From contig DDSZ01000032.1 in the NCBI GenBank assembly GCA_002344205.1, positions 156,732 to 220,731 on the forward strand: 64,000 bases of DNA, given 5' to 3'. Every line of letters starts with the position of its first letter. Positions within the stretch are counted from its first letter, which is position 1. This DNA comes from Opitutaceae bacterium UBA2377. GTDB taxonomy: Bacteria; Verrucomicrobiota; Verrucomicrobiia; Opitutales; Opitutaceae. Shown here piece by piece: positions 1 to 64,000 of this stretch. Under the pieces are notes generated by a model that saw nothing but the letters and a program-made list of their open reading frames with translations, had not been told where the DNA came from and ran no database searches. The position numbers and the translations under genes were made by a program.

Positions 1-126
1 GTCGCGCTTGCCGTGGTGGGTGCATTCCGCGAACACGCAGAGCAGCCGGCCGTCGGCGGTCAGGGTGACATCAGGGAAGGCCTCATAGACCGAGTCGTCC
101 CGTGAGACGGTGAACTGCTGGATCAT
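1..126 (-). CDS. Sialidase/BNR-like protein, N-terminal fragment
   Basis: An ATG at 126 opens a frame that runs off the left edge; 42 residues are visible, beginning MIQQFTVSRDDSVYEAFPDV and continuing with a DGRLLCVFAECTHHGK stretch. The 'AFPD ... DGRLL.VF.E' pattern resembles the first blade of exo-alpha-sialidase/BNR-type six-bladed propellers, where a substrate-contacting Arg and Asp lie near such positions. No signal peptide is visible at this start. Only the first blade can be seen, so the family call is tentative and substrate cannot be judged. The neighbouring Gfo/Idh dehydrogenase and kinase would suit a glycan-use locus. Confidence 0.5.
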   Translation of the reverse strand, partial: MIQQFTVSRDDSVYEAFPDVTLTADGRLLCVFAECTHHGKRD

Positions 127-239
127 CGACCGCCAACTTCAGGGAGGGCGCGATGAGGCGGCAATGCTCTTTCCACTGAATATACGGTTGGCAAAAAGCT
201 TGTTCGGCCTGCGGCCGGGGCCTTTGCTCCGGCTTCCCT

Positions 240-1250
240 ATGAACACCCCCCGCGTTCCCCGTGTCGCGATCATCGGCTGCGGCAGCTACGGCGCCGAGC
301 ACGCGAGGTTTTTATCCACCTGCCCGGGCGTGAAGCTGCACGCTGTGGCCGACATCGCGCCGGAGCGGGCGCAGGATTTCGCGGCCAGATACGGCGCGGG
401 CTACGCCACGGCCGACGTCGCGAAGATCTGGGCCGACCCGGACATCGACGCGGTGTGGATCTGCACGCAGCACGACACGCATGCACCGCTGGCCGAGGCG
501 GCGGCGGCGGCGGGGAAGAATTTTTTTCTGGAGAAACCGCTGGCGCTGACGCTGGCGGACTGCGACCGCATCGTGGCGGCGGTGGAACGCAGCGGGGTGA
601 TCGCGGCGTCCGGCTTCAAGCTGCGCTTTTTCCCCGCGGTGGTGGCGGCGAAGCAATTCCTGACCAAACCCACGCTGACGATCGCACAGGTGATCGACGA
701 CCACTGGCCGTCGGACTTCTGGGCCAACGACCCGGTGAAGGGCGGGGGCAACGTGCTGTCGCAGGGCTGCCACATGGTGGACACGGTGTTGCATCTCCAC
801 CCGACGCCACCGGTGAAGGTTTATGCCGCGGGCGGCAACCGGCATCACCCGACCCGCGACATCGTGGACACCGCCTCGATCACGCTGACCTTCGCGGACG
901 GTGCGGTGGCGACGGTGGCGGTGGGCGATTGCGGCGTGCCGCCGCACTCCTCGAAGTTTGCGCTGCAGCAGTCGGACGGCGTGCGCAGCTTCAGCCTCTA
1001 CAACCGGCTCAACTCCATCATGACGCGTGAGGACAAGCAGGTGACGGAGCATCCGGCTTGGCCGGAGAAGGGCGCGGATGTGATTGACGCGCCGTTCATC
1101 GCGGCCGTGGCCGCGGGCGGACCGTCGCCCGTGACGGTGCAATCGGCGCGCCGCACCTCGGCCGTGGTTTTGGCGGCGGTCGAGTCCATCAAGACCGGGC
1201 GGGCCATCGATCTTACCTCGGCGCCCTATGCCGCGGCGATGCAGGGGTGA
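240..1250 (+). CDS. Gfo/Idh/MocA family oxidoreductase
   Basis: A 336-residue NAD(P)-dependent sugar or cyclitol dehydrogenase-like protein. The N-terminal Rossmann fold shows a GCGSYG nucleotide-binding loop near residues 13-18, and the family's EKP motif (the lysine thought to act in catalysis) is at residues 98-100. The C-terminal half has the GFO/IDH alpha/beta domain with a GCHMVDTVLHL segment carrying the usual histidine/aspartate pair. Length is normal. The start at 240 directly precedes MNTPRVPRVAIIG. The gene converges on the FGGY kinase with only 13 bases between the stops. Substrate is unknown; a role in sugar, uronate or inositol metabolism is inference from family and context. 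Confidence 0.9.
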   Translation: MNTPRVPRVAIIGCGSYGAEHARFLSTCPGVKLHAVADIAPERAQDFAARYGAGYATADVAKIWADPDIDAVWICTQHDTHAPLAEAAAAAGKNFFLEKPLALTLADCDRIVAAVERSGVIAASGFKLRFFPAVVAAKQFLTKPTLTIAQVIDDHWPSDFWANDPVKGGGNVLSQGCHMVDTVLHLHPTPPVKVYAAGGNRHHPTRDIVDTASITLTFADGAVATVAVGDCGVPPHSSKFALQQSDGVRSFSLYNRLNSIMTREDKQVTEHPAWPEKGADVIDAPFIAAVAAGGPSPVTVQSARRTSAVVLAAVESIKTGRAIDLTSAPYAAAMQG

Positions 1251-1263
1251 GGGTCTGTGGGCT

Positions 1264-2928
1264 TTAGGCGCCGGCCATTAGTTTCCGATACGCGAGGAAG
1301 TCGGCGTGGAGGCGGTGGAAGACCCGGTGTTTCGCGGTGTGGTAGCGCGCGACGGCACCCTTGGCCGGTGTGATGACCTTGTCGGCGGCATTCATCGCCG
1401 CCATGGCAGGGAGCACGCCCCTGAAGTGTCCGCTGGCCACGGCGCCGAGGACGGCGGAGCCGAGGAGGACGGCTTCGGGTTCCTTGGGCAGCACGATGCG
1501 GCAGCCGGTGATGTCGGCGTGTTCACGCAGGAAAACCGGATTCTTCGTGCCGCCGCCACAGGCGAGGAGCGTGTCAATGCGGTAGCCCTTGCGGTTCATC
1601 TCCGCGAGGATGTGCCGCGTGCCATGGGCGACGGCCTGCACGGCGGCGAGATATTGCAGCGCGAGGTCGTCGGCGGTGGCGGAGAGCGTGAGTCCGCTGA
1701 TGGTGCCCTTGAGCGTGGGGTCGGCGCGCGGGGACCGGTTGCCGTGAAAATCGGGCTGGATGTGCAGGTCGCGCGTGAGTTCACCGGGGAAGCGCACGCG
1801 CCTGACCTTGGCGAGCGCGTCGAGCCGGGCGTTGAGCAGCTCGTAAATCGTGCGGCCGGTTTTCTTCGCCTCGGCCACGAGCGGCGCCGCGGCGGCGTGG
1901 GAGAAGATGACGTGGTCGATCAACGCGCCGGTGGCGGACTGGCCGCCTTCCGTGAGCCAGAGGCCGGGAATCATCGCGGAGTAATACGGACCCCAGATGC
2001 CGTCGATAAAGCGGGGCTTGGCCGAAACGGCCATGTGGCAGGAGGACGTGCCGCCGATGAGCGCGAGGCGATGTTCGAGGGACGCAGGCGTGGGTTTTTT
2101 GCCGGCGACGGGGGCGCCAAGCAGGCCGAGACCGCCGGCGTGCGCGTCGATGATGGAAACGCCGACGGGAATGCCCGGCTGCAGACCGAGTTCGCGCGCG
2201 GCTTGCGCGGTGAGGCCGCGGCCGAGGGGTTCGCCCATCGGGCGGATGGTTTGGCCGATGCGGGCGAATTTTTCCTGCGCGAGATCACCGAGGCCGATTT
2301 GTTTGAAATAGGCTTCGTCCCAGCCACCGCCGGCGGTGCCCTTGTGGCCGAGGTAGGTCCACTTGCAGACGGTGGTGCAGAGCGAGCGGGTGTCGTCGCC
2401 GGTGGCGCGGTAAGTGAGGAAGTCGGGCAGGTCGAGAAAGCGGGTGGTGCGGCGCCAGGTGGCGGGCAGGTTTTCCTTAAGCCAAAGGAGCTTGGGCGTT
2501 TCCATCTCGGGAGAGATGACGCCGCCAACGTAGCGCAGCACCGGGTGCTTGGTTTGGTTGATGCGGTCGGCCTGCGGGATGGCGCGGTGGTCCATCCACA
2601 CGATGACGTTTTGGGCGGCGCGGCCGGTGGGCGAAACGGTCACGGGCCGGTCGCGGGCATCGAGACAGACGAGCGAGCAGGTGGCATCGAAGCCGATGCC
2701 GGCGACCTGCGCGGGCGTGGCCTTGGCCTGTTTGAGCGCGCCGCGCACGGCGCGGCCGCAGGCGGCCCAGATGTCGTCGGAGGACTGCTCGACGAAGTCG
2801 GGCTGCGGTTTCCACATTTTGATGGGCTGGCTGGCGCTGCCGAGCATGCGGCCGGTGGCGGTGAAGAGTCCGGCGCGCGCACTGCCGGTGCCGACGTCGA
2901 TGCCGAGGAAGAGAGCGGGGTGGGGCAT
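1264..2928 (-). CDS. FGGY-family carbohydrate kinase, D-ribulokinase/YDCK type
   Basis: A 554-residue kinase of the FGGY fold. The N-terminus has the phosphate-1 signature ([15 protein letters not shown]), the N-domain includes a GFDATCSLV segment and the C-domain has [16 protein letters not shown] near residue 480, the usual FGGY ATP-site region. The pattern matches the ribulokinase-like YDCK subgroup (phosphorylates D-ribulose or pentitols) more than xylulokinases. I chose ATG 2928 ([11 protein letters not shown]); the in-frame upstream start at 2985 would overlap the end of the preceding gene and adds residues that look untranslated. It follows the formylglycine-generating enzyme by 29 bases on the same strand, so co-transcription is likely. 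Exact sugar is not determinable. Confidence 0.87.
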
Positions 2929-2957
2929 GGTAATGAAGTAAGGTTGAAGCGGTCGGG

Positions 2958-3929
2958 TTATTGGGGATCGGTGTCGCGGGCGCAACGAAAGCCGAGGTTG
3001 CCGGTGGCGCTGTCGGGCGTGTTGCTGCTGCGGGCGTCGGTGCGGTAGCGGTTGCAGTAGCTGGCGTGGCAGAGATAGCTGCCACCGCGCATCACGCGGC
3101 GGTCGCCGGCGGCCGGGCCGGTGGGATTCTCGGCGGATGAGCGGGCGTAATAACCGGGGTCAAACCAGTCCCAGCACCATTCCCAGACATTGCCGGTCAT
3201 CTGATAGAGGCCGTGGCCGTTGGCGCGGTAGGTCTTGGCCGGGGAGGGGCCGAAGTGTCCGTCGGCCTCGGTGTTGTGAGTGGGAAAAGTGCCCTGCCAG
3301 ACGTTCATGCGGTGCTTCCCTTCCGGCTCCAATTCGTCGCCCCAGGGAAAACGCTTTTGCACCAGACCGCCGCGGGCGGCGCATTCCCATTCGGCCTCGG
3401 TCGGCAGGCGCTTGCCGGCCCACGCCGCGTAGGCGGCCGCGTCGTGCCAGGAAACCTGCACGACCGGATGATCCCAGCGTTTTTTGATGTTGGACGCCGG
3501 TCCCTCGGGATGCCGCCAGGTCGCGCCGTCCACGCGGCACCACCATTCGCTGCCGAGCACGCGGACGCGTTCGGTGGCGGCCTGCTGTGCCGGGGTGAGG
3601 TGACCGAAGAACACAAAGGACCAGCCGAATTTCTCCGACTCCGTGCGATAGCCGGTGGTATTCACGAAGTCGTTGAACTGCGCGTTGGTCACCGCCGTGG
3701 CATCGAGCCAGAACGGATTAAGCCGCACGGGATGCACGGGACCCTCGCCATCGGCGGGGAAGCCGTAGTCGCCGTCGTTGCCCATGAGGAACTCGCCGCC
3801 CGGGATGAGCTTCATGCCCTCGGTCGAACCGGTGTTGATGCGGCGAAACTCCCCGGTCGCCGGTGTTGCCGTCCCGTTTGCCTCCCGGGTGGGAGCACAG
3901 CAGGAGCCTTTGGGGTCGTCGGGATGCAT
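2958..3929 (-). CDS. Formylglycine-generating enzyme (SUMF1/FGE family)
   Basis: A 323-residue FGE-sulfatase domain protein. Genuine formylglycine-generating enzymes convert an active-site cysteine of sulfatases to formylglycine using copper and a conserved cysteine pair. Here the C-terminal [15 protein letters not shown] block carries C287 and C292, spaced as in characterised FGEs (C336/C341 in human SUMF1). Other family blocks are present: IPGGEFLMG near residue 42, [15 protein letters not shown] at 174-188 and TGNVWEWC at 245-252. This separates it from the many SUMF1-like proteins that lack the cysteines. No signal peptide is seen; a Cys-rich KGSCCAP N-terminus is present. No sulfatase gene is in this window, so the client must be elsewhere. 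Confidence 0.9.
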
Positions 3930-4097
3930 CGGATGCCGGAAACGTCAGATCAATGCGAAACCCGGGAGGATGAGCAGGATGTTCGGACGCATGGGGTGGG
4001 AGCATTACAAAGGCCGGGGTGCCGCGGGCCAAGAACGGAGATGCGTGGTGACAGGAATTCCCGTTGAGTCGGGGTGAGGCTCCGCCAGCATGAATCC
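3930..4097. promoter_or_regulatory. Divergent intergenic region between FGE and DUF4091 genes
   Basis: These 168 bases separate the start of the FGE gene (minus) from the chosen start of the DUF4091 gene (plus), so promoters for both must lie here or overlap the gene starts. No strong -35/-10 pair or operator palindrome stood out by eye. The alternative upstream ATG of the plus gene at 4074 lies inside this stretch. Confidence 0.4.
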
Positions 4098-6320
4098 ATG
4101 CCATCCCCGTTGCGCTCCGCCGGTTGGTTCCTACTGTCACTGGTCGCCGTGTGCGCCACCCCGCCCGAAAAATTTGCCCCGCGTGCGCTGTTGCGCGAAC
4201 CGGCCGCACCGCAGCTCGCTTCGCCGCTTGCGGGCGATGTCCTGCGCGATGCCGTGGTCACGGCTTCGCACCATGAGGAGGGCTACATCCCGCAGTTCGC
4301 CAACAACGGCAACCACGACGACAACATCCTGCACTGGGCGACGAAGCAGTGGCCGGCGTGGATCCGCTTCGACCTGCCGGAGCCGCGGCCGGTGGCGGAG
4401 ATCCATGTGTGGTTCATGGCCTGGGCGGGCCGCACCCACCATTACATGATCGAGGGTTCGGTGGACGGGCAAAACTGGAGCGTGCTGGTGGACCGGCGCG
4501 AAAGCGCCGTGCCCTCCACCTTGCGGGCTGAAAAATTTCTACTGCCGGAACCGGTCGAACTGCGGTCGCTGCGTTTGACGGTCACCGGCGCGACCAAGCC
4601 CGAGGATGGCCTGACCTTGCTCGAGGTGGATGCCTTTGCGCAGCCGGTGAAGCTCTCGCTCGGCGGTGCCGTGGCCGACATCGACCGCCGGCCGGCGGCG
4701 GCCGATTTGCCCGTGGCGGATGCTGTCCGGGAATGGTCGGGCACGGCCTGGCGCGGGGAACGCATCCACGGGCGGTTTGTCGTGTGGACGGACGCCCGGC
4801 GCGAGGGCCTGCGGGCGGAAGTGTCGCCCCTGCGTCGCGTAAATGGGGATGTAGGGCGGGATCGCCGTATCCCGCCATCGACTTCGAGTGATTCAAAGGC
4901 GGGGTTCGGAAACACCGTCCTACAGGCCAACATCCGCTTCGTGAAGCAGGTGTTGGCCGACGGCGATCTTGCCGGCGACCTCCTGGACGACGCAACGCGC
5001 ACACCGATGCCGGCCGGTTCATGGCGGGAGCTGTGGCTGACGGTCGAGCCGGGCCGTGCGACGGAGCCGGGCATTTACACGGGCACGATCACCGTGCGGG
5101 CCGATGACACCGCTCCGCTGGAATTTCCGCTCACCGTCGAGGTGCTGCCCGCGACCCTGCCGGCGCCGGCGGACTGGAAGTTTCACCTCGACCTGTGGCA
5201 GCACCCTTGGGCCATTGCGCGCTGGCATGATGTGGAGCCATGGAGCGAAGACCATTTCCGGCTGATGCGGCCTTACCTCACCGAACTCGCCAATGCGGGG
5301 CAGAAGATCATCACCGCGACCATCACCGACCGGCCCTGGGGCCGGCGCGACCACGACGATTACCGCTCGATGGTGGCGCGCGTGCGGCATCCGGACGGCT
5401 CGTGGAGCTTCGACTACACGATGTTCGACCGTTATGTGGAGCTGGCGATGGATTGCGGCATCACCGGGCAGATCAACTGCTACTCGCTGCTCACCTGGTC
5501 GGGCCGGCTTTATTATACCGACGCCGCGACCGGCGACGAACGGTTCATGCTCTGCGACACGACCGGGCCGGAGTTTGCCGAGTATTGGGCGCCGTTTTTG
5601 CGTGATTTCGAGCGCCATCTCGCGGCAAAGGGCTGGCTGGAGCGGGCCCGGCTCGCGGTGGACGAGGCACCGGCCCACATGATGCAGGCGATGACGGAGC
5701 TGGTGCGCGCCAACGCCCCGCGGCTGCGCATCAGTCTTGCGGGCAACCAGGCGCCCTCGCACTACACCGGGCTCGATCTGGCGGAGTTCAGCATCATCCT
5801 TGATCATGCGAGCGACGAGCTCCTGCGCGACATCGCCAGTCGCAAAGCCGAGGGCCGGATCACGACCTTTTACGTGTGCCTCGATCCGAAACGGCCCAAC
5901 ACCTTCGTCAGGAGCCCGCCGGCCGAGGCGGTGTGGATCGGCTATTACACGGCGGTAAACGGCTACGACGGCTTCCTGCGCTGGGCATGGACGACGTGGC
6001 CGGAGAATCCGCTGCGCGATTCCAGCTACTGGGGCCATCCCTACCTGCATTATCTGCCGGCCGGCGATGCCTTCCTCCTCTACCCCGGCCCGCGCAGTGC
6101 GGTGCGCTGGGAACTGCTGCGCGACGGGTTCGAGGAATGGGAAAAACTGCGCATTCTGCGCGAGGCGCACGGCGGCGAACTGCCGCCGGAGCTGGCGGCC
6201 CTGCTCGAACGCTTCCGCAACCCCAAGGAGCTCGGCGACGACGAGACCATCATCCGCGACGTCCAGGTCATGCGCGCAGCGGTCGAGGCGGCGGCGAAAG
6301 AGCAGGCCATCGGTCGTTAA
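4098..6320 (+). CDS. Secreted DUF4091 glycoside-hydrolase-like protein with F5/8 type C domain
   Basis: About 740 residues. The chosen start (4098) gives MPSPLRSAGWFLLSLVAVCA, a plausible signal peptide; ATG 4074 would add eight residues before it. Residues about 50-190 form a discoidin/F5-8C-like carbohydrate-binding domain (WPAWIRFDLPEPRPVAEIHV ... HYMIEGSVDGQNWSVLVDRR). The C-terminal half has the DUF4091 barrel-like region, with FLRWAWTTWPENPL and YLPAGDAFLLYPGP near residues 630-670. Such proteins are thought to be extracellular glycoside hydrolases of unknown specificity. Oddly, codons from about 4848 to 4926 consist of a palindromic repeat read in frame (VGRDRRIPP...), an insertion not expected in the family. 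Confidence 0.8.
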   Translation: MPSPLRSAGWFLLSLVAVCATPPEKFAPRALLREPAAPQLASPLAGDVLRDAVVTASHHEEGYIPQFANNGNHDDNILHWATKQWPAWIRFDLPEPRPVAEIHVWFMAWAGRTHHYMIEGSVDGQNWSVLVDRRESAVPSTLRAEKFLLPEPVELRSLRLTVTGATKPEDGLTLLEVDAFAQPVKLSLGGAVADIDRRPAAADLPVADAVREWSGTAWRGERIHGRFVVWTDARREGLRAEVSPLRRVNGDVGRDRRIPPSTSSDSKAGFGNTVLQANIRFVKQVLADGDLAGDLLDDATRTPMPAGSWRELWLTVEPGRATEPGIYTGTITVRADDTAPLEFPLTVEVLPATLPAPADWKFHLDLWQHPWAIARWHDVEPWSEDHFRLMRPYLTELANAGQKIITATITDRPWGRRDHDDYRSMVARVRHPDGSWSFDYTMFDRYVELAMDCGITGQINCYSLLTWSGRLYYTDAATGDERFMLCDTTGPEFAEYWAPFLRDFERHLAAKGWLERARLAVDEAPAHMMQAMTELVRANAPRLRISLAGNQAPSHYTGLDLAEFSIILDHASDELLRDIASRKAEGRITTFYVCLDPKRPNTFVRSPPAEAVWIGYYTAVNGYDGFLRWAWTTWPENPLRDSSYWGHPYLHYLPAGDAFLLYPGPRSAVRWELLRDGFEEWEKLRILREAHGGELPPELAALLERFRNPKELGDDETIIRDVQVMRAAVEAAAKEQAIGR
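4850..4926 (+). repeat. In-frame palindromic element (GTAGGG family) inside the DUF4091 gene
   Basis: The segment opens TGTAGG and closes CCTACA. Its left part contains a hairpin, GCGGGAT / ATCCCGC around CGCCGT, and its right part an imperfect hairpin, GGCGGGGTT / AACACCGTCC. The reading frame passes through without a stop and gives VGRDRRIPP at the left hairpin. Related copies lie at about 12698-12728 and 46448-46484 on the other strand, and the second also sits in a former reading frame in the same phase. Confidence 0.7.
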
Positions 6321-6350
6321 CCACGGATGGACACCAATGAACACGGATAA
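6317..6350 (+). repeat. ACCACGGATGGACAC-type dispersed repeat unit
   Basis: Directly at the stop of the DUF4091 gene is TTAACCACGGATGGACACCA followed by ATGAACACGGATAA. From memory, phrases of this type (encoding NHGWTRMNTD-like peptides when read through) recur at gene ends in Verrucomicrobiota and related genomes. No second copy of exactly this type is in the window, so its repeat status rests on that recollection. Confidence 0.45.
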
Positions 6351-6373
6351 GCATGAAGCTGGTGGTGGCTGGC

Positions 6374-6408
6374 TTGACAGCACCAGGATCGGGTAACATG
6401 TTACCGTC
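6374..6408 (+). promoter_or_regulatory. mazEF promoter with operator palindrome; likely leaderless start
   Basis: A perfect TTGACA (6374-6379) is followed 17 bases later by CATGTT (6397-6402) at the -10 position. This overlaps a perfect 14-base palindrome GGTAACATGTTACC (6392-6405). A start of transcription about seven bases after the -10 would fall on the ATG at 6409, implying a leaderless or nearly leaderless mRNA. An operator over the -10 box fits MazE-type autorepression. The -10 match is weak. Confidence 0.55.
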
Positions 6409-6636
6409 ATGCCTACCAAGTCCAAGTCGGCGACAAGCAAGATGCAGGCTTATCGTGAACGTTTGCGGGCGCAGGGACTGAAGCCCGTGCAGATTTGGGT
6501 GCCGGATGTCGATGCACCGGGTTTTGACAAGGAATTGCGTCGGCAGGTGGCCGCCTTGAACAAGGCGGATGAGGCCGAGGCGATGGCCTTTATCGAGGCG
6601 GTGATGGATGACCCCGCAAACGATCTCTCGCGGTGA
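6409..6636 (+). CDS. mazE: MazE-type antitoxin (DUF3018-like)
   Basis: A 75-residue protein, MPTKSKSATSKMQAYRERLR at the N-terminus, followed by AQGLKPVQIWVPDVDAPGFDKELRRQVAAL and an acidic helix ending in DDPANDL. This is the layout of short MazE-family antitoxins: a basic DNA-binding N-terminal part and an acidic C-terminal tail that binds MazF. It overlaps the toxin gene by 29 bases, the usual arrangement that couples translation. The palindrome just upstream is the probable autoregulatory site. No Shine-Dalgarno sequence is visible before the ATG, in keeping with a leaderless transcript. Confidence 0.85.
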   Translation: MPTKSKSATSKMQAYRERLRAQGLKPVQIWVPDVDAPGFDKELRRQVAALNKADEAEAMAFIEAVMDDPANDLSR

Positions 6637-6955
6637 TTTGGTCACGGTCGCCGCTGCGGGAGACTTTGGAAAACCGCGCCCGGCGGTGGTGATTCAAGCT
6701 GATGTCCTGACCGAGGCGGAAGTAAAAACCGTTTTGGTCTGCCTGCTCAGCAGCCATGTGGTGGAAAGGGCGAGATTTCGCCTGACGGTCGAACCCAATG
6801 CGGACAACGGCTTGCTGCGGACTTCGCAGGTCATGGTGGACAAGATCGTCAGCATGCCCCGTGTCCGCATAGGACGGGTCATTGGCAGGCTGGATGACGA
6901 TGCGATGCAACAGCTCAACCGCACGCTGGCGTTCGTGATCGGCTTGGGGCAGTGA
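6608..6955 (+). CDS. mazF: MazF/PemK-type endoribonuclease toxin
   Basis: A 115-residue PemK/MazF protein, expected to be a sequence-specific mRNA interferase. The family blocks are ISRGDLVTVAAAGDFGKPRPAVVIQ at the N-terminus (RGD-V and KPRPAVV), LRTSQVMVDKIVSMP in the middle and IGRVIGRL near the C-terminus. The conserved Arg in KPRP and the Ser/Thr of the second block, thought to be catalytic, are present, so the toxin looks intact. It begins inside the antitoxin gene and ends two bases before the ATG of the next gene; the GTGA there could also couple translation. A toxin gene continuing into a metabolic operon is unusual. Confidence 0.88.
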   Translation: MTPQTISRGDLVTVAAAGDFGKPRPAVVIQADVLTEAEVKTVLVCLLSSHVVERARFRLTVEPNADNGLLRTSQVMVDKIVSMPRVRIGRVIGRLDDDAMQQLNRTLAFVIGLGQ

Positions 6956-6957
6956 CC

Positions 6958-7338
6958 ATGCTCACCCGGCTCGATCACATTCAACTGGCGATGCCACCCG
7001 GCGGGGAGAAACAGGCGCGGGCTTTCTGGGGCGGTTTGCTGGGCATAGTTGAAGAGGTGAAACCCGAGCCACTGGCCAGCCGAGGCGGTTGTTGGTTTCG
7101 CACTGGCGCGATAATTGTGCATTTGGGCGTGGAAAAGGACTTCGCGCCGCAGAAGAAAGCGCATCCGGCGTTTTGCGTGCGCGACCTCGACGGGCTGGCG
7201 CAACGTCTGGCCGGGGCGGGTTACCCGGTGATCTGGGATGACGCGCTACCGGAGCGGCGGCGGTTTTATACCGCGGATCCGTTTGGCAATCGGATTGAGT
7301 TTATCGCGAATGGCGATGGGGTTGGGCAGAAACTATGA
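6958..7338 (+). CDS. VOC (glyoxalase/dioxygenase fold) family protein
   Basis: A 126-residue single VOC module: LDHIQLAMPPGGEKQARAFW at the start (metal-ligand His in LDHIQ), then FRTGAIIVHLGV in the middle and TADPFGNRIEFIA at the end, the usual DP.GN..E block with the glutamate ligand. ATG 6958 has a GGGG eight bases upstream; a GTG at 6952 is the alternative. The stop overlaps the pdxJ start by four bases (ATGA), so this protein and PdxJ are made together. Substrate is unknown; VOC members include glyoxalases, epimerases and antibiotic-binding proteins. Confidence 0.85.
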   Translation: MLTRLDHIQLAMPPGGEKQARAFWGGLLGIVEEVKPEPLASRGGCWFRTGAIIVHLGVEKDFAPQKKAHPAFCVRDLDGLAQRLAGAGYPVIWDDALPERRRFYTADPFGNRIEFIANGDGVGQKL

Positions 7339-8057
7339 CCAAGCTTTCCGTAAACATTAACAAGATCGCGCTGCTCCGGAACTCGCGCGGGCGGAATTAC
7401 CCGGATGTGCGGGCAGTTTCGGAGCGGTGTCTGGAACTTGGTGCGCATGGGATCACGCTGCATCCGCGGCAGGACCAACGACACGCGCGCTACAGCGATG
7501 TAGAGGCATTGAACGGGCTGTGCGTGGAGCGCAGCGCCGAACTGAATGTCGAGGGCTATCCCTCGGAGGAGTTTCTGGCGGTGGTCATGCAAGCTCGGCC
7601 CGTGCAATGCACCCTCGTGCCGGATGCGCCGGGGCAGCTGACTTCCGATCATGGCTGGGATTTCGCCAAAGAGGCTGGATTCCTGCGCGAAGTGGTGCGC
7701 CGGTTGAAGGACTGCGGAATCCGGGTGAGCTTGTTTTCCGATTACGATTATCCCGGCATCGAGCAGGCCCGGGAAATCGGGGCCGACCGGGTTGAACTCT
7801 ATACGGAGCCCTACGCGGCGCATTTTGGTTCTGCGCGTGCCGATGAGATCTTCGAAGGATTTCGTATGGCGGCTAAGCGGGCGCAGGATGCCAGTCTGGG
7901 CGTCAATGCTGGGCATGATCTCAATCTAGAAAACCTAGCCCGTTTTCTGAGCATCCCCGACATCTTGGAGGTTTCAATCGGGCATGCCCTGGTGGTGGAA
8001 TCCATCGAGATGGGCTTGGATGCGGTGATCAGACGCTATTTGGAAATCGTAGCCTGA
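7335..8057 (+). CDS. pdxJ: Pyridoxine 5'-phosphate synthase
   Basis: A 240-residue PdxJ, which condenses 1-deoxyxylulose 5-phosphate with 3-amino-1-hydroxyacetone phosphate to form pyridoxine phosphate in the DXP-dependent vitamin B6 route. Family blocks are clear: LSVNINKIALLRNSRG at the N-terminus, GAHGITLHPRQDQRHA, ELNVEGYPS, CTLVPDAPGQLTSDHGWD, RVELYTEPYA and the C-terminal GVNAGHDLN and EVSIGHALV. Conserved His and Glu residues in LHPRQDQRHI-like, ELNVEG and IGHA blocks are kept. Length is normal. Translation is coupled to the VOC gene by ATGA. No pdxA is nearby. It is the last gene of the mazEF-VOC-pdxJ run. Confidence 0.96.
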   Translation: MTKLSVNINKIALLRNSRGRNYPDVRAVSERCLELGAHGITLHPRQDQRHARYSDVEALNGLCVERSAELNVEGYPSEEFLAVVMQARPVQCTLVPDAPGQLTSDHGWDFAKEAGFLREVVRRLKDCGIRVSLFSDYDYPGIEQAREIGADRVELYTEPYAAHFGSARADEIFEGFRMAAKRAQDASLGVNAGHDLNLENLARFLSIPDILEVSIGHALVVESIEMGLDAVIRRYLEIVA

Positions 8058-8179
8058 TATCGTCACCGCCTCCTTTTGGCGTAATGTGGCGGGTCGGGCG
8101 GGCGGGTCGTTGACCGGGCGCTCGGGGTGGCTTCGCTTGTGTCATAAACAACCCCGGCCGCCCTCAGGCGGCGATCCCC

Positions 8180-10069
8180 ATGTCCGACTCCCGCACACCA
8201 CCCCCACCCGATGACGGCCGGTCCGTCATCGACATGTCCAAGATGAGCGAGGGCCAGCGGGCCGCGCTTCAGGTCACCGAGGCCGCGCGCGAATCCCACG
8301 CCGATCCCAGTTTCGTGGCGCACCTGTTCATGGGCCGCTGGCGTCCCGCCAAGCTGCATCCGGTCACGGAAATCGCGGACGGGGAGCGCGAGCGGGCGGC
8401 CCGGTTTCTGGCCGACCTGGGTGTTTTTTTGCATCATGAGGTGGACGCCGAGGCGATCGACCGCAGCGGGGAAATCCCGGCGGCGGTCCGCGCCGGACTG
8501 GCCCGGCTCGGAGCCTACGGCATCAAGGTGCCGCGCGAATACGGCGGGCTCGGGTTTTCGCAGACGACCTACTGCCGCGCCTGCCAGCTCATTGCGAGCC
8601 ACTGCATGAACACCTTTGCGCATGTGTCGGTGCACCAGTCGGTGGGCGTGCCGCAGCCGCTGATGCTTTTCGGCACGCCGGAGCAAAAGCAAAAATTCCT
8701 GCCGCGCGTGGCGGGCGGCGAGCTGTCGGCCTTTGCCCTCACGGAAAGGGGCGTGGGTTCCGATCCCGCCCGGCTCACGACTGAGGCCGTCCCGGACGGG
8801 GACGATTTTGTGATCAACGGGGAAAAGCTCTGGTGCTCCAACGGCACGGAGGCCGGCCTGCTGATTGTGGCGGCCAAGACCCCGCCGAAGCCGGTCAACG
8901 GCAAGCCGCGCACGCAGATCACCACGTTTGTGGTCGAGGCAAACTCGCCGGGCATCGCGGTGCGGCACCGCTCCCAGTTCATGGGCCTGCGCGCGCTCTA
9001 CAACGGCGTGATCCGCTTCACCAATGTCCGCGTGCCGCGCGCCAACATCGTGGGCGGCGAGGGCCGCGGCCTGAAGGTGGCGCTCACCACGCTCAACGCC
9101 GGCCGGCTCTCCATCCCGGCCTCGTCGCTCGGCATGGCGAAAAAATCCCTCGTCATCGCGCGGGAGTGGGCGGCGGAACGCGTGCAGTGGGGCGTGCCCA
9201 TCGGGCAGCACGCCGCCATCGCCGAAAAAATCCGCCGCATCGCGGCCCATGCGTTTGCGATGGAGGCCATGCTCATCACCACCTCGCGCATCGTGGACCG
9301 CGACAAGCACGCCGACATCCGCCTCGAAGCCTCGATGTGCAAGCTCTGGGCGACCGAGAAGGCGTGGATGTGCCTCGACGATGTGATGCAGATCCGCGGC
9401 GGGCGCGGCTACGAGACGACGGAATCCCTGCGGGCGCGCGGCGAGGCGCCGCACCCGGTCGAGCGCATGATGCGCGACAACCGGGTGACGACCATCTTCG
9501 AGGGTTCCTCGGAGATCATGCGGCTCTTCATCATGCGCGAAGCGCTGGATCCGCACCTGAAGATTGCCGGCATCGCGCTCAACTCCGAGCGGCTGTGGGG
9601 CGAGCGCCTGCGCAGCGCGCTGCAGGCGGCGGGTTTTTATGCGGCTTGGTATCCGCGGCTCTGGCTGCCCTTCGGGGCGGGCGTGCCGGCCGACATCCAC
9701 CCGCGGCTGGCCGCGCACCTGCGCACCGTGGCGCGGCTCTCCCGCCGCATGGCGCGCACGCTGTTTCACCAGATGGTGAAGTTCGGCCCGAAGCTGGAGC
9801 GCCGGCAAATTTTGCTCGGCCGCATTGCCGACATCGGCAGCGACCTCTTCGCCCTCGCGGCGACCTGTGTGTATGCGCAGAAACTGCTCAACGAAGGCGA
9901 CTCGGCGGACAAGGTGCTGGCGTTGACAGATGATTTTGCGGTGCAGGCGCTGGCCCGGATTGGGACGAATTTTCAGGGAGTCGCGCACAACTCGGATGAG
10001 TCAGGCTACGCCCTGGCCCAGCAGGTGGTGGCCGGCGAGCATACCTGGATCGAGCAGGGGATTTTGTAG
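8180..10069 (+). CDS. Acyl-CoA dehydrogenase family protein
   Basis: A 629-residue FAD-dependent acyl-CoA dehydrogenase, longer than the roughly 380-residue short-chain enzymes and similar to the long two-part forms (about 580-640 residues). The N-terminal helical domain holds a GIKVPREYGGLGFSQTTY block; the middle domain has ALTERGVGSDPARL and INGEKLWCSNGTEA; the C-terminal domain has QIRGGRGYETTESLR and RMMRDNRVTTIFEGSSEIMRLFI, which supplies the candidate catalytic Glu and nucleotide contacts. A further C-terminal helical extension of about 170 residues follows. It stands alone with a 122-base upstream gap and no ETF genes nearby. Acyl substrate unknown. Confidence 0.9.
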   Translation: MSDSRTPPPPDDGRSVIDMSKMSEGQRAALQVTEAARESHADPSFVAHLFMGRWRPAKLHPVTEIADGERERAARFLADLGVFLHHEVDAEAIDRSGEIPAAVRAGLARLGAYGIKVPREYGGLGFSQTTYCRACQLIASHCMNTFAHVSVHQSVGVPQPLMLFGTPEQKQKFLPRVAGGELSAFALTERGVGSDPARLTTEAVPDGDDFVINGEKLWCSNGTEAGLLIVAAKTPPKPVNGKPRTQITTFVVEANSPGIAVRHRSQFMGLRALYNGVIRFTNVRVPRANIVGGEGRGLKVALTTLNAGRLSIPASSLGMAKKSLVIAREWAAERVQWGVPIGQHAAIAEKIRRIAAHAFAMEAMLITTSRIVDRDKHADIRLEASMCKLWATEKAWMCLDDVMQIRGGRGYETTESLRARGEAPHPVERMMRDNRVTTIFEGSSEIMRLFIMREALDPHLKIAGIALNSERLWGERLRSALQAAGFYAAWYPRLWLPFGAGVPADIHPRLAAHLRTVARLSRRMARTLFHQMVKFGPKLERRQILLGRIADIGSDLFALAATCVYAQKLLNEGDSADKVLALTDDFAVQALARIGTNFQGVAHNSDESGYALAQQVVAGEHTWIEQGIL

Positions 10070-10135
10070 CAGCCGGCCGAAAATTATCACGCACGCCGGA
10101 CTTGTGGAGCGGCCGCAAACTTCCACGCTGCGGGT

Positions 10136-10957
10136 GTGGCTGCTCCGTTACCCCTCCGCCGACTGAAGCTCGTGGTCCTGCTGGCATGTCTGCCGGCGTT
10201 GCCCGTGGCGGCCGATTCCCAGCTGGCGGAAGCGTGGCGCAAGGTGGCCGGGCATCTCTACACCGAGGCCGGGCTCGCCCTGCGCGGGGCGGAAGTGTCC
10301 CGCGAACAGGAGCTGGCCGCGGCCGTCCTGTTGGCCGCGCAGCAACCGACGACCGACGAACGGTTGCGCACGGTGGAGCGCCGGCTCCGGGAACTGGCGG
10401 AACCCGACGACGCCGTGAGCGCCGCGGCACTCTACCTGGCCGGCCGGCTGCATCAGGTGCACTTTTCGCGGCCCGATTACGCCCGGGCCGCGGAATATTT
10501 CGGGCAACTGGCGGACCGGTTTCCCGACAGCCACTGGGCGCAGCTGGGCCTGGTGAAGCTGGGCCTGTTGCAACTTTACATGCTTCCTGAGCCCGGCGGT
10601 CCGGAAGCGCGGTTGGGGAAGGCCGACGCCCTGCTGCCGCGGCTGACCATCCCGCAGCTGCGGCGCGACCTGTTGATCGTCATCGCCCGCACCCGGATTT
10701 TTTACGAACAGCCCTTGGATGACGTGCTGAACGATCTGCTCGCGGCCGATGCGATCGGCGGGCTCACGGGCCCCGCGCTCGGAGAGTTTCTTTTGCAGAT
10801 CGCGGAGCTTTCGCTGCGGGCGGGACACCTGCGGCAATCGCGCGAATTTTTCACGCGTTACCTCGGGCTCAACACCGCCGATCCGCGCGCCTACACGGCG
10901 AACGAACGCCTGAAGCAGATCGAGGCCCGGCTGGCGGCGGGAGAGGAGGGGACATGA
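10136..10957 (+). CDS. Exported TPR-like protein of unknown function
   Basis: About 273 residues from a GTG start, with a signal-peptide-like N-terminus (RRLKLVVLLACLPALPVAA). The body is alpha-helical and shows repeat-like segments such as DYARAAEYFGQLADRFPDSHWAQLG, characteristic of TPR/outer-membrane-lipoprotein-like helical hairpins, with a further segment, GHLRQSREFFTRYLGLNTADPRAY. It overlaps the solute-binding protein gene by four bases (ATGA), so the two are surely co-translated. I infer a scaffold or assembly partner for that envelope protein. No enzymatic motif is visible. Confidence 0.72.
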   Translation: MAAPLPLRRLKLVVLLACLPALPVAADSQLAEAWRKVAGHLYTEAGLALRGAEVSREQELAAAVLLAAQQPTTDERLRTVERRLRELAEPDDAVSAAALYLAGRLHQVHFSRPDYARAAEYFGQLADRFPDSHWAQLGLVKLGLLQLYMLPEPGGPEARLGKADALLPRLTIPQLRRDLLIVIARTRIFYEQPLDDVLNDLLAADAIGGLTGPALGEFLLQIAELSLRAGHLRQSREFFTRYLGLNTADPRAYTANERLKQIEARLAAGEEGT

Positions 10958-12564
10958 CCGCCGGCTGGACGCGCGGACGCATCGCCCTCGTCGTGGCGCT
11001 GGCCGGCTATGCCTGCCTCGTGTGGTGGATTCTGGTCCGCAAGACCGGCGGCCTGGCCGACGACCGCACGACGGTGCGCATTGCGCATTGGCAGATCGAA
11101 CTCGGGCCGCCGGACGGGCTTGATGCCGTGATCAAGCGTTACGAGGAGCTCAATCCGCATATCCGCGTGGAACAGGTGAAGGTGCCGGGCCGCATCTACG
11201 CCCAGTGGTTGCGCACCAACCTCGTGGGCGGCACCGGCGCCGACATCATCGAATACGGCCATTTTCTTGCGGGCATGCAGGACGTGCCGATCCGCTTCTT
11301 CGAGCCGATCACCGACCTGCTCAACGAGCCCAACCCCTACAACCGCGGCACCCCGCTGGAAGGCGTGCCGTGGCGCAACACCTTCCTTGACGGGCTGTTC
11401 AACGAACAGATCTACTCTCCCGAGGTCGGGCAGATCTACTCCGTCACGCTCTGCCAGGTGACGATGCGCTTCTTCTGCAACGAGAACCTCCTGCGCGAGA
11501 TTGTCGGCGACGACCCGGACTTCCGCTTTCCGGAAACCTTCGACGAGCTGCGCGGGCTGTTTGCCCGCACGCGGGAGTTTGCTGCGCGCACCGGCCGGCC
11601 GGTGCGTTCGCTGGCCGGGGCCAAGCTCAACGCCGAATGGTTGCTCGATTTCATGCTGTCCTCGTCGCTCCTCGGCGTGAGCGCCGAGATGGACCGCGAA
11701 GGCCAGCTCACGCGCTACCAGCGCAACGTGCAGATGGACTACCTGCGCGGACGCTGGAACTACCGGCGACCCGAACTCAAGGCGGCGCTGGAGCTGGTGC
11801 GCGAGATCACCCACGAGATGCGACCGGGGTTCATCCAACTGGAACGGGATGACGCCGTGCGCGAGTTCATGAACGGTCATGCGCTCTTTGTGGCAACCGG
11901 GACCTGGGATGCGACGAGCCTGATCCGGCTGGCGGATTTTCCCGTGAGCATCCGCCGGTTTCCCCAGCCTGATGCGAATGACCCGCTGGTCGGGCGCTTC
12001 CACTACGGCCGGGCCGCCGACGGCTCGGGCCTCACCGCGATGGCGATGTATCTCAACAAGCACGGGCGCAACAAGGAGGCGGCGATCGATTTCATGCGCT
12101 TTATGACCAGTGTGGAGGCGGGGCAGCTCTTCATGGACCACAGCGGCTGGATTTCCTCGGTGCGCGAAACGGTGTTGCCGGAGTATCTGGAGCCTGCGCT
12201 GGGTCTGGTGAACGGCTACAGTCTGGGCGGTGGCTACATGCGCACGGGCGCCAACACCGCGCATGTTTTCATCCAGAACATGTATCGGCTGGTCGGGCCG
12301 CAAGGCAGCGTGGAGAGCTTCGTGAATGCGCTGGAACCGGCCATGACGGCCGCGCAGCGGGCCGACTTGCAAACCGATGTGCGCAACCTCGGCAACGCCC
12401 TGCGCCCCCAGGATGCGGAGGTCATGGCCGCCCGTGCCCTCAACCGCGTCGCGACCCCGACGGCCGCCAACGACCATCGCGGCGAATCACTGGAGACGAG
12501 CCAGACCTTTTCCGAACTGAACATCTACCAAGGGCTGACCGTGCTGGCCGAGACGGCGCCGTGA
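10954..12564 (+). CDS. Extracellular solute-binding protein, carbohydrate ABC type, membrane-anchored
   Basis: A 536-residue protein of solute-binding family 1. It begins with a hydrophobic segment (IALVVALAGYACLVWWILV, residues about 10-28) that lacks a lipobox Cys, so it is probably an uncleaved anchor. Then come RIAHWQIELGPPDGLDAVIKRYEELNPHIRV, TGADIIEYG, FATGTWD-like and KHGRNKEAAIDFMRFMTSVEAGQLFMD blocks typical of sugar-binding proteins. It is longer than the usual 400-450 residues. No permease or ATPase gene is adjacent on either side; the only partner is the TPR-like protein, coupled by ATGA. Ligand is unknown and an ABC role is not certain. Confidence 0.82.
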   Translation: MTAGWTRGRIALVVALAGYACLVWWILVRKTGGLADDRTTVRIAHWQIELGPPDGLDAVIKRYEELNPHIRVEQVKVPGRIYAQWLRTNLVGGTGADIIEYGHFLAGMQDVPIRFFEPITDLLNEPNPYNRGTPLEGVPWRNTFLDGLFNEQIYSPEVGQIYSVTLCQVTMRFFCNENLLREIVGDDPDFRFPETFDELRGLFARTREFAARTGRPVRSLAGAKLNAEWLLDFMLSSSLLGVSAEMDREGQLTRYQRNVQMDYLRGRWNYRRPELKAALELVREITHEMRPGFIQLERDDAVREFMNGHALFVATGTWDATSLIRLADFPVSIRRFPQPDANDPLVGRFHYGRAADGSGLTAMAMYLNKHGRNKEAAIDFMRFMTSVEAGQLFMDHSGWISSVRETVLPEYLEPALGLVNGYSLGGGYMRTGANTAHVFIQNMYRLVGPQGSVESFVNALEPAMTAAQRADLQTDVRNLGNALRPQDAEVMAARALNRVATPTAANDHRGESLETSQTFSELNIYQGLTVLAETAP

Positions 12565-12613
12565 GCCGGTCAACTCCCGGTAGGCATGGCCAGCAGCGCA
12601 ATCCCACCTAACC

Positions 12614-12737
12614 GTTAGAGCGGCTTAAGAAATATCATGGTCGCGGTCCGCTCGGAGAGCGGACCCTGCCGGCGCTACCGCGCCAAAATTGGAAAGCAAC
12701 GGGCGGGATCGGCGATCCCGCCCTACAAGCCAAAGGT
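12614..12737. repeat. Compound palindromic repeat (GTTAGAGCGG block plus two hairpins)
   Basis: Between the solute-binding protein gene and the dioxygenase gene (12565-12748) nothing codes. The stretch begins GTTAGAGCGGCTTAAG, then has hairpin GGTCCGCTC/GAGCGGACC (12645-12665), a small GGCGC/GCGCC hairpin, and a perfect hairpin GGGCGGGATC-GGC-GATCCCGCCC followed by TACA. About 45 bases match 51116-51162 with two or three changes, and the last hairpin matches the inserts at 4850 and 46450. It could also serve as a terminator for one or both flanking converging genes. Confidence 0.75.
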
Positions 12738-12748
12738 GAACTTATTCT

Positions 12749-13669
12749 TCAGCAAATGCGGCCGCGCTTGCCTGCTTTGCCGTGGGCGGCGGGATTGGCG
12801 CCAATCCAGCGCTCGTCGATCGGCTCGTTGGCCGGCTGGTAGCGCGTATCGGTGGAAAGGCGCACGCGGTCGGTGGCGTTGTCGAGCGAGCCGTGGATCA
12901 TGTCCATGCGGAAGGTGAGGAAGTCGCCCGGCTGGAAGTGCGCGGTCAGCCAGCGGCCGCCGAATTTCTCGCGCAGGGAAACGGGGTTGTTGGACAGCCA
13001 GCCGGCATGGCTCCAGCCGCCTTCCTCCTTCACCTTTTTCACCTGCTCGGGCCGGTTCTCGCAGTAGGTGTCCACATCGGACTCCAGGTAGTTTTTGATG
13101 CGCGCGGATTTCTTGTGCGAATCCTCCAGCAGCATGAGCGGGCTCTGCTCGACGGGGACTTCCCCGTAGGGGATCCAGCAGGTAAGCAGCCGGTGCGTGC
13201 CGCGGCCCATGTAAACGAGATCGCAGTGGGGCGAGGTGCCGTGCCCGCGACCGAGCGAGCGCACCCAGATGTAATCGAAGTGCCGGATCGGTCCGCCGAA
13301 AATGTTTTCATAGAAGCCCACGATCTCCGGGCCGAACACCACGCGCTTCACGTCCGGATTGTCCCGGGCCAGCTCGGGCATGAAGGTGATGGTTTTGTCT
13401 TTGGTCGCGATGCCGTCTTCCAGCGGATGCGCCTTGTCGAGCAGGTTGGCGCCGTCGAGCCGGCGCAGCATGGAGAGCCGCGCGGTGCGGATGATTTCCC
13501 GGGGGAAGAAATTTCGGATAAGCAGGTAACCGTCGTCCTCCAGCCGCGCCTGCAGGGCGGCGGGGTCGCCGAGTAGATCCTCGGAGGAGCGGAGCCAGCC
13601 GAAGGCGGCGTCGTTGGTGTCAACCGGCAGGCCAAGGGCCGTGAGTGCGGGCAGCGCAAGCGTGCTCAT
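12749..13669 (-). CDS. Phytanoyl-CoA dioxygenase family protein
   Basis: A 306-residue Fe(II)/2-oxoglutarate oxygenase of the PhyH family. The facial triad is visible as the HCD (HxD) motif in GTSPHCDLVYMGRGTHRL near residue 155 and a distal His in FRMDMIHGSLDN; the 2-oxoglutarate-binding Arg is probably in RVRLSTDTRYQP. The N-terminal part carries GYLLIRNFFPREII, the usual PhyH entry. It is divergently transcribed from an AraC regulator with 88 bases between starts, so the regulator probably controls it. Such oxygenases in this group act on varied small molecules; the substrate is unknown. Confidence 0.87.
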   Translation of the reverse strand: MSTLALPALTALGLPVDTNDAAFGWLRSSEDLLGDPAALQARLEDDGYLLIRNFFPREIIRTARLSMLRRLDGANLLDKAHPLEDGIATKDKTITFMPELARDNPDVKRVVFGPEIVGFYENIFGGPIRHFDYIWVRSLGRGHGTSPHCDLVYMGRGTHRLLTCWIPYGEVPVEQSPLMLLEDSHKKSARIKNYLESDVDTYCENRPEQVKKVKEEGGWSHAGWLSNNPVSLREKFGGRWLTAHFQPGDFLTFRMDMIHGSLDNATDRVRLSTDTRYQPANEPIDERWIGANPAAHGKAGKRGRIC

Positions 13670-13757
13670 AGGGGTGAGGTGTCGGGCCAGAATAGCCGTT
13701 GGTGGCGGGAAAAGGAATAGTTGTTCTGGCCGCAGGCATGTGCAATATGGTCATCCC

Positions 13758-14612
13758 ATGAAGCCTGTTGAGCCCGGACTGGCCGCCCGCGTAATCCCCA
13801 CGGCGGGTGCCGGTTCTGCTATGGGGGGAATCACCCTCGCCGGGCAGTTGCAGGCCAGTGCCGGCATCGGGCACGGGAACATGCGTGTCTTGGGCAGCTA
13901 TGCGGCGGTTTATCTGTTGGCCGGCGGCGGTGAATTCGGCGACGCCTCCGGCCTGCGCCGCGAGGTGCGCGCCGGGGACCTGCTGCTGCTCTTTCCGGAA
14001 GTGCCGCATTTTTACGGGCCGCGACCGGGCGGGCGGTGGGACGAGATCTATTTCGTTTTCCACGGTCCGGTTTTCGACCAGTGGCGGCAGGCGGGGATTC
14101 TCAATCCGCGCGAGCCGGTGTGGCATGCCGAGCCGGTGGCGGCGTGGCACCGACGGCTCGCCGCGGTCTGCGCCGGCCGCGGCGGGGGCACCGCCGAAAG
14201 CCTGCTGGAGCTGGCACGATTGCAGGCCGTGCTGGCGGAGCTTTGGCACGCGCAACGGCCGGCGGGCGAACCGGCGGCGGATGAGCCGGGCTGGCTGCCC
14301 GAGGTCTGCCGTGCGTTGGAAGCGCCCGGCGGCGGGCCGGACTGGGCGGCGCTGGCGGCGCGCGCGGGCCTTTCCTACGAACGCTTCCGCAAAAAATTTG
14401 CCGCGCTCAAGGGCGTGCCGCCGGCGCGCTACCGGCAGCAGCGGCTAATGGACCGCGCCTGCGTGCTGCTGGCCGAGGACGGCCGGCCGCTGAAGGACAT
14501 CGCGGCGGAGCTTGGCCTCTGCGATGAGTTTCATTTCTCGAAACTCTTCAAGCAGCGCACCGGTCTGGCGCCCTCGGCCTACCGGCAGCAGATGCGGCGG
14601 GGTCAGCCGTAA
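13758..14612 (+). CDS. AraC family transcriptional regulator
   Basis: A 284-residue regulator. The N-terminal half is a cupin-like sensing domain (RAGDLLLLFPEVPHFYGPRPGGRWDEIYFVFHGPVFD), and the C-terminal hundred residues hold the two helix-turn-helix units: LAARAGLSYERFRKKFAALKGVPPARYRQQRLMDRA, then LKDIAAELGLCDEFHFSKLFKQRTGLAPSAYRQQ. The start was taken at ATG 13758 (MKPVEPGLAARVIP) because it follows the promoter region; longer in-frame upstream codons would enter the divergent oxygenase gene. Such regulators sense sugars or aromatic compounds and usually activate a neighbour, here probably the dioxygenase. It converges on the hydrolase gene with a ten-base overlap. Confidence 0.9.
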   Translation: MKPVEPGLAARVIPTAGAGSAMGGITLAGQLQASAGIGHGNMRVLGSYAAVYLLAGGGEFGDASGLRREVRAGDLLLLFPEVPHFYGPRPGGRWDEIYFVFHGPVFDQWRQAGILNPREPVWHAEPVAAWHRRLAAVCAGRGGGTAESLLELARLQAVLAELWHAQRPAGEPAADEPGWLPEVCRALEAPGGGPDWAALAARAGLSYERFRKKFAALKGVPPARYRQQRLMDRACVLLAEDGRPLKDIAAELGLCDEFHFSKLFKQRTGLAPSAYRQQMRRGQP

Positions 14613-16531
14613 AGCAATTCGCGGACGAGTGCGATGTGGGCGTTGTCGTCCACGCCGTGCCGCGAGCCGGGTGCCTCGGCCGGTCGGCGGGCACCGTCGA
14701 GCGGGTTCAGCCAGTGCACGGGACAGCCGGCGACGCGGGCCAGTTCGGCGAGATCGTAGTGCCGGAGCACGCCGGGGAGAATGAGATCGTGCGGCCAGGA
14801 GAAGCTGTCGGTGCCGAGCAAAGCTTGGTAGCTGGCGGGCGCATCGCGCAACACGACGGCGGCAAACCGGCCCGGGAGCAATGCGGCGAGATGCAGGGCG
14901 ACGGGGCCTGCCGCCCCGCAGGCGCTGAGCACCGTGCGCGGCGCGGGCGGAAAAGCTTCGGCCAGCCGCCACGCATCGCGGATGCGGGCGGCGGCGGGCG
15001 CATCGCCGAGCGCCGTGCCCACATACGCGGCGAAGCGGTCCGTTCCGCCCCAGGAAACCGACTCGTAGGGATGCGGTGCCATGGCGGTCTCACCCCAGCC
15101 GCGCAGATCGGCGGTGATGAGCGCGGCCCGGGGGCCCTGCCGGTCGAGGTGTCCGATCATGGCCGTGAGGGGTCCGCCGCGGTGCATGAGCCGCAGCCGG
15201 CCCGCATCGTCGAAATGCCAAAGGGCCGGATTGCCTGTCCCGGTGCCGGCCACGGTCAGCGGCACGGTGATGCCGGGATCGGTCTCAAGCAGAAATTCTT
15301 GCCAGTCATGAAACCAGGTGCGCAACGGCTCGGTCCGCTTGGCGGGTGCGGGTTTCCCGGCGGAACTATCCAGGCCGATAAGCGTGCGGATGAGTTCCGG
15401 TGTCGGCGGCCGGTGCGTGCGGGCCAAGTTCGCGGCACGCTCCCGGGTGAGGGTGAGCATGTTGGCCGTGGGTCGGGGCCGGCAGGCGAGGGCTTCGGGC
15501 GCGAGGAGGGGAAACGCGGCATCATCCGTGACGGGCAGGGCAGGGGTGAGGTCCGGTCTCCGGTGCCGGTGGATGAACTCTACCAGCCGGCGGGCCTGCC
15601 GCAGCGAATAGGCGTGGCCGCCGGTATCGGCAAAAAACTCGAAATTTCCGGCGACCCCGGCCGCCGCATAGTGCGCGGCTGTTTCCCGGGCGATCTCCGC
15701 GGTGTCGGCCAGCCGGAAAACCTCGTCGTCCTCGCCGGCCATGAGCAGCACCGGCCGCGGGGCGAGGGCCCGCAGCAGATCTCCGTCGTCGAGCCCGTCG
15801 CGGAAGCGGCCCGGCATGAGGGTTTCCGGACATGAGCTGTAGCAAAGATCGAGCACGAGCCGGCCCTGCCGGGTGAGACAACAGGACGGTGCGATCAACG
15901 TGGCGCGTTCGTCGAGCAAGGCGGCAAACACGGAGGTATTCCCGCCGCCCGAGACGCCGGTGAGCGTGAAACCGTGGCGGGCCTCGATGTCGGGCCGCGC
16001 GCCCAGAAAATCCATCGCCCGCAGCGCGTCGCCCACGAAGTAACGGCTGGAGGTGTCGCCCGTGAGGTGGCAGCGCACGCCGTCGCAAAAGTGGTCGTTG
16101 CCGGGCTGCTTTTCCCCGGCCATGCCGGGCGGATCGAAGACGAGAGCGGCCAGCCCGGCGCGGGCGAAATACTGGCAGGGCCGCTGGTAGGAGGCAAACT
16201 GCTTGCCGGAGTGGCCGACGGAAACCACGACCGGGAGGTAGGGCGGCGGCCGGTCGGCGGGCAGGAAGAGCGTGGCGTTCACTTCCCAGCCCGGGTGCGA
16301 TTCGAAGAGCCAGTTTTCATAGCGGCAGCCCGCAGTCTGGCCCCCGCCGGTCTGCCGGGCTTTCAGGGGATTGGCGGCGAGCACCGCCGGCAGATCGCCG
16401 TAGTAAGCGGCGAAGGTTTTCCTTACCTGCGTGCAGGTCGGGCGCGGCCGGCCGGCTGCAAGCCGGTCATGGCCGCGGGCGACCAAGTGGCGGCGGAGCA
16501 TCTGGGTGGGATCGTGCAGGGCGGCGTTCAT
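14603..16531 (-). CDS. Tandem alpha/beta hydrolase (acetylxylan-esterase/dienelactone-hydrolase-like)
   Basis: A 642-residue protein from ATG 16531. The N-terminal half is a complete alpha/beta hydrolase: an FDPPGMAGEKQ segment, a nucleophile elbow GVSGGGN with the Ser, and a GEDDEVFRL acidic-residue region and FFADTGGHAYS, which offers the His. The second half looks like another copy whose elbow reads SACGAAG, without a serine, so it is probably non-catalytic. The overall pattern fits multi-domain esterase-like proteins of polysaccharide degraders. The start overlaps the NUDIX stop by four bases, indicating one operon. No signal peptide is visible. Confidence 0.78.
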   Translation of the reverse strand: MNAALHDPTQMLRRHLVARGHDRLAAGRPRPTCTQVRKTFAAYYGDLPAVLAANPLKARQTGGGQTAGCRYENWLFESHPGWEVNATLFLPADRPPPYLPVVVSVGHSGKQFASYQRPCQYFARAGLAALVFDPPGMAGEKQPGNDHFCDGVRCHLTGDTSSRYFVGDALRAMDFLGARPDIEARHGFTLTGVSGGGNTSVFAALLDERATLIAPSCCLTRQGRLVLDLCYSSCPETLMPGRFRDGLDDGDLLRALAPRPVLLMAGEDDEVFRLADTAEIARETAAHYAAAGVAGNFEFFADTGGHAYSLRQARRLVEFIHRHRRPDLTPALPVTDDAAFPLLAPEALACRPRPTANMLTLTRERAANLARTHRPPTPELIRTLIGLDSSAGKPAPAKRTEPLRTWFHDWQEFLLETDPGITVPLTVAGTGTGNPALWHFDDAGRLRLMHRGGPLTAMIGHLDRQGPRAALITADLRGWGETAMAPHPYESVSWGGTDRFAAYVGTALGDAPAAARIRDAWRLAEAFPPAPRTVLSACGAAGPVALHLAALLPGRFAAVVLRDAPASYQALLGTDSFSWPHDLILPGVLRHYDLAELARVAGCPVHWLNPLDGARRPAEAPGSRHGVDDNAHIALVRELLYG

Positions 16532-16932
16532 GGCCCGGAGGCGGTGAGCATTGCGACCACCGGGAGATCGGCGGGGGCGAGATCCATTGCGGACAATCCG
16601 GCCGGCGGCACCCAGCGGAGTCCGAGATGTTCGTGTGCCTGCGGCTCGGGACTGCCCGGGGCGAGCCGGCCGACGAAGGGAATCATCTCGATGGTCACGG
16701 CGTAGGCGTGGGTGAAGCGCGGCAAGGCGCGGGTGATGACGAACTCGCAGCCGAGCTCCTCGCGGATCTCGCGGACGATGGCGGCCTCGGCGGATTCTCC
16801 GGGCTCGACCTTGCCGCCGGCGAATTCCCATTTGCGCGGCAGGTGCTTGTGCGGCGGGCGCTGGGCGACGAGCACGCAGCCGTCCCGCTCGATCACGGCG
16901 CAGACGACGGGGATGGGCACGGAGGAAGCCAC
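16528..16932 (-). CDS. MutT-like (d)NTP pyrophosphohydrolase, NUDIX
   Basis: The NUDIX box GGKVEPGESAEAAIVREIREELG is complete (G-x5-E-x7-REUXEEXGU), preceded by VLVAQRPPHKHLPRKWEFAGG, the usual MutT lead-in (KWEFPGG-like). Such enzymes remove oxidised dGTP or other nucleotides. I chose GTG 16932 (VASSVPIPVVCAVIERDG), giving 134 residues, the normal length; a TTG at 17013 would add 27 residues of unlikely sequence. The gene overlaps the hydrolase gene downstream by four bases. Start choice is uncertain because no good ribosome site is visible. Confidence 0.88.
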   Translation of the reverse strand: MASSVPIPVVCAVIERDGCVLVAQRPPHKHLPRKWEFAGGKVEPGESAEAAIVREIREELGCEFVITRALPRFTHAYAVTIEMIPFVGRLAPGSPEPQAHEHLGLRWVPPAGLSAMDLAPADLPVVAMLTASGP

Positions 16933-17042
16933 GGGGGGAAACGAATGGCCACAAATGTGGACGCTTCGAGCGAATTTAACGGTGACGTCGGCCGATCGGG
17001 CAGTAGCCTGCAACTTTCCGGGTGGTGAAGGGTATTGGAGGC

Positions 17043-17288
17043 ATGAACACCTTGCTCAAGATTTTGCTGATAATCGTGCTCGCGGCGCTGGCGCTCAAAT
17101 TTGCGCCGATTCTGCTGCTCCCGGTGGCGTTGTTGGCCGCTGCGCTGCTGGCCCTGTGGGCGGTCCTGTCCGTCGCCGCAATCGCATTGCTGGCGGTGGT
17201 GGCCGGGCTGAGCCCGATCTGGATTCCGTTGCTGGCCTTGGTGGGCTTGATCATGCTCTGCCGCGGCGGCGCGCGCCGGACAGCCTGA
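17043..17288 (+). CDS. Small hydrophobic membrane protein
   Basis: An 81-residue protein beginning MNTLLKILLIIVLAALALKF, with at least two or three hydrophobic segments in succession (ILLIIVLAALAL, ILLLPVALLAAALLALWAVL, LLAVVAGLSPIWIPLLALVGLIML) and a short basic tail (RGGARRTA). A clear GGAGG lies four bases before the ATG at 17043 and decides the start. No family was recognised; the composition suggests a small inner-membrane protein. It is divergent from the NUDIX gene and converges on the aspartoacylase-like gene with six bases between stops. Confidence 0.72.
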   Translation: MNTLLKILLIIVLAALALKFAPILLLPVALLAAALLALWAVLSVAAIALLAVVAGLSPIWIPLLALVGLIMLCRGGARRTA

Positions 17289-17294
17289 ACACGA

Positions 17295-18209
17295 TCAGCC
17301 CAAGTAGAAGGCGCGATCCCCGGCCTCGAGCCAGGCGCGGTGGGCGAGTCCGCCGATCTGCCCGTGGCGCGGGGCGAGCACCGGCGTGGATATTCCGGCA
17401 AGGGGGTTGAGCAAGGTGCCGATGAGCGCGCCTGCACGGACCTCATCGCCGAGGGAGACGACAGCGGAAAAAATCCCGGCGGCCGGCGCAGTCTCGTAGT
17501 TGCCCGCTACCGGCGGGCGTGGGTCGCAGTCGGCCGGTGACAGCGAGGTGTCGTCGAGGCCAAGGGCAACAAGACAGCGGTTGAGCGCAGCGAGCAGCGC
17601 GGAGACCCCGGCAGGATCGAGTGCGCCGCCGCCGCCCCACTCGACGCCCGCGACCTGTTTGCCGACGCGGTGCGCCTCGCGGCTCAAGACCCCTGGGCAA
17701 TCGGGCACGAGCCAGGCGCGAAAGCGCCGGTCAAAACATGCGGCCATTTTTTTCGCGCCGTCACCGGCACCCGCATAAATCCCCGCGAGCGGCAGATGCA
17801 TGAACGCGATGCCGCCGCTATGCAGATCGATGACGGCATCCGCCGGGGCGATGAACTCCGACCAGACCGCATGGGCCAGTCGTGCCGTGGGACCGCCCGC
17901 GGGATCGCCGGGAAAGGCGCGGTTGAGATCGGCATCATCCGCGGGCGTGCGCCGTTGCCGCGCATTCCAAGCCGCGACGTTGACCACGGGCAGCAGCGTC
18001 ACGCGGCCGGCCAGCTTCGCCGGTTCCAGCTCGCCGAACCACGACTCGAGCGCGGCCGGACCTTCGTATTCATCGCCGTGGACCCCGCCGGTGACCAGCA
18101 GGTGCGGGCCGGGCCGGGCGCCGATGATTTCGCGCACGGGCAGGGCCGGGAGGTCGGGCGCGACGGACGGGGACCAGAGGCGGGACAGTTTGCGAGGGGC
18201 GGAACTCAC
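17295..18209 (-). CDS. Succinylglutamate desuccinylase/aspartoacylase family zinc deacylase
   Basis: A 304-residue M14-like zinc amidohydrolase. Family signatures include GGVHGDEYEGP (HxxE with H44 and E47 as metal ligands), NVAAWNARQRRTPADDADLNRAFPG (the R/N-rich substrate block) and DLHSGG, which supplies the third zinc ligand. The C-terminal barrel region (GIFSAVVSLGDEVRAGALIGTL) is also typical. These enzymes hydrolyse N-acyl amino acids and related amides. It is the last gene of a five-gene minus-strand operon and overlaps the creatininase gene by four bases. In that context it probably removes an acyl or amide group in a catabolic route; the substrate is not known. Confidence 0.86.
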   Translation of the reverse strand: MSSAPRKLSRLWSPSVAPDLPALPVREIIGARPGPHLLVTGGVHGDEYEGPAALESWFGELEPAKLAGRVTLLPVVNVAAWNARQRRTPADDADLNRAFPGDPAGGPTARLAHAVWSEFIAPADAVIDLHSGGIAFMHLPLAGIYAGAGDGAKKMAACFDRRFRAWLVPDCPGVLSREAHRVGKQVAGVEWGGGGALDPAGVSALLAALNRCLVALGLDDTSLSPADCDPRPPVAGNYETAPAAGIFSAVVSLGDEVRAGALIGTLLNPLAGISTPVLAPRHGQIGGLAHRAWLEAGDRAFYLG

Positions 18210-19054
18210 GCGTTGTAGTAGGGATTGGGGTCGGTGCCGCGCGCGGTGTAGTTGCGACGCGGCTTGACCGGCATGGCTTGGAATTCCTCGCAGAAGGCAA
18301 TGAGGTTTTTGATTTCCTCCTCGGCGTAGAGCCGGCCCTTTTCGGCGGTGGCAGTGGCAGGGTCGCCCTCGACCCCGGAGCCGTTGGAGACGCGCGACCA
18401 GTCGTCGATGAAGGCGACCGGACCGTCGCCGGCCATCAGGTCCACCCAGATTTGTTTTGAGCGCTCGGCCAGCATGTCGGCCACGGCCTTTTCCGGGTAA
18501 ACATGATCCGGCGCGATGTGCATATACCAGGAGGTCTCGAATTCGCAGGCGTGGGCCATGCCGCCGACGGGGGTGTCGCGAATCTTCGCCGCGAGATCAC
18601 GGGCGAGGTTCCAGTGGTTGATCGAAGCGGCGAGGGCGTCGTCGTGTTCGTTCACGATTTTGCGGGCGACCAGGGCGCAGGGCATGGAGTTGGAACCGTG
18701 GCCGTTGATGAGGATGATGCGCTTGTGCCCCTGGCGCACGAAACTGCGGGCAACGTCGGCCACATAGTTGATAAGGTGTTCGACCTCCACCGAGACCGTG
18801 CCGGGAAAACCCATGTTGTGCGTGTTGAAGCCGTAGGGGATGATCGGCACGCTCATCACGAGATCGGGGCGGCGCTTGGCGGTTTCGTCGCAGAGCCAGG
18901 TGATGATCCGGTTGTCGAGGTCAACGGTCAGGTGCGGGCCGTGTTGCTCGATGGCGCCGACGGGGATGAGCACCACGCGGTTGGCCTGCGCGGCGCGGCG
19001 CGCCTCCGGCCAGGTCATGTCTTCGAGGCGGGGTTTGGGTTCTTGGGGATTCAT
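18206..19054 (-). CDS. Creatininase family protein
   Basis: A 282-residue metal-dependent amidohydrolase. The metal-binding block reads GAIEQHGPHLTVDLDN (E, H and D ligands), followed by NTHNMGFPGTVSV, LINGHGSNSM and HACEFETSWYM (E ligand). The family includes creatinine amidohydrolase, MftE, formamidopyrimidine deformylases and the inositol-pathway hydrolase IolN, so the sequence alone does not fix the substrate. It sits between the Gfo/Idh dehydrogenase (nine bases) and the aspartoacylase-like gene (ATGA). An amide- or beta-diketone-hydrolysing step after a dehydrogenase is a reasonable inference; see findings. Confidence 0.88.
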   Translation of the reverse strand: MNPQEPKPRLEDMTWPEARRAAQANRVVLIPVGAIEQHGPHLTVDLDNRIITWLCDETAKRRPDLVMSVPIIPYGFNTHNMGFPGTVSVEVEHLINYVADVARSFVRQGHKRIILINGHGSNSMPCALVARKIVNEHDDALAASINHWNLARDLAAKIRDTPVGGMAHACEFETSWYMHIAPDHVYPEKAVADMLAERSKQIWVDLMAGDGPVAFIDDWSRVSNGSGVEGDPATATAEKGRLYAEEEIKNLIAFCEEFQAMPVKPRRNYTARGTDPNPYYNA

Positions 19055-19063
19055 AAATGCGGG

Positions 19064-20062
19064 TCAAAGGCCGATGACACGGCCGTCCTCGCGGGCGGAT
19101 TGCCACGCGGCGTGGGCGACCGCCAGCGCGGTTGCGGCCGCGTCGGCGGGCATCGGGGAAGGTCCACCCGTTACGATGGCCTGCAGGAATGCGGCGTCCG
19201 TCGCGGTGATGACCGTGCCATAGCCGCCGTAACCGAGGATCACATCGTCGGGCCAAAAATAGCGGTTGGCCGCGCCGTTGTGGACGGCCACGGGGCGGGA
19301 CCAGAGGTTGACGGTGAGGCTGCCGCCGGTGCCGTCGAGGAAGAGGCGCGGGTGGGCGTTTTGCGCGAGCGGGTAGCTGGACTTGAAATCCACCCAGCCG
19401 ATGTGCCCTTGGGCGAGCGCACCGCCGGCGAAGCGGATGTCGTAGCCCACGTGGTCCCAACCGGCCCCGGCCGTGCGTTCGGCGGCGCGGGCCGAGACAC
19501 TGACCGGCCGGTCGCCCATGAGCCAGAGCATGAGATCAATGTCATGCACGGCGGTGTCGAGCGGGCCGAGGTGCCACCCGCGGCTGTTGAGGTGCAACGG
19601 CGACAGCCGGCTGGCGGAGATGAAACGCGGCTTGCCGACCTCGCCGTCGTCCACCGCACGTCGCGCGTCAAGGTAGGCGCGGTCGAAACGCTCGCAATGC
19701 CCGACCATCACCACGCGATCCGGATGCGCGGCCGCGAGGGCGGCGATGGCGCGGGCATCGGCCGGTTCGTGGGCGAGCGGTTTTTCCACGAGCACGTGTT
19801 TGCCGTGGGCGAGGGCGAGTTCGACAAGGGCCCGATGGCTTTCGGCCGGCGTGCAGATGACGATGGCGTCGATGGCGGGACTGGCGGCGAGGGTGGCCGC
19901 GTCGGCGGCGCCCACGCCCGGAAAATCGCGTTGGGCCAAAGCGACGTGCTTGGGCTCAAGGTCGCACACGAGTCGCGGCTGACAGCCGGGCAGGCGGTAA
20001 AATTCGTGCAGGTGGTGCCGGCCGTGGTTGCCGACGCCGATGAAGCCGAGTCCGATGGTCAT
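19064..20062 (-). CDS. Gfo/Idh/MocA family oxidoreductase
   Basis: A 332-residue NAD(P)-dependent dehydrogenase. The Rossmann loop is GFIGVGNHGRHH at residues 6-17, and the catalytic-region motif VEKPLAHEP is near residue 93. The C-terminal domain has the HDIDLMLWLMG segment typical of the family. Unlike the paralogue at 240, the start is set by ATGA overlap with the upstream kinase (20059-20062). It is the third gene of the operon, and probably oxidises the sugar or cyclitol handled by it. Substrate unknown. Confidence 0.9.
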   Translation of the reverse strand: MTIGLGFIGVGNHGRHHLHEFYRLPGCQPRLVCDLEPKHVALAQRDFPGVGAADAATLAASPAIDAIVICTPAESHRALVELALAHGKHVLVEKPLAHEPADARAIAALAAAHPDRVVMVGHCERFDRAYLDARRAVDDGEVGKPRFISASRLSPLHLNSRGWHLGPLDTAVHDIDLMLWLMGDRPVSVSARAAERTAGAGWDHVGYDIRFAGGALAQGHIGWVDFKSSYPLAQNAHPRLFLDGTGGSLTVNLWSRPVAVHNGAANRYFWPDDVILGYGGYGTVITATDAAFLQAIVTGGPSPMPADAAATALAVAHAAWQSAREDGRVIGL

Positions 20063-21525
20063 GGTTTTTTCTCGCTGGGTTGGCTGGTGGCGTGGGCGGT
20101 GGCGGCAGCTTGGTGGTAGCGTCTCGCTCCGGCCGCCCAAGCGGCCTGCGCCGCGCCGGGCGGGCATTCCCATACGGTTTCCAACCGTGATTGGGCGAGC
20201 GCATAAGGATCGGCGCCGGTGAGAGCGGCCTCGGTGATGAGCGCGGCGGCGATCGCGGTGGACTGGGGCAGGGCTCCGCGCCGCCGCACGGTGAGGCCGT
20301 AAAGATCGGCCCGGACCTGGGCGCCGCGTTGGCCGAGCCCAAGCGGGCCGGAAGTGTGAACGGCGCCACCGGACCGCTCCGCATGGGGCCGCAGACTGGC
20401 GAGCAGGGAATGCAGGGAATAGAACACACCTTCCACGGCGGCCCGGTAAAGATCGGCGGCCGTATGTTCGGGCCGCAGCCCCTGCCAAGAACCCGTGAGG
20501 GCGGCGTTCCACCATGGTCCGCGTTCGCCGGCGAGGAAGGGCAGGAAGAGCAGTTCCCCCGGCACAGCCTGGAGCGGGGGGAGTCCGTTGGCCGGAGCTT
20601 GCGCGGGATCGAGCGCGAGGACACGGCGGGCCCAGGCGAGTGCCGCGCCGGCCGTGGTGGTGGAGGCGCCCATGAGCCAGCGGCCCGGCACGATGTCGGG
20701 ATAAGTCTCCACCGCGCCGGCGGGATCGAGCATGAATTTTTCGGTGGCGAGGTAGATCGAGCCGGTGGTGCCGCAGTGTTCGAAATAATCGCCGGGGGTG
20801 ATGACGCCGGCGCCGAGTGTTTCGATGTCGTCGCCGCCACCGGTGACGACGGGGATACCGGCGGTGAGTCCGAGGGCTTGTGCGGCGGCGGGCGTCAGTT
20901 TGCCGGCCAGCGAGAGCGTGGGCTGCACGGGCGGCAGTTGCGCGGCGCGGATGCCCGCGAGTTCGACGAGCGACAGTTCCCAATTGCCGGTGCGGATATT
21001 CCACAGCAAGGTGCCGGCGGCATCAGTCGGATCGGTGGCGGCCTCGCCGGTGAGGCGGAAGCGCAGATAATCCTTGGGTGGCAGCAACCAGGCGGCGTTG
21101 CGCCACGCGGCCGCCGCCGGACTGCGGGTCAGGTGGCGGAGCTTGGGCAACACGCACGTGACATCAAGCCGGCCGCCGGTGAGGGTATGAATCGAGCGCC
21201 AGCCGGGGGCGGCGAGGAGTTCGGCGACCTCGGCGTGGGCGCGGCGGTCCATCACGACGGGCACGGGCGCGAGCGGGTTGCCGGCCGCATCCATGGGCAC
21301 GACCGCGTGCATCTGTGCGGTGACACCGATGGCGTCCACCGGCGAAGGCGCGAGCTCGCGCACCAGTGCGACGGCCCTCGCCCACCATTCGTTCGCATCC
21401 TGCTCGGCCTCGAGGCCGGCGGTGCGGAGGCTGAGGGTGGCGGCGCGTTCCGCCACGAGCCGCCCGTCCGACCAGAGCGCGGCCTTGAGCACCGTCGTGC
21501 CGAGATCGAGCGTCAGCAGCATCAT
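20059..21525 (-). CDS. FGGY-family sugar kinase, xylulokinase-like
   Basis: A 488-residue FGGY kinase beginning MMLLTLDLGTTVLKAALWSD, the phosphate-1 block. The N-domain has GVTAQMHAVVPMD (the xylulokinase-type 'GQMHG' position is here AQMHA) and the middle a GGGDDIETLGAGV segment. The C-domain carries LLFLPFLAGERGPWW and a SGPLGLGQRGAQVRADLYGL ATP-site block. It resembles xylulokinases but with local changes, so the sugar may not be xylulose. It lies between the SHMT-like gene and the Gfo/Idh gene, with four-base overlaps on both sides, which ties it to that pathway. Confidence 0.86.
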   Translation of the reverse strand: MMLLTLDLGTTVLKAALWSDGRLVAERAATLSLRTAGLEAEQDANEWWARAVALVRELAPSPVDAIGVTAQMHAVVPMDAAGNPLAPVPVVMDRRAHAEVAELLAAPGWRSIHTLTGGRLDVTCVLPKLRHLTRSPAAAAWRNAAWLLPPKDYLRFRLTGEAATDPTDAAGTLLWNIRTGNWELSLVELAGIRAAQLPPVQPTLSLAGKLTPAAAQALGLTAGIPVVTGGGDDIETLGAGVITPGDYFEHCGTTGSIYLATEKFMLDPAGAVETYPDIVPGRWLMGASTTTAGAALAWARRVLALDPAQAPANGLPPLQAVPGELLFLPFLAGERGPWWNAALTGSWQGLRPEHTAADLYRAAVEGVFYSLHSLLASLRPHAERSGGAVHTSGPLGLGQRGAQVRADLYGLTVRRRGALPQSTAIAAALITEAALTGADPYALAQSRLETVWECPPGAAQAAWAAGARRYHQAAATAHATSQPSEKKP

Positions 21526-22769
21526 GCCGGAAGCGGCCAGGTGAAGCGCCAGTCCTGCCAGCGGGCGACGAGCGCGCCGACCTGTGTGGAAATTTCCGCG
21601 GCGGGGCGTTCACCGCGCCAGGCGGCGGCGACAAGCCGGGCGACGGCCGGTGCTTCCGCGGCCGTGAAACCCCGGCGGGTGATCTCCTGCACACCGAAGC
21701 GCAGGCAGCCGCCGCCAAGTTCGGCGGGCAGCCCCACCGGCGTGGCGAGGATGTCGGCGGCTTCAAGCCGGTCGCCCACGGCGGCCGCCTCGGGGCTGGC
21801 GATGAGGATGGTATGCGTGTCGGTGTAGCCGACTTTGGCGCCGATTACCGGCAGGTCTTCCGCCGCGAGGGCGGCGCCGAGGGCCCGGGCGTTGGCGACC
21901 ACGGCGGCGACATGTTCACGCCCGAATGCCTGCCACTCGGCGGCGACGGCGGCGAGCGCCGGCAGGCGGTGCAGGTGATGATTGGTGACGATGGCGGGAT
22001 AAATCGCCGGGGCGATGCGGTGGAAGAGCGCGGTGTCGTCGGCGAGCAGCACGCCGCCCTGCGGGCCGGCAAAGGTCTTGTGTGTGGACGAAGTGATGAC
22101 GTGCGCGCCCTCCTTGAGCGGGTTCGGATAGGCACCGCCGGCGATGAGGCCGAGCACATGGGAGGCGTCGAATTGCAGGATGCCGCCGTAGGCGTTGAGC
22201 GCATCGGCGAGCGGCCGGATGGGATGGGCAAAGAGAAATAGCGACGAGCCGAGGATGACTACGCGCGGCCGGCGTTCACGGATAAGTGCGACCGTGCGGT
22301 CCACATCGATGTTGTAGGCGGCTGGGTCGAGCGGAATGGATTCGACCTTGAGCGGACAAAGCGGGGCCTCGTTGAGCTTGCGGGCGAGGCGGTGACCGCC
22401 GCCGGGACCGTCGAGTTCGAGCACCAGGTCGCCGGGCTGGCAGCAGGCCATGAGCACCGCGATGCCGGCCACGTGGCCGGAGAGCGGGCGCAGGTCGGCA
22501 TGACGGCACTGGAAAAGTTTTTGCAGGGCGTCGCGGGCGGCCAGATCAAGGGCGGTGATGTGCCGGTTGCCGGTGTATTTGCGCGCGGTGGGATCGGTGC
22601 CGCGGTAGTCGCCATAGCGGTGGCCGAGCCCGGGATCGATGGCCTGTTCCACCCAGGGGCTCATCACGTTTTCGGAGGCGATGAGGTTGAGCGTATGGGC
22701 GCGGTAGGCGTGGTGGGCGGCGCAGAGATCGCGGATGGTCTGCAGGGGCGGGGGAACGGAGGAGGGCAT
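21522..22769 (-). CDS. Serine hydroxymethyltransferase-like PLP enzyme
   Basis: A 415-residue fold-type I PLP enzyme of the SHMT family from ATG 22769, with NLIASENVMS (residues 28-37), GHRYGDYRGTD, the DASH motif (201-204) and PLP lysine K231 in STHKTFAGPQGG. It differs from housekeeping GlyA: the middle region is diverged (LELDGPGGGHRLARK in place of the usual SLxxGGHLTHG), and it is the first gene of a sugar-type operon. Such paralogues often act as beta-hydroxy amino acid aldolases or on alpha-methylserine. Folate dependence cannot be judged. It is coupled to the kinase by ATGA. Confidence 0.8.
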   Translation of the reverse strand: MPSSVPPPLQTIRDLCAAHHAYRAHTLNLIASENVMSPWVEQAIDPGLGHRYGDYRGTDPTARKYTGNRHITALDLAARDALQKLFQCRHADLRPLSGHVAGIAVLMACCQPGDLVLELDGPGGGHRLARKLNEAPLCPLKVESIPLDPAAYNIDVDRTVALIRERRPRVVILGSSLFLFAHPIRPLADALNAYGGILQFDASHVLGLIAGGAYPNPLKEGAHVITSSTHKTFAGPQGGVLLADDTALFHRIAPAIYPAIVTNHHLHRLPALAAVAAEWQAFGREHVAAVVANARALGAALAAEDLPVIGAKVGYTDTHTILIASPEAAAVGDRLEAADILATPVGLPAELGGGCLRFGVQEITRRGFTAAEAPAVARLVAAAWRGERPAAEISTQVGALVARWQDWRFTWPLPA

Positions 22770-22912
22770 GACCGGTAATGGCTCCGGCCCAAGCGGGACG
22801 CGCTCGGGCGGAAAGCCCAAGGCCGTCGCATCCGGCCGTCTCCGTCAATCTTAACAGCCTGCGTCGCGGGTTTATGACTGGCGGCGCGGCGGGCGGCGGC
22901 TTTGCTCGTGGC

Positions 22913-23605
22913 ATGACAGGTGCGCTGCCCTCCGCCATTATCGCCGGCATCAGCTTCATCGGCCGCAGTAGCGGCGGGGTGAAGCAACTCGCGGGCTTTC
23001 GCAAAGGGCATCATACGCTGCCCGATGCGGCCAACGCGGTGACCAACGCATTTCTGGGCAAAATCTGCGCGGGCGAGCTGGGCGAACAGGCCGAGGCGCT
23101 TTTTCAAAAAGTGCGCACCGGGCTGGGCTACAAGCGCAAGGATGTGGCGCTGGCGCTCACGCCGCCGCTCGCCGTGCTGAACGCAAGGGACTTCACGGTG
23201 GAAATCGCCTACGCGCTGGAGGCAGCGGATCCGGCGCGCTATGCGGTGGTGCAGACGCTGCACAGCCTGCGGCAGGGAGACCTGGTGCAAACGGAGGAGT
23301 TTGCGGCGATCTTTGCGGCGGCTTTCACGGAGATCAGTTTTGTCCTGAAACAGGGCGTGCGGGTGGAGGCGGTCATTGATGCGATCGAGGCGCTGGAGGA
23401 GAGTGAGCTGGCGGTGGACTACCCGGCCGACTGCCGCGAGTGCCAGATCCGCGTGCCGGGCGTGGACGCGCAGGTGCGCTGCACGGAGGCTTCCATGGAC
23501 ATTCTTTTCCCGCGCGCGGATTCACCGCGCGAGCTGTTGGCCGAGTTTGCCGCGGTGCGAAGCGCGTTTGCGGTCAGTCCTGCGCTGGCCGGGGTGATCG
23601 GCTGA
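22913..23605 (+). CDS. Conserved-looking protein of unknown function
   Basis: I do not recognise a family. About 230 residues from ATG 22913 (MTGALPSAIIAGISFIGRSSGG); an upstream ATG at 22874 is possible but adds a Gly/Ala-rich stretch. No signal peptide, transmembrane segment or catalytic motif is clear. The body is predicted helical with segments such as TLPDAANAVTNAFLGKICAGELGEQAEALFQKVRTGLGYKRKDVAL and, near the C-terminus, a RECQIRVPGVDAQVRCTEASMDILF strand-like region. Codon use fits the neighbours. It is divergent from the SHMT-like gene and may share its promoter region. Confidence 0.6.
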   Translation: MTGALPSAIIAGISFIGRSSGGVKQLAGFRKGHHTLPDAANAVTNAFLGKICAGELGEQAEALFQKVRTGLGYKRKDVALALTPPLAVLNARDFTVEIAYALEAADPARYAVVQTLHSLRQGDLVQTEEFAAIFAAAFTEISFVLKQGVRVEAVIDAIEALEESELAVDYPADCRECQIRVPGVDAQVRCTEASMDILFPRADSPRELLAEFAAVRSAFAVSPALAGVIG

Positions 23606-23732
23606 TTTTGGGATATTTCTCGCCCGCGGTCGGGCAGTCGCTAGGTGCCTAGGGATGCTTTTTGCCCCCTTTGCCGGAGAGAGCGTCTGCCGCCGGGTGC
23701 CCGCCCCGACTGTCCCCAAGGGCACGCCGAAC

Positions 23733-26081
23733 ATGGAGCCCTTGCACGCGCTCGACGGCGCGGCGTGGCTGTGGCACCCGGAGCTGGGGGAGCGCGAGCC
23801 GGGTTTCGTGCTGTTCCGGCTCAAGGTGAAATCGACGCGCGCCGAGACCGTGCGGCTGCAGGTGAGCGCGGATCTTTGCTACACGCTGGCGCTGGACGGG
23901 GCGTTGATCGCACGCGGACCCGACTCGGGCGATGTGCCGCACTGGTCCTTTGCCACCTACGAACTGAGGTTGAAGCCGGGCGCGCACCGGCTGGAGGCGC
24001 TCGTGTGGTGGGCGACGACCCCGCAGGCGCCGGATTCGCGGATGACGTGGCGTGGCGGCTTTGCGTGCGCCGGGTTGGGCGCGGCGGTCAAACGCTTCAC
24101 CACGGGCCCGGCGCCGTGGCGGGTGACGAAACTTTCGGGCATGAAGTGGGGTCCGCCACTGGGCCGTTCCTATCACGTGCTCGGCGGTTCGGCTTTGGTG
24201 GACTTGGCACGGTTCGATCCCAAGCAGGCGCAGTGGGTGAAGCCGGCCGTGGTGCGGGCGCCCGTGGAGTTCAATCCCTGCGGCATCGTCGCCCGTGGTT
24301 GGCGGTTGCATCCGGCGGCGCTGCCCGAGCAGCGGCATGATTTTTGGAGCGGCGGAAGCGTGCGGGCGCAGGTGCCGCGTTGGGCGGCCGGGAAAAGCGT
24401 CCGGTTTGGCGCGGAGCTGGTGCCGGACGCGGCGACGGCGGCCGGCTGGAACCGGCTGCTGCAGCACGGCGAAGCGTTGAAGCTGCCGGCGCGGCATCAG
24501 GAGACCGTGCTGATCGATACGGAGGACTACCTTTGCGGCTTCGCGATGCTGGAATTCTCCGGCGGGCCCGGTGCCCAAGTGCGGGTGGATTGGGCGGAGT
24601 CGCTCTTTGAGCGCGAGGAAACGACCACGAACAAATATGGCAACACGCCCGGGCCCAAGGGCCACCGCGGGGCGGTGGCGCACAAGCTGTTCTTCGGGTT
24701 TGGCGACCGCTGGACCCTTGGCGGGAGCGGGCGGCGCTGGACCGGTTCGCCGTGGTGGCGCTCGGGCCGCTACCTGATGGTGAGCATCAAGACCGGGGCG
24801 AAACCGGTGACGCTGCACCGTCTGGGCGTGGAGCGCACGGGTTTCCCGCTGGCCTCAACGGCGAAATTCGCCTCCAGCGACGCGACGCTCGGGCCGGTGA
24901 TCGCGCTGAGCGAACGCGGGCTGCGCGCGTGCATGCACGAGGTGTTCGTGGACTGCCCCTACTACGAGCAGATGATGTATGTGGCCGATACGCGCATCCA
25001 GATGCTGCTGGCGTATGTGTTTGCCGGGGACGACCGGCTGCCGCGCCGCGGCATGGAGTTGTTCGACTTGTCGCGGGGCCGCGGCGGTTACCCGACGATG
25101 CGGCACCCTTCGTTCGAGCGGCAAGAGAGCGCGACCTTTGCGATGATCTGGCCGTGGATGCTGCGCGACTTCGCGCTCTGGCGCGACGATCTGCCGTGGC
25201 TGCGTCAGCGGATTCCGGGACTGCGCGCGCTCATGGAGGCGCTGCAGACCGAAACCGATGAGGACGGTTTGCTGGTGAAACCGCCGGGCTGGCTCTTTGC
25301 CGATTGGGTGCCGGGCTGGGAAGCGGGTTGGGCGCCGGGCCAGCTTGAGGGCCGGCGCTCGGCGCTGGTGAACCTGCAATACCTGATTACGCTGCAGGCT
25401 GCGGCGGAGCTGGAAACGTGGGCGGGCGAGCCGGCGCTGGCGCAGCGCTGGACGGTGCGCGCCGCGGCGCTGAAGGATGCCATCACGCGCCATTTCTGGG
25501 CCGAGGCGCGCGGCTTGTGGGCCAACGACACGGCGCACGAAACGTTCAGCCAGCATGCCCAGGCGCTGGCGGTTGTTGCCGGGCTGCGGGTGCCGGACCC
25601 GATGATGTGGGCGGATGCGACGGCGAACGGGATCGCGGTGGCGACAATCTATTTCCAGCACTACCTTTTCGAGGCGCTGGGCCGGGCGGGGCGGGGCGAC
25701 CTGGTCCTGGAAAAACTGGAAATGTGGCGGGAGCTGGTGCGGCAGGGTTTCAAGACGCCGGTGGAAAGCCCCGAGCCGGCGCGGTCGGACTGTCACGCAT
25801 GGGGCGCGCATCCGGTGTTTCACCTGCATGCGACGATCGCGGGCATCCGGCCGGTGGCGCCGGGCTTTCGGATAGTGCGCATCGCGCCGCAACCCGGCGC
25901 ACTGACCTCGCTTGAGGTCGCGCTGCCGCATCCGCGCGGGCAGGTGAAATTGCAGGCGAGCTTCACCAAGGATCAGGTCGAGGCCATGGTGGAACTGCCG
26001 CCGGAGACCGAGGGCGAATTCATTTGGCGCGGCCAAAGCCAGCCGCTGCGCGCCGGTTCGCAGACCGTGCGCATGGGTTGA
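23733..26081 (+). CDS. Alpha-L-rhamnosidase-like glycoside hydrolase (GH78-type)
   Basis: About 782 residues from ATG 23733 (MEPLHALDGAAWLWHP); an earlier ATG at 23655 is possible. The layout matches bacterial rhamnosidases: an N-terminal beta-sandwich (residues about 25-130, with FATYELRLKPGAHRLEALVWW), a middle region, then a six-hairpin catalytic barrel with ACMHEVFVDCPYYEQMMYVADTRIQMLLAY, the conserved DCP(Y/T)R(E)Q-like block, and HPSFERQESATFAMIWPWML. The C-terminal beta domain ends in GSQTVRMG. No signal peptide is evident at this start, so it may act on oligosaccharides inside the cell. No transporter is adjacent. The exact glycosidase activity is inferred. Confidence 0.78.
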   Translation: MEPLHALDGAAWLWHPELGEREPGFVLFRLKVKSTRAETVRLQVSADLCYTLALDGALIARGPDSGDVPHWSFATYELRLKPGAHRLEALVWWATTPQAPDSRMTWRGGFACAGLGAAVKRFTTGPAPWRVTKLSGMKWGPPLGRSYHVLGGSALVDLARFDPKQAQWVKPAVVRAPVEFNPCGIVARGWRLHPAALPEQRHDFWSGGSVRAQVPRWAAGKSVRFGAELVPDAATAAGWNRLLQHGEALKLPARHQETVLIDTEDYLCGFAMLEFSGGPGAQVRVDWAESLFEREETTTNKYGNTPGPKGHRGAVAHKLFFGFGDRWTLGGSGRRWTGSPWWRSGRYLMVSIKTGAKPVTLHRLGVERTGFPLASTAKFASSDATLGPVIALSERGLRACMHEVFVDCPYYEQMMYVADTRIQMLLAYVFAGDDRLPRRGMELFDLSRGRGGYPTMRHPSFERQESATFAMIWPWMLRDFALWRDDLPWLRQRIPGLRALMEALQTETDEDGLLVKPPGWLFADWVPGWEAGWAPGQLEGRRSALVNLQYLITLQAAAELETWAGEPALAQRWTVRAAALKDAITRHFWAEARGLWANDTAHETFSQHAQALAVVAGLRVPDPMMWADATANGIAVATIYFQHYLFEALGRAGRGDLVLEKLEMWRELVRQGFKTPVESPEPARSDCHAWGAHPVFHLHATIAGIRPVAPGFRIVRIAPQPGALTSLEVALPHPRGQVKLQASFTKDQVEAMVELPPETEGEFIWRGQSQPLRAGSQTVRMG

Positions 26082-26103
26082 GTGATTTGCGCGGGGACAA
26101 AAA

Positions 26104-26129
26104 CGGCGTCCCGCGAAAGGGACGCCGTG
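26104..26129 (-). terminator. Rho-independent terminator for mdh
   Basis: A perfect ten-base-pair stem ACGGCGTCCC/GGGACGCCGT with loop GCGAAA. On the minus strand it is followed by TTTTTG, so it terminates mdh, whose stop is 35 bases away. It also lies between the converging GH78 gene and mdh, but U-rich sequence is on the minus side only. Confidence 0.85.
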
Positions 26130-26163
26130 AGAGAACGACCAAGATTCGGCGGGCGCTGAACGG

Positions 26164-27150
26164 TTACTTGATCATATCGGCCACAAAGGCTCGTTCTTCG
26201 ACAAGTTCCTTGTTGGTGGCGGCGAGCTTCTGCTGCGAGAAGGCGTCGCTGAGATCGTAACCGGTGAGGACTTCGTAGCTGCCGGGCGTCGTGGTGCGGA
26301 CGGGCATGCCGGCCCAGACGTTGGCGTCGAAGCCGTAGTGCCCGTTGGACTTCACCGCGACGGAGTGGATGGCGCCGAGCGTGACGAGCGAGCGCACGTG
26401 GTCCACGAGGGCGTTGGCGGCGGAGGCGGCCGAGGAAGCCCCGCGGGCGGCGATGATGGCGGCGCCGCGCTTGCCGACAGTCTCGCAGAACGGGCCCTGC
26501 AGCCAGGCGTCGTCGTTGATGACCTTGGCGGCGGGCGCGCCGTTGATGGTCGCATGGGCAAAGGCCGGGAACATGGTCGGGCTGTGGTTGCCGTAGATGA
26601 AAATGTCTTTCACCGCGGTGAGGTCCACGCCGGCCTTCTGGGCGAGCTGGGACTGGGCGCGGTTCTGGTCGAGTCGCACCATGGCGGTGAAGCGCTCGGG
26701 CGGGAGCCGCTTGGCCTGCGAGGCGGCGATCATGCAGTTCGTGTTGGCGGGGTTGCCGACGACGGCGACGCGGGCGTCGGCCGCGGCGACGGCGTCGATG
26801 ATCTGACCCTGGCCGATGAAGATCTTGCCGTTGTCCTTGAGCAGGTCGGCGCGCTCCATGCCGGGACCGCGGGGTTTGGCACCGACGAGGAGGCACCAGT
26901 TGGCGTCCTTGAAGCCGACGGCGGGGTCGGAGGTCTGCACGATGCCCTTGAGCAGCGGGAAGGCGCAGTCATCGAGCTCCATCGCGACGCCTTCGAGGGC
27001 CTTGAGCGCCTTGTCCACCGGGGCCTCGATGAGCTGGAGGATGACGGGCTGGTCGGGGCCAAACATGGCGCCGGAGGCGATGCGGAAGAGGAGGGCGTAA
27101 CCGATCTGGCCGGCTGCGCCGGTGACGGCGACACGGATGGGAGTTTTCAT
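26164..27150 (-). CDS. mdh: Malate dehydrogenase
   Basis: A 328-residue NAD-dependent malate dehydrogenase of the cytosolic-type subgroup, interconverting malate and oxaloacetate in the TCA cycle. The Rossmann loop [18 protein letters not shown] is at residues 10-27; the GNPANTNC block follows, the substrate Arg is likely in RLDQNRAQ and the active-site His is in GNHSPTMFP. Length is normal. A clear terminator follows. The upstream gap to DAHP synthase contains an imperfect inverted repeat. Confidence 0.95.
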
Positions 27151-27165
27151 GGAAGGGAATTTTTA

Positions 27166-27265
27166 ACCACGAAGGGCATGAAGAACACGAAGGAAAAATG
27201 AAAAGCCACGGTGCGGTAGTAGAAATATTTTAGCCAGGGCTTCGTGATCTTAGTGCCCTTGGTGA
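27166..27265. repeat. Imperfect inverted repeat with ACCACGAAGGGC-type arms
   Basis: The gap between mdh and DAHP synthase (27151-27274) contains a left arm beginning ACCACGAAGGGCATGAAGAA (27166-27192) and a right arm, CTTCGTGATCTTAGTGCCCT (27240-27265), which is its imperfect reverse complement; about 47 bases separate them. I recall such ACCACGAAGG...CACGAAG phrases as common repeats near gene ends in Verrucomicrobiota. The right arm lies just downstream of the DAHP synthase stop (minus strand) and could form a long hairpin with the left arm. Confidence 0.6.
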
Positions 27266-27274
27266 TGAGGTATT

Positions 27275-28330
27275 TCAGCCAAAGCGCGGGGCGAGGGCGG
27301 CGTGGATCTCGCGGATGAGCCGCTCGGTGGTGGCCCAGTCGATGCAGGCGTCGGTGATGCTGACGCCGTGCTGCAGTTTTTCCCGGAGCTGCGGGAAGGG
27401 TTGGTTGCCGGCGGCGAGGTTGCTCTCGATCATGGCGCCCATGATGGAGCGGTTGCCGGCGGCGACCTGGGCCAGCAGCTCGCGCATCACCTCGGGCTGG
27501 CGCTCGGGCTGCTTGGCGGAGTTGTCGTGCGAGCAGTCCACGAGGATGGACTGGGGGAGCTTGGCCTTGGCGAGCAGGGTTTCGGTATCGGCGATGTGGG
27601 CGGGCGAGAAGTTCGGGCCGGCGGTGCCGCCGCGCAGCACGACATGGCAGTCGGGATTGCCGCGCGTGGCCACGGCGGAGGCCGCGCCGTCCAGACTGAT
27701 GCCGAGAAAGGTGTGCGGCTGGCCGGCGGCCTTGATGGCGTTGATCGAGGTCTGGATGGAGCCGTCGGTGCCGTTCTTAAATCCGAGGGGCATGGACAGG
27801 CCCGAGGCCATCTGCCGGTGGGTCTGCGACTCTGCGGTGCGCGCGCCGATGGCCCCCCAGCAAACGAGGTCGGCGACGTATTGCGGCGTGATGGGATCGA
27901 GAAACTCGGTGGCGGTGGGCAGGCCGAGGTCGAGCACATCGCGCAGGAAGGTGCGGCCGAGCCGGAGGCCGGCGGCGATGTCATGCGAGCCGTCGAGGTG
28001 CGGATCCATGATGAGGCCCTTCCAGCCGACGGTGGTGCGGGGCTTTTCGAAATACACGCGCATCACGATCATCACGCGGTCGGCCACCTCGCGGGCGAGG
28101 GCGGCGAGCCGGCGGGCATACTCGCGCCCGGCCGCCGGATCGTGAATCGAGCAGGGGCCGACGATCAGCAGGAAACGCCGGTCGTCGGTGAAGATCAGCC
28201 GGTGAATATCGCGGCGGGCGCGGGTGACGAAATCCGCCTGCGCATCCGTCTTGGGGAGCTCCGCGAGGAGGGTGGCCGGCGAAGGCAAGACCCGGGTTTC
28301 GACGACGTTGATGTCGGAAGTCTTCTGCAT
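27275..28330 (-). CDS. aroF: 3-deoxy-7-phosphoheptulonate (DAHP) synthase, type I
   Basis: A 351-residue type I-alpha DAHP synthase, the first step of the shikimate pathway, joining phosphoenolpyruvate and erythrose 4-phosphate. Family blocks are LLIVGPCSIHDP, MRVYFEKPRTTVGWKGLI, GARTAESQTHRQMASGL, GFKNGTDG and LRGG; metal- and substrate-contact residues in these are kept. ATG 28330 (MQKTSDINVVETRVLPSP) matches the family N-terminus; an in-frame ATG at 28384 would add 18 unusual residues. Upstream on the coding strand are two terminator-like hairpins, which suggests leader attenuation. The isozyme letter is a guess: AroF, AroG and AroH cannot be separated here. Confidence 0.92.
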   Translation of the reverse strand: MQKTSDINVVETRVLPSPATLLAELPKTDAQADFVTRARRDIHRLIFTDDRRFLLIVGPCSIHDPAAGREYARRLAALAREVADRVMIVMRVYFEKPRTTVGWKGLIMDPHLDGSHDIAAGLRLGRTFLRDVLDLGLPTATEFLDPITPQYVADLVCWGAIGARTAESQTHRQMASGLSMPLGFKNGTDGSIQTSINAIKAAGQPHTFLGISLDGAASAVATRGNPDCHVVLRGGTAGPNFSPAHIADTETLLAKAKLPQSILVDCSHDNSAKQPERQPEVMRELLAQVAAGNRSIMGAMIESNLAAGNQPFPQLREKLQHGVSITDACIDWATTERLIREIHAALAPRFG

Positions 28331-28404
28331 GAAGGGCCAGCTTGGGGATGGGGCGGGCGGCGGAGCAAGCCTCGGGTCCGTCATTGACGTTGCATAATCC
28401 GGAT

Positions 28405-28442
28405 AAAAAAGTGGCCGGCCGCTTACCCCTAAGCGGCCGGCC
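28405..28442 (-). terminator. Intrinsic terminator/attenuator candidate upstream of DAHP synthase, TTACCCCTAA loop
   Basis: On the minus strand a perfect stem GGCCGGCCGC/GCGGCCGGCC (28413-28422 with 28433-28442) encloses a ten-base loop (plus strand TTACCCCTAA), followed by ACTTTTTT. There is no minus-strand gene directly upstream of it to be terminated, so it most likely lies in the leader of the DAHP synthase transcript, 75 bases before the chosen start. On the plus strand the 3' side is TTTGCTTTCTT, so it could also end a small plus-strand RNA. The same loop recurs at 37597-37631. Confidence 0.65.
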
Positions 28443-28462
28443 TTTGCTTTCTTAGTTACCCC

Positions 28463-28483
28463 AAAACTCCCGCTAGGCGGGAG
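28463..28483 (-). terminator. Second terminator-like hairpin upstream of DAHP synthase
   Basis: On the minus strand, CTCCCGC-CTA-GCGGGAG is followed by TTTTGGGG. It lies about 20 bases before the larger hairpin in the same direction of transcription. Tandem hairpins in one leader can be alternative structures; the two could not be tested for competing pairing by eye. Confidence 0.5.
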
Positions 28484-28598
28484 AAGTGAAATTTGATGAT
28501 TTGATAGGTAGAGGATTTTCGGTCACCGTCAACTGAAAGTTATCAAATTCTATCAATTTTGTTCGTAACCTATTTGTAACCAATTAAATCAATTTTCG
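28484..28598. promoter_or_regulatory. AT-rich divergent promoter region between DAHP synthase and ygfZ
   Basis: This 115-base stretch is strikingly AT-rich for this genome and separates the DAHP synthase leader from the ygfZ start. It contains repeated GATTTGATAG/CTATCAATTT-type inverted pieces (about 28493-28502 and 28549-28558) and two GTAACC repeats (about 28565-28582). It must hold promoters in both directions. No single -35/-10 pair is convincing. Confidence 0.5.
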
Positions 28599-29480
28599 AT
28601 GATTTCCGTAAAAGCCGGCCGATTTCACCTCTGGCAGCCATTAGCATGGCTGCGGGTGAGTGGGGACGATGCATTAAATTTTCTTCAGGGTCAGTTCACC
28701 AACGACTTGCGCAACTTGGTGGCAGGAGGCGCGGTTTACGGATTGTGGCTGAACCAGAAGGGGCGCGTGTTGGCGGACAGTTTTGTGGTGCGCGGCAACG
28801 GGGCGGACGGCTTCTGGGTCGCGAGTTATTTTTCCCCGGCGACCGTCATTCACGAACGCTTGGAGGCCTACATCATCGCCGACGATGTGGTGATCACCGA
28901 TGAGACCGCGGATTGGAGCGCGGTGAGCGTGCTGGGTGCAGTTGAAGCGGAGGCGTTGCAGCGGGCGGTGCCCGGCAGCGTGGTCTTTGCCGGGCGGCGC
29001 GGCGGAGAGAGCGTGGAGTGGATTTTTCCGCGCACCGCAGCGACGCAGGTGGCGGCGCAACTGGCCGGGTGGGCCGCAGTGGATGCCGTCGGGATGGAGC
29101 ACCGGCGCATCCTTGCGGGCATTCCTGCGGTGCCGGCGGACATCGGTCCCGGTGAACTGCCCAACGAGGGCGGCCTGGAGCGCGATGCGATTTCCTACAC
29201 GAAGGGCTGTTACCTCGGCCAGGAAGTCATGGCTCGGCTGAAGGCGATGGGCCGGGTGCGGCGACGGCTGATGCGCGTCAGCGGCCGAGGCGCGTCGCCG
29301 GCGGTGCCGGCGGAATTGTGGCAAAACGGCCGCAAGGCGGGCGAGCTGCGTTCGGTCGCGGCCACGGACGGGGGCTTTGCCGGGCTGGCGTTGCTCAACC
29401 TGCTGCAACTGCAACCGGCCGCGGGATTGGGCTTGGCGGCGGAGGCGGCGCCGACAATCACCGTGACCGAATCTGCATGA
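28599..29480 (+). CDS. ygfZ: YgfZ-type folate-binding protein (CAF17/IBA57-like)
   Basis: A 293-residue member of the GcvT-like family that helps maintain [4Fe-4S] enzymes in a folate-dependent manner. The signature KGCYLGQEVMARLKAMGRVRRRL (K-G-C-Y-x-G-Q-E) is at about residues 203-225, with the Cys essential for function. The N-terminal DALNFLQGQFTNDLRNL block is also typical. The ATG is at the end of the AT-rich promoter region. It overlaps galK by four bases (ATGA), an unusual pairing of Fe-S maintenance with galactose metabolism. Confidence 0.93.
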   Translation: MISVKAGRFHLWQPLAWLRVSGDDALNFLQGQFTNDLRNLVAGGAVYGLWLNQKGRVLADSFVVRGNGADGFWVASYFSPATVIHERLEAYIIADDVVITDETADWSAVSVLGAVEAEALQRAVPGSVVFAGRRGGESVEWIFPRTAATQVAAQLAGWAAVDAVGMEHRRILAGIPAVPADIGPGELPNEGGLERDAISYTKGCYLGQEVMARLKAMGRVRRRLMRVSGRGASPAVPAELWQNGRKAGELRSVAATDGGFAGLALLNLLQLQPAAGLGLAAEAAPTITVTESA

Positions 29481-30856
29481 CCGAACACGAGCAGCTCACG
29501 GAACTTTGCCGCCGGCTGGGTGCCGAGCCCGCGCCGGCCGCGGTGATGGCGGCGCAATTGCAGAAACGCGCCGACCAGATGGCCGCGGAGCGCGGCGTCA
29601 CGCGCGTGGCGGCGATGGAGTATCTGCTCGGGGTCATGGTAAAAGCGCGCCAGGGCGAGGCTCCGGCCGCCGATGCGCCCGGCCGGCCGCCCCTTTCCAT
29701 GCGAGAAAAACTGCTGACCCTTTTTCATGCCACCTTCGGCCGCAGCCCGGCCGTCATCGCGCGCGCGCCGGGGCGCATCGAGTTCATCGGCAACCACACC
29801 GACTACAACGGCGGCACGGTGCTCGGCGCGGCGATCGACCGCGGCGTGTGGGTGGCGCTGGCACCACGCCCGGACGGGGTGCGGCAGTTCGCCAGCGAGC
29901 AGCAGCCGGGCCGCGTGACCCGGCGCGCCGACGCGCTGGAAAAGGAAACGGGGGACGGGGCCTGGATCAATTACCCGCTGGGCGTGGTCGCGGCGCTGCC
30001 GGAATTCGGGCTGAAGGCGCCGGCCGGGTTTGATTTCTACGCGGTGTCGGACCTACCCGCCGGCGCGGGCCTGAGCAGCAGCGCGGCGATCGAGCTGGCG
30101 TCGGCACTGGCCTTCCTGGAGCTCACCGGGCAGCGGCCGTCGCGCGAGACGGTCGTGAAAATCGGGCGGCATGCGGAGAACCATTTCGTGGGCGTGCCCT
30201 GCGGCATCCTCGACCAGGGTGTGTCCGGTTTTGGACAAAAGGATCACCTGGTGTTCATCGACTGCCGCGGCCCGCGTTTCGACACGGTGCCCCTGCCGGC
30301 GGGCGCGCAGTTCTGGATTTTCAACACCCACACCAAGCACGCGCTGGTGGACGGGCTTTACGCCGCGCGGCACCGCGAATGCATGGCCGCCGCGCAGGCG
30401 CTGGGCGTGGGCCTGCTCGTGGAGGCCACGCCGGCGTTGCTGGAGTCGGCGCGCGGGAAACTCCCGCCCGAGGCCTGCCGGCGGGCCGAGCATGTGATCG
30501 CGGAAATCGCGCGCGTGGCCGCCTGCGTGACCGCGCTGCGCGCCGGCGATCTGGCGGCGGCGGGCCGCCTGCTCACCGCCTCGCACCGGAGTTCGCAGAC
30601 GCTGTTTGAGAACAGCACGCCGGAACTCGACTTTTTGGTCGATGCGCTGGTCGGAGTGCCGGGCGTCCATGGCGCGCGGCTGACCGGCGGCGGGTTTGGC
30701 GGCGCAGTCATGGCGCTCACCACGGCGGCGTTTGCCGCGGAGCAGGCGGCCCAGGTGGCGGACGGTTATCAGGCGCGTTTCGGCAGCAAGCCCGAGGTCC
30801 TGCAGACGCGCACCGGCGACGGGGCCGCGGTGGTCAGCGCTGGTTCAGGAGCTTGA
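29477..30856 (+). CDS. galK: Galactokinase with N-terminal extension
   Basis: A 459-residue GHMP kinase that phosphorylates galactose at O1 in the Leloir pathway. The signature RAPGRIEFIGNHTDYNGG is at about residues 96-113 (GALK motif GRVNLIGEHTDY-like); the ATP-binding GHMP motif is LPAGAGLSSSAAIELA, and the C-terminal GARLTGGGFGGAVMAL block is intact. Normal galactokinases are about 380 residues; here about 75 extra residues precede the sugar domain (MTEHEQLTELCRRLGAEPAP...). The first-motif His is kept; the Glu usual before it is Asn (GNHTDY). It overlaps the PRPP synthetase end by 23 bases. Confidence 0.9.
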   Translation: MTEHEQLTELCRRLGAEPAPAAVMAAQLQKRADQMAAERGVTRVAAMEYLLGVMVKARQGEAPAADAPGRPPLSMREKLLTLFHATFGRSPAVIARAPGRIEFIGNHTDYNGGTVLGAAIDRGVWVALAPRPDGVRQFASEQQPGRVTRRADALEKETGDGAWINYPLGVVAALPEFGLKAPAGFDFYAVSDLPAGAGLSSSAAIELASALAFLELTGQRPSRETVVKIGRHAENHFVGVPCGILDQGVSGFGQKDHLVFIDCRGPRFDTVPLPAGAQFWIFNTHTKHALVDGLYAARHRECMAAAQALGVGLLVEATPALLESARGKLPPEACRRAEHVIAEIARVAACVTALRAGDLAAAGRLLTASHRSSQTLFENSTPELDFLVDALVGVPGVHGARLTGGGFGGAVMALTTAAFAAEQAAQVADGYQARFGSKPEVLQTRTGDGAAVVSAGSGA

Positions 30857-32036
30857 GCTGTTCGCTGAGCCAGATCTTCTGTTTCCAACGCAGATTCTTC
30901 GAGGACATGTCGATCGCGTAGAGACTGTTGTCCATGGTCCGCGCGGTGAGGCCGAGGGTGGTGCAGAGGTTGCGCGCCAGCCAGCGCTCGATTTTGAGCA
31001 CCACCATCTTTTTGCGCAGGCGGCCCTGGATGTCGCGGTTGAGCACCGTGGGGATGGTGTTGAGCGTGAGGATCTCGTCGATGGCGGTGCTGGCCATCTT
31101 CAGGCGGCCTTCCTCGCTGGCGTAGAAATGGGTGAGGGCGAAAACCGTCTTCCTCTGCTTGGCCTCCTTCAGCGCCTGGCAGGCCTGGACCACGGTCGTG
31201 CCGGTGCGCACCATGTCGTCGAAGAGGACGACATCATGGCCGGCGATGTCGCGCAGGCTGCATTCGCTCTCGGGGTGCACGGTGATGGTGACCTTGCGCT
31301 CACCGGAGCGCTCCTTGTCGAGGAGCAGAAATTTCACCTTGGGCAGGCCGAGCCGGCGGCAGACTTCCTTCACGAAGTCGCCGGCGCCCTTGTCGGGCGC
31401 GCAGAGCGCGAGCCCCTCGCCGTCTGCGCCGCAACTGATGATGTCGGAGTTTCGCAGGTAATCGACGTAGATGTCGTAGGGGATGAGGTTGTGAAACTTG
31501 CCCGCGAAAACCTCGGTGAACGTGGTCTGCACGGAGTGCGAGTGGTTGTGCACCGTGAAGACGCGGTCCACGCCCGCGAGCCGCAGCATCTCCGCGTAGA
31601 GCCGGGCGGTGAACGGCTGGCCGTCGAATTTCTTGAGATCCTTCTCCGTGCGGGCGAACGCGCACCGGCCGAGATCCGCGCGCGGGCCGCGGTCCTGCGC
31701 GCTGTAAAACAGGTCCGGCTCCACGAGGATGACTTCCCCCGCGCCGTTCTCCTTGGCGGCGCGCGCCATGGTGAAGGTGCGCATGGCGAGGTCCTGGCGG
31801 CTGAGCAGCAGGTTGCTGGTGCTGACGATGATCACGCTCCGGCCGCGGAGCTTGCCGCCGATGTCGCTGAAGTCCTGTTCGTCGGAGATGTAGCGCGGGC
31901 AGAACTCGGAGTTGGCGAACTGCTTCAGGCTGATGAGGTCGGAGACGTCCTCCTGCTGGCCCATGGCGTAGGCGACATCAATGGCGAAGGGGTCGTCCGA
32001 GGAGTTGCCCACGACGATGTGGCTGGAGGCGTTCAT
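30834..32036 (-). CDS. Ribose-phosphate pyrophosphokinase-like protein (long form)
   Basis: A 400-residue protein of the PRPP synthetase/phosphoribosyltransferase fold, against about 315 for typical Prs. The PRPP-binding loop is VVLFDDMVRTGTTVVQACQAL near residue 270. The ATP-loop region, ARQDR in ordinary Prs, reads SAQDR, and the following TARLYAEMLRLAGVDRVFTVHNHSHS segment aligns with the DLHA block. A C-terminal tail of about 70 residues (KKMVVLKIERWLARNL...) is extra. It may make PRPP or be a divergent homologue with a regulatory role. ATG 32036 was taken; a TTG one codon earlier is possible. Confidence 0.8.
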   Translation of the reverse strand: MNASSHIVVGNSSDDPFAIDVAYAMGQQEDVSDLISLKQFANSEFCPRYISDEQDFSDIGGKLRGRSVIIVSTSNLLLSRQDLAMRTFTMARAAKENGAGEVILVEPDLFYSAQDRGPRADLGRCAFARTEKDLKKFDGQPFTARLYAEMLRLAGVDRVFTVHNHSHSVQTTFTEVFAGKFHNLIPYDIYVDYLRNSDIISCGADGEGLALCAPDKGAGDFVKEVCRRLGLPKVKFLLLDKERSGERKVTITVHPESECSLRDIAGHDVVLFDDMVRTGTTVVQACQALKEAKQRKTVFALTHFYASEEGRLKMASTAIDEILTLNTIPTVLNRDIQGRLRKKMVVLKIERWLARNLCTTLGLTARTMDNSLYAIDMSSKNLRWKQKIWLSEQLKLLNQR

Positions 32037-32051
32037 CAAGTTTCAGGTGGT

Positions 32052-32960
32052 TTACAGCAGCGCGCCAAGTTGTTCGAAGTAAGCGGCGACCCAGCGCTCG
32101 AAAAAGAGAAAATACAGCGCGCCGGCGATGGCGAGCATGGGACCGAAGGGCACGTGGACGCCGAAGCCCAGCGGCGCGGCCTCGCCCTCCGGGGTTTCGG
32201 CCTTGGGGGCGACCGGGGCGGGCCGGCCGGAAAGCTTCTGCCAGAGCAGCGCGACGGCGAACCACAGGGTGCCGACGATGGCGCCGCCAAACATGGCGAA
32301 CACCGCGCCCTGCCAGCCGCAGAAGGCGCCGATCGCGCCGACAAACTTCACGTCGCCGAAGCCCATGGCCTCTTTCTTCAGCACGGCCTCGGCGACGAGG
32401 GCGATCCAGAGCACGAGGCCCGAGCCGATGAGCATGCCCTGCACGGAGGCGGTGACGGCGCGCAGGCTGTCCACGATCCAGAGATCGCCGGCCTGGCCGT
32501 GCAGCGCGGGCACGAGCAGCGAGAGCGTGAGCCCGATCATCGCCCCGCCGATGGTGAAGGCATCCGGGATGATCATGTGGTCGAGGTCGATGAACGTGGC
32601 CCCAATCAGCAGGCTGAGAAAAATCATCCCGCACACGGCCTTGGCCGGCGGAAAGAGCAGCCAGCAGGCGAGGAAGAGCAGGGCGGTGAGCAGCTCGACG
32701 AAGGCATAGCGAAACGCATACGGCCGCCCGCAGCAGCGGGCCTTGCCGCGCAGGAGGAACCAGCTCAGGACCGGAATGTTGTCATGCCACGCGATGGGGG
32801 CGCCGCAGCCGCAGTGCGAGCCGGGCGTGACGATGGATTTCCCCGCGGGCACGCGATAGATGACGACATTGAGAAAACTCCCGATGCACGCGCCGAACAC
32901 GCAGGCGACCAGCGGGAAAAACCAGGGAAAGGCGGCGGAGAGTTCGGCGTAGGCGGCCAT
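32052..32960 (-). CDS. Prepilin peptidase (A24 family)
   Basis: A 302-residue inner-membrane aspartic peptidase that cleaves and methylates type IV pilin or type II secretion pseudopilin leaders. The N-terminal block FGACIGSFLNVVIYR is followed by zinc-binding cysteines in HCGCGAPI and ARCCGRP; the catalytic aspartates are in DLDHMIIPD and GFGDVKFVG. Several hydrophobic helices follow. The region AVALLWQKLSGRPAPVAPKAETPEGEAAP is an extra loop before the last helix. It is three bases downstream of aroE in the same direction, so they are co-transcribed. Confidence 0.92.
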   Translation of the reverse strand: MAAYAELSAAFPWFFPLVACVFGACIGSFLNVVIYRVPAGKSIVTPGSHCGCGAPIAWHDNIPVLSWFLLRGKARCCGRPYAFRYAFVELLTALLFLACWLLFPPAKAVCGMIFLSLLIGATFIDLDHMIIPDAFTIGGAMIGLTLSLLVPALHGQAGDLWIVDSLRAVTASVQGMLIGSGLVLWIALVAEAVLKKEAMGFGDVKFVGAIGAFCGWQGAVFAMFGGAIVGTLWFAVALLWQKLSGRPAPVAPKAETPEGEAAPLGFGVHVPFGPMLAIAGALYFLFFERWVAAYFEQLGALL

Positions 32961-32963
32961 GGG

Positions 32964-33854
32964 TCAGGCGGGGCGGAGTGCGGCGTGCATGGCGGGGGCG
33001 GTGGCCGCGGCGGGGACGCCGCTCCAGATCTCGAGCGCTTTCGCCCCCTGGTGCACGAGCATCGCGAGACCGTTGGCGACCGGCAGGCCGAGGTCGGCGG
33101 CGGCGCGGAGCAGCGGGGTGCGCGGCGGGTTGTAGATCATGTCGAAGACACAAGCGGGCCGGGGCAGGCGCGGCAAATCAATCGGCGCGGGATCGGTGTC
33201 GCGCAGGCCGGCGGAGGTGGCATTGATCACGATCGCCCCGGCGGGGAAATCAGCGGGCGGGGCGTCCGGCGCGAAACCGCGCACCGGGATCGGGCCGGCC
33301 CCGGGGCCGACCGCGGCGAGCAGGGCGGCGAGATTGGATGCGGTGCGGTTGGCGATCCACAGCGAGCGGCAGCCCTGCTGCAGGCATTCGACGGCCGCGC
33401 CGCGCGCCGCACCGCCGGCGCCGAGGAGGAGGATGTCCGCGCCGCGCAGGTCGCGGCGCAGGGTCTCGCGCAGGGCCGTGGCGAGGCCGTAGCCGTCGGT
33501 GTTGAAGCCGTGCCAGCCGGCGGCGGTGCGGCGGAGGGTGTTGACGGCGCCGACGGGCCGGGCGGCGGGATCGACCGCGGCGACGAGGTCGCGGGCGAGG
33601 ACCTTGTGCGGCACGGTGAGGTTGAGGCCGTGGAAATTTTTCGCGTGCAGCAGTTCCAGCGCCCGCGGCAGCTCGGCCGGCGGCACGTCGAACCGGAAGT
33701 AGCGCCACGTCGCGTAGGCCGGCTGCGTGCGGGCGAGGGCCGCGAGCGCGGCGTTGTGCATCGGCGGGCTGAGCGAGTGCTTGATGGGATGGCCCAGCAC
33801 GGCGAGCGCGGTGCCAGCGAAGGACCAGTGCGCGAGGTCGGCCAGCGTGTGCAC
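32964..33854 (-). CDS. aroE: Shikimate dehydrogenase (NADP-dependent)
   Basis: A 296-residue AroE that reduces 3-dehydroshikimate to shikimate. The N-terminal domain has VLGHPIKHSLSPPMHNAAL with the shikimate-binding Ser pair, then NLTVPHKV with the catalytic Lys. The Asp is in NTDGYG and the NADP loop is GAGGAARG. I chose GTG 33854 because the upstream in-frame extension to 34022 runs through an AT-rich repeat and looks untranslated; this start is uncertain. It reads on to the prepilin peptidase gene three bases downstream and follows the SirB1-like gene with about 94 bases of repeat between. Confidence 0.92.
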   Translation of the reverse strand: MHTLADLAHWSFAGTALAVLGHPIKHSLSPPMHNAALAALARTQPAYATWRYFRFDVPPAELPRALELLHAKNFHGLNLTVPHKVLARDLVAAVDPAARPVGAVNTLRRTAAGWHGFNTDGYGLATALRETLRRDLRGADILLLGAGGAARGAAVECLQQGCRSLWIANRTASNLAALLAAVGPGAGPIPVRGFAPDAPPADFPAGAIVINATSAGLRDTDPAPIDLPRLPRPACVFDMIYNPPRTPLLRAAADLGLPVANGLAMLVHQGAKALEIWSGVPAAATAPAMHAALRPA

Positions 33855-33860
33855 GGCGGA

Positions 33861-33950
33861 ATTTTCGATTTTCGATTTCAGATTTTCGATTGAAACAGCG
33901 GCCCGCGCGTTGCGCCAAATCGAAAATCGGGAAACAAAAACCGAAAATTC
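33861..33950. repeat. AT-rich GAAAATC inverted repeat between SirB1-like gene and aroE
   Basis: The plus strand reads ATTTTCGATTTTCGATTTCA..., then after a GC-rich spacer AAATCGAAAATCGGGAAAC and ...CCGAAAATTC. The two AT-rich parts are inverted repeats of a GATTTTCGATTT-type unit. Read in frame this gives the KSKIEN/IENRKSK-type peptides that I recall as a frequent artefact at gene starts in Verrucomicrobiota and Planctomycetota; treating it as non-coding sets the aroE start. Confidence 0.65.
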
Positions 33951-34815
33951 ACGTGGCGTGCCGCTGGTGGGTGGATTCGAACTCCTCCACAAAGCCGGCG
34001 AAGAGGCGGGCGTGGGCGGCATCGCCGGTGGTGTGGTAGTGGTTCACGAGGTTGCGGCAGCTCCGGCAGAGAACCTCGCGCACCGGGGTCGGGGCGAGAT
34101 CGGTGATCTTGGGCTCAAGGTGGTTGGCGCGGAGCAGTTCGAAAATCTCGTCGGCATCGCGGAAGAGGCCCCGGTCAAAGGGGTCGATGAAAAAGGGTGC
34201 ATCCTCGAGGAAGCACCCGACGAGGAAATGCCCGGGCATGCCGACGGGCTCCAATTCCAGCTCCAGCCGTTCGGCGACGAGCAGGTAGAGGATGCTCAGG
34301 GAAATGGGGATGCCCTTGCGGCGCTCCAGGACGCGGTCGAGGAAGCTGTTCAACGGATCGGTGTAGTGCTCGAGGTTGCCGTGAAAGCCCCACTCGTGGA
34401 ACAGCACGCGGTTGATGATGCGGCACTTTTCCCGCGGCGAGGCGGGCTCGCTGATGAGCTCGCGGCAGCGGCCGGCGATGGCGTCCAGCGCGGTGCAGCA
34501 GGCGCCGATGTCCAGACCGGGGTTGACCGTGCGGCTGAGCAGCAACGCGCCGGACTCGAGCTCGTAGTTGAGCGAGCGGATGAAGCCGCGAAATTCGGCG
34601 ACGGGGTCGTTGAATTTCAGCTCTTCCAGATACCAGACGGCATGGCGGGCGAGCAGCCGGTTGGACCCGTGGGCGACCTCCCGCAGGAACCGCACCGCGG
34701 GCTCGCCGAGGTCCTGGAAGTGGGCGAGGAGCGCCTTGCGCACGTTGGCGCCGGGGTCGTCGAGCAGCCCCAGAAAGGCTTCACGTTGACCGGCACTCAG
34801 TTTTTCCGTGTCCAC
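33949..34815 (-). CDS. SirB1/transglutaminase-like protein
   Basis: A 288-residue SirB1-family protein (transglutaminase-like core with a TPR-type region). Recognisable blocks are LFHEWGFHGNLEHYTDPLNSFLDRVLERRKGIPISLSILYLLVAERL and GMPGHFLVGCF, then FIDPFDRG; the ERRKG.PI.L pattern with downstream G.PGHF is the family's hallmark. A HEAT-like N-terminus (NVRKALLAHFQDLGEPAVRFL) precedes it. Function is not established for these proteins. Its stop overlaps the AT-rich repeat. It is upstream of aroE on the same strand and may share a transcript with it. Confidence 0.85.
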   Translation of the reverse strand: MDTEKLSAGQREAFLGLLDDPGANVRKALLAHFQDLGEPAVRFLREVAHGSNRLLARHAVWYLEELKFNDPVAEFRGFIRSLNYELESGALLLSRTVNPGLDIGACCTALDAIAGRCRELISEPASPREKCRIINRVLFHEWGFHGNLEHYTDPLNSFLDRVLERRKGIPISLSILYLLVAERLELELEPVGMPGHFLVGCFLEDAPFFIDPFDRGLFRDADEIFELLRANHLEPKITDLAPTPVREVLCRSCRNLVNHYHTTGDAAHARLFAGFVEEFESTHQRHAT

Positions 34816-34890
34816 GCCGGGAACCGAAAGTGATTTTGCCGGTGAAGCAATCCGTAAACGGCGGCCGGGGCCAAATCTTTGCGCTCCGGG

Positions 34891-35583
34891 TCACCGTGTG
34901 CCAAAAAGGGCGGTGCCGACGCGCACGAGCGTGCTGCCGGCGGCGATGGCGGCGTCGAGGTCGCCGCTCATGCCCATCGAGAGCTCGCGCAGGGGGACGC
35001 CGAACTGCGGGGCGAGGCGGTCGCGAAGGTCGCGGAGGTTGGCAAAGGTGCGCGCCGCCACGGCGGGGTCGTCGGAGAGCGGCGCGATGGTCATGAGCCC
35101 GTCCACGCGGAGGTGCGGCCGGGCGAGCGCGGTTTCGAGCAGCCGCGGGGCGTCCGTCAGCTCGGCGCCGAACTTCGCAGGGTCCTGCCCGGCGTTGATC
35201 TGGAGGAGGACGGGCAGGACCTTGCCCAGTTCGCCGGCGGCGCGGTCGAGGTGGTGGAGGAGTTTTTCGCTGTCCACGCTCTGCACGCGATCGAAGTGGG
35301 CGGCGGCGAGCCGGGCCTTGTTGGATTGCAGGTGACCGATCAGCTCCCAGGCGATCGGGGCGGTGCAATGCGCACGTTTTTCCACGCCTTCCTGCACGCG
35401 GTTTTCGCCGACGGCCCGCAGGCCGTAGCGCGCGGCGAATTCCGCGGCGGCCACGGGATGGGTCTTGGTCACTGCGAGCAGCTCGACCTCCGCGGGCTGG
35501 CGTCCGGCCCGGGCGCAGGCGGCGGCGATGTGCGCGCGCACGGCGTCGGCGCGGCGGGTAAAATCATCGTAGGCGAGGGGCAT
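34891..35583 (-). CDS. YggS-family PLP homeostasis protein
   Basis: A 230-residue single-domain PLP-binding protein of the YggS/PROSC family, without known catalytic activity but needed for vitamin B6 balance. The PLP lysine lies in LLAVTKTHPV, and other family blocks are GENRVQE, WELIGHLQSNKA, QINAGQDPAKFG, GLMTIAPL and LSMGMSGDLDAAIAAGSTLVRVG, all present. ATG 35583 was chosen (MPLAYDDFTRRADAVR). It is divergent from the LysR gene. The pdxJ gene is in the same window, though far away. Confidence 0.93.
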   Translation of the reverse strand: MPLAYDDFTRRADAVRAHIAAACARAGRQPAEVELLAVTKTHPVAAAEFAARYGLRAVGENRVQEGVEKRAHCTAPIAWELIGHLQSNKARLAAAHFDRVQSVDSEKLLHHLDRAAGELGKVLPVLLQINAGQDPAKFGAELTDAPRLLETALARPHLRVDGLMTIAPLSDDPAVAARTFANLRDLRDRLAPQFGVPLRELSMGMSGDLDAAIAAGSTLVRVGTALFGTR

Positions 35584-35650
35584 TAACAACAGGGCTTATA
35601 GGTTTGCCAACAGATTAGAGATATTTATGGTAAGTGCATCCAGCCACGTC

Positions 35651-36550
35651 ATGCAAATCGAGAACTTCAAGATATTCGCCGACCTCGTCGAGACGAAGAG
35701 TTTTTCCAAATCGGCCAAACTCAACGATATCACCCAGTCGGCCGTGAGCCAGCAGGCGCGGGCGATGGAGCGGCATTTCAAGACGCTGCTGATCGACCGC
35801 AGCCAGAAGCAGTTCCAGCTCACGCGCGAGGGGCAGCGCGTCTATGAGGCGGCGAAGGAGATGCTGCACACCTACGACAAGCTCCTCAGCGAGCTGCAGG
35901 AGATGAAGAAGGTTATCAGCGGCACCATCCGCATCTCGACGATCTACTCGATCGGCCTGCACGAGCTGCCGCCCTACATCAAAAAATTCCTGCACGACTA
36001 CCCCTCGGTCAACGTGCGGGTGGAATACCGGCGGTCCAACCTCGTGTATGAGGACATCCTGCACAACAGCGTGGACTTCGGGCTGGTGGCCTTCCCGGTG
36101 AAGCTGCGGCAGATCGAGGCGCTGGCCTTCCGCAACGACCACCTCGTGCTCATCGCTCACCCGAACCATCCGCTGGCCAAGAAGGCCGAGATCGAGCTGA
36201 AGGAGCTCGCCGGCCAGCGGTTCATCGGCTTCGACCCCGACATCCCCACGCGCAAGGCGGTGGACCAGATCTTCCGCGACAACAAGCTGGAGATCGAGCC
36301 GGTGATGGAGTTCGACAACATCGAGACGGTAAAGCGCGCGGTCGAGATCGACCACGGCATCGCCATCGTGCCCATGGCGACGGTGCAGCAGGAGCTGGCG
36401 CAGGGCTCGCTCAAGGCCGTGCGCTTCAAGAGCAAGGATTTCACGCGCCCGCTCGCCATCCTGCACCGCAAGGGCCGCGTGCTCACGCCCGCGATGAAGA
36501 AGTTCATCGAGGTGCTCGGGCTGTCGCTGCCCGGCACGGACCACAAGTGA
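35651..36550 (+). CDS. LysR-family transcriptional regulator
   Basis: A 299-residue LysR protein. The N-terminal winged helix is MQIENFKIFADLVETKSFSKSAKLNDITQSAVSQQARAMERHF, and the effector domain from about residue 90 begins GTIRISTIYSIGLHELPPYI with the usual two-lobe pattern. I chose ATG 35651; an upstream in-frame ATG at 35627 would add eight residues. It is divergent from the yggS-type gene, with about 67 bases of AT-rich DNA where its own binding site probably lies. The effector ligand is unknown. It reads toward the DMT transporter gene. Confidence 0.92.
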   Translation: MQIENFKIFADLVETKSFSKSAKLNDITQSAVSQQARAMERHFKTLLIDRSQKQFQLTREGQRVYEAAKEMLHTYDKLLSELQEMKKVISGTIRISTIYSIGLHELPPYIKKFLHDYPSVNVRVEYRRSNLVYEDILHNSVDFGLVAFPVKLRQIEALAFRNDHLVLIAHPNHPLAKKAEIELKELAGQRFIGFDPDIPTRKAVDQIFRDNKLEIEPVMEFDNIETVKRAVEIDHGIAIVPMATVQQELAQGSLKAVRFKSKDFTRPLAILHRKGRVLTPAMKKFIEVLGLSLPGTDHK

Positions 36551-36632
36551 GGCGGCGGCCCGAGCAGGCCGCCGATTAAGCATTGAGGGCGGCCGGCGGG
36601 CCGGGACAGTGTGCGCGCTTTACGCTCCCGTC

Positions 36633-37517
36633 ATGCATTTTCCCGCCTACCTGTTCATCCCGCTGGTCTGCGCGCTGCTCTATGTGGTGAGCATGCTGGC
36701 GCTCAAACGGGCGGGGGATTTTGGCGTGGGGGTGTGGCGGACGACGTTCATCGCGAACTGGGCGTCGGCGCTGCTGTTTATGCCGCTGTGGTGCTGGCGC
36801 GGGTTTGCGCCGGTGCCGGCGGGGGACTACTGGCAGCCGGCGGTGGTGGCGGTGATTTTTCTGCTCGGGCAGGTGACGATGTTTCTGGCGATCACGCGCG
36901 GCGATGTGTCGGTGGCGGCGCCGGTGATGGGGGTGAAGGTGATCTTTGTCGCGCTGCTGAGCAGCCTGCTGCGCGTGGGCGAGGTGCCGCTGGCGTGGTG
37001 GATCGGGGCGGGGCTGAGCACGCTGGGCGTGGCGCTGCTGAACTTCGGCGGCGGCGGTGCGCACCGGCGCGTGGGTGGCACGGTGGCGCTCACGGCGTTG
37101 AGCGCGTCGCTGTATTCGCTCAGCGACGTGCTGGTGCAGAAATGGGCGCCGGCCTGGGGCGCGGGCAATTTCTTCCCGCCGATGTTCCTGCTGGTGGGAG
37201 TCTATTCCTTCGCGCTGCTGGCCTTTGCCCGCGGCGGGTTCCGCGACCTCCGGGCCGGCGCCTGGCGCTGGGTGGGACTGGGCGCGGGTTGCAACGCGCT
37301 GACCAACGGCGGCATCGCGCTGACGCTTGGCATCTGGGGCAACGCGACGGCGGTGAACATCGTTTACAGCACGCGCGGGCTTTTCAGCGTGATCATCGTG
37401 TGGTGGGTCGGCCACTGGTTCACGAGCCTGGAGCAGCACGCGGGCCGCGGCGTGTTGCTCACGCGGCTGGCCGGGGCGCTGGCGATGCTGGCGGCGGTGG
37501 CGCTGGTGCTGCGGTGA
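36633..37517 (+). CDS. DMT (EamA-type) transporter
   Basis: A 294-residue membrane protein with about ten hydrophobic segments arranged as two EamA repeats, starting MHFPAYLFIPLVCALLYVVS. Examples are AVVAVIFLLGQVTMFLAI and GAGLSTLGVALLNF in the first half and NIVYSTRGLFSVIIVWWVG and LAGALAMLAAVALVL in the second. Family members export amino acids, nucleobases or metabolites. It follows the LysR gene on the same strand at 82 bases, so it may be under its control. It ends before a strong terminator. Confidence 0.87.
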   Translation: MHFPAYLFIPLVCALLYVVSMLALKRAGDFGVGVWRTTFIANWASALLFMPLWCWRGFAPVPAGDYWQPAVVAVIFLLGQVTMFLAITRGDVSVAAPVMGVKVIFVALLSSLLRVGEVPLAWWIGAGLSTLGVALLNFGGGGAHRRVGGTVALTALSASLYSLSDVLVQKWAPAWGAGNFFPPMFLLVGVYSFALLAFARGGFRDLRAGAWRWVGLGAGCNALTNGGIALTLGIWGNATAVNIVYSTRGLFSVIIVWWVGHWFTSLEQHAGRGVLLTRLAGALAMLAAVALVLR

Positions 37518-37551
37518 GGGTGGGACCCTGCTTCGCCGAGGCTTCGCAGGG

Positions 37552-37594
37552 TTTTCAGTTGGCTGGCCCGCACAGCGGGCCAGCCAACTGAAAA
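37552..37594. terminator. Bidirectional terminator, 20-base-pair perfect stem
   Basis: TTTTCAGTTGGCTGGCCCGC pairs perfectly with GCGGGCCAGCCAACTGAAAA around a three-base ACA loop. It ends in TTTT on one strand and AAAA on the other, and lies between the converging DMT transporter gene (ends 37517) and the GH3 gene (ends 37754), so it can stop transcripts from both sides. Confidence 0.9.
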
Positions 37595-37596
37595 GA

Positions 37597-37631
37597 GGGG
37601 AGCCGGCGATTACCCCTAACGCCGGCTCCCC
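37597..37631. other. Stem-loop with TTACCCCTAA loop
   Basis: GGGGAGCCGGCG pairs perfectly with CGCCGGCTCCCC (12 base pairs) around ATTACCCCTAA. The loop is identical, apart from one extra A, to that of the stem-loop at 28413-28442, while the stems are unrelated in sequence. It directly follows the 20-bp terminator. On the minus strand it is followed by TCTTTT. The rest of the gap up to 37753 shows no further gene. Confidence 0.65.
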
Positions 37632-37753
37632 ATGGCTTGCTGTTTTACCGGTCGGTCAGGACCGGGCGGCGGCCGTCCATGTCCGAACGGTGCCGCTGCC
37701 GGTGAACAAAGCACTGCCCGTGCCAATCCTGATGCGGAATCAGGCCCGCCGGT

Positions 37754-39439
37754 TCAGGCCTGCTGGTCCCGCGCCTGCCAGGGCGGCTGGGTGTCGGTCT
37801 TGAACCGGGTGAGCTGGGCGAGTTCGTCGGCGATCGCGCGGTCGCTGCGGCAGCGGGGCATCTTGTTTTGGCCGCCCCATTTGCCGCGGCTGCGCATCCA
37901 CTGTTCGAAGACCCCGGGCATCACGAGGCGCACGGAGGGCGCGTCCATGCCGCCGCCGCGGCGCTTGGCTTCGTAATCCTCGTTCAACCGCTGCAGTTCC
38001 ATGTCGAGTTCGGCGGCGAGCAGCGGGCCGGTGGGGGTGGCGACGGTGCCGGGACGCAGCTCGATCCACCATTCGTGCCGGCCGCGGGTCTGGCCGGTGA
38101 GCGTGTTGGCGAACACGGGCGCCACGTGGAAATTGACGATCGTCCAGCCTTGGCGGTGACACACGTTGAGCAGGCTGTCGGTGACTTCCTTCTCGATCAC
38201 ATGCTCGCCGAAGGCGCTCAACTGCAGCCGGGTGCGGCCGACGTAAATCAGCCGGTGCGGCGCGGTGCCGGTGAAGCGGACCACATCGCCGATGACGTAG
38301 CGGGTGAGTCCGGCCGGCGTGGTGAGCAGCAGCACGTAGTCCACGCCGGGTTGCACGCCCGCCAGCGGCACGGCCTTGGGCCCGAGCTCGGCGAGGCGGC
38401 CCTCGTCGTAGTCGGCGAGGGGCAGGAACTCGTAGAAGACGCCCGCATCGGCGATGAGCCGCATCCCCTGAGAGCTCTCCGCATCCTGCGCGGCGATGAA
38501 GGCCTCGGAGGCGGGATAGACCTCGTGGAAATTGACGCCCGCACCGCAGGCGAGCCGGAGTTCGTCGGCGAAAGGCGCGACGGGCACGCCGCCGTGCACG
38601 AGGCATTCGAAGTTGGGCCAGACGGCCTGGAGGTGCGTCGGCCGGGCTTTGCCGTTGGCGGCTCGCTGCATGACCGCCGCCGCGAGGATGAGCAGCCAAC
38701 TGGGGATGCCGGCCAGCAGGGTGATATCGCGCTGGTGGGTGCGCTCCGCGATGGCCGCGATCTTGGCGGGCCAGTCGTCGAGCTGGGCGATGGCGGCGCC
38801 GGGCTCGTAGAGGTGGCGTTCCACCCAGGCGGGCAGGTTGAGCGCGGTGATGCCGCTGAGGTCGCCGCTGAAAGCCGGGGCGGCGGCGTCGGCAAGCGGG
38901 GTGAGGGTGGTGGCGCCGCCGAGGAAGAGATGCCGGCCGCGAAACACGCCGGCGTGGCCGACGCGCGCGGTGTAGTAAAAGAGCGAGGCGAGGCCCGCGC
39001 GCCGGAAGTGCCGCAGCATGTCCTCGGTGACGGGCAGGTATTTGGTGCGGCCGGCGGTGGTGCCGGAGGAGACGGCGAAGAAGGCGCAGCGCCCGGGCCA
39101 GAGCACGTCGGGCTCGCCGCGTTTCATCCGCTCGATTTCCGGGGCAAACTGCTCGTAGGTGCGCAGCGGCACCCGGCGGGCGAAGTCCGCGTGGCGCTGA
39201 CCGCGCGCCAGGCCGAGGCGGCGGCCCTGCTCCGTCGCGGCCAGCCGGGGCAGGAGCCCGGCAAGCGTCTTTTCCTGCGCGGGCACGGCATCGGCGGTGC
39301 GGCGCAATTTCGCCGCCGTGCGCACCGTCTGCAGGCTTGCACCGAGCGTAACCAGACTTTTTGGCAGGACCGGCATGACGACCCCCGGAGGGTTGGCCCG
39401 AGCGAGCCCGGGCGGGGAAAGCGCCGCAAGCGTATTCAC
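37754..39439 (-). CDS. GH3 family acyl-acid amido synthetase-like protein
   Basis: A 561-residue GH3-family protein (plant enzymes of this fold adenylate acyl acids and couple them to amino acids). The nucleotide motif FAVSSGTTAGRTKYLPVT is at about residue 120; a PASEAFIAAQD region and the YVIGDVVRFTGTAPHRLIYVGRTRLQLSAFGEHV block are typical adenylating-fold parts. The start at 39439 overlaps the hydrolase stop by four bases; a later ATG at 39376 gives a shorter start. In bacteria these proteins are uncommon and their acyl and amino substrates unknown. It is coupled to the alpha/beta hydrolase upstream. Confidence 0.87.
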   Translation of the reverse strand: MNTLAALSPPGLARANPPGVVMPVLPKSLVTLGASLQTVRTAAKLRRTADAVPAQEKTLAGLLPRLAATEQGRRLGLARGQRHADFARRVPLRTYEQFAPEIERMKRGEPDVLWPGRCAFFAVSSGTTAGRTKYLPVTEDMLRHFRRAGLASLFYYTARVGHAGVFRGRHLFLGGATTLTPLADAAAPAFSGDLSGITALNLPAWVERHLYEPGAAIAQLDDWPAKIAAIAERTHQRDITLLAGIPSWLLILAAAVMQRAANGKARPTHLQAVWPNFECLVHGGVPVAPFADELRLACGAGVNFHEVYPASEAFIAAQDAESSQGMRLIADAGVFYEFLPLADYDEGRLAELGPKAVPLAGVQPGVDYVLLLTTPAGLTRYVIGDVVRFTGTAPHRLIYVGRTRLQLSAFGEHVIEKEVTDSLLNVCHRQGWTIVNFHVAPVFANTLTGQTRGRHEWWIELRPGTVATPTGPLLAAELDMELQRLNEDYEAKRRGGGMDAPSVRLVMPGVFEQWMRSRGKWGGQNKMPRCRSDRAIADELAQLTRFKTDTQPPWQARDQQA

Positions 39440-40536
39440 GCCGCGCGGTGAAACTTACCGGATTTTAGCCCGTGGTAAAAAGTTGTGATGGCCGGCAGGA
39501 AATTGAAGCCGTGGAAGATCAGCGAGGCGTGCTGCACGGGCGCGCCGCGGGGATTGGAGATCACCCGGCAGGCCAGAAGAGGAAACCAACGCCGGCCGGC
39601 GTGCCCGAACGCCCGGCGGGTGGGCGAGGCGGCGGTGAGGACGCTGTCCTCCTTCTCGGCGTAGAGCACGAGCGTCGGCGCGGTGGCCAGCAGGACCGTG
39701 GTGCCGGCGAGCGCCGGCATCGCCCGGAGCGCCTGCACGCGTTCGCAGGCGCCGCGGGCCGTCACGCGGCGGATGGTGGCCAGCACGTGGGTCCGCAGGC
39801 GGGCGAGTTCGCCGCGGGTGAGCAGGAAGGCGAGCGACTCGCGGTTCTGCGCGCCGGCCTCGAACATGCGGGCGAAGATCGCGCGGGATTTTTCCACGGC
39901 GCCCGTCGGGACGGCACCCGTGGTCAGATAGGGCGCGAGCGCACGGCCCAGCAGGGTGGCCGGCTTGGGTTCGCCCGGCGCGATCAGGTCTTCGACGCAG
40001 GCCACCGGACTGATGAGGATGAGGCCCGCGACCGTGGCTGGGGCGCCCGCCGCCTGCCGGCGGCGCAGCCACTCCAGCAGCAGGCCGCCGCCGAAGCTCA
40101 CGGCGAAGATCACCGGGTCCTGCCCGTGCCGCCGGCGGATCTCGGACACGAGGTCGTCGAGCTGCGCGCAGACCAGCTCCAGCGAGAATCCGTCCGGCGG
40201 ATAGTTGAGGTAGTAGAGCGGCCCGGTCTTGGCGAGATGCCCCCGCAGAAGGAAAACCTGCTCGGTCGAGTCCGGCACGAAACCGCCGAGCACGAGCGTG
40301 GGCAGCGGGCCGCCGTGCGGTTCGTGCCAAACCTCCGCGAGCTGGTGCAGCCCGGCGCGGTTGGCGGTGAGGACGGCGGCCTGGGCGCTGCGCACGGCCG
40401 GGACAAAAGGCTGCGGCGGGCAGGGCCGCAGCCGGTTGCTGGTCGTGCGCAGGAAAGTGCGCAACGGCACGACGGGCGACACGCGCTGGAGTGCGGCGAA
40501 GAAATGGAGAACCGGGGCGAGGTTCAGGGCGGGCAT
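39436..40536 (-). CDS. Alpha/beta hydrolase
   Basis: About 366 residues from ATG 40536 (MPALNLAPVLHFFAALQRVS). The alpha/beta-hydrolase elbow reads FAVSFGGGLLLEWL (a Ser in the A-x-S-x-G position), with LPTLVLGGFVPDSTEQVFLLRGHLAKTGPLYYLNYP upstream and APTLVLYAEKEDSVL offering the acidic member. The terminal IFHGFNFL region may hold the His. It overlaps GH3 by four bases, suggesting it hydrolyses the acyl amide or ester used by GH3. An ATG at 40563 is the alternative start. Confidence 0.8.
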   Translation of the reverse strand: MPALNLAPVLHFFAALQRVSPVVPLRTFLRTTSNRLRPCPPQPFVPAVRSAQAAVLTANRAGLHQLAEVWHEPHGGPLPTLVLGGFVPDSTEQVFLLRGHLAKTGPLYYLNYPPDGFSLELVCAQLDDLVSEIRRRHGQDPVIFAVSFGGGLLLEWLRRRQAAGAPATVAGLILISPVACVEDLIAPGEPKPATLLGRALAPYLTTGAVPTGAVEKSRAIFARMFEAGAQNRESLAFLLTRGELARLRTHVLATIRRVTARGACERVQALRAMPALAGTTVLLATAPTLVLYAEKEDSVLTAASPTRRAFGHAGRRWFPLLACRVISNPRGAPVQHASLIFHGFNFLPAITTFYHGLKSGKFHRAA

Positions 40537-40657
40537 GCTGCCAGCGGAGGCGGGTGCCGGCAAACGCGCAAAACGAAACCCCCGCCGTCACGCCGATTTT
40601 GCCCCGCCGAAACATCGGCGTGACTTTCCCGCCGCTTTGGCGTTCCAAGGTGGCCGC

Positions 40658-41446
40658 ATGTCCCTGCCGCCGGTCATTTACGAGGACGACACGCTCCTGG
40701 CCTTCGACAAGCCGAGCGGGCTGCTCGTCGCGCCCGACCGCTGGGACAAGCAGCGGGAAAACCTGATGGGTCTGGTCCACGCGCAGCTCGGCCGGCAGGT
40801 CGCCAACGTCCACCGGCTCGACGCCGATACGAGCGGCCTGTTGATTTGCACGAAAACCAAGCCCGCGCTCGATTTCGTGAGCGGGCAGTTCCAGTCCAAG
40901 ACCGTCGCCAAGGTGTATCACGCGCTGGTTGCCGTGCTGCCCGAGGAACGCGCGATGAAGGTTGTGGTGCCGGTGCGCGCCGCGGCGGGCGGGTTGCCGG
41001 AGAGCTTCGCGGTGGACCTCGCGCTCGGGCCGGACGAGCGCCAGCCCGGCCGCATGCGCGTCTTCAAGGGCCGCGGCGGCAAGGCCTGCCGCACGGAGTT
41101 CCGCGTGCTGGAGAACTTCGGGCGTTTCGCCTTCGTCGAATGCCGGCCGCTCACGGGCCGCACGCACCAGCTCCGCGTCCACCTCGCCGCCATCGGTGCG
41201 CCCATCCTCAACGACGTCTTCTACGGCGACCCCACGGTGGAGCTGAAGCTCTCGGACCTGAAACGCGGCTACAAGGGCCGCGAGGAGGAGAAACCGCTGG
41301 TGGCACGGCTGGCGCTCCACGCGAGCGAGCTGACGCTCACGCATCCCGTGACGCGCGAGCCGCTCACGCTGCGGTCGCCGCTGCCGCACGAGTTTGAAAT
41401 CGCGCTCAAATACCTGCGCAAATTCCCGTCGCGCGGCCGGCGCTGA
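40658..41446 (+). CDS. RluA-family pseudouridine synthase
   Basis: A 262-residue pseudouridine synthase beginning MSLPPVIYEDDTLLAFDKPSGLL. The catalytic block NVHRLDADTSGLLICTKT carries D55 (HRLD), and a LTGRTHQLRVHLAAIGAPILNDVFYG block follows, both diagnostic of the RluA group. There is no S4 domain, so it is closer to RluA/TruC-type than RluC/D. The RNA target is not determinable. A region of about 238 bases with a MITE-like element separates it from the next gene. Confidence 0.92.
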   Translation: MSLPPVIYEDDTLLAFDKPSGLLVAPDRWDKQRENLMGLVHAQLGRQVANVHRLDADTSGLLICTKTKPALDFVSGQFQSKTVAKVYHALVAVLPEERAMKVVVPVRAAAGGLPESFAVDLALGPDERQPGRMRVFKGRGGKACRTEFRVLENFGRFAFVECRPLTGRTHQLRVHLAAIGAPILNDVFYGDPTVELKLSDLKRGYKGREEEKPLVARLALHASELTLTHPVTREPLTLRSPLPHEFEIALKYLRKFPSRGRR

Positions 41447-41450
41447 GCCG

Positions 41451-41669
41451 TTAGAGCGTTTCGAATTAAGTTATGGCCGCAAAAAGGCGCAAAAGTATCC
41501 TTTTTCCTATGCTGCTCTCCCGCGCGCCTACCGTGTCCGCCGTAGCCTTGGCGAAGGCGGATAGGCGACTTTCAGGCCTCATCCGCTCGTGGATTCTTTG
41601 CGGCTATTTCTTCAGGGGCCTTCCCAGCCTGCTCATTTCATGGCCATGTGATTATTTGAACCGCTCTAG
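41451..41669. mobile_element. MITE-like element with imperfect terminal inverted repeats
   Basis: The gap between the pseudouridine synthase and the beta-oxidation gene is bounded by TTAGAGCGTTTC (41451-41462) and GAACCGCTCTAG (41658-41669), reverse complements at 10 of 12 positions. An inner pair, GCCGCAAAA (41476-41484) and CTTTGCGGC (41597-41605), is also inverted, and a TCCGCC...GGCGGA hairpin lies in the middle. There is no transposase. The left end resembles 12614-12640 and 51074-51100. A 71-codon frame inside is not considered a gene. Confidence 0.6.
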
Positions 41670-41684
41670 CCCGATATTGCACCC

Positions 41685-43697
41685 ATGAACGCCCCGGTCA
41701 CCCACAACGTCGATGCCGACGGGATCGGCTGGATCACCTTCGACGATCCGGCGGCCCGCGCCAACGTGCTGAACCCCGCGACCTTCGCGGCGCTGGCCGC
41801 CGCCATCGGCGCGCTCGAGGCGGCCGCGGTGCGCGCGGTGGTCGTGCGCAGCGCCAAGGAGCGCATCTTCATCGCGGGCGCCGATCTCAAGTGGCTCGTG
41901 CAACTGCCGGACGCGGCGGCGGCGTCCGCCGTGTCGCGCGACGGGCAGGCGGTGCTGCAGCGGCTGGCGGATTTCAAGGTGCCGGTGGTCTGTGCGCTGC
42001 ACGGGGCGGCGGCCGGCGGCGGTTTTGAACTCGCGCTGGCCTGCCACTGGCGTGTCGCCAGCGACGCGGCGGTCACGCAGATCGGCCTGCCCGAGACGGG
42101 GCTGGGCACGATTCCCGGCTGGGGCGGCTGTGTGCGGCTGCCGCGGCTCATCGGCGTGCAGCCGGCGCTGGAGCATCTGCTGAAGGGTCAGTTGATCCCG
42201 GCCGGCGAAGCGTTGCGCGCCGGGATGGTCGACGAGGTCGTGCCGGCGGCGGAATTGACGAAGCGCGCCCGCGCGGCGGCGCTCCGGCTGGCGGCGGAAG
42301 GTGCGCCGGTGCGGGCGCGGCCGGCGCCGGCGGAGGCCGCGTGGCTGGATGAACTTGCGCGGAAAACCGCGGCGAAATCCCGCGGGCAGAATCCCGCGCT
42401 GGAGCGCGTGATCGACGTGGTGGCGCGCGGCCAAGGGTTGCCCGTCGGCGCGGCGCTGGCGGTCGAGGCGGAGGTTTTCGGCGCCGTTATGACCGGCGAC
42501 ATCTGCCGCAATCTCATCCACGCGTTCTTCCTGCGCGACGGCGCGAAGAAACGCACGCTGGCCGGCTGGTTCGAAGGCACCGCAAACGCGGCAGCGCCCA
42601 TTCGCAAAGTGGGGATTGTCGGCGCCGGCGTGATGGGCTCGGGCATCGCGCAGTGGTGCGTGGCGCGCGGGTTTGAGACGGTGCTGCACGACAGCCAGTC
42701 CGCGGCGCTCGACCGTGCGCGGACCGTGATCGACGGCATTTTCGCCGAGGCGGTGAAGCGCGGGAAAATGACGGAATCCGCCGCCGCGGAGGCCCGCGCG
42801 CGCATCACGTGGGCCGACGGCCTGCCGGCGCTGGCCGGCTGCGACCTCGTGATCGAGGCCGTGATCGAAAACGTGGCGGCCAAACAGAAACTTTTCAGCG
42901 AACTCGCCGGCGTGGTGCGGCCCGAGGCGCTGCTGGCGTCGAACACGTCGGCGCTGCCCATCGGGGAAATCGCCGGCCACGTGCCGAACCCCGCGCGCAC
43001 CCTCGGCATCCATTTCTTCAACCCCGTCAGCCGCATGCCGCTCGTCGAACTCATCCTCGGCCGCGAGACGGCGCCCCCGGCCGCCGCCGCCGCGCTCGAT
43101 TTCGTGAAGGCGCTGGGCAAGTCGCCCGTCATCTGCCGGTCGTCGCCGGGCTTTTTGGTCACGCGCGTGCTGTTCTTCTATCTCAACGAGGCCTGCCGGC
43201 TGTGGGAGGAAGGCGTGCCGACCGGGGCGCTCGACGCCGCGATGCGCGGCTGGGGCTGGCCGATGGGCCCGATGAGGCTGATCGACGAGGTCGGCGTGGA
43301 CGTGACCGACTTCATCTTCGGCGAGATGGCGCATTATTTTCCGGACCGCTTCCAGGCGACGACCGTCTGCGCGCGGCTGCTCGCCGCCGGGCTCAAGGGC
43401 CGGAAGAACGGCGCGAGCTCCGGCTTCTACGCCTACGCGGACCGCCGCGAGACGGTGAACCCGGCGATGAACACCATTCTCCCGCTCGCTCACACTCGCA
43501 GCCACGGGCTGGAGCCAGGGGATGCCGCCATCGTGGACCGGCTGATGGGCGTGATGGTTGCCGAGGCGCAGCGCTGCCTCGACGAAGGCGTCATCAAGAC
43601 CCCCGACGACGTGGACTTCGCGCTGCTGAGCGGCGCCGGCTTCCCCGCCTTCCGCGGCGGGCTCATGCGCTGGGCGCGGAGCGGCGGCGTGGCGTGA
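41685..43697 (+). CDS. FadB/FadJ-type enoyl-CoA hydratase/3-hydroxyacyl-CoA dehydrogenase
   Basis: A 670-residue bifunctional beta-oxidation protein. The N-terminal enoyl-CoA hydratase domain (residues 1-190) has VHRNVDA-like start, IAGADLKWL and GAAAGGGFELALACHWRVA, with the oxyanion-hole Gly and Glu residues around ETGLGTIPGWGGCVRLPRL. From about 305 comes the NAD-binding domain (VGIVGAGVMGSGIAQ), then LGIHFFNPVSRMPLVELI with the catalytic His, and the C-terminal helical domain. No thiolase is adjacent. It probably acts in fatty acid or branched-chain degradation together with the acyl-CoA dehydrogenase elsewhere in the window. Confidence 0.92.
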   Translation: MNAPVTHNVDADGIGWITFDDPAARANVLNPATFAALAAAIGALEAAAVRAVVVRSAKERIFIAGADLKWLVQLPDAAAASAVSRDGQAVLQRLADFKVPVVCALHGAAAGGGFELALACHWRVASDAAVTQIGLPETGLGTIPGWGGCVRLPRLIGVQPALEHLLKGQLIPAGEALRAGMVDEVVPAAELTKRARAAALRLAAEGAPVRARPAPAEAAWLDELARKTAAKSRGQNPALERVIDVVARGQGLPVGAALAVEAEVFGAVMTGDICRNLIHAFFLRDGAKKRTLAGWFEGTANAAAPIRKVGIVGAGVMGSGIAQWCVARGFETVLHDSQSAALDRARTVIDGIFAEAVKRGKMTESAAAEARARITWADGLPALAGCDLVIEAVIENVAAKQKLFSELAGVVRPEALLASNTSALPIGEIAGHVPNPARTLGIHFFNPVSRMPLVELILGRETAPPAAAAALDFVKALGKSPVICRSSPGFLVTRVLFFYLNEACRLWEEGVPTGALDAAMRGWGWPMGPMRLIDEVGVDVTDFIFGEMAHYFPDRFQATTVCARLLAAGLKGRKNGASSGFYAYADRRETVNPAMNTILPLAHTRSHGLEPGDAAIVDRLMGVMVAEAQRCLDEGVIKTPDDVDFALLSGAGFPAFRGGLMRWARSGGVA

Positions 43698-43700
43698 GAC

Positions 43701-43736
43701 TTGCCAAGCGGCGGTCTGTGTATAACCTCCGACACC
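43701..43736 (+). promoter_or_regulatory. hicBA promoter candidate
   Basis: TATAAC (43721-43726) in a TGTGTATAAC extended -10 context lies ten bases before the ATG at 43737. A TTGCCA at 43701 has only 14 bases of spacing, so the -35 is weak. Transcription would start about four bases before the coding start, leaving a very short leader. Confidence 0.45.
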
Positions 43737-44006
43737 ATGTTTCCGCTTACCGCCTATTTTGAAGCCGCGATGGAACTGGCGCATTATGAGAAGCTGGAGG
43801 ATGGCTCCTATGCCGGTGAGGTGGCAAAACTGCCCGGCGTGGCGGCGTTCGGCAGCACCTTGAAGGAGTGTGAGCGGCAGCTTCGTTCCGTGGTGGAGGA
43901 TTGGGTGTTGGTCGGGCTTAAAATGGGACACCCGTTGCCGAAGCTGGCGGGCATTGATCTCAACAAACGCCGCCATGGCCGGTTGGCATCCGCTGCGAAG
44001 GCGTGA
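43737..44006 (+). CDS. hicB: HicB-like antitoxin
   Basis: An 89-residue protein with the HicB degraded-RNase-H fold pattern: MELAHYEKLEDGSYAGEVAKLPGVAAFGSTLKECERQLRSVVEDWVLVGLKMGHPLPKL. The YxG.V.xLPGV...G.T..EA... layout is the family signature. There is no added DNA-binding domain, although the C-terminal basic tail (NKRRHGRLASAAKA) might take that part. The toxin gene follows with a 32-base overlap. Together they form a HicBA pair in the less usual antitoxin-first order. Start set by the promoter position. Confidence 0.87.
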   Translation: MFPLTAYFEAAMELAHYEKLEDGSYAGEVAKLPGVAAFGSTLKECERQLRSVVEDWVLVGLKMGHPLPKLAGIDLNKRRHGRLASAAKA

Positions 44007-44205
44007 GTTTGTGCGCCGTCTACAGGTGCTGGGATTCTCCGGCCCCTATCACGGAACGCGTCACGATTTCATGGTTTATGGGAAGAAAAGGCAAACCGTG
44101 CCATCGAATCCGGAGTATTCCGTGCCCCAAGTGAAATTCCTGCTCAGGCAAGTTGAGGTAGTGCTGGGTCGTAAGATCAGCGCCGACGATTGGGAACGGT
44201 GTTGA
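43975..44205 (+). CDS. hicA: HicA-like mRNA interferase toxin
   Basis: A 76-residue dsRBD-fold toxin beginning MAGWHPLRRREFVRRLQVLGFSGPYHGTRHDFMVYG, the HicA pattern in which the His of GTRHDFM is the catalytic residue. The later VPQVKFLLRQVEVVLG segment is the usual C-terminal helix region. It looks complete. It overlaps hicB by 32 bases and ends five bases before a truncated PIN-domain remnant on the other strand, which suggests this pair was inserted beside or into an older module. Confidence 0.84.
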   Translation: MAGWHPLRRREFVRRLQVLGFSGPYHGTRHDFMVYGKKRQTVPSNPEYSVPQVKFLLRQVEVVLGRKISADDWERC

Positions 44206-44210
44206 GACCG

Positions 44211-44300
44211 CTACTCGTAGCGCAGCGCGACGTTGGCACCGACACGGCGCGGGTCTGTGATCGACCAATACAGCGCGTGCGTATCGACCAGCCAGCGCAT
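44211..44300 (-). pseudogene. Truncated VapC-like PIN-domain toxin remnant
   Basis: A 29-codon frame from ATG 44300: MRWLVDTHALYWSITDPRRV at the start, then GANVALRYE and a stop. The LLDTHALLW-like opening with the first conserved acidic residue is characteristic of PIN-domain toxins, which normally run to about 130 residues. Everything after residue 29 is absent; hicA ends five bases beyond the stop. It overlaps the upstream small frame in TGATG fashion, as in vapBC operons. I take it as a dead toxin left by insertion or deletion. Confidence 0.6.
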
Positions 44301-44461
44301 CAGGTGAAGTATTTGCCGGGCGGGAGCGTGGGCTTGGTCAGGTCAACGCCGGGGCGGATTCGCAGCAATCCCTTGGCACAGCCCATCCACTCATGGCCCG
44401 GGAGTTTTTTTCTGGCGACTGGGCGGCGGGACTTGGGCTTGGCGGTGGCGGCGTTGCTCAT
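44300..44461 (-). CDS. Small VapB-like antitoxin or remnant
   Basis: A 53-residue frame, MSNAATAKPKSRRPVARKKL at the N-terminus, then PGHEWMGCAKGLLRIRPGVD, ending in YFT. It is overlapped by the PIN-type remnant in TGATG fashion, the arrangement of antitoxin and toxin in vapBC operons. The basic N-terminal tail is compatible with DNA binding; no clear AbrB or PHD block is seen, so the family is unassigned. It may be functional or decayed. Between 44462 and the terminator at 44707 I see no gene. Confidence 0.5.
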   Translation of the reverse strand: MSNAATAKPKSRRPVARKKLPGHEWMGCAKGLLRIRPGVDLTKPTLPPGKYFT

Positions 44462-44706
44462 GGGGACAGGCTAGCCGGGTGCAGCAGCCGGTCAAGGCGG
44501 GGTTGGCTTACGGAAGATGGCCACGAGAAGGCCCCCGCTTTCGTGTCGCGTGGGCGGCACTTAAACTGGCAGGCCAAAAATCAGAGCCGTTGCCAATGCC
44601 CTCGGGAGGGTTGCTTCAAGAGTCCTCGGTCCCGGGCACACGCAATGCCTGCTACGTCTATCAAGTTGTTCATACCCCGGGATTGTCTCTTCACTCGAAG
44701 TGAGCA

Positions 44707-44737
44707 AAAAAAGACCCGAAGTAGAAACTTCGGGTCT
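44707..44737 (-). terminator. Terminator for the AIPR-like gene
   Basis: On the minus strand GACCCGAAGT-TTCT-ACTTCGGGTC is followed by TTTTTTTG. The plus strand reads AAAAAAAGACCCGAAGTAGA first. It lies about 20 bases beyond the stop of the minus-strand gene at 44759. Confidence 0.88.
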
Positions 44738-44758
44738 CGGTCTCTACCTAGAGAGCTT

Positions 44759-46033
44759 TTAGGTTCTCTGTTGGTCAATCAACAGAAGTCGCGCACGGTC
44801 ATGAAGAGCCGTATAGACAGGCTTCTTCTTACCTGCGGTCTGTGGATTACCGCCAACAGTGTCTAACTGCTCAATCAACGCGGCAACAAGCTCGCTACCA
44901 TTCGTGTCGAAAAACGCTTCCGGTTTTTGCACCCAATAAGCTTTTCCGTTTTGGTCATAACGGACAAGCGCTCTGAGAGATGCAAGAAGAGGAAAGAGAA
45001 CCCCGGAAGGCACAGTGTAATTTGAAACCATACCGGTGAGCGGTAGTTGGACCTTCTTGCTTTCGAAGCCCGCGCGACGTCCGAGCTTTGCACGACCGTC
45101 GAGTGCTTTTTTGTAAGCATGCTCGAATTGAGCGTAGACGTAATCGTGGAGACGCAGAATGTCCGCAAGAATAGGGGCCAGCGCCTTGTAGCCAACTTGG
45201 AGGTCCTTATTGTTTAGACGGGCATCCATTCGGCCCTTACTGGAGTAAGCAACGGTGGGTGCCTTGTTGCGTTCTCCTTGCCCCTTGGCGTCGTAATCAG
45301 GATGGAAGAGCGTCAAAAGGCTGAGCACGTCCAGGACGGTCATCTGCTTGCCGGCATTTTCCTCATAACCGATTTTTCCGGCAAATGGACCACCATTGAT
45401 TTCGAGGATTTCTGAAATCCAGTCGAAGGCGCCACGGAAATTGGACATCGACCAAGGCGTGACTTGCCGACTCGTGTTTCTGCCCATGACTAGGCGGTCG
45501 ATGCGCTCCTTTAGCGTTAGACCAACGATTACTTCTAGGTGAATCCTGCCACGATTTAGCAAAACTTCCGCGGCTTTTTCGCCGTGTTCGGCCAAAATGT
45601 CTTTCTGTATTTTGGCTAGAACGGCATCTGAAGTTGCGCCATCTGCGATACCATGGAGATCAGAGTCGGTGATGGTTATTTCAACAACACCGCGGTCCTT
45701 ATCGTAGGTCAGTTCGTCCGCGAGTATCGTGGCTCCACGATTCGCCAAGTAGAAGTCCTCGGGTGAGTCGTTAATGGTGGAGCCGATCGCTTTAGCCACA
45801 CCCGAAGTAAGGGCAGTTTCGTCATGGCTGCGCGGGTTCACATCTTCGGGCAGTTGCCCGCCCTTCCAGCTCCATAGGCGTGGGTAGATATGATAAATCC
45901 TTACCTCACGACCCTCTTCTTTGATAATTACTCGTCTCAGACAATCGTCTTCGACCGAGAACGTGACTTTCCGAGCGGCATTTGCCGCGTTATTGCTAAC
46001 TATGGCCTTCGCGGCCGTGTCATGCTTGTGCAT
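44759..46033 (-). CDS. AIPR-like protein, possible phage-defence gene, lower GC
   Basis: A 424-residue protein, opening MHKHDTAAKAIVSNNAANAA. The middle reads FYLANRGATILADELTYDKD and TDSDLHGIADGATSDAVLAKIQ, followed by LEVIVGLTLKERIDRLVMGRNTSRQVTPWS. This resembles the AIPR (abortive infection) family, in which a 'NNGITI ... IVNGAQT' pair and 'R.NNTQ' follow one another; the match is to the layout and is tentative. Codon use and GC content are visibly lower than in the flanks, suggesting transfer. It has its own terminator and lies downstream of a methyltransferase remnant on the same strand. Confidence 0.6.
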   Translation of the reverse strand: MHKHDTAAKAIVSNNAANAARKVTFSVEDDCLRRVIIKEEGREVRIYHIYPRLWSWKGGQLPEDVNPRSHDETALTSGVAKAIGSTINDSPEDFYLANRGATILADELTYDKDRGVVEITITDSDLHGIADGATSDAVLAKIQKDILAEHGEKAAEVLLNRGRIHLEVIVGLTLKERIDRLVMGRNTSRQVTPWSMSNFRGAFDWISEILEINGGPFAGKIGYEENAGKQMTVLDVLSLLTLFHPDYDAKGQGERNKAPTVAYSSKGRMDARLNNKDLQVGYKALAPILADILRLHDYVYAQFEHAYKKALDGRAKLGRRAGFESKKVQLPLTGMVSNYTVPSGVLFPLLASLRALVRYDQNGKAYWVQKPEAFFDTNGSELVAALIEQLDTVGGNPQTAGKKKPVYTALHDRARLLLIDQQRT

Positions 46034-46526
46034 TGTGCTTTATCCTTTCGAGCGTGAGGACAGGCTCTTTTTTTGATATTCCTGCTCTTAGGACCAACCG
46101 ACCGAGGTCGGTGCAAAGCTCATGGAGCTTGTGCGAAGGTTCCTCCCCAAGAGAGGGGTTCACGGATGTGAACTCGGGGAACCGTGCAAAATGCAGTTCA
46201 CTAGTCAAGGAGATACTCCCTGCCGAGTCGGGGTAAATCAGGTCGAAGACACCTTGCGGGTATTTGACGACGAGGGTATCCATGACCTCCAGACAATCGC
46301 CCTAGTAAAGGTAGAGGCCGCGGGTGTCGTCGCGGTAGGCGAGCTTGGACGGCTGAAGCACGTCCGGCCCCTCGGCGACGATGGCGTCCTCGGGGCGGAA
46401 CTGCGCGTCGTAGTCAGGGTAAACGGCAGGCGCAGATTTGGCGGGGACAGGCGGGGTTCGGCGACCCCGCCCTACAGCAGGACGAGGGTGCGACTTCGTC
46501 GCAGGCTTGGGCTTCTTGGGCGGCAC
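46020..46526 (-). pseudogene. DNA methyltransferase N-terminal remnant with in-frame TAG and diverged tail
   Basis: Read on the minus strand from 46526, the frame gives ...KLAYRDDTRGLYLY, TAG at 46302-46304, then GDCLEVMDTLVVKYPQGVFD followed by LIYPD. GDCLEVM and DLIY.DPP are the motifs around the catalytic DPPY/F site of N4/N6 DNA methyltransferases; here the DPPF is replaced by DS and the rest (AGSISLTSELHFARF...) shows no methyltransferase similarity. An ATG at 46283 gives an 87-residue frame that overlaps the AIPR-like start by 14 bases, so it might be translated. The frame also contains an in-phase GTAGGG-type palindrome (about 46448-46484). Confidence 0.55.
46448..46484 (-). repeat. 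GTAGGG-family palindrome in the methyltransferase remnant
   Basis: On the minus strand the copy reads CTGTAGGGCGGGGTCGCC followed by GAACCCCGCCTG. Its hairpin GCGGGGT/ACCCCGC matches the copies at 4850-4876 and 12698-12728. Codons give VGRGRRTPP, the same phase as VGRDRRIPP in the DUF4091 gene. Confidence 0.7.
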
Positions 46527-46733
46527 GCTTGGATCGGATCGATCCGCCGGCAGGATTGATCAAGGCCGAAGTCGGGAGGGGGCGACCGGTCGCACCTTCC
46601 GTCCGGCAAGGGGCTACTCCCTTCGGATGAATTGCCGCTCCGCGGGGCGGCTTTGGGCTGAAACATTTTGCCAGCGGGCGGGGCCGGCCAAGTTTTATGA
46701 CAAAACGACCCCAACTCCCAACCCCGGAGCCCC

Positions 46734-49700
46734 ATGCCTTCCGTTGCCACGCTCGACCCCAAACTGAAACACCAACTGCTGCTGACCCTGCTGGAAAGCC
46801 GGCACGGCGATCTCCGCGAGGAGAGCCTGAACCGCCAGGGCAAGGGCCATTTCCACGTCTCCGGCCGCGGCCACGAGGCGCTCGCGGCGATCTCGATGCA
46901 GCTCGCGCCGGGCGACTACCTGGCGCCTTACTACCGTGACCGCGGGCTGGTGCTCGGGCGCGGCGTGACGACGAAGCAACTGGCACTCGACTACATGGCG
47001 AAGCGCGCCTCGTCGTCGGGCGGCCGGCAGATGCCGTCGCACTACAGCTACCGCGAGCTGAACATCTGGAGCGTGCCGACCCCGACGGGTGCCCAACTGC
47101 TGCCGGCCTGCGGCATGGCCTGGGGCATGCAGCTCGACGGGAAGGACAGTCTCGTCGTCACCACGGTGGGCGACGCCGCCACGCGGCAGGGCGACTTTTA
47201 CGAGGCGGTGTGCTTCGCGCAGGAGCGCCGGCTGCCGTTGCTGCTCATCGTCGAGGACAACGGCTTCGGCATCAGCACGCCGACGGCCCGGATGACCCCG
47301 AAGGCGCTGGCGGTGCTCAACGAGGAGCAATGGCGCACGGTCGAGGGCTGGGACACCGAGCAGGTGCACGCCGCGGGCGAGCAGGCCATCGCGGACATCC
47401 GCGCCGGCCGCGGCCCGGTGCTCCTGTGGGTGAAGCTGGAGCGGCTCTCCAGCCACACGAGCTCGGATGACCAGGCGATCTACCGCTCGAAGGAGGAGCT
47501 GGCGCACCTCGCCGAGCGCGACCCGCTGCAGGTGCTCAAGCGGCAGCTCATCGCCGAGGGCGAGCTGACGGAGGAGGCGTTTGCGCGGCTCGACCAGGAG
47601 GTGAAGGAGCGCGTGCGCCGCGACTACGCCGAGGCGGAGCGCGCCGACAATCCCGTGGCCAACGAGCTCGAGGTCAACGTGGCCTCGCCGCCGGCCGCGC
47701 TCGACGAGCAGGTGCTCCAGCCCGGCAGCTACCGCATGGGCGACGTGATCAACCTCACGCTGCGCGCCGGGCTCGACGCCAACCCCGACCGCGTGATCTT
47801 CGGCGAGGACGTCGAGGACCCCAAGGGCGGCGTCTTCCGGCTCACGCAGAAACTCTCGACCGATTTTCCCGGCCAGGTGTTCAACTCGCCGCTGGCCGAG
47901 TCCACCATCCTCGGCGTGGCCTGCGGGCTGGCGAGCTACGGCAAGCGCCCGGTGTTCGAGCTGCAGTTCATCGATTTCATCTACCCGGGCTGGAACCAGC
48001 TCGTCACCAACCTCGCCACGCTGCGCTGGCGCACCTTCGGCAAGTGGACCTGCCCGGCGGTGATCTACGCGCCCTACGGCGCCTACCTGCCCGGCGGCTC
48101 GTTGTGGCATTCGCAGGCCAACGAGTCGGCCATCGCTCATTTCCCGGGGATCAACGTCGTCGTGCCCAGCACGCCGGAGGACGCGGCCGGGCTGCTCTGG
48201 ACGGCCATGCATGCGGAGGATCCGGTGATCTTCCTCGCGCCGAAGCACCTGCTCTGGGCCGAGCGCGCCGTCGAGGACCCCGTGCTGTCCGTGCCGATCG
48301 GGCAGGCCCGCCGCCGCACCGAGGGGCGCGACGTCACCGTCATCGCCTGGGGCAACACGATGGAAAAGGCCCTGGAGGCGGTCGCCGCGCTCGGAGACGA
48401 GGTGAGCGTGGAGCTGATTGATCTGCGGACCATCGTGCCGTGGGACCACGAGACGGTGGAGGAATCGGTGCGCAAGACCGGGCGGGTCGTCGTGGTGCAG
48501 GAGGACACGGAGAACTGCTCCGTGGGCCAGATGATCATCTCGCACCTCACCGGCCGGCCCGACGTGTGGAACCGGCTGCAGAGCCCGCCCATACTCGTTT
48601 CCAAGGGCAACGTGATGATCGGCTACAATCCGGTCTATGAATACGCCGCGCTGCCGGACACGCCGCGCATCCTCGAGGCCGTGCGCCGGGCGATGACTAC
48701 CACGCGCGAGCGGGCCGAGGCGGCCCCGGCGACCGCCGCCCGGGCGGCCGCACCGGCCCCGGCAGTTTCGGCTTCCGCGCCGGCCGCCCCCGCGGTAAGC
48801 CGGGGTGTGCCTGCCAACCGCGAGGTCGAGATCAAGGTGCCCATCATGGGCGAGGGCATCCGCGCCGCGCGCATCGTGGCGCTGCACAAGCAGCCGGGCG
48901 ACCGCGTCAACCTCGACGATGCGCTCTGCGAGGTGGAGACCGACAAGGCGGTCTATCCCATCGAGGCGGCCTTTGCCGGTGTCCTGAAGGAGTGGCGCGT
49001 GGCGGCCGATGCCACCGTGGAAATCGGGCAGACCATCGCGGTGGTGACCGCGGACGAACCGGTGGCCGCGGAGGCCGCAGCCCCGGCGGCCAGCGCACCC
49101 GCGCCGGTGCCGCCGGCGCATCCGAGTTTGCAGCAGCTCCAGCGCCAGCCGGTCGCGGCGGCTCCGGCCGTCGCCGCCAAAGGCACGCCGCGTGAGCCGG
49201 CGCTGCCCGCCGCGATCACCCGCCGGCTGTCCACCGTCGTGCCGGCCAACATGCAGCTCGATGCCGCATGGGCGGCTATCCGTGCGGCCCGGGCCGCCGC
49301 CAAGCAGGCGGGGCGCGACCATTCGCCCTCGCTCATGCTCGCGTGGAGCGTGTGCCGTGCGATGGAGACGCATCCGGCCTTCCGCTGTATCATCAGCAAG
49401 GAGGGCCAGATTCTGGAGCAGGAGGTTTTTGACCTCGGCATCGCGGTGGCCCTCGAGGGTGACCGGCTGGCCACGGCGGTTGTCACGGGCGCCAACCGGC
49501 GCGATTTTGTGGATTTCGCCGCGGCCTATGCGCAGGCGCTGGCCGACACGCGCGCCGGCAAAATGTCGGATGTGCAGGCTCCGCTCAACCTCACGAGCCT
49601 GGGCGCCTTCGGCATCGAGGCGGCGATCCCGATCGTGGTGCCGCCGGCGATGGGCACGCTGTTCTTCGGCCGGGCGCACGAGCGCATGGTCAACGAGGGC

Positions 49701-49832
49701 GGCCAGATCTACCCGCAGGAAGTGGCCACGCTGTCGCTCACCTTTGACCACCGCGTGGTCAACGGTGCGGGCGCGGCGGCCTTCCTCCACGACGTGAAGG
49801 CGCAGATCGAGGGTTTCAAGCTCCCCGGCTGA
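46734..49832 (+). CDS. 2-oxoacid dehydrogenase E1alpha-E1beta-lipoyl-E2 fusion
   Basis: A 1032-residue polypeptide with three components that are normally separate. Residues 1-320 are E1-alpha with the thiamine diphosphate region VGDAATRQGDFYEA ... EDNGFGIS (145-181). Residues about 330-655 are E1-beta (FGEDVEDPKGGVFRLT, FNSPLAESTILGVACGLA, YGAYLPGGSLWHSQANES). After an Ala/Pro linker, 695-773 is a lipoyl domain with lipoyl lysine K738 (ETDKA), and after a second linker 825-1032 is the E2 acyltransferase core. The E2 motif reads DHRVVNG, with Asn at 1010 where Asp is usual. No clear peripheral-subunit-binding domain is seen. Substrate (pyruvate or branched-chain) is uncertain; no E3 gene is nearby. 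Confidence 0.92.
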   Translation: MPSVATLDPKLKHQLLLTLLESRHGDLREESLNRQGKGHFHVSGRGHEALAAISMQLAPGDYLAPYYRDRGLVLGRGVTTKQLALDYMAKRASSSGGRQMPSHYSYRELNIWSVPTPTGAQLLPACGMAWGMQLDGKDSLVVTTVGDAATRQGDFYEAVCFAQERRLPLLLIVEDNGFGISTPTARMTPKALAVLNEEQWRTVEGWDTEQVHAAGEQAIADIRAGRGPVLLWVKLERLSSHTSSDDQAIYRSKEELAHLAERDPLQVLKRQLIAEGELTEEAFARLDQEVKERVRRDYAEAERADNPVANELEVNVASPPAALDEQVLQPGSYRMGDVINLTLRAGLDANPDRVIFGEDVEDPKGGVFRLTQKLSTDFPGQVFNSPLAESTILGVACGLASYGKRPVFELQFIDFIYPGWNQLVTNLATLRWRTFGKWTCPAVIYAPYGAYLPGGSLWHSQANESAIAHFPGINVVVPSTPEDAAGLLWTAMHAEDPVIFLAPKHLLWAERAVEDPVLSVPIGQARRRTEGRDVTVIAWGNTMEKALEAVAALGDEVSVELIDLRTIVPWDHETVEESVRKTGRVVVVQEDTENCSVGQMIISHLTGRPDVWNRLQSPPILVSKGNVMIGYNPVYEYAALPDTPRILEAVRRAMTTTRERAEAAPATAARAAAPAPAVSASAPAAPAVSRGVPANREVEIKVPIMGEGIRAARIVALHKQPGDRVNLDDALCEVETDKAVYPIEAAFAGVLKEWRVAADATVEIGQTIAVVTADEPVAAEAAAPAASAPAPVPPAHPSLQQLQRQPVAAAPAVAAKGTPREPALPAAITRRLSTVVPANMQLDAAWAAIRAARAAAKQAGRDHSPSLMLAWSVCRAMETHPAFRCIISKEGQILEQEVFDLGIAVALEGDRLATAVVTGANRRDFVDFAAAYAQALADTRAGKMSDVQAPLNLTSLGAFGIEAAIPIVVPPAMGTLFFGRAHERMVNEGGQIYPQEVATLSLTFDHRVVNGAGAAAFLHDVKAQIEGFKLPG

Positions 49833-49841
49833 GGCGCGGCG

Positions 49842-50591
49842 TCACAGGCCGGCCAAGACGCTCCGCGCGCGGGCCTGCGCCTGCACGTCGAACTTTTCCT
49901 GCGCCGGCATGGCAAGCCCCGCCTCGAGGTGGCCGCGCGCGGCGGTGAGGTTGCCGGCGGCCTTGTGCGCAAAGCCCAGCTCGAGCCGGTGGGCCAGCGC
50001 ATCAGGTTCGAGCGCCACGGCCCGCTCCAGGTGCCGGATGGCTTCCGCATGGGAAGCATCAGGCAAGCCGCCGTAGAACAGGCGCACAAAAAATCGCGCG
50101 GTGCGGCCGAGCCCGGCAACCTCGTAGTGCCAACGGCCGAGGACGTGGTGCGCCCAGGCATAGTCGGGATCGAGGGCGAGCGCCCGCTCCGCCTCCTCCT
50201 TGATGAGGCGGGAGTATTGCACCTTGGTGCGGGTGTCGCTGTAAACCGCGAGCCGCCCGTGGCAGATGGCGAGGGAAAGGACGTTGACGGGATTGTCCGG
50301 CTCGAGCGCGACGGCGCGCAACGCGTAGTCGAGGGCGGTCTGGGCGTAGCGTTTCTTTTCCTCCGGGCCGCTTTGCTCCTCGACGAGGTCGGAATATTGG
50401 CGGGCGATCTTCTGGAGGATGAAAGCATTTTCCGGTTCCGCGCGCAGGGCGGAGTAGTAGAGCTCCAGCGCCGCGCGCGCGTCCTGCCGGGCCTCGGCCG
50501 CGGCGGCGCGGGCCAGCAGGTCATCGGCGGCACCGGCCGCGAAGGTGCAGATGCTGCAGGCGAGCAGGAGGGCGGGGAAAAAGCGGGGCAT
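49842..50591 (-). CDS. Exported TPR protein
   Basis: A 249-residue protein with a signal peptide (MPRFFPALLLACSICTFAAG) and several TPR helices: ALELYYSALRAEPENAFILQKIARQYS, ALDYALRAVALEPDNPVNVL, ALALDPDYAWAHHVLGRWHYEVA and HLERAVALEPDALAHRLELGFAHKAAGNL. The layout resembles regulator-of-microtubule-dynamics-type TPR proteins found in bacteria. No catalytic motif is seen; a periplasmic scaffold role is inference. It converges on the E1-E2 gene with nine bases between stops. Confidence 0.8.
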   Translation of the reverse strand: MPRFFPALLLACSICTFAAGAADDLLARAAAAEARQDARAALELYYSALRAEPENAFILQKIARQYSDLVEEQSGPEEKKRYAQTALDYALRAVALEPDNPVNVLSLAICHGRLAVYSDTRTKVQYSRLIKEEAERALALDPDYAWAHHVLGRWHYEVAGLGRTARFFVRLFYGGLPDASHAEAIRHLERAVALEPDALAHRLELGFAHKAAGNLTAARGHLEAGLAMPAQEKFDVQAQARARSVLAGL

Positions 50592-50640
50592 TGCTGATTA
50601 TACGGTTGGCGCGGGCCCGCGGGTGCAACAGAATGACGGC

Positions 50641-51072
50641 ATGAAGCCCGAGCTGACCCCGGCCATCCAGGGTGTGGTCGAGACCGCACTTTATACCGAC
50701 GATCTGCCGCGGGCCGCCACCTTTTACCGCGAGGTGCTCGGGCTGACGCCGATGAGCGGGGAGCCCGCGCGTTTCCAGGCCTTCGATGCCGGGGCGGGCC
50801 GGGTGCTGCTGCTGTTCCGGCGGGGCTCGACCCTGCAGCCCACCCCGGTTTCGGGCGGAGTGATTCCGCCGCATGACGGTCACGGGCCGCTGCACGTGGC
50901 GCTGGGCATCGCCGCGGCCGACTACGACGTGTGGCGCGAGCGGCTCAGGGCGCGTCACATCGCGCTGGAGAGCGAGACCCGCTGGGACCGCGGCGGCCGC
51001 AGCCTGTATTTCCGCGATCCCGACGGCCACCTCGTCGAGCTCGTCACGCCCGGGATTTGGCCGAACTACTGA
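50641..51072 (+). CDS. VOC family protein
   Basis: A 143-residue VOC module from ATG 50641: VVETALYTDDLPRAATFYREVLGLTPMSG, then VLLLFRRGSTLQP, GHGPLHVALGIAAADYDVWRERL with the His, and GGRSLYFRDPDGHLVELVTPGIW with the C-terminal E ligand. The usual H/E metal positions are only partly clear: the first ligand position is Glu or Thr in ETALY. It is similar to glyoxalase/bleomycin-resistance proteins of unknown function. It is divergent from the TPR gene. Confidence 0.87.
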   Translation: MKPELTPAIQGVVETALYTDDLPRAATFYREVLGLTPMSGEPARFQAFDAGAGRVLLLFRRGSTLQPTPVSGGVIPPHDGHGPLHVALGIAAADYDVWRERLRARHIALESETRWDRGGRSLYFRDPDGHLVELVTPGIWPNY

Positions 51073-51073
51073 G

Positions 51074-51162
51074 GTTGAGCGGATTCGTTTAAGCTGCAGC
51101 CGGAAATGCGGAGCTGGCCGCGGTCCGCTCGGAGAGCGGACCCTACCGGCGCTGCCGCGCCA
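51074..51162. repeat. Second copy of the compound palindromic repeat
   Basis: After the VOC stop, GTTGAGCGGATTCGTTTAAG is followed by the hairpin GGTCCGCTC-GGA-GAGCGGACC and GGCGCTGCCGCGCC. It matches 12614-12684. The rest of the gap to 51266 holds no gene and shows no further strong structure. Confidence 0.75.
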
Positions 51163-51266
51163 CCGCACGGCGGCTGCACCGTTTTTGCCACAACGGTTTC
51201 AATTTCAGTGCCGCGCTCCGGTGCCGCAGGGCGACGGGCCCGGATTTATTCGGGCCGCACCGAGGT

Positions 51267-52277
51267 TCAGGGCTTGCGGAAGAGGTAGTGGCTCACGAGC
51301 CATTCCTCGCCTTTGCGGTAGCCCCAGAGTTCGGCGCAGGCCATGTAGAAGACCCGCCAGTAGGCCCACCATTTTACGGCCTGGTCGCGGCCATAGGTGT
51401 CGGCAAACAGCGGGAGGATCTCGTCTTTGTGCCGGTCCATGTTCTGCAGCCAGTGCTCGGCGGTCTGCTGGTAGTGGCGGCCGTTGAGCTGCCAGTCCTG
51501 CACGAGCTTGAGGTCGTCCTGAAACTGCGGCAGCAGGTCGTGCGCGGGCATCTGGCCGCCGGTGAAGAAATACCGGCTCATCCAGTCGGTGGCGTCGCGC
51601 GGGACGAAGTGGTAGCTCAGCCGACTGTGCGTGAAGATGTGCGTGAAGAGCAGGCCGCCGGGGCGGAGCCAGCGGGCAATGTTTTGGAAGAGGCGCTGGT
51701 AGTTCTTCAGATGCTCGAACATCTCGACGGACACGACCCGGTCGAAGGCCGCCGGCGTGATGTCGAAGGCGTTGATGTCGCAGGTGATGATGCGCAGGTT
51801 GGTGAGGCCGCGTTTGCGGGCCTCGGTGTCGATGAATTCCTTCTGCGTGCGCGAATTGGAGACGGCGGTGATGCGCGCGCCGGGAAAGCGCGCGGCGTTG
51901 TAGAGGCAGAGGGAGCCCCAGCCGCAGCCGAGCTCGAGGATGTCCTGGCCGTCGGCGAGCTGTGCCCGCTCGGCATAGAGGGCGAGCATGTGCTCCTCGG
52001 CCGCGGCGAGGGTTTCGCGGCCGGTGGGGTAGAGGCAGGCGGAGTATTTGAGCCGCGGGCCGAGGCAGAATTGGTAGAAGGGCGTGGGGACCTCGTAGTG
52101 CTGCTCGTTGGCGGCGGCGGTCTGCTCGGCGAGGTCGCGGGTCTTCAGGTCGGCGACATAGGCGGCGCGGTCGTAGCGGGCGGTTTCCTCCCGGAGCCGC
52201 TGCGCAAGCAGCCGGCGGATGCCGAAGCGGATGAGCCGGTCGGGCAGGAGGTTTTTCTCGAGGAGGGAATCGATCAT
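51267..52277 (-). CDS. CFA-synthase-like SAM-dependent methyltransferase
   Basis: A 336-residue methyltransferase with the cyclopropane-synthase-type fold. The SAM site is ILELGCGWGSLCLYNAARFPGARITAVSNSRTQKEFI; NEQHYEVPTPFYQFCLGPRLKYSACLYP precedes it and AAFDRVVSVEMFEHLKNY, HIFTHSRLSYHF follow. It is closer to coclaurine N-methyltransferase/CFA-like small forms than to canonical Cfa. It is the last gene of the lipid operon, coupled to the DUF1295 gene by ATGA. It is distinct from the 429-residue CFA enzyme in the same operon. It probably alkylates an unsaturated acyl chain or lipid head group. Confidence 0.87.
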   Translation of the reverse strand: MIDSLLEKNLLPDRLIRFGIRRLLAQRLREETARYDRAAYVADLKTRDLAEQTAAANEQHYEVPTPFYQFCLGPRLKYSACLYPTGRETLAAAEEHMLALYAERAQLADGQDILELGCGWGSLCLYNAARFPGARITAVSNSRTQKEFIDTEARKRGLTNLRIITCDINAFDITPAAFDRVVSVEMFEHLKNYQRLFQNIARWLRPGGLLFTHIFTHSRLSYHFVPRDATDWMSRYFFTGGQMPAHDLLPQFQDDLKLVQDWQLNGRHYQQTAEHWLQNMDRHKDEILPLFADTYGRDQAVKWWAYWRVFYMACAELWGYRKGEEWLVSHYLFRKP

Positions 52278-53068
52278 GGCCGGGTTTTCTTGGGCAACCA
52301 CGGCACGAAGGCGCTGGTGGTCTGCTGGTAGCGGCGGTAGGCGTCGCCCCGGCTGCGCAGGTTTTGCTCTTCGTTCATGGGTATGCCTGTTACGCGCAGG
52401 AGCAGCCAGAGGATGCTGGCGGGGCCGATGATCGCCACCCAGCCCCAGGGGGAACCGAGGGCGAAAACGAAGAAGGCCACCCAGACGAGCCACTCGAAGA
52501 AATAGTTCGGATGCCGGCTGTAGCGCCAGAGGCCGCGATCGCAGACGCGGCCGCGGTTGGCGGGGTCGCGCTTGAACGCGGCGAGCTGCCGGTCGGCGAG
52601 GGCTTCACCGGTCAGGGCGAGCAGCCAGAGCAAGGCGCCGGCGATTTCCAGCGGGTGCAGCTCGGGCCGGGGATTGAGGCTGGCGACGAGAAAGGCGGCG
52701 CCGAGCAGCACCACGGAGACCGCCTGCATCTGGAAAAACTTGAACATTTCCCACGCAAAATTCGCCGCCCAGCGCGTGCGGAGCGCCACATAGCGGCCGT
52801 CCTCGACCGGGTGGTGGCCCAGCACGCGGACATAGAGATGCGTGCCCAGGCGCAGGCTCCACACGAGGGCGAGCGCCGCGATGAGCGCCCGGCGCACCGG
52901 CCAGCCCTCCGCGGCCAGCGCGTAGAAAACCGCCAGCGGCCCGAAGGCATAAGACCAGGCGACATCCACGATCCCGTAGTTGTCCATGCGCCGGGCGATG
53001 AAATAGACGCCGGCGAAAAGCAGGCCCAGGCCGGCGGTGGCGCCGAGGATGAGGAGGAGCGCGTTCAT
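52274..53068 (-). CDS. DUF1295 (steroid 5-alpha-reductase-like) membrane protein
   Basis: A 264-residue integral membrane protein from ATG 53068 (MNALLLILGATAGLGLLFAG) with the DUF1295 pattern NYGIVDVAWSYAFGPLA, RALIAALALVWSLRLGTHLYVRVLGHHPVEDGRY, and the C-terminal LWRYSRHPNYFFEWLVWVAFF segment with E/N residues typical of NADPH-binding 5-alpha-reductase and ICMT-type enzymes. In related operons it may reduce lipid double bonds. Both ends overlap neighbours by four bases. Confidence 0.9.
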   Translation of the reverse strand: MNALLLILGATAGLGLLFAGVYFIARRMDNYGIVDVAWSYAFGPLAVFYALAAEGWPVRRALIAALALVWSLRLGTHLYVRVLGHHPVEDGRYVALRTRWAANFAWEMFKFFQMQAVSVVLLGAAFLVASLNPRPELHPLEIAGALLWLLALTGEALADRQLAAFKRDPANRGRVCDRGLWRYSRHPNYFFEWLVWVAFFVFALGSPWGWVAIIGPASILWLLLRVTGIPMNEEQNLRSRGDAYRRYQQTTSAFVPWLPKKTRP

Positions 53069-53571
53069 GGGCGGCGGAGTCGGGCGAGCCGGCGCATCAC
53101 CGGCCGGAGGGTGTAATAGATGGCCGCGATCAACAGCGGGGTGGTGATGATCCATGCGCTGAGGGCGTGGATGCCCGCCCAGCCGAAGCGCTCGAGAAAG
53201 GCCAGAAAGGTTTCGTCGCGAAAGGTGCGGATCATGTCGCCGATGGTGAAACGGTCGTCCGAAGCCTGCCACAGCCACTCGCCGAGGCGCACGTAGGCGA
53301 GAATCATCAGCAGGTGCAGCGGGCCGAGGAGCTGGTTGAGCGTCTGCAGTATGGGCTGGTTCATCCGCAGGCGGATGCCGACGACGAGGTTGAGCAGCGA
53401 GGTGAGGCCGAGAAACGGGAAGAGCGAGCAGGCGGTGCCGACCGCGAGCGTGGCGGCGAGCCGGTCGGGCGTGACGCCCTGCGTGAGCTGGGCGACCAGC
53501 GGATCCACCAGCCGGCGACGCCAGAAGCCCCGCTGCGGCAGGGTCGAGACCATCGTGGAGTCCGCGGTCAC
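53065..53571 (-). CDS. DUF2062 domain membrane protein
   Basis: About 168 residues from GTG 53571, which overlaps the stop of the upstream gene as GTGA; ATG 53553 is the alternative. The DUF2062 pattern is visible: RLAATLAVGTACSLFPFLGLTSLLNLVVGIRLRMNQPILQTLNQLLGPLHLLMILAYVRLGEWLW. It has about three hydrophobic segments. Function is unknown; the gene is coupled to DUF1295 and to the DUF1475-like gene. Confidence 0.83.
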   Translation of the reverse strand: MTADSTMVSTLPQRGFWRRRLVDPLVAQLTQGVTPDRLAATLAVGTACSLFPFLGLTSLLNLVVGIRLRMNQPILQTLNQLLGPLHLLMILAYVRLGEWLWQASDDRFTIGDMIRTFRDETFLAFLERFGWAGIHALSAWIITTPLLIAAIYYTLRPVMRRLARLRRP

Positions 53572-53984
53572 GTGAAGAGGAGGTTTTTCGCGCCCAGGAG
53601 GTAAACCGCCACACCGAGCCCGACGAAGACCGCGGGCAGTGCGAGCCGCCCGGGCCGGCGGGTGGTGAACACTTCGCCCAGCGGGGCATCGGCCCGCACG
53701 CGGAACAGCTCCACCAGCATGTAGGTGGCCATCGCAAAATTGCCCCAGAGGATGACGGTGATGAACCACAGCACGCGCGCGCCGACGGATTGCTCCTTCC
53801 ACGCCACCCAAACATAGAAAGTCAGGAAGGCGAAGTAGGCGTCGAACAACGTCACCTGAAACCAGGGGTTGCCGTAAACTTCCGGCGGGATGTCGAACAG
53901 GGCCTGGGCGAGGCTGGCGCGGACCGTGCCCCAGAGCATCACGGCGAGAACGACGATGAAACAACCGCGGAGAAAAAGGATCAT
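53568..53984 (-). CDS. Membrane protein, DUF1475-like
   Basis: A 138-residue protein with four hydrophobic segments (FIVVLAVMLWGTVRASLA, LFDAYFAFLTFYVWVAW, VLWFITVILWGNFAMATYMLVELF, LPAVFVGLGVAVYLLGAKNLLF). The DIPPEVYGNPWFQVTLFDAYFAFLTFYVWVAWKE layout recalls DUF1475 proteins, but the family assignment is from memory. It is three bases downstream of the CFA gene and overlaps the DUF2062 gene, so it belongs to the operon. Possible role: membrane partner of the lipid-modifying enzymes. Confidence 0.72.
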   Translation of the reverse strand: MILFLRGCFIVVLAVMLWGTVRASLAQALFDIPPEVYGNPWFQVTLFDAYFAFLTFYVWVAWKEQSVGARVLWFITVILWGNFAMATYMLVELFRVRADAPLGEVFTTRRPGRLALPAVFVGLGVAVYLLGAKNLLFT

Positions 53985-53987
53985 GGT

Positions 53988-55277
53988 TTAGAGCGAGAGA
54001 TTGTTGGCCCGGGTGTGCAGGGTGTGGACGACGCCGATGTTGCGCAGGGCGAAGGCGGCCTCGCAGTAGCTGAGGTAGTAATCCCACTTGCGGATAAAGC
54101 GCTCGTCGAAACCCAGCAGGCGCACGCGGTCGAGCTGCGCGCGGAAGTTTTCCCGCCAGAGGCGGAGCGTGCGGGCGTAGTCGGGGCTGAAATCCTCGAC
54201 GTGGTTGAGCACGAAGCCCCCGGCGCGGGAGAGCTGCTCGTTCACGCGGTTGAGCGAGAGCAGCAGGGAGCCCGGGAAGATGTGCTTTTGGATGAAATCC
54301 ACGCCGCGGCGGAACTGCCCGTAGCGATGATCGGGGCAGGTGATGAACTGGAGGGCGATGAGCCCGTCGGGTTTGAGATTGGCCGCGAGGGCGCGGCAGA
54401 AATCCGGCAGGTAGCGGTGGCCGATGGCCTCCATCATCTCGATGGATACGATCTTGTCGAAGGTGCCGTGGAGGTCGCGGTAGTCGCGCAGTTCCACCTG
54501 CACGCGGTCGGCCAGGCCGGCCGCGGCGATGCGGGCGCGGGCAAAATCGTGCTGCGATTGCGAAATCGTGAGGGTGGTGACGCGGCAGCCGTAGGTCCGG
54601 GCGGCGTGCAGCGACCAGCCGCCCCAGCCGGTGCCGATCTCGAGCACGTGGTCGGTGGGCTTGAGCCGGAGCAGGCGACAGAGCGCGTCGTTCTTTTCCC
54701 GCTGGGCCTCCTCCAGGGTGAAGTGCGGCTGCGACCAGCGCGCGGCGGAATACATCATCGAGGGGTCGAGCCAGAGGGCGAAGAAGTCGTTGGAGAGATC
54801 GTAGTGCTCGCTGATGTTGCGCCGGGCGGTGGCGCGGGAATTGGGCCGCAGCAGGTGGCCGAGGCGGTTGGCGAGACGCAGGAAGTTGAGGGCGAAAGTC
54901 CGGGCGCGTTGCGAGCCGGAGAGCGTGGGGGCGGTGTCGAAATTATGGATGAAGAAGGCGATGACGGCGGTGAGGTCGGGGGTGTCCCAGTCACCGTCCA
55001 TGAAGGCCTCGGCGAAGCCGATATCCCCGGCGAGGACGCATTTGCGGAAAAAAGCCGGCCGGCGCACACGGATGACGGCGGCATCGGGGATGCCGGTGGG
55101 CAGGCTGCCGGCGGCGGGACTGGTGGCGCCGCAAGTCGCGGTCGTGCCATCGGGCAGCTCGATGCGCAGGTGGCCGCGGGTCATGTCGGCGAAGCTGGCC
55201 AAAACCTGGCGTTGCCAGAATGAAGCCGGGGCGGCCGGAAGGCCCGCGGCAGCGGTCGAGGCGGATTCCCGGTTCAT
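53988..55277 (-). CDS. Cyclopropane-fatty-acyl-phospholipid synthase family methyltransferase
   Basis: A 429-residue CFA-type enzyme from ATG 55277. The N-terminal lipid-binding domain is present (GDIGFAEAFMDGDWDTPDLTAVIAFF), and the catalytic half holds the SAM motif VLEIGTGWGGWSLHAARTYGCRVTTLTISQSQ, the DYRDLHGTFDKIVSIEMMEAIG bicarbonate/active-site region and YGQFRRGVDFIQKHIFPG. CFA synthases methylenate cis-double bonds of membrane phospholipids; homologues make 10-methyl or furan fatty acids. It is coupled to DUF1365 by ATGA. Confidence 0.92.
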   Translation of the reverse strand: MNRESASTAAAGLPAAPASFWQRQVLASFADMTRGHLRIELPDGTTATCGATSPAAGSLPTGIPDAAVIRVRRPAFFRKCVLAGDIGFAEAFMDGDWDTPDLTAVIAFFIHNFDTAPTLSGSQRARTFALNFLRLANRLGHLLRPNSRATARRNISEHYDLSNDFFALWLDPSMMYSAARWSQPHFTLEEAQREKNDALCRLLRLKPTDHVLEIGTGWGGWSLHAARTYGCRVTTLTISQSQHDFARARIAAAGLADRVQVELRDYRDLHGTFDKIVSIEMMEAIGHRYLPDFCRALAANLKPDGLIALQFITCPDHRYGQFRRGVDFIQKHIFPGSLLLSLNRVNEQLSRAGGFVLNHVEDFSPDYARTLRLWRENFRAQLDRVRLLGFDERFIRKWDYYLSYCEAAFALRNIGVVHTLHTRANNLSL

Positions 55278-56134
55278 GCGACGTCTTGGGGTTGGGCGAT
55301 GGAGGCGTGCGGCCGGTAGAGATCGCGCTGCTCGGCGGCGCGGCCGGCCTTGGTGAACCAAGGAACCCTTTTCAGCCAGAGAAGCAAGGCATGCCAGTGG
55401 ATGAGGGCGATGATCCGCAGCGTGAGCAGCGGATACTTGACGGTGAACCACGCGAGCCGGGCGCCGGTGAGGGCGCGGCGCGGGCCGGTCAGCGTGCTCG
55501 TGAGGGTGCGCCGACCGCCGGTGTGGTCGTCGATCTGGACCGCGAGACGGTTGTCGGGCGGGCGCAGCATGAAGTCGAACTCCACATCCACGTCGGAAAA
55601 CGGCGACACGTAGAAGTGCTTGGGCACGCGCAGCCGGAAGGCGCCGTCGGCCCGCGCGCTGGGCCCGAGAAAATATGGCTTCATTTCGCGGAAGGTGTTC
55701 GTGACCTCGGCCAGCGTGGCGACGCAGGCGCCGTGGCGGTCGTAGCAGAAATAGAACGACACCGGATTGAAGAGGTAGCCGAAGATCCGCGGCAGGGTGA
55801 CGAGCACCACGCGGCCGCCGGTGAGGTCGACGCCCTGTGCGGCCAGATACCCGACCACGCGCGCCTTCAGGCCCCGCGGTTTGTCATCTATTAGATGACA
55901 AATGGGATTGGGGTTGTCGCGAGCAGGGTGGAGCGGTTCGTGGGTCGGCAGGTAGTCGGACTCCCGGAAGGAGTAGAGGTTGGCACGGTTGACGGAGAAC
56001 AAGGGCAGCCGGTGATGGAGCGCTGCCAGTTCGTCGAGATCGATCGCGAACAGAAAGAGACGGTAAACGAAGCGGTGCTCCCGCGGCGCAAACCGGGCGT
56101 GCATCACATCGCATTCGTAAAGGCACGAGGACAT
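55274..56134 (-). CDS. DUF1365 domain protein
   Basis: A 286-residue DUF1365 protein. The conserved blocks are MHARFAPREHRFVYRLFLFAIDLDEL, SVNRANLYSFRESDYLP, FGYLFNPVSFYFCYDRHG, ATLAEVTNTFREMKPYFL and PKHFYVSPFSDVDVEFDF. The function is unknown but it is repeatedly linked in the literature and in genomes to CFA-type lipid operons. It is one base from the FAD oxidoreductase stop and coupled to the CFA gene. No signal peptide is seen. Confidence 0.93.
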   Translation of the reverse strand: MSSCLYECDVMHARFAPREHRFVYRLFLFAIDLDELAALHHRLPLFSVNRANLYSFRESDYLPTHEPLHPARDNPNPICHLIDDKPRGLKARVVGYLAAQGVDLTGGRVVLVTLPRIFGYLFNPVSFYFCYDRHGACVATLAEVTNTFREMKPYFLGPSARADGAFRLRVPKHFYVSPFSDVDVEFDFMLRPPDNRLAVQIDDHTGGRRTLTSTLTGPRRALTGARLAWFTVKYPLLTLRIIALIHWHALLLWLKRVPWFTKAGRAAEQRDLYRPHASIAQPQDVA

Positions 56135-56135
56135 C

Positions 56136-57449
56136 TCAGGCGGTGGCGAGGACGGGTGCTTCCTGGCGCGGCCAGGGGTCGCGGCCCAGCAGCAGTTCGC
56201 CCAGGCGGTGCGCGCTCATGAAGCCGTCCTCGTGGAAGCCGTAGCGGTGGTAGCTGCCCGCGAAGAAGGTCTGCGTGGTGTCCACCGCCGCGGCGTTGAG
56301 GGCCGGCAGCTCCTTCTGCGCACGGATGGCCCCGAGGGTGAAGAGCGGGTGGCGGTAGTGGATCGTGCGGAGCACCTTCGCCGGGTTGATGGCCTCGGGC
56401 CGCTCGATGGAGACGAAATAATTCTCGCGGTCCGACACGCCCTGCAGCGAGTTCATCCAGTAGTGTGTGGCGGTGGACTTGCGGCCGGCCGCGTCGCGGT
56501 TGATCTCGTAGTTCCAGCTCGACCAGGCGAGCCGGGTGCGCGGCATCACACCGGTGTCGGTGTGCAGCGTGGCCACGTTGGGCTGGTAGCGGAACTCGCC
56601 CAGCACCCGGGCCTCCGCGGCGGTCGGCCGGTCGAGGAGCTGCAGCGCCTGGTCGCCGTGGCAGGCGAGGATGACGCGGTCGAATTCGTGCCGCGCGCCT
56701 TCCGCGGTGACCACGGTGACGCCGCCCGCGTGGCGCTCGATGCGCCGGGCCGGCGTGCCGGTGAGGATGCGGTCGCGCCAGGGGGCGGTGAGCCGGCGGA
56801 CGTATTCGCGGGCGCCGCCGTCCACGGTCCACCAGGGGTGCTGCGTGTGCAGGCCGAGGAAGCCGTGGTTGTGGAAGAAGCGCAGGAGCTTCACCGCGGG
56901 AAACTGCAGCATGAGGTCGGGCGGCGTGCTCCAGACCGCGGAGCTCATGGGCGTGAGGTAGAGGTGGAGGAAATCCTCGCCGTAGCCGCGCTGGCGCACG
57001 TAGTCCCCGAGGGTGATTTCCTGGATGGCGGGGTCGTCGAGGAAGCGCACAGCCTCGGCGTTGAAGCGGTTGATGGCGGCCAGCATCCTGTAAAACCGCG
57101 GACTGAAAAGGTTGCGGCGCTGGGCGAAGAGATGGTTGAGCGAGGAGCCGCAGAACTCGATGCCGGAGTCGGCGTGCCGCACGCTGAACGACATCGAGGT
57201 CGGCTTGACCGGAACCTGCAGCTCCGTGAACAGCCGGGTGAGCAGCGGGTAGGTGACCTGGTTGAAGACCATGAAGCCCGTGTCGATCGGCACCTCGCGG
57301 TCGGTGCCGGGTTCCGGCGCCGTCACGGTGTGGGTGTGGCCGCCGATGTGGGCGTTCTGTTCGAACACCGTGATCGCGTGATTACGGTGCAGGAAATGGG
57401 CGCAGCCGAGGCCGGCGATGCCGGTGCCGATGATGGCGGTTTTGGTCAT
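56136..57449 (-). CDS. FAD-dependent amine-oxidase-type oxidoreductase
   Basis: A 437-residue flavoprotein. The FAD-binding beta-alpha-beta unit is IIGTGIAGLGCAHFLHRNHAITVFEQNAHIGGHTHTV (GxGxxG). MVFNQVTYPLLTRLF and the C-terminal NLATLHTD-like and DGFMSAHRLGELLLG parts follow. Proteins of this type are the usual partner of DUF1365 and CFA genes and are thought to desaturate or oxidise acyl chains. It is the first gene of the operon (minus strand). There are 44 bases between its start and the desaturase stop, so that gene may be on the same transcript. Confidence 0.9.
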   Translation of the reverse strand: MTKTAIIGTGIAGLGCAHFLHRNHAITVFEQNAHIGGHTHTVTAPEPGTDREVPIDTGFMVFNQVTYPLLTRLFTELQVPVKPTSMSFSVRHADSGIEFCGSSLNHLFAQRRNLFSPRFYRMLAAINRFNAEAVRFLDDPAIQEITLGDYVRQRGYGEDFLHLYLTPMSSAVWSTPPDLMLQFPAVKLLRFFHNHGFLGLHTQHPWWTVDGGAREYVRRLTAPWRDRILTGTPARRIERHAGGVTVVTAEGARHEFDRVILACHGDQALQLLDRPTAAEARVLGEFRYQPNVATLHTDTGVMPRTRLAWSSWNYEINRDAAGRKSTATHYWMNSLQGVSDRENYFVSIERPEAINPAKVLRTIHYRHPLFTLGAIRAQKELPALNAAAVDTTQTFFAGSYHRYGFHEDGFMSAHRLGELLLGRDPWPRQEAPVLATA

Positions 57450-57493
57450 GGAAAGTTTGTCCCCATGACTACGGTTGAGGCCACCCGCCGGAT

Positions 57494-58678
57494 TCAGATC
57501 ACCGGCGGTTTCGGCGGGGCCTTGGTCTGCAGCTCGTGGGCGAGCTCGGTCACATCTTTGTGCAGGGCCGGACCTTCCTTTTTCTCCGGCAGGCTGGCCT
57601 GGGCGGCGGTGGCGGTGGCCACGGCCAGCGCGGCGGCGGCGGGCACCACCTTTTTGAGGGAGGAATAGGAGATCTCGGGATGGAGCGAGGCGGCCCGCCG
57701 GGCGGCCATGACCGAGGCGTGGTGGTCGGCGTGGGCCCCTTCCTCAAGAATGGAACGGGGCACGGGCTTGAGGCCCCAGATGAGGCCGGTCCAGGACAGC
57801 AGTTTGAGCCCGTAGTAGGTGGGGTCGATTTCCCACCAGTAGAAACCGTTGCGGGTGGAGCTCTGGTAGCGGTGGTGGTTGTTGTGCCAGCCCTCGCCGA
57901 GGGTGATGGCGGCGAGGATGGCGCTGTTGCGCGAGTCGTCGCTGGTCTGGAAGCGCCGCCGGCCCATCAGGTGGGCCATGGAGTTGATGCAGCCGGTGCC
58001 GTGGAAAAGCGCGGTGGTGCTGATGAAGAAGCCCCAGACGAGCAACTGCCAGCCGTTGGTGCCGAGGCCGGGGGCATAACCCGCCAGCAGGCTGCCGAGC
58101 CCGAAGAGCGCGGCGGCGAACAGGACCGGCACGACGAGGTCAAAGCGGTTGAGCCACACCAGCTCGGGGTATTTGGCGAGGTCCTTGATCTTGGAGTAGT
58201 CGGTCGGGAAATTCCGCCGGCTGGTGATCCAGCCGATGTGCGACCACCAGAAGCCGTGCACGTGGGGCGAGTGGGCGTCCTCCGGGTCGTCGCTGTGCTG
58301 GTGGTGGTGCCGGTGGTGGTAGGCCCACCAGAGCGAGCCGCGCTGCACGGTGGTGCCGGCGAAAACGGCGAGCAGGAACTGCCCGAAGCGCGAGGTGCTG
58401 TAGGTCTTGTGCGAGAAATAGCGGTGGTGCACGCCGGTGACGGCGAACATGCGGATGAAATAGAGTGCGACGGCGGCCCACACGGCGAAGGCGCTGGCGC
58501 CGACCCAGATCACGCCGAGGCAGCCGGCGTGCAGGAAGACGAAGGGCATCACCCGCACCCAGTCCACGCGGTCGGGCTCGGCGCGCATCTTTTCGGCCCC
58601 GTCGGGGCAGTAATCGGAGTCAACCCACTGCACGAGGGCGGCGGCGGCGCGGCGGAAAAAAGAGGCTGAAGCTGGCAT
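57494..58678 (-). CDS. Acyl-CoA/acyl-lipid desaturase
   Basis: A 394-residue membrane di-iron desaturase. The three histidine boxes are HHRYFSH, HRHHHQHSD and HNNHH, with the typical transmembrane segments (WVGASAFAVWAAVALYFI, LLVWGFFISTTALFH). It is similar to Delta-9-type desaturases that introduce the cis-double bond in acyl chains. Placed just upstream of the FAD/DUF1365/CFA operon and in the same direction, it could supply the unsaturated substrate for those methyltransferases. The C-terminal tail (about 60 residues, with PAAAALAVATATAAQASLPEKKEG) is unusual. ATG 58678 was chosen. Confidence 0.92.
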   Translation of the reverse strand: MPASASFFRRAAAALVQWVDSDYCPDGAEKMRAEPDRVDWVRVMPFVFLHAGCLGVIWVGASAFAVWAAVALYFIRMFAVTGVHHRYFSHKTYSTSRFGQFLLAVFAGTTVQRGSLWWAYHHRHHHQHSDDPEDAHSPHVHGFWWSHIGWITSRRNFPTDYSKIKDLAKYPELVWLNRFDLVVPVLFAAALFGLGSLLAGYAPGLGTNGWQLLVWGFFISTTALFHGTGCINSMAHLMGRRRFQTSDDSRNSAILAAITLGEGWHNNHHRYQSSTRNGFYWWEIDPTYYGLKLLSWTGLIWGLKPVPRSILEEGAHADHHASVMAARRAASLHPEISYSSLKKVVPAAAALAVATATAAQASLPEKKEGPALHKDVTELAHELQTKAPPKPPVI

Positions 58679-58800
58679 GAGTCGCGGGGAATGAACCGCC
58701 GGAAATCCCGCAGCGCAAGCGGTGTTTGCGGGGGGCGGGCAATTTTTTGCAACCGGGCGGGCGCTTGCCATGGCCCGGCGGGCCGGCTTGGCTGCGCGGC

Positions 58801-60081
58801 GTGAGCGACCACACCGTATCGCCCTTCGATCCGCCGCCGGTGCGGCGGCGCGAAATTTTCGGCTGGAGCTGCTTCGATTTCGCGAACTCGGCGTTCACCA
58901 CGATCATCATCACGGTGGTATATGCGGTGTATTTCACCGGGGTGGTCGCACGCGGCGAGGCGCAGGCGGCCGGCTGGTGGGGCACGGTGCTGGGGGTCTC
59001 GCAAATCATCGTGTTGCTGGCCGCGCCGCTGGTCGGGGCGCTGGCGGACGTCACGGCGCGCAAGAAGGCCTTCCTCATGGTCACGGCGGCGACCTGCGCG
59101 CTGGCGACGATCGGTTTGTATTGGGCCGGCCCCGGCGACCTGTGGCTGGCGCTCGGGCTGGTGCTGGTGGCGAACATCGCCTTCTCGCTGGGCGAGAACC
59201 TGTGCGCGGCCTTCCTGCCGGAGCTCAGCACGCCGGCGACGGCGGGGCGCATCTCCAGCTACGGCTGGAGCTTTGGGTATCTGGGCGGATTGCTGAGCCT
59301 GGTGCTGGCGCTGGTCATCATCCGCAGCGGCGAGGGCCGGGTGCCGTGGACTTTCGTGATGACGGGGGTTTTCTTCCTCGTGGCGAGCCTGCCGACGTGG
59401 CTGCTGCTGCGGGAGCGGGCGCGGCCCCGGCCGAAGCCCGCCGGGACGGGCTGGCTGGCATTGGGCGGCGGCCAACTGGCGCAGATGATTCGCGAGCTGC
59501 CGAAGCACCGCACGCTGCTGATTTTTTTCGGCGCGATGACGCTGTTCCTCGCCGGACTGACCGCGGTGGTGGCGTTTGCGGCGGTGTATGCGACGGCGGT
59601 CCTGGGCATGACGCAGGGCGAGATCATCGGGCTCTTCGTGGTCCTGCAGCTTGCCGGGGTGGCCGGGGCGTATGGCTTTGGCGTGTTGCAGGACCGGATC
59701 GGGGCCAAGCCGGCGCTCGTGATCTCGCTGGTCCTGTGGATCGTGGTTTGCGGTTGGGCAGCGGTCTGCACCACCAAGACCGAGTTTTACCTCATCGGCA
59801 TGATCGCCGGGGCGGCCATGGGTTCGCTACAGTCTTCCGGCCGGGCCGTGGTTTCGTCGCTCACGCCGCCCGGCCGGGGCGGGGAGTTTTTCGGCTACTG
59901 GGGTTTCTTTGGCAAATTGGCCGCGGTCATCGGGCAGCCGGTGTTTGGCTGGGTGGCGGCGATGGCGGGGTTCCGAACCGCGATTCTGGTCAACGCCGGG
60001 TTCTTCCTGGCCGGCCTGCTGATTGTGCTGGGGCTGAGCCTGAAACCGGGCGCGGCGGATGATCGCGCCAAGCGGCCTTAA
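58801..60081 (+). CDS. MFS transporter, UMF1/Atg22-like
   Basis: About 426 residues from GTG 58801 (VSDHTVSPFDPPPVRRREI). The UMF1-type signature FGWSCFDFANSAFTTIIITVVYAVYFTGVV is at the N-terminus, followed by about twelve hydrophobic segments and the central loop (LRERARPRPKPAG). Eukaryotic Atg22 exports amino acids from vacuoles; bacterial members are unassigned. It is divergent from the desaturase. Confidence 0.86.
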   Translation: MSDHTVSPFDPPPVRRREIFGWSCFDFANSAFTTIIITVVYAVYFTGVVARGEAQAAGWWGTVLGVSQIIVLLAAPLVGALADVTARKKAFLMVTAATCALATIGLYWAGPGDLWLALGLVLVANIAFSLGENLCAAFLPELSTPATAGRISSYGWSFGYLGGLLSLVLALVIIRSGEGRVPWTFVMTGVFFLVASLPTWLLLRERARPRPKPAGTGWLALGGGQLAQMIRELPKHRTLLIFFGAMTLFLAGLTAVVAFAAVYATAVLGMTQGEIIGLFVVLQLAGVAGAYGFGVLQDRIGAKPALVISLVLWIVVCGWAAVCTTKTEFYLIGMIAGAAMGSLQSSGRAVVSSLTPPGRGGEFFGYWGFFGKLAAVIGQPVFGWVAAMAGFRTAILVNAGFFLAGLLIVLGLSLKPGAADDRAKRP

Positions 60082-60127
60082 GCCGAATTTTCACTGCCAA
60101 AGTTGTTAAAGTGAGGATATGCCGGGT

Positions 60128-60217
60128 TTAATCCCGCGGCTGGCCTCCTCCCGGGGTGTCGGGGTCGGTGGCCACGAGGGCACTCAACAATACGAGGATG
60201 ATGACGGCGATAAGCAT
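60128..60217 (-). CDS. Possible small membrane peptide
   Basis: A 29-residue frame beginning MLIAVIILVLLSALVATDPD and ending in TPGGGQPRD. The hydrophobic first half followed by a short hydrophilic tail looks like a single-helix membrane peptide. No ribosome site was identified and it may be chance. It is the only candidate gene in the gap 60082-60314. Confidence 0.25.
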   Translation of the reverse strand: MLIAVIILVLLSALVATDPDTPGGGQPRD

Positions 60218-60314
60218 CTGCTTGGTGGTGTAGTCGAACCGGTCTGAAACGCATAAAAGTGAGCAAGTTCCAAACCAAATCAAATGCCTCCTGCCGGGTG
60301 CCGGCCTGCCCGCA

Positions 60315-61115
60315 TCACTCCGGCCGGAACAGTTCGCCGGGGGGCAATTGGGATTTGAAGGCGGTGAAGCCGCCGTCGATCACGAGGTTGCTGCCGGTGA
60401 TGAATTCGCCGCGGTCGCCGGCGAGGAAGAGGGCGAGTTCGGCGATGTCCTCCGGGCGGCCGAGTCGGGTGAGGTGGGTGGCCTCGGCGGCGGCGCGGGC
60501 CTGCGGGTTCTGATACCAGTCCTGCTGGCACTCGGTGATCACGTAGCCCGGGCTGAGGCAGTTCACGCGGATGCCGTGCTTCGCGTAGTTGAGGGCCATG
60601 CTGCGCGTGAGCGCCACCACGCCGCCCTTCGCGGCGGTGTAGCTGTCGATGCCGGGCTCGGCGATGAGCGCGTCAATCGTGGCGGTGTTGAGGATGACGC
60701 CGCGCTTTTGCGCCATCATCACGGGCAGCGCGGCCTTGCTCATGAGAAAGACGCCCTTCAGGGCGACGTTGATCATCACATCCCACACGGCCTCGTCGAG
60801 CTCGTGCACGGCGCGGTCCTGCTCGTTGCAGAGCCGGGTGGGGGCGGCGTTGTTGTAGAGAATGTCGAGCCGGCCCCAGGTGTCGGTGGCGACGGCGACG
60901 GCGCGCCGGGCATCGGCGAACTTGGAAACATCGGTGGCGACAAACCGGGCCTGGCCGCCGGCCGCGGTGATTTGCGCGGCGGCCGCTTCGCCGCGGGCGG
61001 TGTCGAGATCGGCGAGGAGCACGCGGGCACCCTCCCGGGCAAACAGGTCGGCGGCGGCGCGGCCGATGCCGGAGGCGGCGCCGGTGATGAGAGCGACACG
61101 GTCTTGGAGTTGCAT
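60315..61115 (-). CDS. SDR family oxidoreductase
   Basis: A 266-residue short-chain dehydrogenase. The cofactor motif is TGAASGIGRAAADLFAREG; the NNAAP block follows, and the catalytic pair is in SYTAAKGGVVALTR (YxxxK) with a likely Ser in NTATIDAL. The C-terminal GQ..-type block is GDRGEFITGSNLVIDGG. Most such enzymes use NAD(P) on sugars, acids or alcohols. It follows the enolase-superfamily gene on the same strand with a repeat in between. A sugar-acid role is suggested by that neighbour. Confidence 0.92.
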   Translation of the reverse strand: MQLQDRVALITGAASGIGRAAADLFAREGARVLLADLDTARGEAAAAQITAAGGQARFVATDVSKFADARRAVAVATDTWGRLDILYNNAAPTRLCNEQDRAVHELDEAVWDVMINVALKGVFLMSKAALPVMMAQKRGVILNTATIDALIAEPGIDSYTAAKGGVVALTRSMALNYAKHGIRVNCLSPGYVITECQQDWYQNPQARAAAEATHLTRLGRPEDIAELALFLAGDRGEFITGSNLVIDGGFTAFKSQLPPGELFRPE

Positions 61116-61143
61116 GGTGAAGGGGAGCCTATTTGGACTTACC

Positions 61144-61236
61144 CAAAGAAGTGACCGTAAGGTAGGGCCCGACCTCCGGGCGGGCCGCTCGGAGATCGGC
61201 CCCTACCCAGCGCACGTCTGTCGTCACTTCTATTGG
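61144..61236. repeat. Nested palindrome with GTAGGG core between two minus-strand genes
   Basis: The outer arms are CCAAAGAAGTGAC (61143-61155) and GTCACTTCTATTGG (61223-61236). Inside are GGTAGGG (61161-61167) and CCCTACC (61201-61207), and inside those the GGCCCG/CGGGCC and GCCG-CGGC hairpin parts. The GTAGGG-plus-hairpin plan is that of the copies at 4850, 12698 and 46450. It fills most of the 124-base gap. Confidence 0.7.
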
Positions 61237-61239
61237 AAA

Positions 61240-62394
61240 TCATCGATGCAGTGCGGAAACCAGCGCCGTGCGGGTGAATTTTTTGAGCGCGGCCTCGTTC
61301 AGGGTGACGCCAAGACCGGGCCCGGTCGGCACGCGCACGAAGCCGTCGGCGGCGACGGGCAACTGCTCGTTGGTCGTCTCCCAGCGGAGGGGCGAGACGC
61401 TGGTGGAAAACTCCAGCAATTCCTCGTCGTGATGAGCCGCGAGAAAGTGGAGGTTGGCCGCCACGGTGATGTTGGTCTTGTAGCCGTGGGTGATGACGCG
61501 TTTGCCGCGGGCGCGCGCGGCGGCGGCGATCTTCTGGATGCCGGTGAAGCCGCCGACCATGGTGATGTCGGGCTGGCAGATGGCGGCGCGGCCGCGGTCC
61601 ATGGCGTCGATGAACTCGAGCACGTGGGTGAGGCCGAGGTCACCCACGCCCAGGGGAATGCCGAACTGCGACATCGCGGCGTGGCCCTCGATGTCATCGA
61701 GCGGCAACGGGGCTTCGAGGAAGAGCAGGCCGACCTCGCGATAAGCGGGATAAAGCAGCAGGCCTTCCTCCTTGGTCTGGTAGGCGAGGGCGCAGTCCAC
61801 GATCAAGCCGCGGTCGGGGCCGAGGACAGCGCGCGCGGCCTTGAGCAGGCGGGTGGTGTGGGCGACGTCGTCCATCCACCAGGGATCGGCGGCAAACTTG
61901 ATCGCGCTGAGGTGCAGGCGCTCGAGCCGGTCCGTGACCTGGCGGGTGACTTCCGCCTCCGTGCGGCCCATCGGGTAGATCGTGCCGTAGGCGCGCAGGC
62001 GGTCGCGCTTGGCGCCGCCCAGCAGGGCATGGACGGGTTGCCCGGCCGCCTGTGCGCGCAGATCCCAGAGGGCGAGATCCAGCGCACCCAGCGCGTGCAT
62101 GGTGAGGCCGCGCCGGCCGACGTAGTCGCAGGCGTGGTAAAGCTCGTCCCACAGTGCGGGGTCGCGGGGATCGCGGCCGAGCAGCACGCCGGCCAGCCCG
62201 CGGGCGTGGTTGTGGGCGTCGGGTCCGTGGATGAGCGCCTGGATGGCCGGGGCGAAGGACTCCACCTCGCCGATGCCGGTGCGGCCGTCATCCGTGGTGA
62301 GGCGCACCACGCAATCGTCGTAGGAGCCGTCGAACAGCGAGATGCCGGGGTCTTCGTGCCGGAGGTGGAAGGATTCGATCTGGGTTAGCTTCAT
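61240..62394 (-). CDS. Mandelate racemase/muconate lactonizing enzyme (enolase superfamily) protein
   Basis: A 384-residue enolase-superfamily enzyme. The N-terminal capping domain runs to about residue 120; in the barrel, the metal-ligand acids are in IVDCALAY, LFLEAPLPLDD and GVGDLGL, and the general base/His is in VITHGYKTN. AIKFAADPWW may hold the base Lys. Such enzymes dehydrate sugar acids or open lactones. ATG 62394 (MKLTQIESFHLRHED) was chosen; it is eight bases after the M24 gene stop, so they form one operon. Substrate unknown. Confidence 0.9.
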   Translation of the reverse strand: MKLTQIESFHLRHEDPGISLFDGSYDDCVVRLTTDDGRTGIGEVESFAPAIQALIHGPDAHNHARGLAGVLLGRDPRDPALWDELYHACDYVGRRGLTMHALGALDLALWDLRAQAAGQPVHALLGGAKRDRLRAYGTIYPMGRTEAEVTRQVTDRLERLHLSAIKFAADPWWMDDVAHTTRLLKAARAVLGPDRGLIVDCALAYQTKEEGLLLYPAYREVGLLFLEAPLPLDDIEGHAAMSQFGIPLGVGDLGLTHVLEFIDAMDRGRAAICQPDITMVGGFTGIQKIAAAARARGKRVITHGYKTNITVAANLHFLAAHHDEELLEFSTSVSPLRWETTNEQLPVAADGFVRVPTGPGLGVTLNEAALKKFTRTALVSALHR

Positions 62395-62402
62395 GCCGAA
62401 AA

Positions 62403-63509
62403 TCAGGAATTGCGCCGGTGCCGGGTGAGAACCTCGCAACCAGTGGCCGTGACGAGGACGACATCCTCCAGGCGGACCCCGGCCTCGCCGGGCAGGTAAA
62501 CGCCGGGCTCCAGGGCGATCACCATGCCGGGCGCGAGCGGCGTGCGGTCGTCCGCGACGATGCGCGGCGCCTCGTGGTAGCAGACGCCGATGCCGTGGCC
62601 GGTGTGGTGCGGATACGGCTCATGGCCATGACCGCGGATGCAGGCGCGCACCGCCTCGTCAATGTCGCCGGCGATGGCGCCGGGTTTGACGAGGGAGATG
62701 GCCAGGTCGAGGGCCTCGCCGGCGATTTTTTTCAGCCCGTGAAAACGACCGCCCGGTTCGCCGGCCGGGATGACGCCGCAGATGTCGCCCCAGTAGTTGC
62801 CGAGCCGGGGCACGATGTCGGCGAGCACCCACTCGCCGGCGGCAACGGGGCGGCTGGACGGCGCGCCGCCGATGTCACCGGTGCGCGGGCCGGCGACGAA
62901 ATCGGCCAGCAGCGGCAGGCGCCGGCCGGCGCGGGTTTCGAGCGCGGTGCGCAGGTCACCCCAGATTTCCAGCTCGGTGCGGCCGGGGCGGACCAGCGTG
63001 CGCAGCACCGTTTGCGCGTGGTCGCAGAGATCAAGCGCGGCGCGGAGGGCGGTGACTTCGCGCGGGGTCTTGATGGCGCGCAATGCCGCCAGGTCGGCAT
63101 CGACCGGCCGGGCGTCGGCCACGAGCGGGGCGAGGGCGGCGGGCAGGCCGGCGGTCTCGACGCCGAGGCTGCGGGGATTATTTCCGGCCAGCAGGCGGCG
63201 GGCGGTTTCGAGCCAATGCCGGTGAGGTGCAAGCGAGCCGGCCGGGGCGTAGCTGGGATAGGCCAGCCCTTCGAGACCGAGGGCGGCCAGGTCGGGCGCC
63301 TCGCAGTCGGGATAGAGCAGCGCGACCCGGCCGGCCTCGACCAACAGGAGGGTGGGGCCGCCGGCGAAAGGGTTGGGCCCGGTCTCGATCGAGGTCTCAT
63401 GACCCGAGGCCCAGTCCACCGAGAACGGCGAGGTGAGCAGCAGGGCCTCGAGGCCGGCGGCTTCACGCCAGGCGTCGAGCCGGATGCGCAGGTCGGGGTC
63501 CAGGGGCAT
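62403..63509 (-). CDS. M24 family metallopeptidase (Xaa-Pro peptidase-like)
   Basis: About 368 residues from ATG 63509 (MPLDPDLRIRLDAWREAAGL); an ATG ten codons earlier at 63539 is possible. The pita-bread metal ligands are seen in LADIVPRLGNYWGDICGV, PHHTGHGIGVCYHEAP, ALEPGVYLP and VRLEDVVLVT (D, D, H, E, E), with a creatinase/Xaa-Pro-type N-terminal domain. Members cleave Xaa-Pro dipeptides or hydrolyse creatine-like amides. It is co-transcribed with the enolase-superfamily gene. Confidence 0.9.
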   Translation of the reverse strand: MPLDPDLRIRLDAWREAAGLEALLLTSPFSVDWASGHETSIETGPNPFAGGPTLLLVEAGRVALLYPDCEAPDLAALGLEGLAYPSYAPAGSLAPHRHWLETARRLLAGNNPRSLGVETAGLPAALAPLVADARPVDADLAALRAIKTPREVTALRAALDLCDHAQTVLRTLVRPGRTELEIWGDLRTALETRAGRRLPLLADFVAGPRTGDIGGAPSSRPVAAGEWVLADIVPRLGNYWGDICGVIPAGEPGGRFHGLKKIAGEALDLAISLVKPGAIAGDIDEAVRACIRGHGHEPYPHHTGHGIGVCYHEAPRIVADDRTPLAPGMVIALEPGVYLPGEAGVRLEDVVLVTATGCEVLTRHRRNS

Positions 63510-63545
63510 GGCGGCGAGTGGAACAACAATCGCCGGCAATGAAAA

Positions 63546-63574
63546 GCGCCGCGCGAAAAAAGTTCGCGCGGCGC
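63546..63574 (-). terminator. Terminator after the DUF4097-like gene
   Basis: A perfect 12-base-pair stem GCGCCGCGCGAA/TTCGCGCGGCGC with an AAAAG loop, followed on the minus strand by TTTTC. It ends the transcript of the gene at 63600 on the minus strand and precedes the M24 gene. Confidence 0.85.
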
Positions 63575-63599
63575 GGGCGGGAAAACGGACGGGGCGAAC

Positions 63600-64000
63600 T
63601 CAGTCGGCTTTGCGCAGCTTGATGTCGCCGTTCATCGCGGTGGCCTGGATCTCGGTGTTGCCGCCGCCGTTGAGCGTGCCGGAGACGAGTTTGCCGCCGG
63701 TCATGGGCGGGAGCGGGGGCAGGGGCGCCCGCGGCGTCCGGGGCGCGTTGGCGGGCGAGTCGGCCCGGGCTTCACGCGCCGCCTCGCGGGCGGCCAGGGC
63801 GGCCTCGCGCATGGCTTCCGCCGCTTCGCGGGCAGCCTCGACGCCGATGCGCACGGCCTCGCGGACGGTTTCGCGGATCTCCTCGTTATCGCCGGTGACC
63901 ATGGTGTAGCGGTAGCCACGGAGCGACTCGGTGCGGGTCACGAGTTTTTGCTCGTCGAAATCGGTGAGGATGGCGCCGTGCTGCGTGCGCAGCCGGATGT
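63600..64000 (-). CDS. DUF4097-like protein, C-terminal portion
   Basis: The frame is open from the right window edge: IRLRTQHGAILTDFDEQKLVTRTES is read before a possible internal GTG, so the start lies beyond 64000. About 133 residues are visible. It shows an Ala-rich charged segment (EEIRETVREAVRIGVEAAREAAEAMREAALAAREA) that should form a long helix or coiled coil, then TGGKLVSGTLNGGGNTEIQATAMNGDIKLRKAD, a strand-repeat tail typical of DUF4097 beta-helix proteins. Cell location cannot be determined from this part. A terminator follows. Confidence 0.7.
   Translation of the reverse strand, partial: IRLRTQHGAILTDFDEQKLVTRTESLRGYRYTMVTGDNEEIRETVREAVRIGVEAAREAAEAMREAALAAREAAREARADSPANAPRTPRAPLPPLPPMTGGKLVSGTLNGGGNTEIQATAMNGDIKLRKAD

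What the first reader, a model, noticed from the sequence alone, without database searches (positions are those of the whole stretch)
4850..4926. Palindromic element inserted in frame in a secreted enzyme gene, same phase as a second genic copy
The DUF4091 gene contains a palindromic segment (GTAGGG...CCTACA) read as VGRDRRIPP. A second copy inside the methyltransferase remnant at about 46448-46484 is read in the same phase as VGRGRRTPP, with substitutions but no frameshift. Intergenic copies also occur (12698-12728, and a variant at 61144-61236). In-frame palindromes inserted in proteins are known from Rickettsia palindromic elements (established); whether a similar class exists in this lineage is inference.
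Basis: partly seen in the sequence, partly recalled or inferred. Interest (0 to 1): 0.72.

Follow-up and report, generated by a model that had tools for sequence, protein, structure and literature searches.

The report
Palindromic mobile repeat inside an enzyme
A short, inverted-repeat piece of probably mobile bacterial DNA sits in frame inside a sugar-cutting enzyme gene, adding a 25-residue loop that the protein seems to tolerate; elements of this kind were already described in a related bacterium, but here the same protein loop may have been hit repeatedly in different lineages.

Summary
Window 4850-4925 is an inverted pair of GTAG-tagged palindromes (26 nt, 21-nt spacer, 26 nt), read in frame as VGRDRRIPPSTSSDSKAGFGNTVLQ in a GH123 (DUF4091) gene: a REPIN, i.e. 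a head-to-head dimer of GTAG-type REP. The strict REP pattern has 207 matches in 15 of 57 genomes (reversed control 0), and the same REP flanks RAYT transposase genes in two relatives. Of nine genome orthologues compared, G000 and G003 have the insert and seven lack it. The model gives it very low confidence, as expected of a disordered loop. The 'same phase' argument fails: the motif's TAG closes one frame per strand, and genic copies use both open frames. Most copies lie outside genes (9 of 135 in frame in genes, against 2001 of 3610 random positions). Intragenic GTAG REPs in Opitutus terrae were published in 2013 (PMC3733652), so this is a new member of a known kind. Possibly new: the GH123 loop needs at least 11 gains or losses on a 50-row protein tree, and a CusA loop carries several different palindromes in five genera.

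The parts
4074..6320 (+). GH123-family gene (DUF4091; F5/8C + GH123 N-terminal + GH123 catalytic), 748 aa, host of the insert
   Evidence: PF13320 E=2.7e-93, PF22680, PF00754; matches BvGH123 5l7v/5l7u by sequence and fold
4850..4925 (.). REPIN: head-to-head pair of GTAG REPs, in frame, coding VGRDRRIPPSTSSDSKAGFGNTVLQ
4851..4876 (+). left REP, GTAGGGCGGGATCGCCGTATCCCGCC
   Evidence: G000:C4:161582-161607
4877..4897 (.). 21-nt spacer between the two REPs
4898..4923 (-). right REP, decayed (GTAGGACGGTGTTTCCGAACCCCGCC); intact at the same site in G003
12702..12726 (-). single REP, no coding flank detected
46450..46475 (-). single REP in the inferred N-terminal tail of a broken DNA methyltransferase, read VGRGRRTPP
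46227..46526 (-). approximate extent of the methyltransferase remnant (inferred GTG start near 46526; in-frame TAG near 46302; homology searched and found to 46227)
   Evidence: start estimated by eye
61162..61186 (+). second GTAG REP family, GTAGGGCCCGACCTCCGGGCGGGCC, with a partial inverted partner up to about 61207

Best explanation
The 76-bp segment is a REPIN, two GTAG-tagged REPs in inverted orientation, that was inserted into a loop of the GH123 N-terminal beta-sandwich, in G000 and G003 at the same place. REPs of this family are probably mobilised in trans by an HUH (Y1) transposase of the RAYT type; this was not tested by experiment, and no RAYT flanked by this REP was found in the own genome. 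Copies lie mostly outside genes. Inside genes a copy survives only if it falls in one of the open frames, keeps the reading frame and lies in a part of the protein that tolerates extra residues. Shown: the repeat family, its copies, absence in seven of nine orthologues, same-family REPs beside RAYT genes in two relatives, very low model confidence exactly at the insert. Inferred: RAYT catalysis, disorder and neutrality of the inserted peptide.
For: GTAG tag + GC palindrome in dispersed copies, many as head-to-head pairs. Insert in G000 and G003, absent in the seven other orthologues compared. RAYT-like HUH genes with same-family REPs on both sides: G035:C12, where the upstream copy bears GGAG instead of GTAG, and G003:C47, where the RAYT is broken. 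Of 17 RAYT-like loci that I inspected (16 of the 25 loci returned, plus L182), 11 have GTAG/GGAG hairpins on both sides within 300 bp, 3 on one side, 3 on neither (positions, sorted by eye, no shuffle control). Insert residues 233-257 of the modelled chain contain the pLDDT<50 stretch 233-253, between strands 226-228 and 256-268; mean pLDDT 89.7. The gene is under purifying selection with the insert in both: G000 vs G003 dN 0.063, dS 0.498. Depletion inside genes: 9 of 135 vs 2001 of 3610. Published precedent in O. terrae.
Against: In G000 the two long Y1 proteins and the C47 RAYT-like gene have no REP of this family near them, and G027 has 12 REP matches but no Y1 match. The loop is only 19 aa longer than in G001-type proteins (51 vs 32) although the element is 25 codons, so about 6 codons were replaced or lost. 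No target-site duplication could be tested. The insert is somewhat less diverged between G000 and G003 than the rest (7 of 75 vs 294 of 2130 nt; third positions: 39 of 710 windows as low, all positions: 248 of 710), so some constraint on it is not excluded.
Confidence: 0.9

Rival explanations
1. On how the GH123 loop came to be so variable: it is a recurrent landing site. REPINs, and apparently another repeat, inserted there several times independently, because the site is both tolerant and preferred as a target.
For: On a 50-row tree built without the loop, the insert label needs at least 11 changes (starred branches force 11; bootstrap range 11-12), and the three rows with another repeat-like peptide (QVSDLRRAS...RAG.RPALP) need 3. 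Insert-free sisters P0033, P0042 and P0009 keep ancestral-type loops (DAAGHEL, GHALPA, GRTLPA) that a plain deletion would not restore. For P0033/P0024, P0042/P0030 and P0040/P0029 the 50 residues on each side of the insert-free row still match the sister best. Flanks differ in P0013 and P0023. L261 carries a near-perfect REPIN in a protein 61% identical to the query. One CusA loop shows palindromic inserts of differing sequence in G035, G001, G034, G027 and G032.
Against: Changes may be gains or losses, and the label is clustered on the tree (11 changes against a shuffled mean of 16.3; 3 of 500 shuffles as low). Every recognisable GH123 insert uses the same phase (VGR left, AGFGDPALQ-like right), and many share an upstream RRV-like motif that is not REP-coded, which is unexpected for independent events unless insertion is nearly site-specific. 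In the other pairs compared (query/P0009, query/P0005, P0039/P0026, P0013/P0019) the nearest flank is often another row, so mixing of alleles is not excluded. The other repeat was seen as protein only.
Confidence: 0.45
2. On the same question: one old insertion in the GH123 loop, shuffled among lineages by short recombination tracts and lost in others.
For: Constant phase and a shared RRV-like flank in most insert rows. In G000 vs G003 the 7 codons before the insert are identical, and the window from there is low in third-position changes (25 of 707 windows as low). Mixed flank affinities in several pairs.
Against: No foreign tract in the 50 residues beside the loop in the insert-free rows P0033, P0042 and P0040. 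P0013 and P0023 have other flanks. Three rows hold a different repeat-like peptide at the same place. A near-perfect REPIN in L261 looks younger than the protein divergence.
Confidence: 0.4
3. The inserted peptide has been taken up for a function (an adaptive protein-coding palindrome).
For: The phase is constant in GH123 and the frame is kept after decay of either half.
Against: Very low model confidence at the insert; absent in close homologues (P0005 84%, P0008 82% identity); the spacer peptide varies; inserts occur in unrelated proteins.
Confidence: 0.08
4. A chance GC-rich palindrome in a GC-rich gene.
For: GC-rich near-matches are common: the 3-mismatch hits are mostly noise.
Against: 207 strict matches in 15 genomes with a reversed-pattern control of 0; presence/absence between orthologues.
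Confidence: 0.01

Closest known systems
GTAG-tagged REPs and their dimers, Di Nocera et al. 2013 (PMC3733652), including those of Opitutus terrae
   Same: GTAG end, GC palindrome, head-to-head dimers with short spacers, intragenic copies (dimers and groups coding 20-30 aa), RAYT genes flanked by REPs, the TAG of the tag ending flanking ORFs
   Different: Different species. I could not see the O. terrae consensus (figure and supplements not held), so identity with a numbered GTAG family is untested
REPINs, Bertels and Rainey 2011 (PMC3116915; passages only)
   Same: Inverted REP doublets linked to RAYTs
   Different: The passages seen describe the REP words as predominantly extragenic; here some copies lie in frame in genes
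Rickettsia palindromic elements (RPE), as described in PMC3733652 and recalled
   Same: Palindromes inserted in frame in unrelated proteins
   Different: PMC3733652 counts the R. conorii intragenic repeats (RPE-4, RPE-6) under the CGTC class, for which it found no transposase partner; no sequence comparison was made here

Membership tests
GTAG REP / REPIN | unpaired GTAG at one end of a palindromic stem of 5-13 bp | tested here: met
   GTAG + stem of 8-9 bp in the copies listed
GTAG REP / REPIN | dispersed repeat family | tested here: met
   207 strict matches (a few overlapping on both strands) in 15 of 57 genomes, reversed control 0
GTAG REP / REPIN | inverted pairs with short spacer | tested here: met
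   window 4850-4925; G000:C17:6517-6591; pairs in G003, G019, G020, G027
GTAG REP / REPIN | same-family REPs flank a RAYT gene | tested here: met
   met in relatives G035:C12 and G003:C47; not found in the own genome
GTAG REP / REPIN | mobilised by RAYT | not testable with these tools
   needs biochemistry
GTAG REP / REPIN | predominantly extragenic | tested here: met
   9 of 135 classified elements in frame in genes (a lower bound) vs 2001 of 3610 random positions
Rickettsia palindromic element | in-frame insertion in protein genes | tested here: met
Rickettsia palindromic element | CGTC tag, as PMC3733652 classes RPE-4 and RPE-6 | tested here: not met
   tag here is GTAG
Rickettsia palindromic element | sequence kinship with RPE families | not tested
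   no RPE sequence was fetched

The most novel reading that the evidence does not exclude
Certain protein loops (the GH123 N-domain hairpin, a CusA/CzcA loop) are repeated landing sites for several unrelated RAYT-linked REP families, so that REPINs recurrently rebuild the same loops across a bacterial family, in GH123 at one position and phase. That would imply target-site choice by the transposase as well as tolerance by the protein.
Probability: 0.35. Interest if true: 0.65.

Novelty: new member of a known kind. Interest (0 to 1): 0.42.

Why it matters
It extends intragenic REPINs from O. terrae to several further genera, with orthologues that lack the insert, and ties this REP family to specific RAYT genes. 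If the recurrence in one loop is real, orthologue sets such as GH123 and CusA give natural replicates for asking where RAYT elements insert and what proteins tolerate.

Tried and rejected
Rejected: phase as evidence of function (two frames open; both used). Rejected: the own genome's two ~320-aa Y1 proteins as the RAYT of this REP (none of its REPs near them). Not convincing either way: a recombination tract around the G000/G003 insert (low, not extreme).

Limits of the counts. My codon model undercounts genic copies: it missed the G003 GH123 copy and the methyltransferase tails in G000 and G003, so 9 of 135 is a lower bound; the random control did not suffer from half-recognised elements. The 141 elements come from 12 of the 15 genomes with matches; G022, G030 and G031 were left out, G020 came only from the regions fetched (47 elements; 88 matches in all), G000 gave 8; 6 elements were dropped at contig edges. 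Of the 9 in-frame calls, two (G007) and the G020 one have no or only sub-threshold NCBIfam matches. In one search a regular expression failed on 10 of 29 loci; of the 19 read, L258 and L261 bear the insert. The CusA comparison used the 17 best of 29 listed matches. 120 of 310 GH123 homologues were listed and examined (itself limited to 7997 candidates); one search used 50 rows (fragments and distant insert-free rows left out) with labels set by hand, half inserts P0036 and P0037 and degenerate P0024 counted as inserts, P0022, P0040, P0041 and P0044 as none.

Mistakes replaced: the first orthologue alignment took wrong-strand frames and was replaced; a peptide scan mixed gapped rows and was redone; one search labelled a few rows wrongly by regex.

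Paper searches: in an open-licence library only; none listed a census of intragenic repeats in Opitutaceae other than PMC3733652's treatment of O. terrae.

Full report
What is there. Window 4850-4925 reads TGTAGGGCGGGATCGCCGTATCCCGCC, a 21-nt spacer, then GGCGGGGTTCGGAAACACCGTCCTACA. Each half is a GTAG tag followed by a GC palindrome, and the two halves face each other. As single-stranded DNA it folds better than 198 of 200 shuffles (z -3.17). It lies in the open frame 4074-6320, whose product has F5/8C and GH123 domains and matches BvGH123 by sequence and fold.

It is a repeat family. GTAGGGCGGGRTC...CCCGCC has 9 matches in the own genome and 207 in 15 of 57 genomes; the reversed pattern has 0 (sum made by me from its table; a few matches overlap on both strands of one palindrome). 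All 15 genomes bear the family code f1 of the window's genome. Many matches are inverted pairs. This is the architecture of a REPIN.

Who may move it. RAYT-like HUH genes are flanked by the same REP in two relatives. In G035:C12 the REPs are at L131 2001-2114 (a pair) and 2603-2628 (tag GGAG); the HUH frame is 2131-2769, and its homologous part ends just before the second REP. In G003:C47 the RAYT match (contig 7795-8225, in two frames, one with a TGA) sits between two REP pairs (L182 1461-1525 and 2008-2073). Of 17 RAYT-like loci inspected (16 of the 25 returned, plus L182), 11 have GTAG or GGAG hairpins on both sides within 300 bp, 3 on one side and 3 on neither, sorted by eye without a shuffle control. 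In the own genome the C47 RAYT-like gene is flanked by another hairpin, GTAGGGGCGGTTATCC and a variant. A second REP family, GTAGGGCCCGACCTCCGGGCGGGCC, has 15 copies in the own genome; in G003:C73 copies at 5317-5341 and 5775-5799 enclose a RAYT match at 5394-5759. That RAYTs move REPs is the accepted hypothesis (PMC3733652, PMC3116915), not shown here.

The insert and its empty sites. Of nine orthologous loci compared, G000 and G003 have the insert; G001, G025, G004, G019, G002, G015 and G006 do not (a tenth row, L077, did not align usefully). In G003 the right half is intact and the left tag is GCAG; in G000 the left is intact and the right has decayed, without indels. The gene is under purifying selection in this pair (dN 0.063, dS 0.498). 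The insert differs at 7 of 75 nt, the rest at 294 of 2130. The AlphaFold model (58-sequence alignment, mean pLDDT 89.7) gives pLDDT below 50 for residues 233-253, within the REPIN-coded 233-257, between strands 226-228 and 256-268. I take this as a disordered loop; low confidence alone does not prove it.

Phase. One frame per strand is closed by the TAG of GTAG. Genic copies use both open left-end readings. VGR-type: GH123 in G000 and G003, an RlmI-like methyltransferase in G005, and the inferred methyltransferase tails in G000 and G003. CRAG-type: Mfd in G019, an OGG-like glycosylase in G028, CusA in G035, and a membrane protein in G020 without an NCBIfam match. Copies in G001 (CusA) and G007 (two, with weak family matches) are read from the other side. 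Of 14 elements with coding flanks on one strand, 9 were in frame and open, 2 in frame with a stop, 3 shifted.

Where copies lie. Of 135 elements that could be classified, 9 are in frame inside genes, against 2001 of 3610 random positions with a 75-bp gap in the same loci (Fisher p about 1e-32). The 9 is a lower bound because the codon model missed three copies that homology shows or suggests to be genic.

Recurrence in one loop. In the 120 GH123 homologues listed (of 310 found), the REP-peptide patterns scanned occur only in this loop, apart from one chance VGRD in P0073, and only in the VGR / AGFGDPALQ phase; the three other readings scanned gave 0. On a 50-row tree without the loop, the insert label needs at least 11 changes and the other repeat-like peptide 3 (LG+G4, one search); these may be gains or losses, and the label is clustered (shuffled mean 16.3, 3 of 500 as low). 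Sisters P0033/P0024 (100/99) and P0042/P0030 (100/100) differ in the insert, yet the 50 residues beside the loop in the insert-free row match the sister best; other pairs are mixed. L261, 61% identical to the query, has a near-perfect REPIN with another spacer; L258 has one decayed half. Against independence: constant phase and a shared RRV-like flank in many rows. In CusA, of 17 loops compared (the best 17 of 29 matches), G035 and G001 carry this REP, G034, G027 and G032 carry other palindromes by eye, and the other 12 none that I recognised, though some of these loops are long.

Comparison with the literature. PMC3733652 (abstract, sections 5, 15, 16 and part 1 of 17 read; [quoted passage not shown] It also notes that insertions may be neutral in linkers or loops. 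So the kind, the wider lineage and even a same-site observation have precedent. PMC3116915 was seen in passages only; the other papers only as listings. That the window's genome belongs to Opitutaceae follows from record titles of near relatives (for example L257, 89% identity); the genome itself is unnamed, and that O. terrae belongs to Opitutaceae is recalled (the paper says Verrucomicrobia).

Verdict. A real, in-frame REPIN in a loop that seems to tolerate it: new member of a known kind, with an open and testable question about repeated insertion in the same loops.

Noticed in passing
L208, L214, L211, L223, L221 (CusA/CzcA loop): The same loop of a CusA/CzcA efflux pump carries palindromic inserts of four different sequences, by eye, in five genera (5 of 17 loops compared).
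   Followed up: partly
P0007, P0010, P0012: A different repeat-like peptide, QVSDLRRAS...RAG.RPALP, at the same GH123 loop; DNA not seen.
   Followed up: partly
61162-61207: A second GTAG REP family (GTAGGGCCCGACCTCCGGGCGGGCC), 15 copies in the own genome, enclosing a RAYT match in G003:C73.
   Followed up: partly
L357 (G000:C47): The own genome's RAYT-like gene is flanked by a third hairpin type, GTAGGGGCGGTTATCC and a variant.
   Followed up: no
46526-46560 and L203-L206: GGATCGATCCGATC is conserved just upstream of the inferred start of this DNA methyltransferase in G000, G003, G005 and G027 (by eye); possibly a site of self-regulation.
   Followed up: no
46227-46526: The methyltransferase is broken in the window (in-frame TAG, no DPPY-like continuation after VFDLIYPD) but has a 420-aa open frame in G003.
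   Followed up: partly
L106, L124: Two of the in-frame REPINs lie in DNA repair genes, Mfd and an OGG-like glycosylase, in line with the many repair genes reported in PMC3733652.
   Followed up: no
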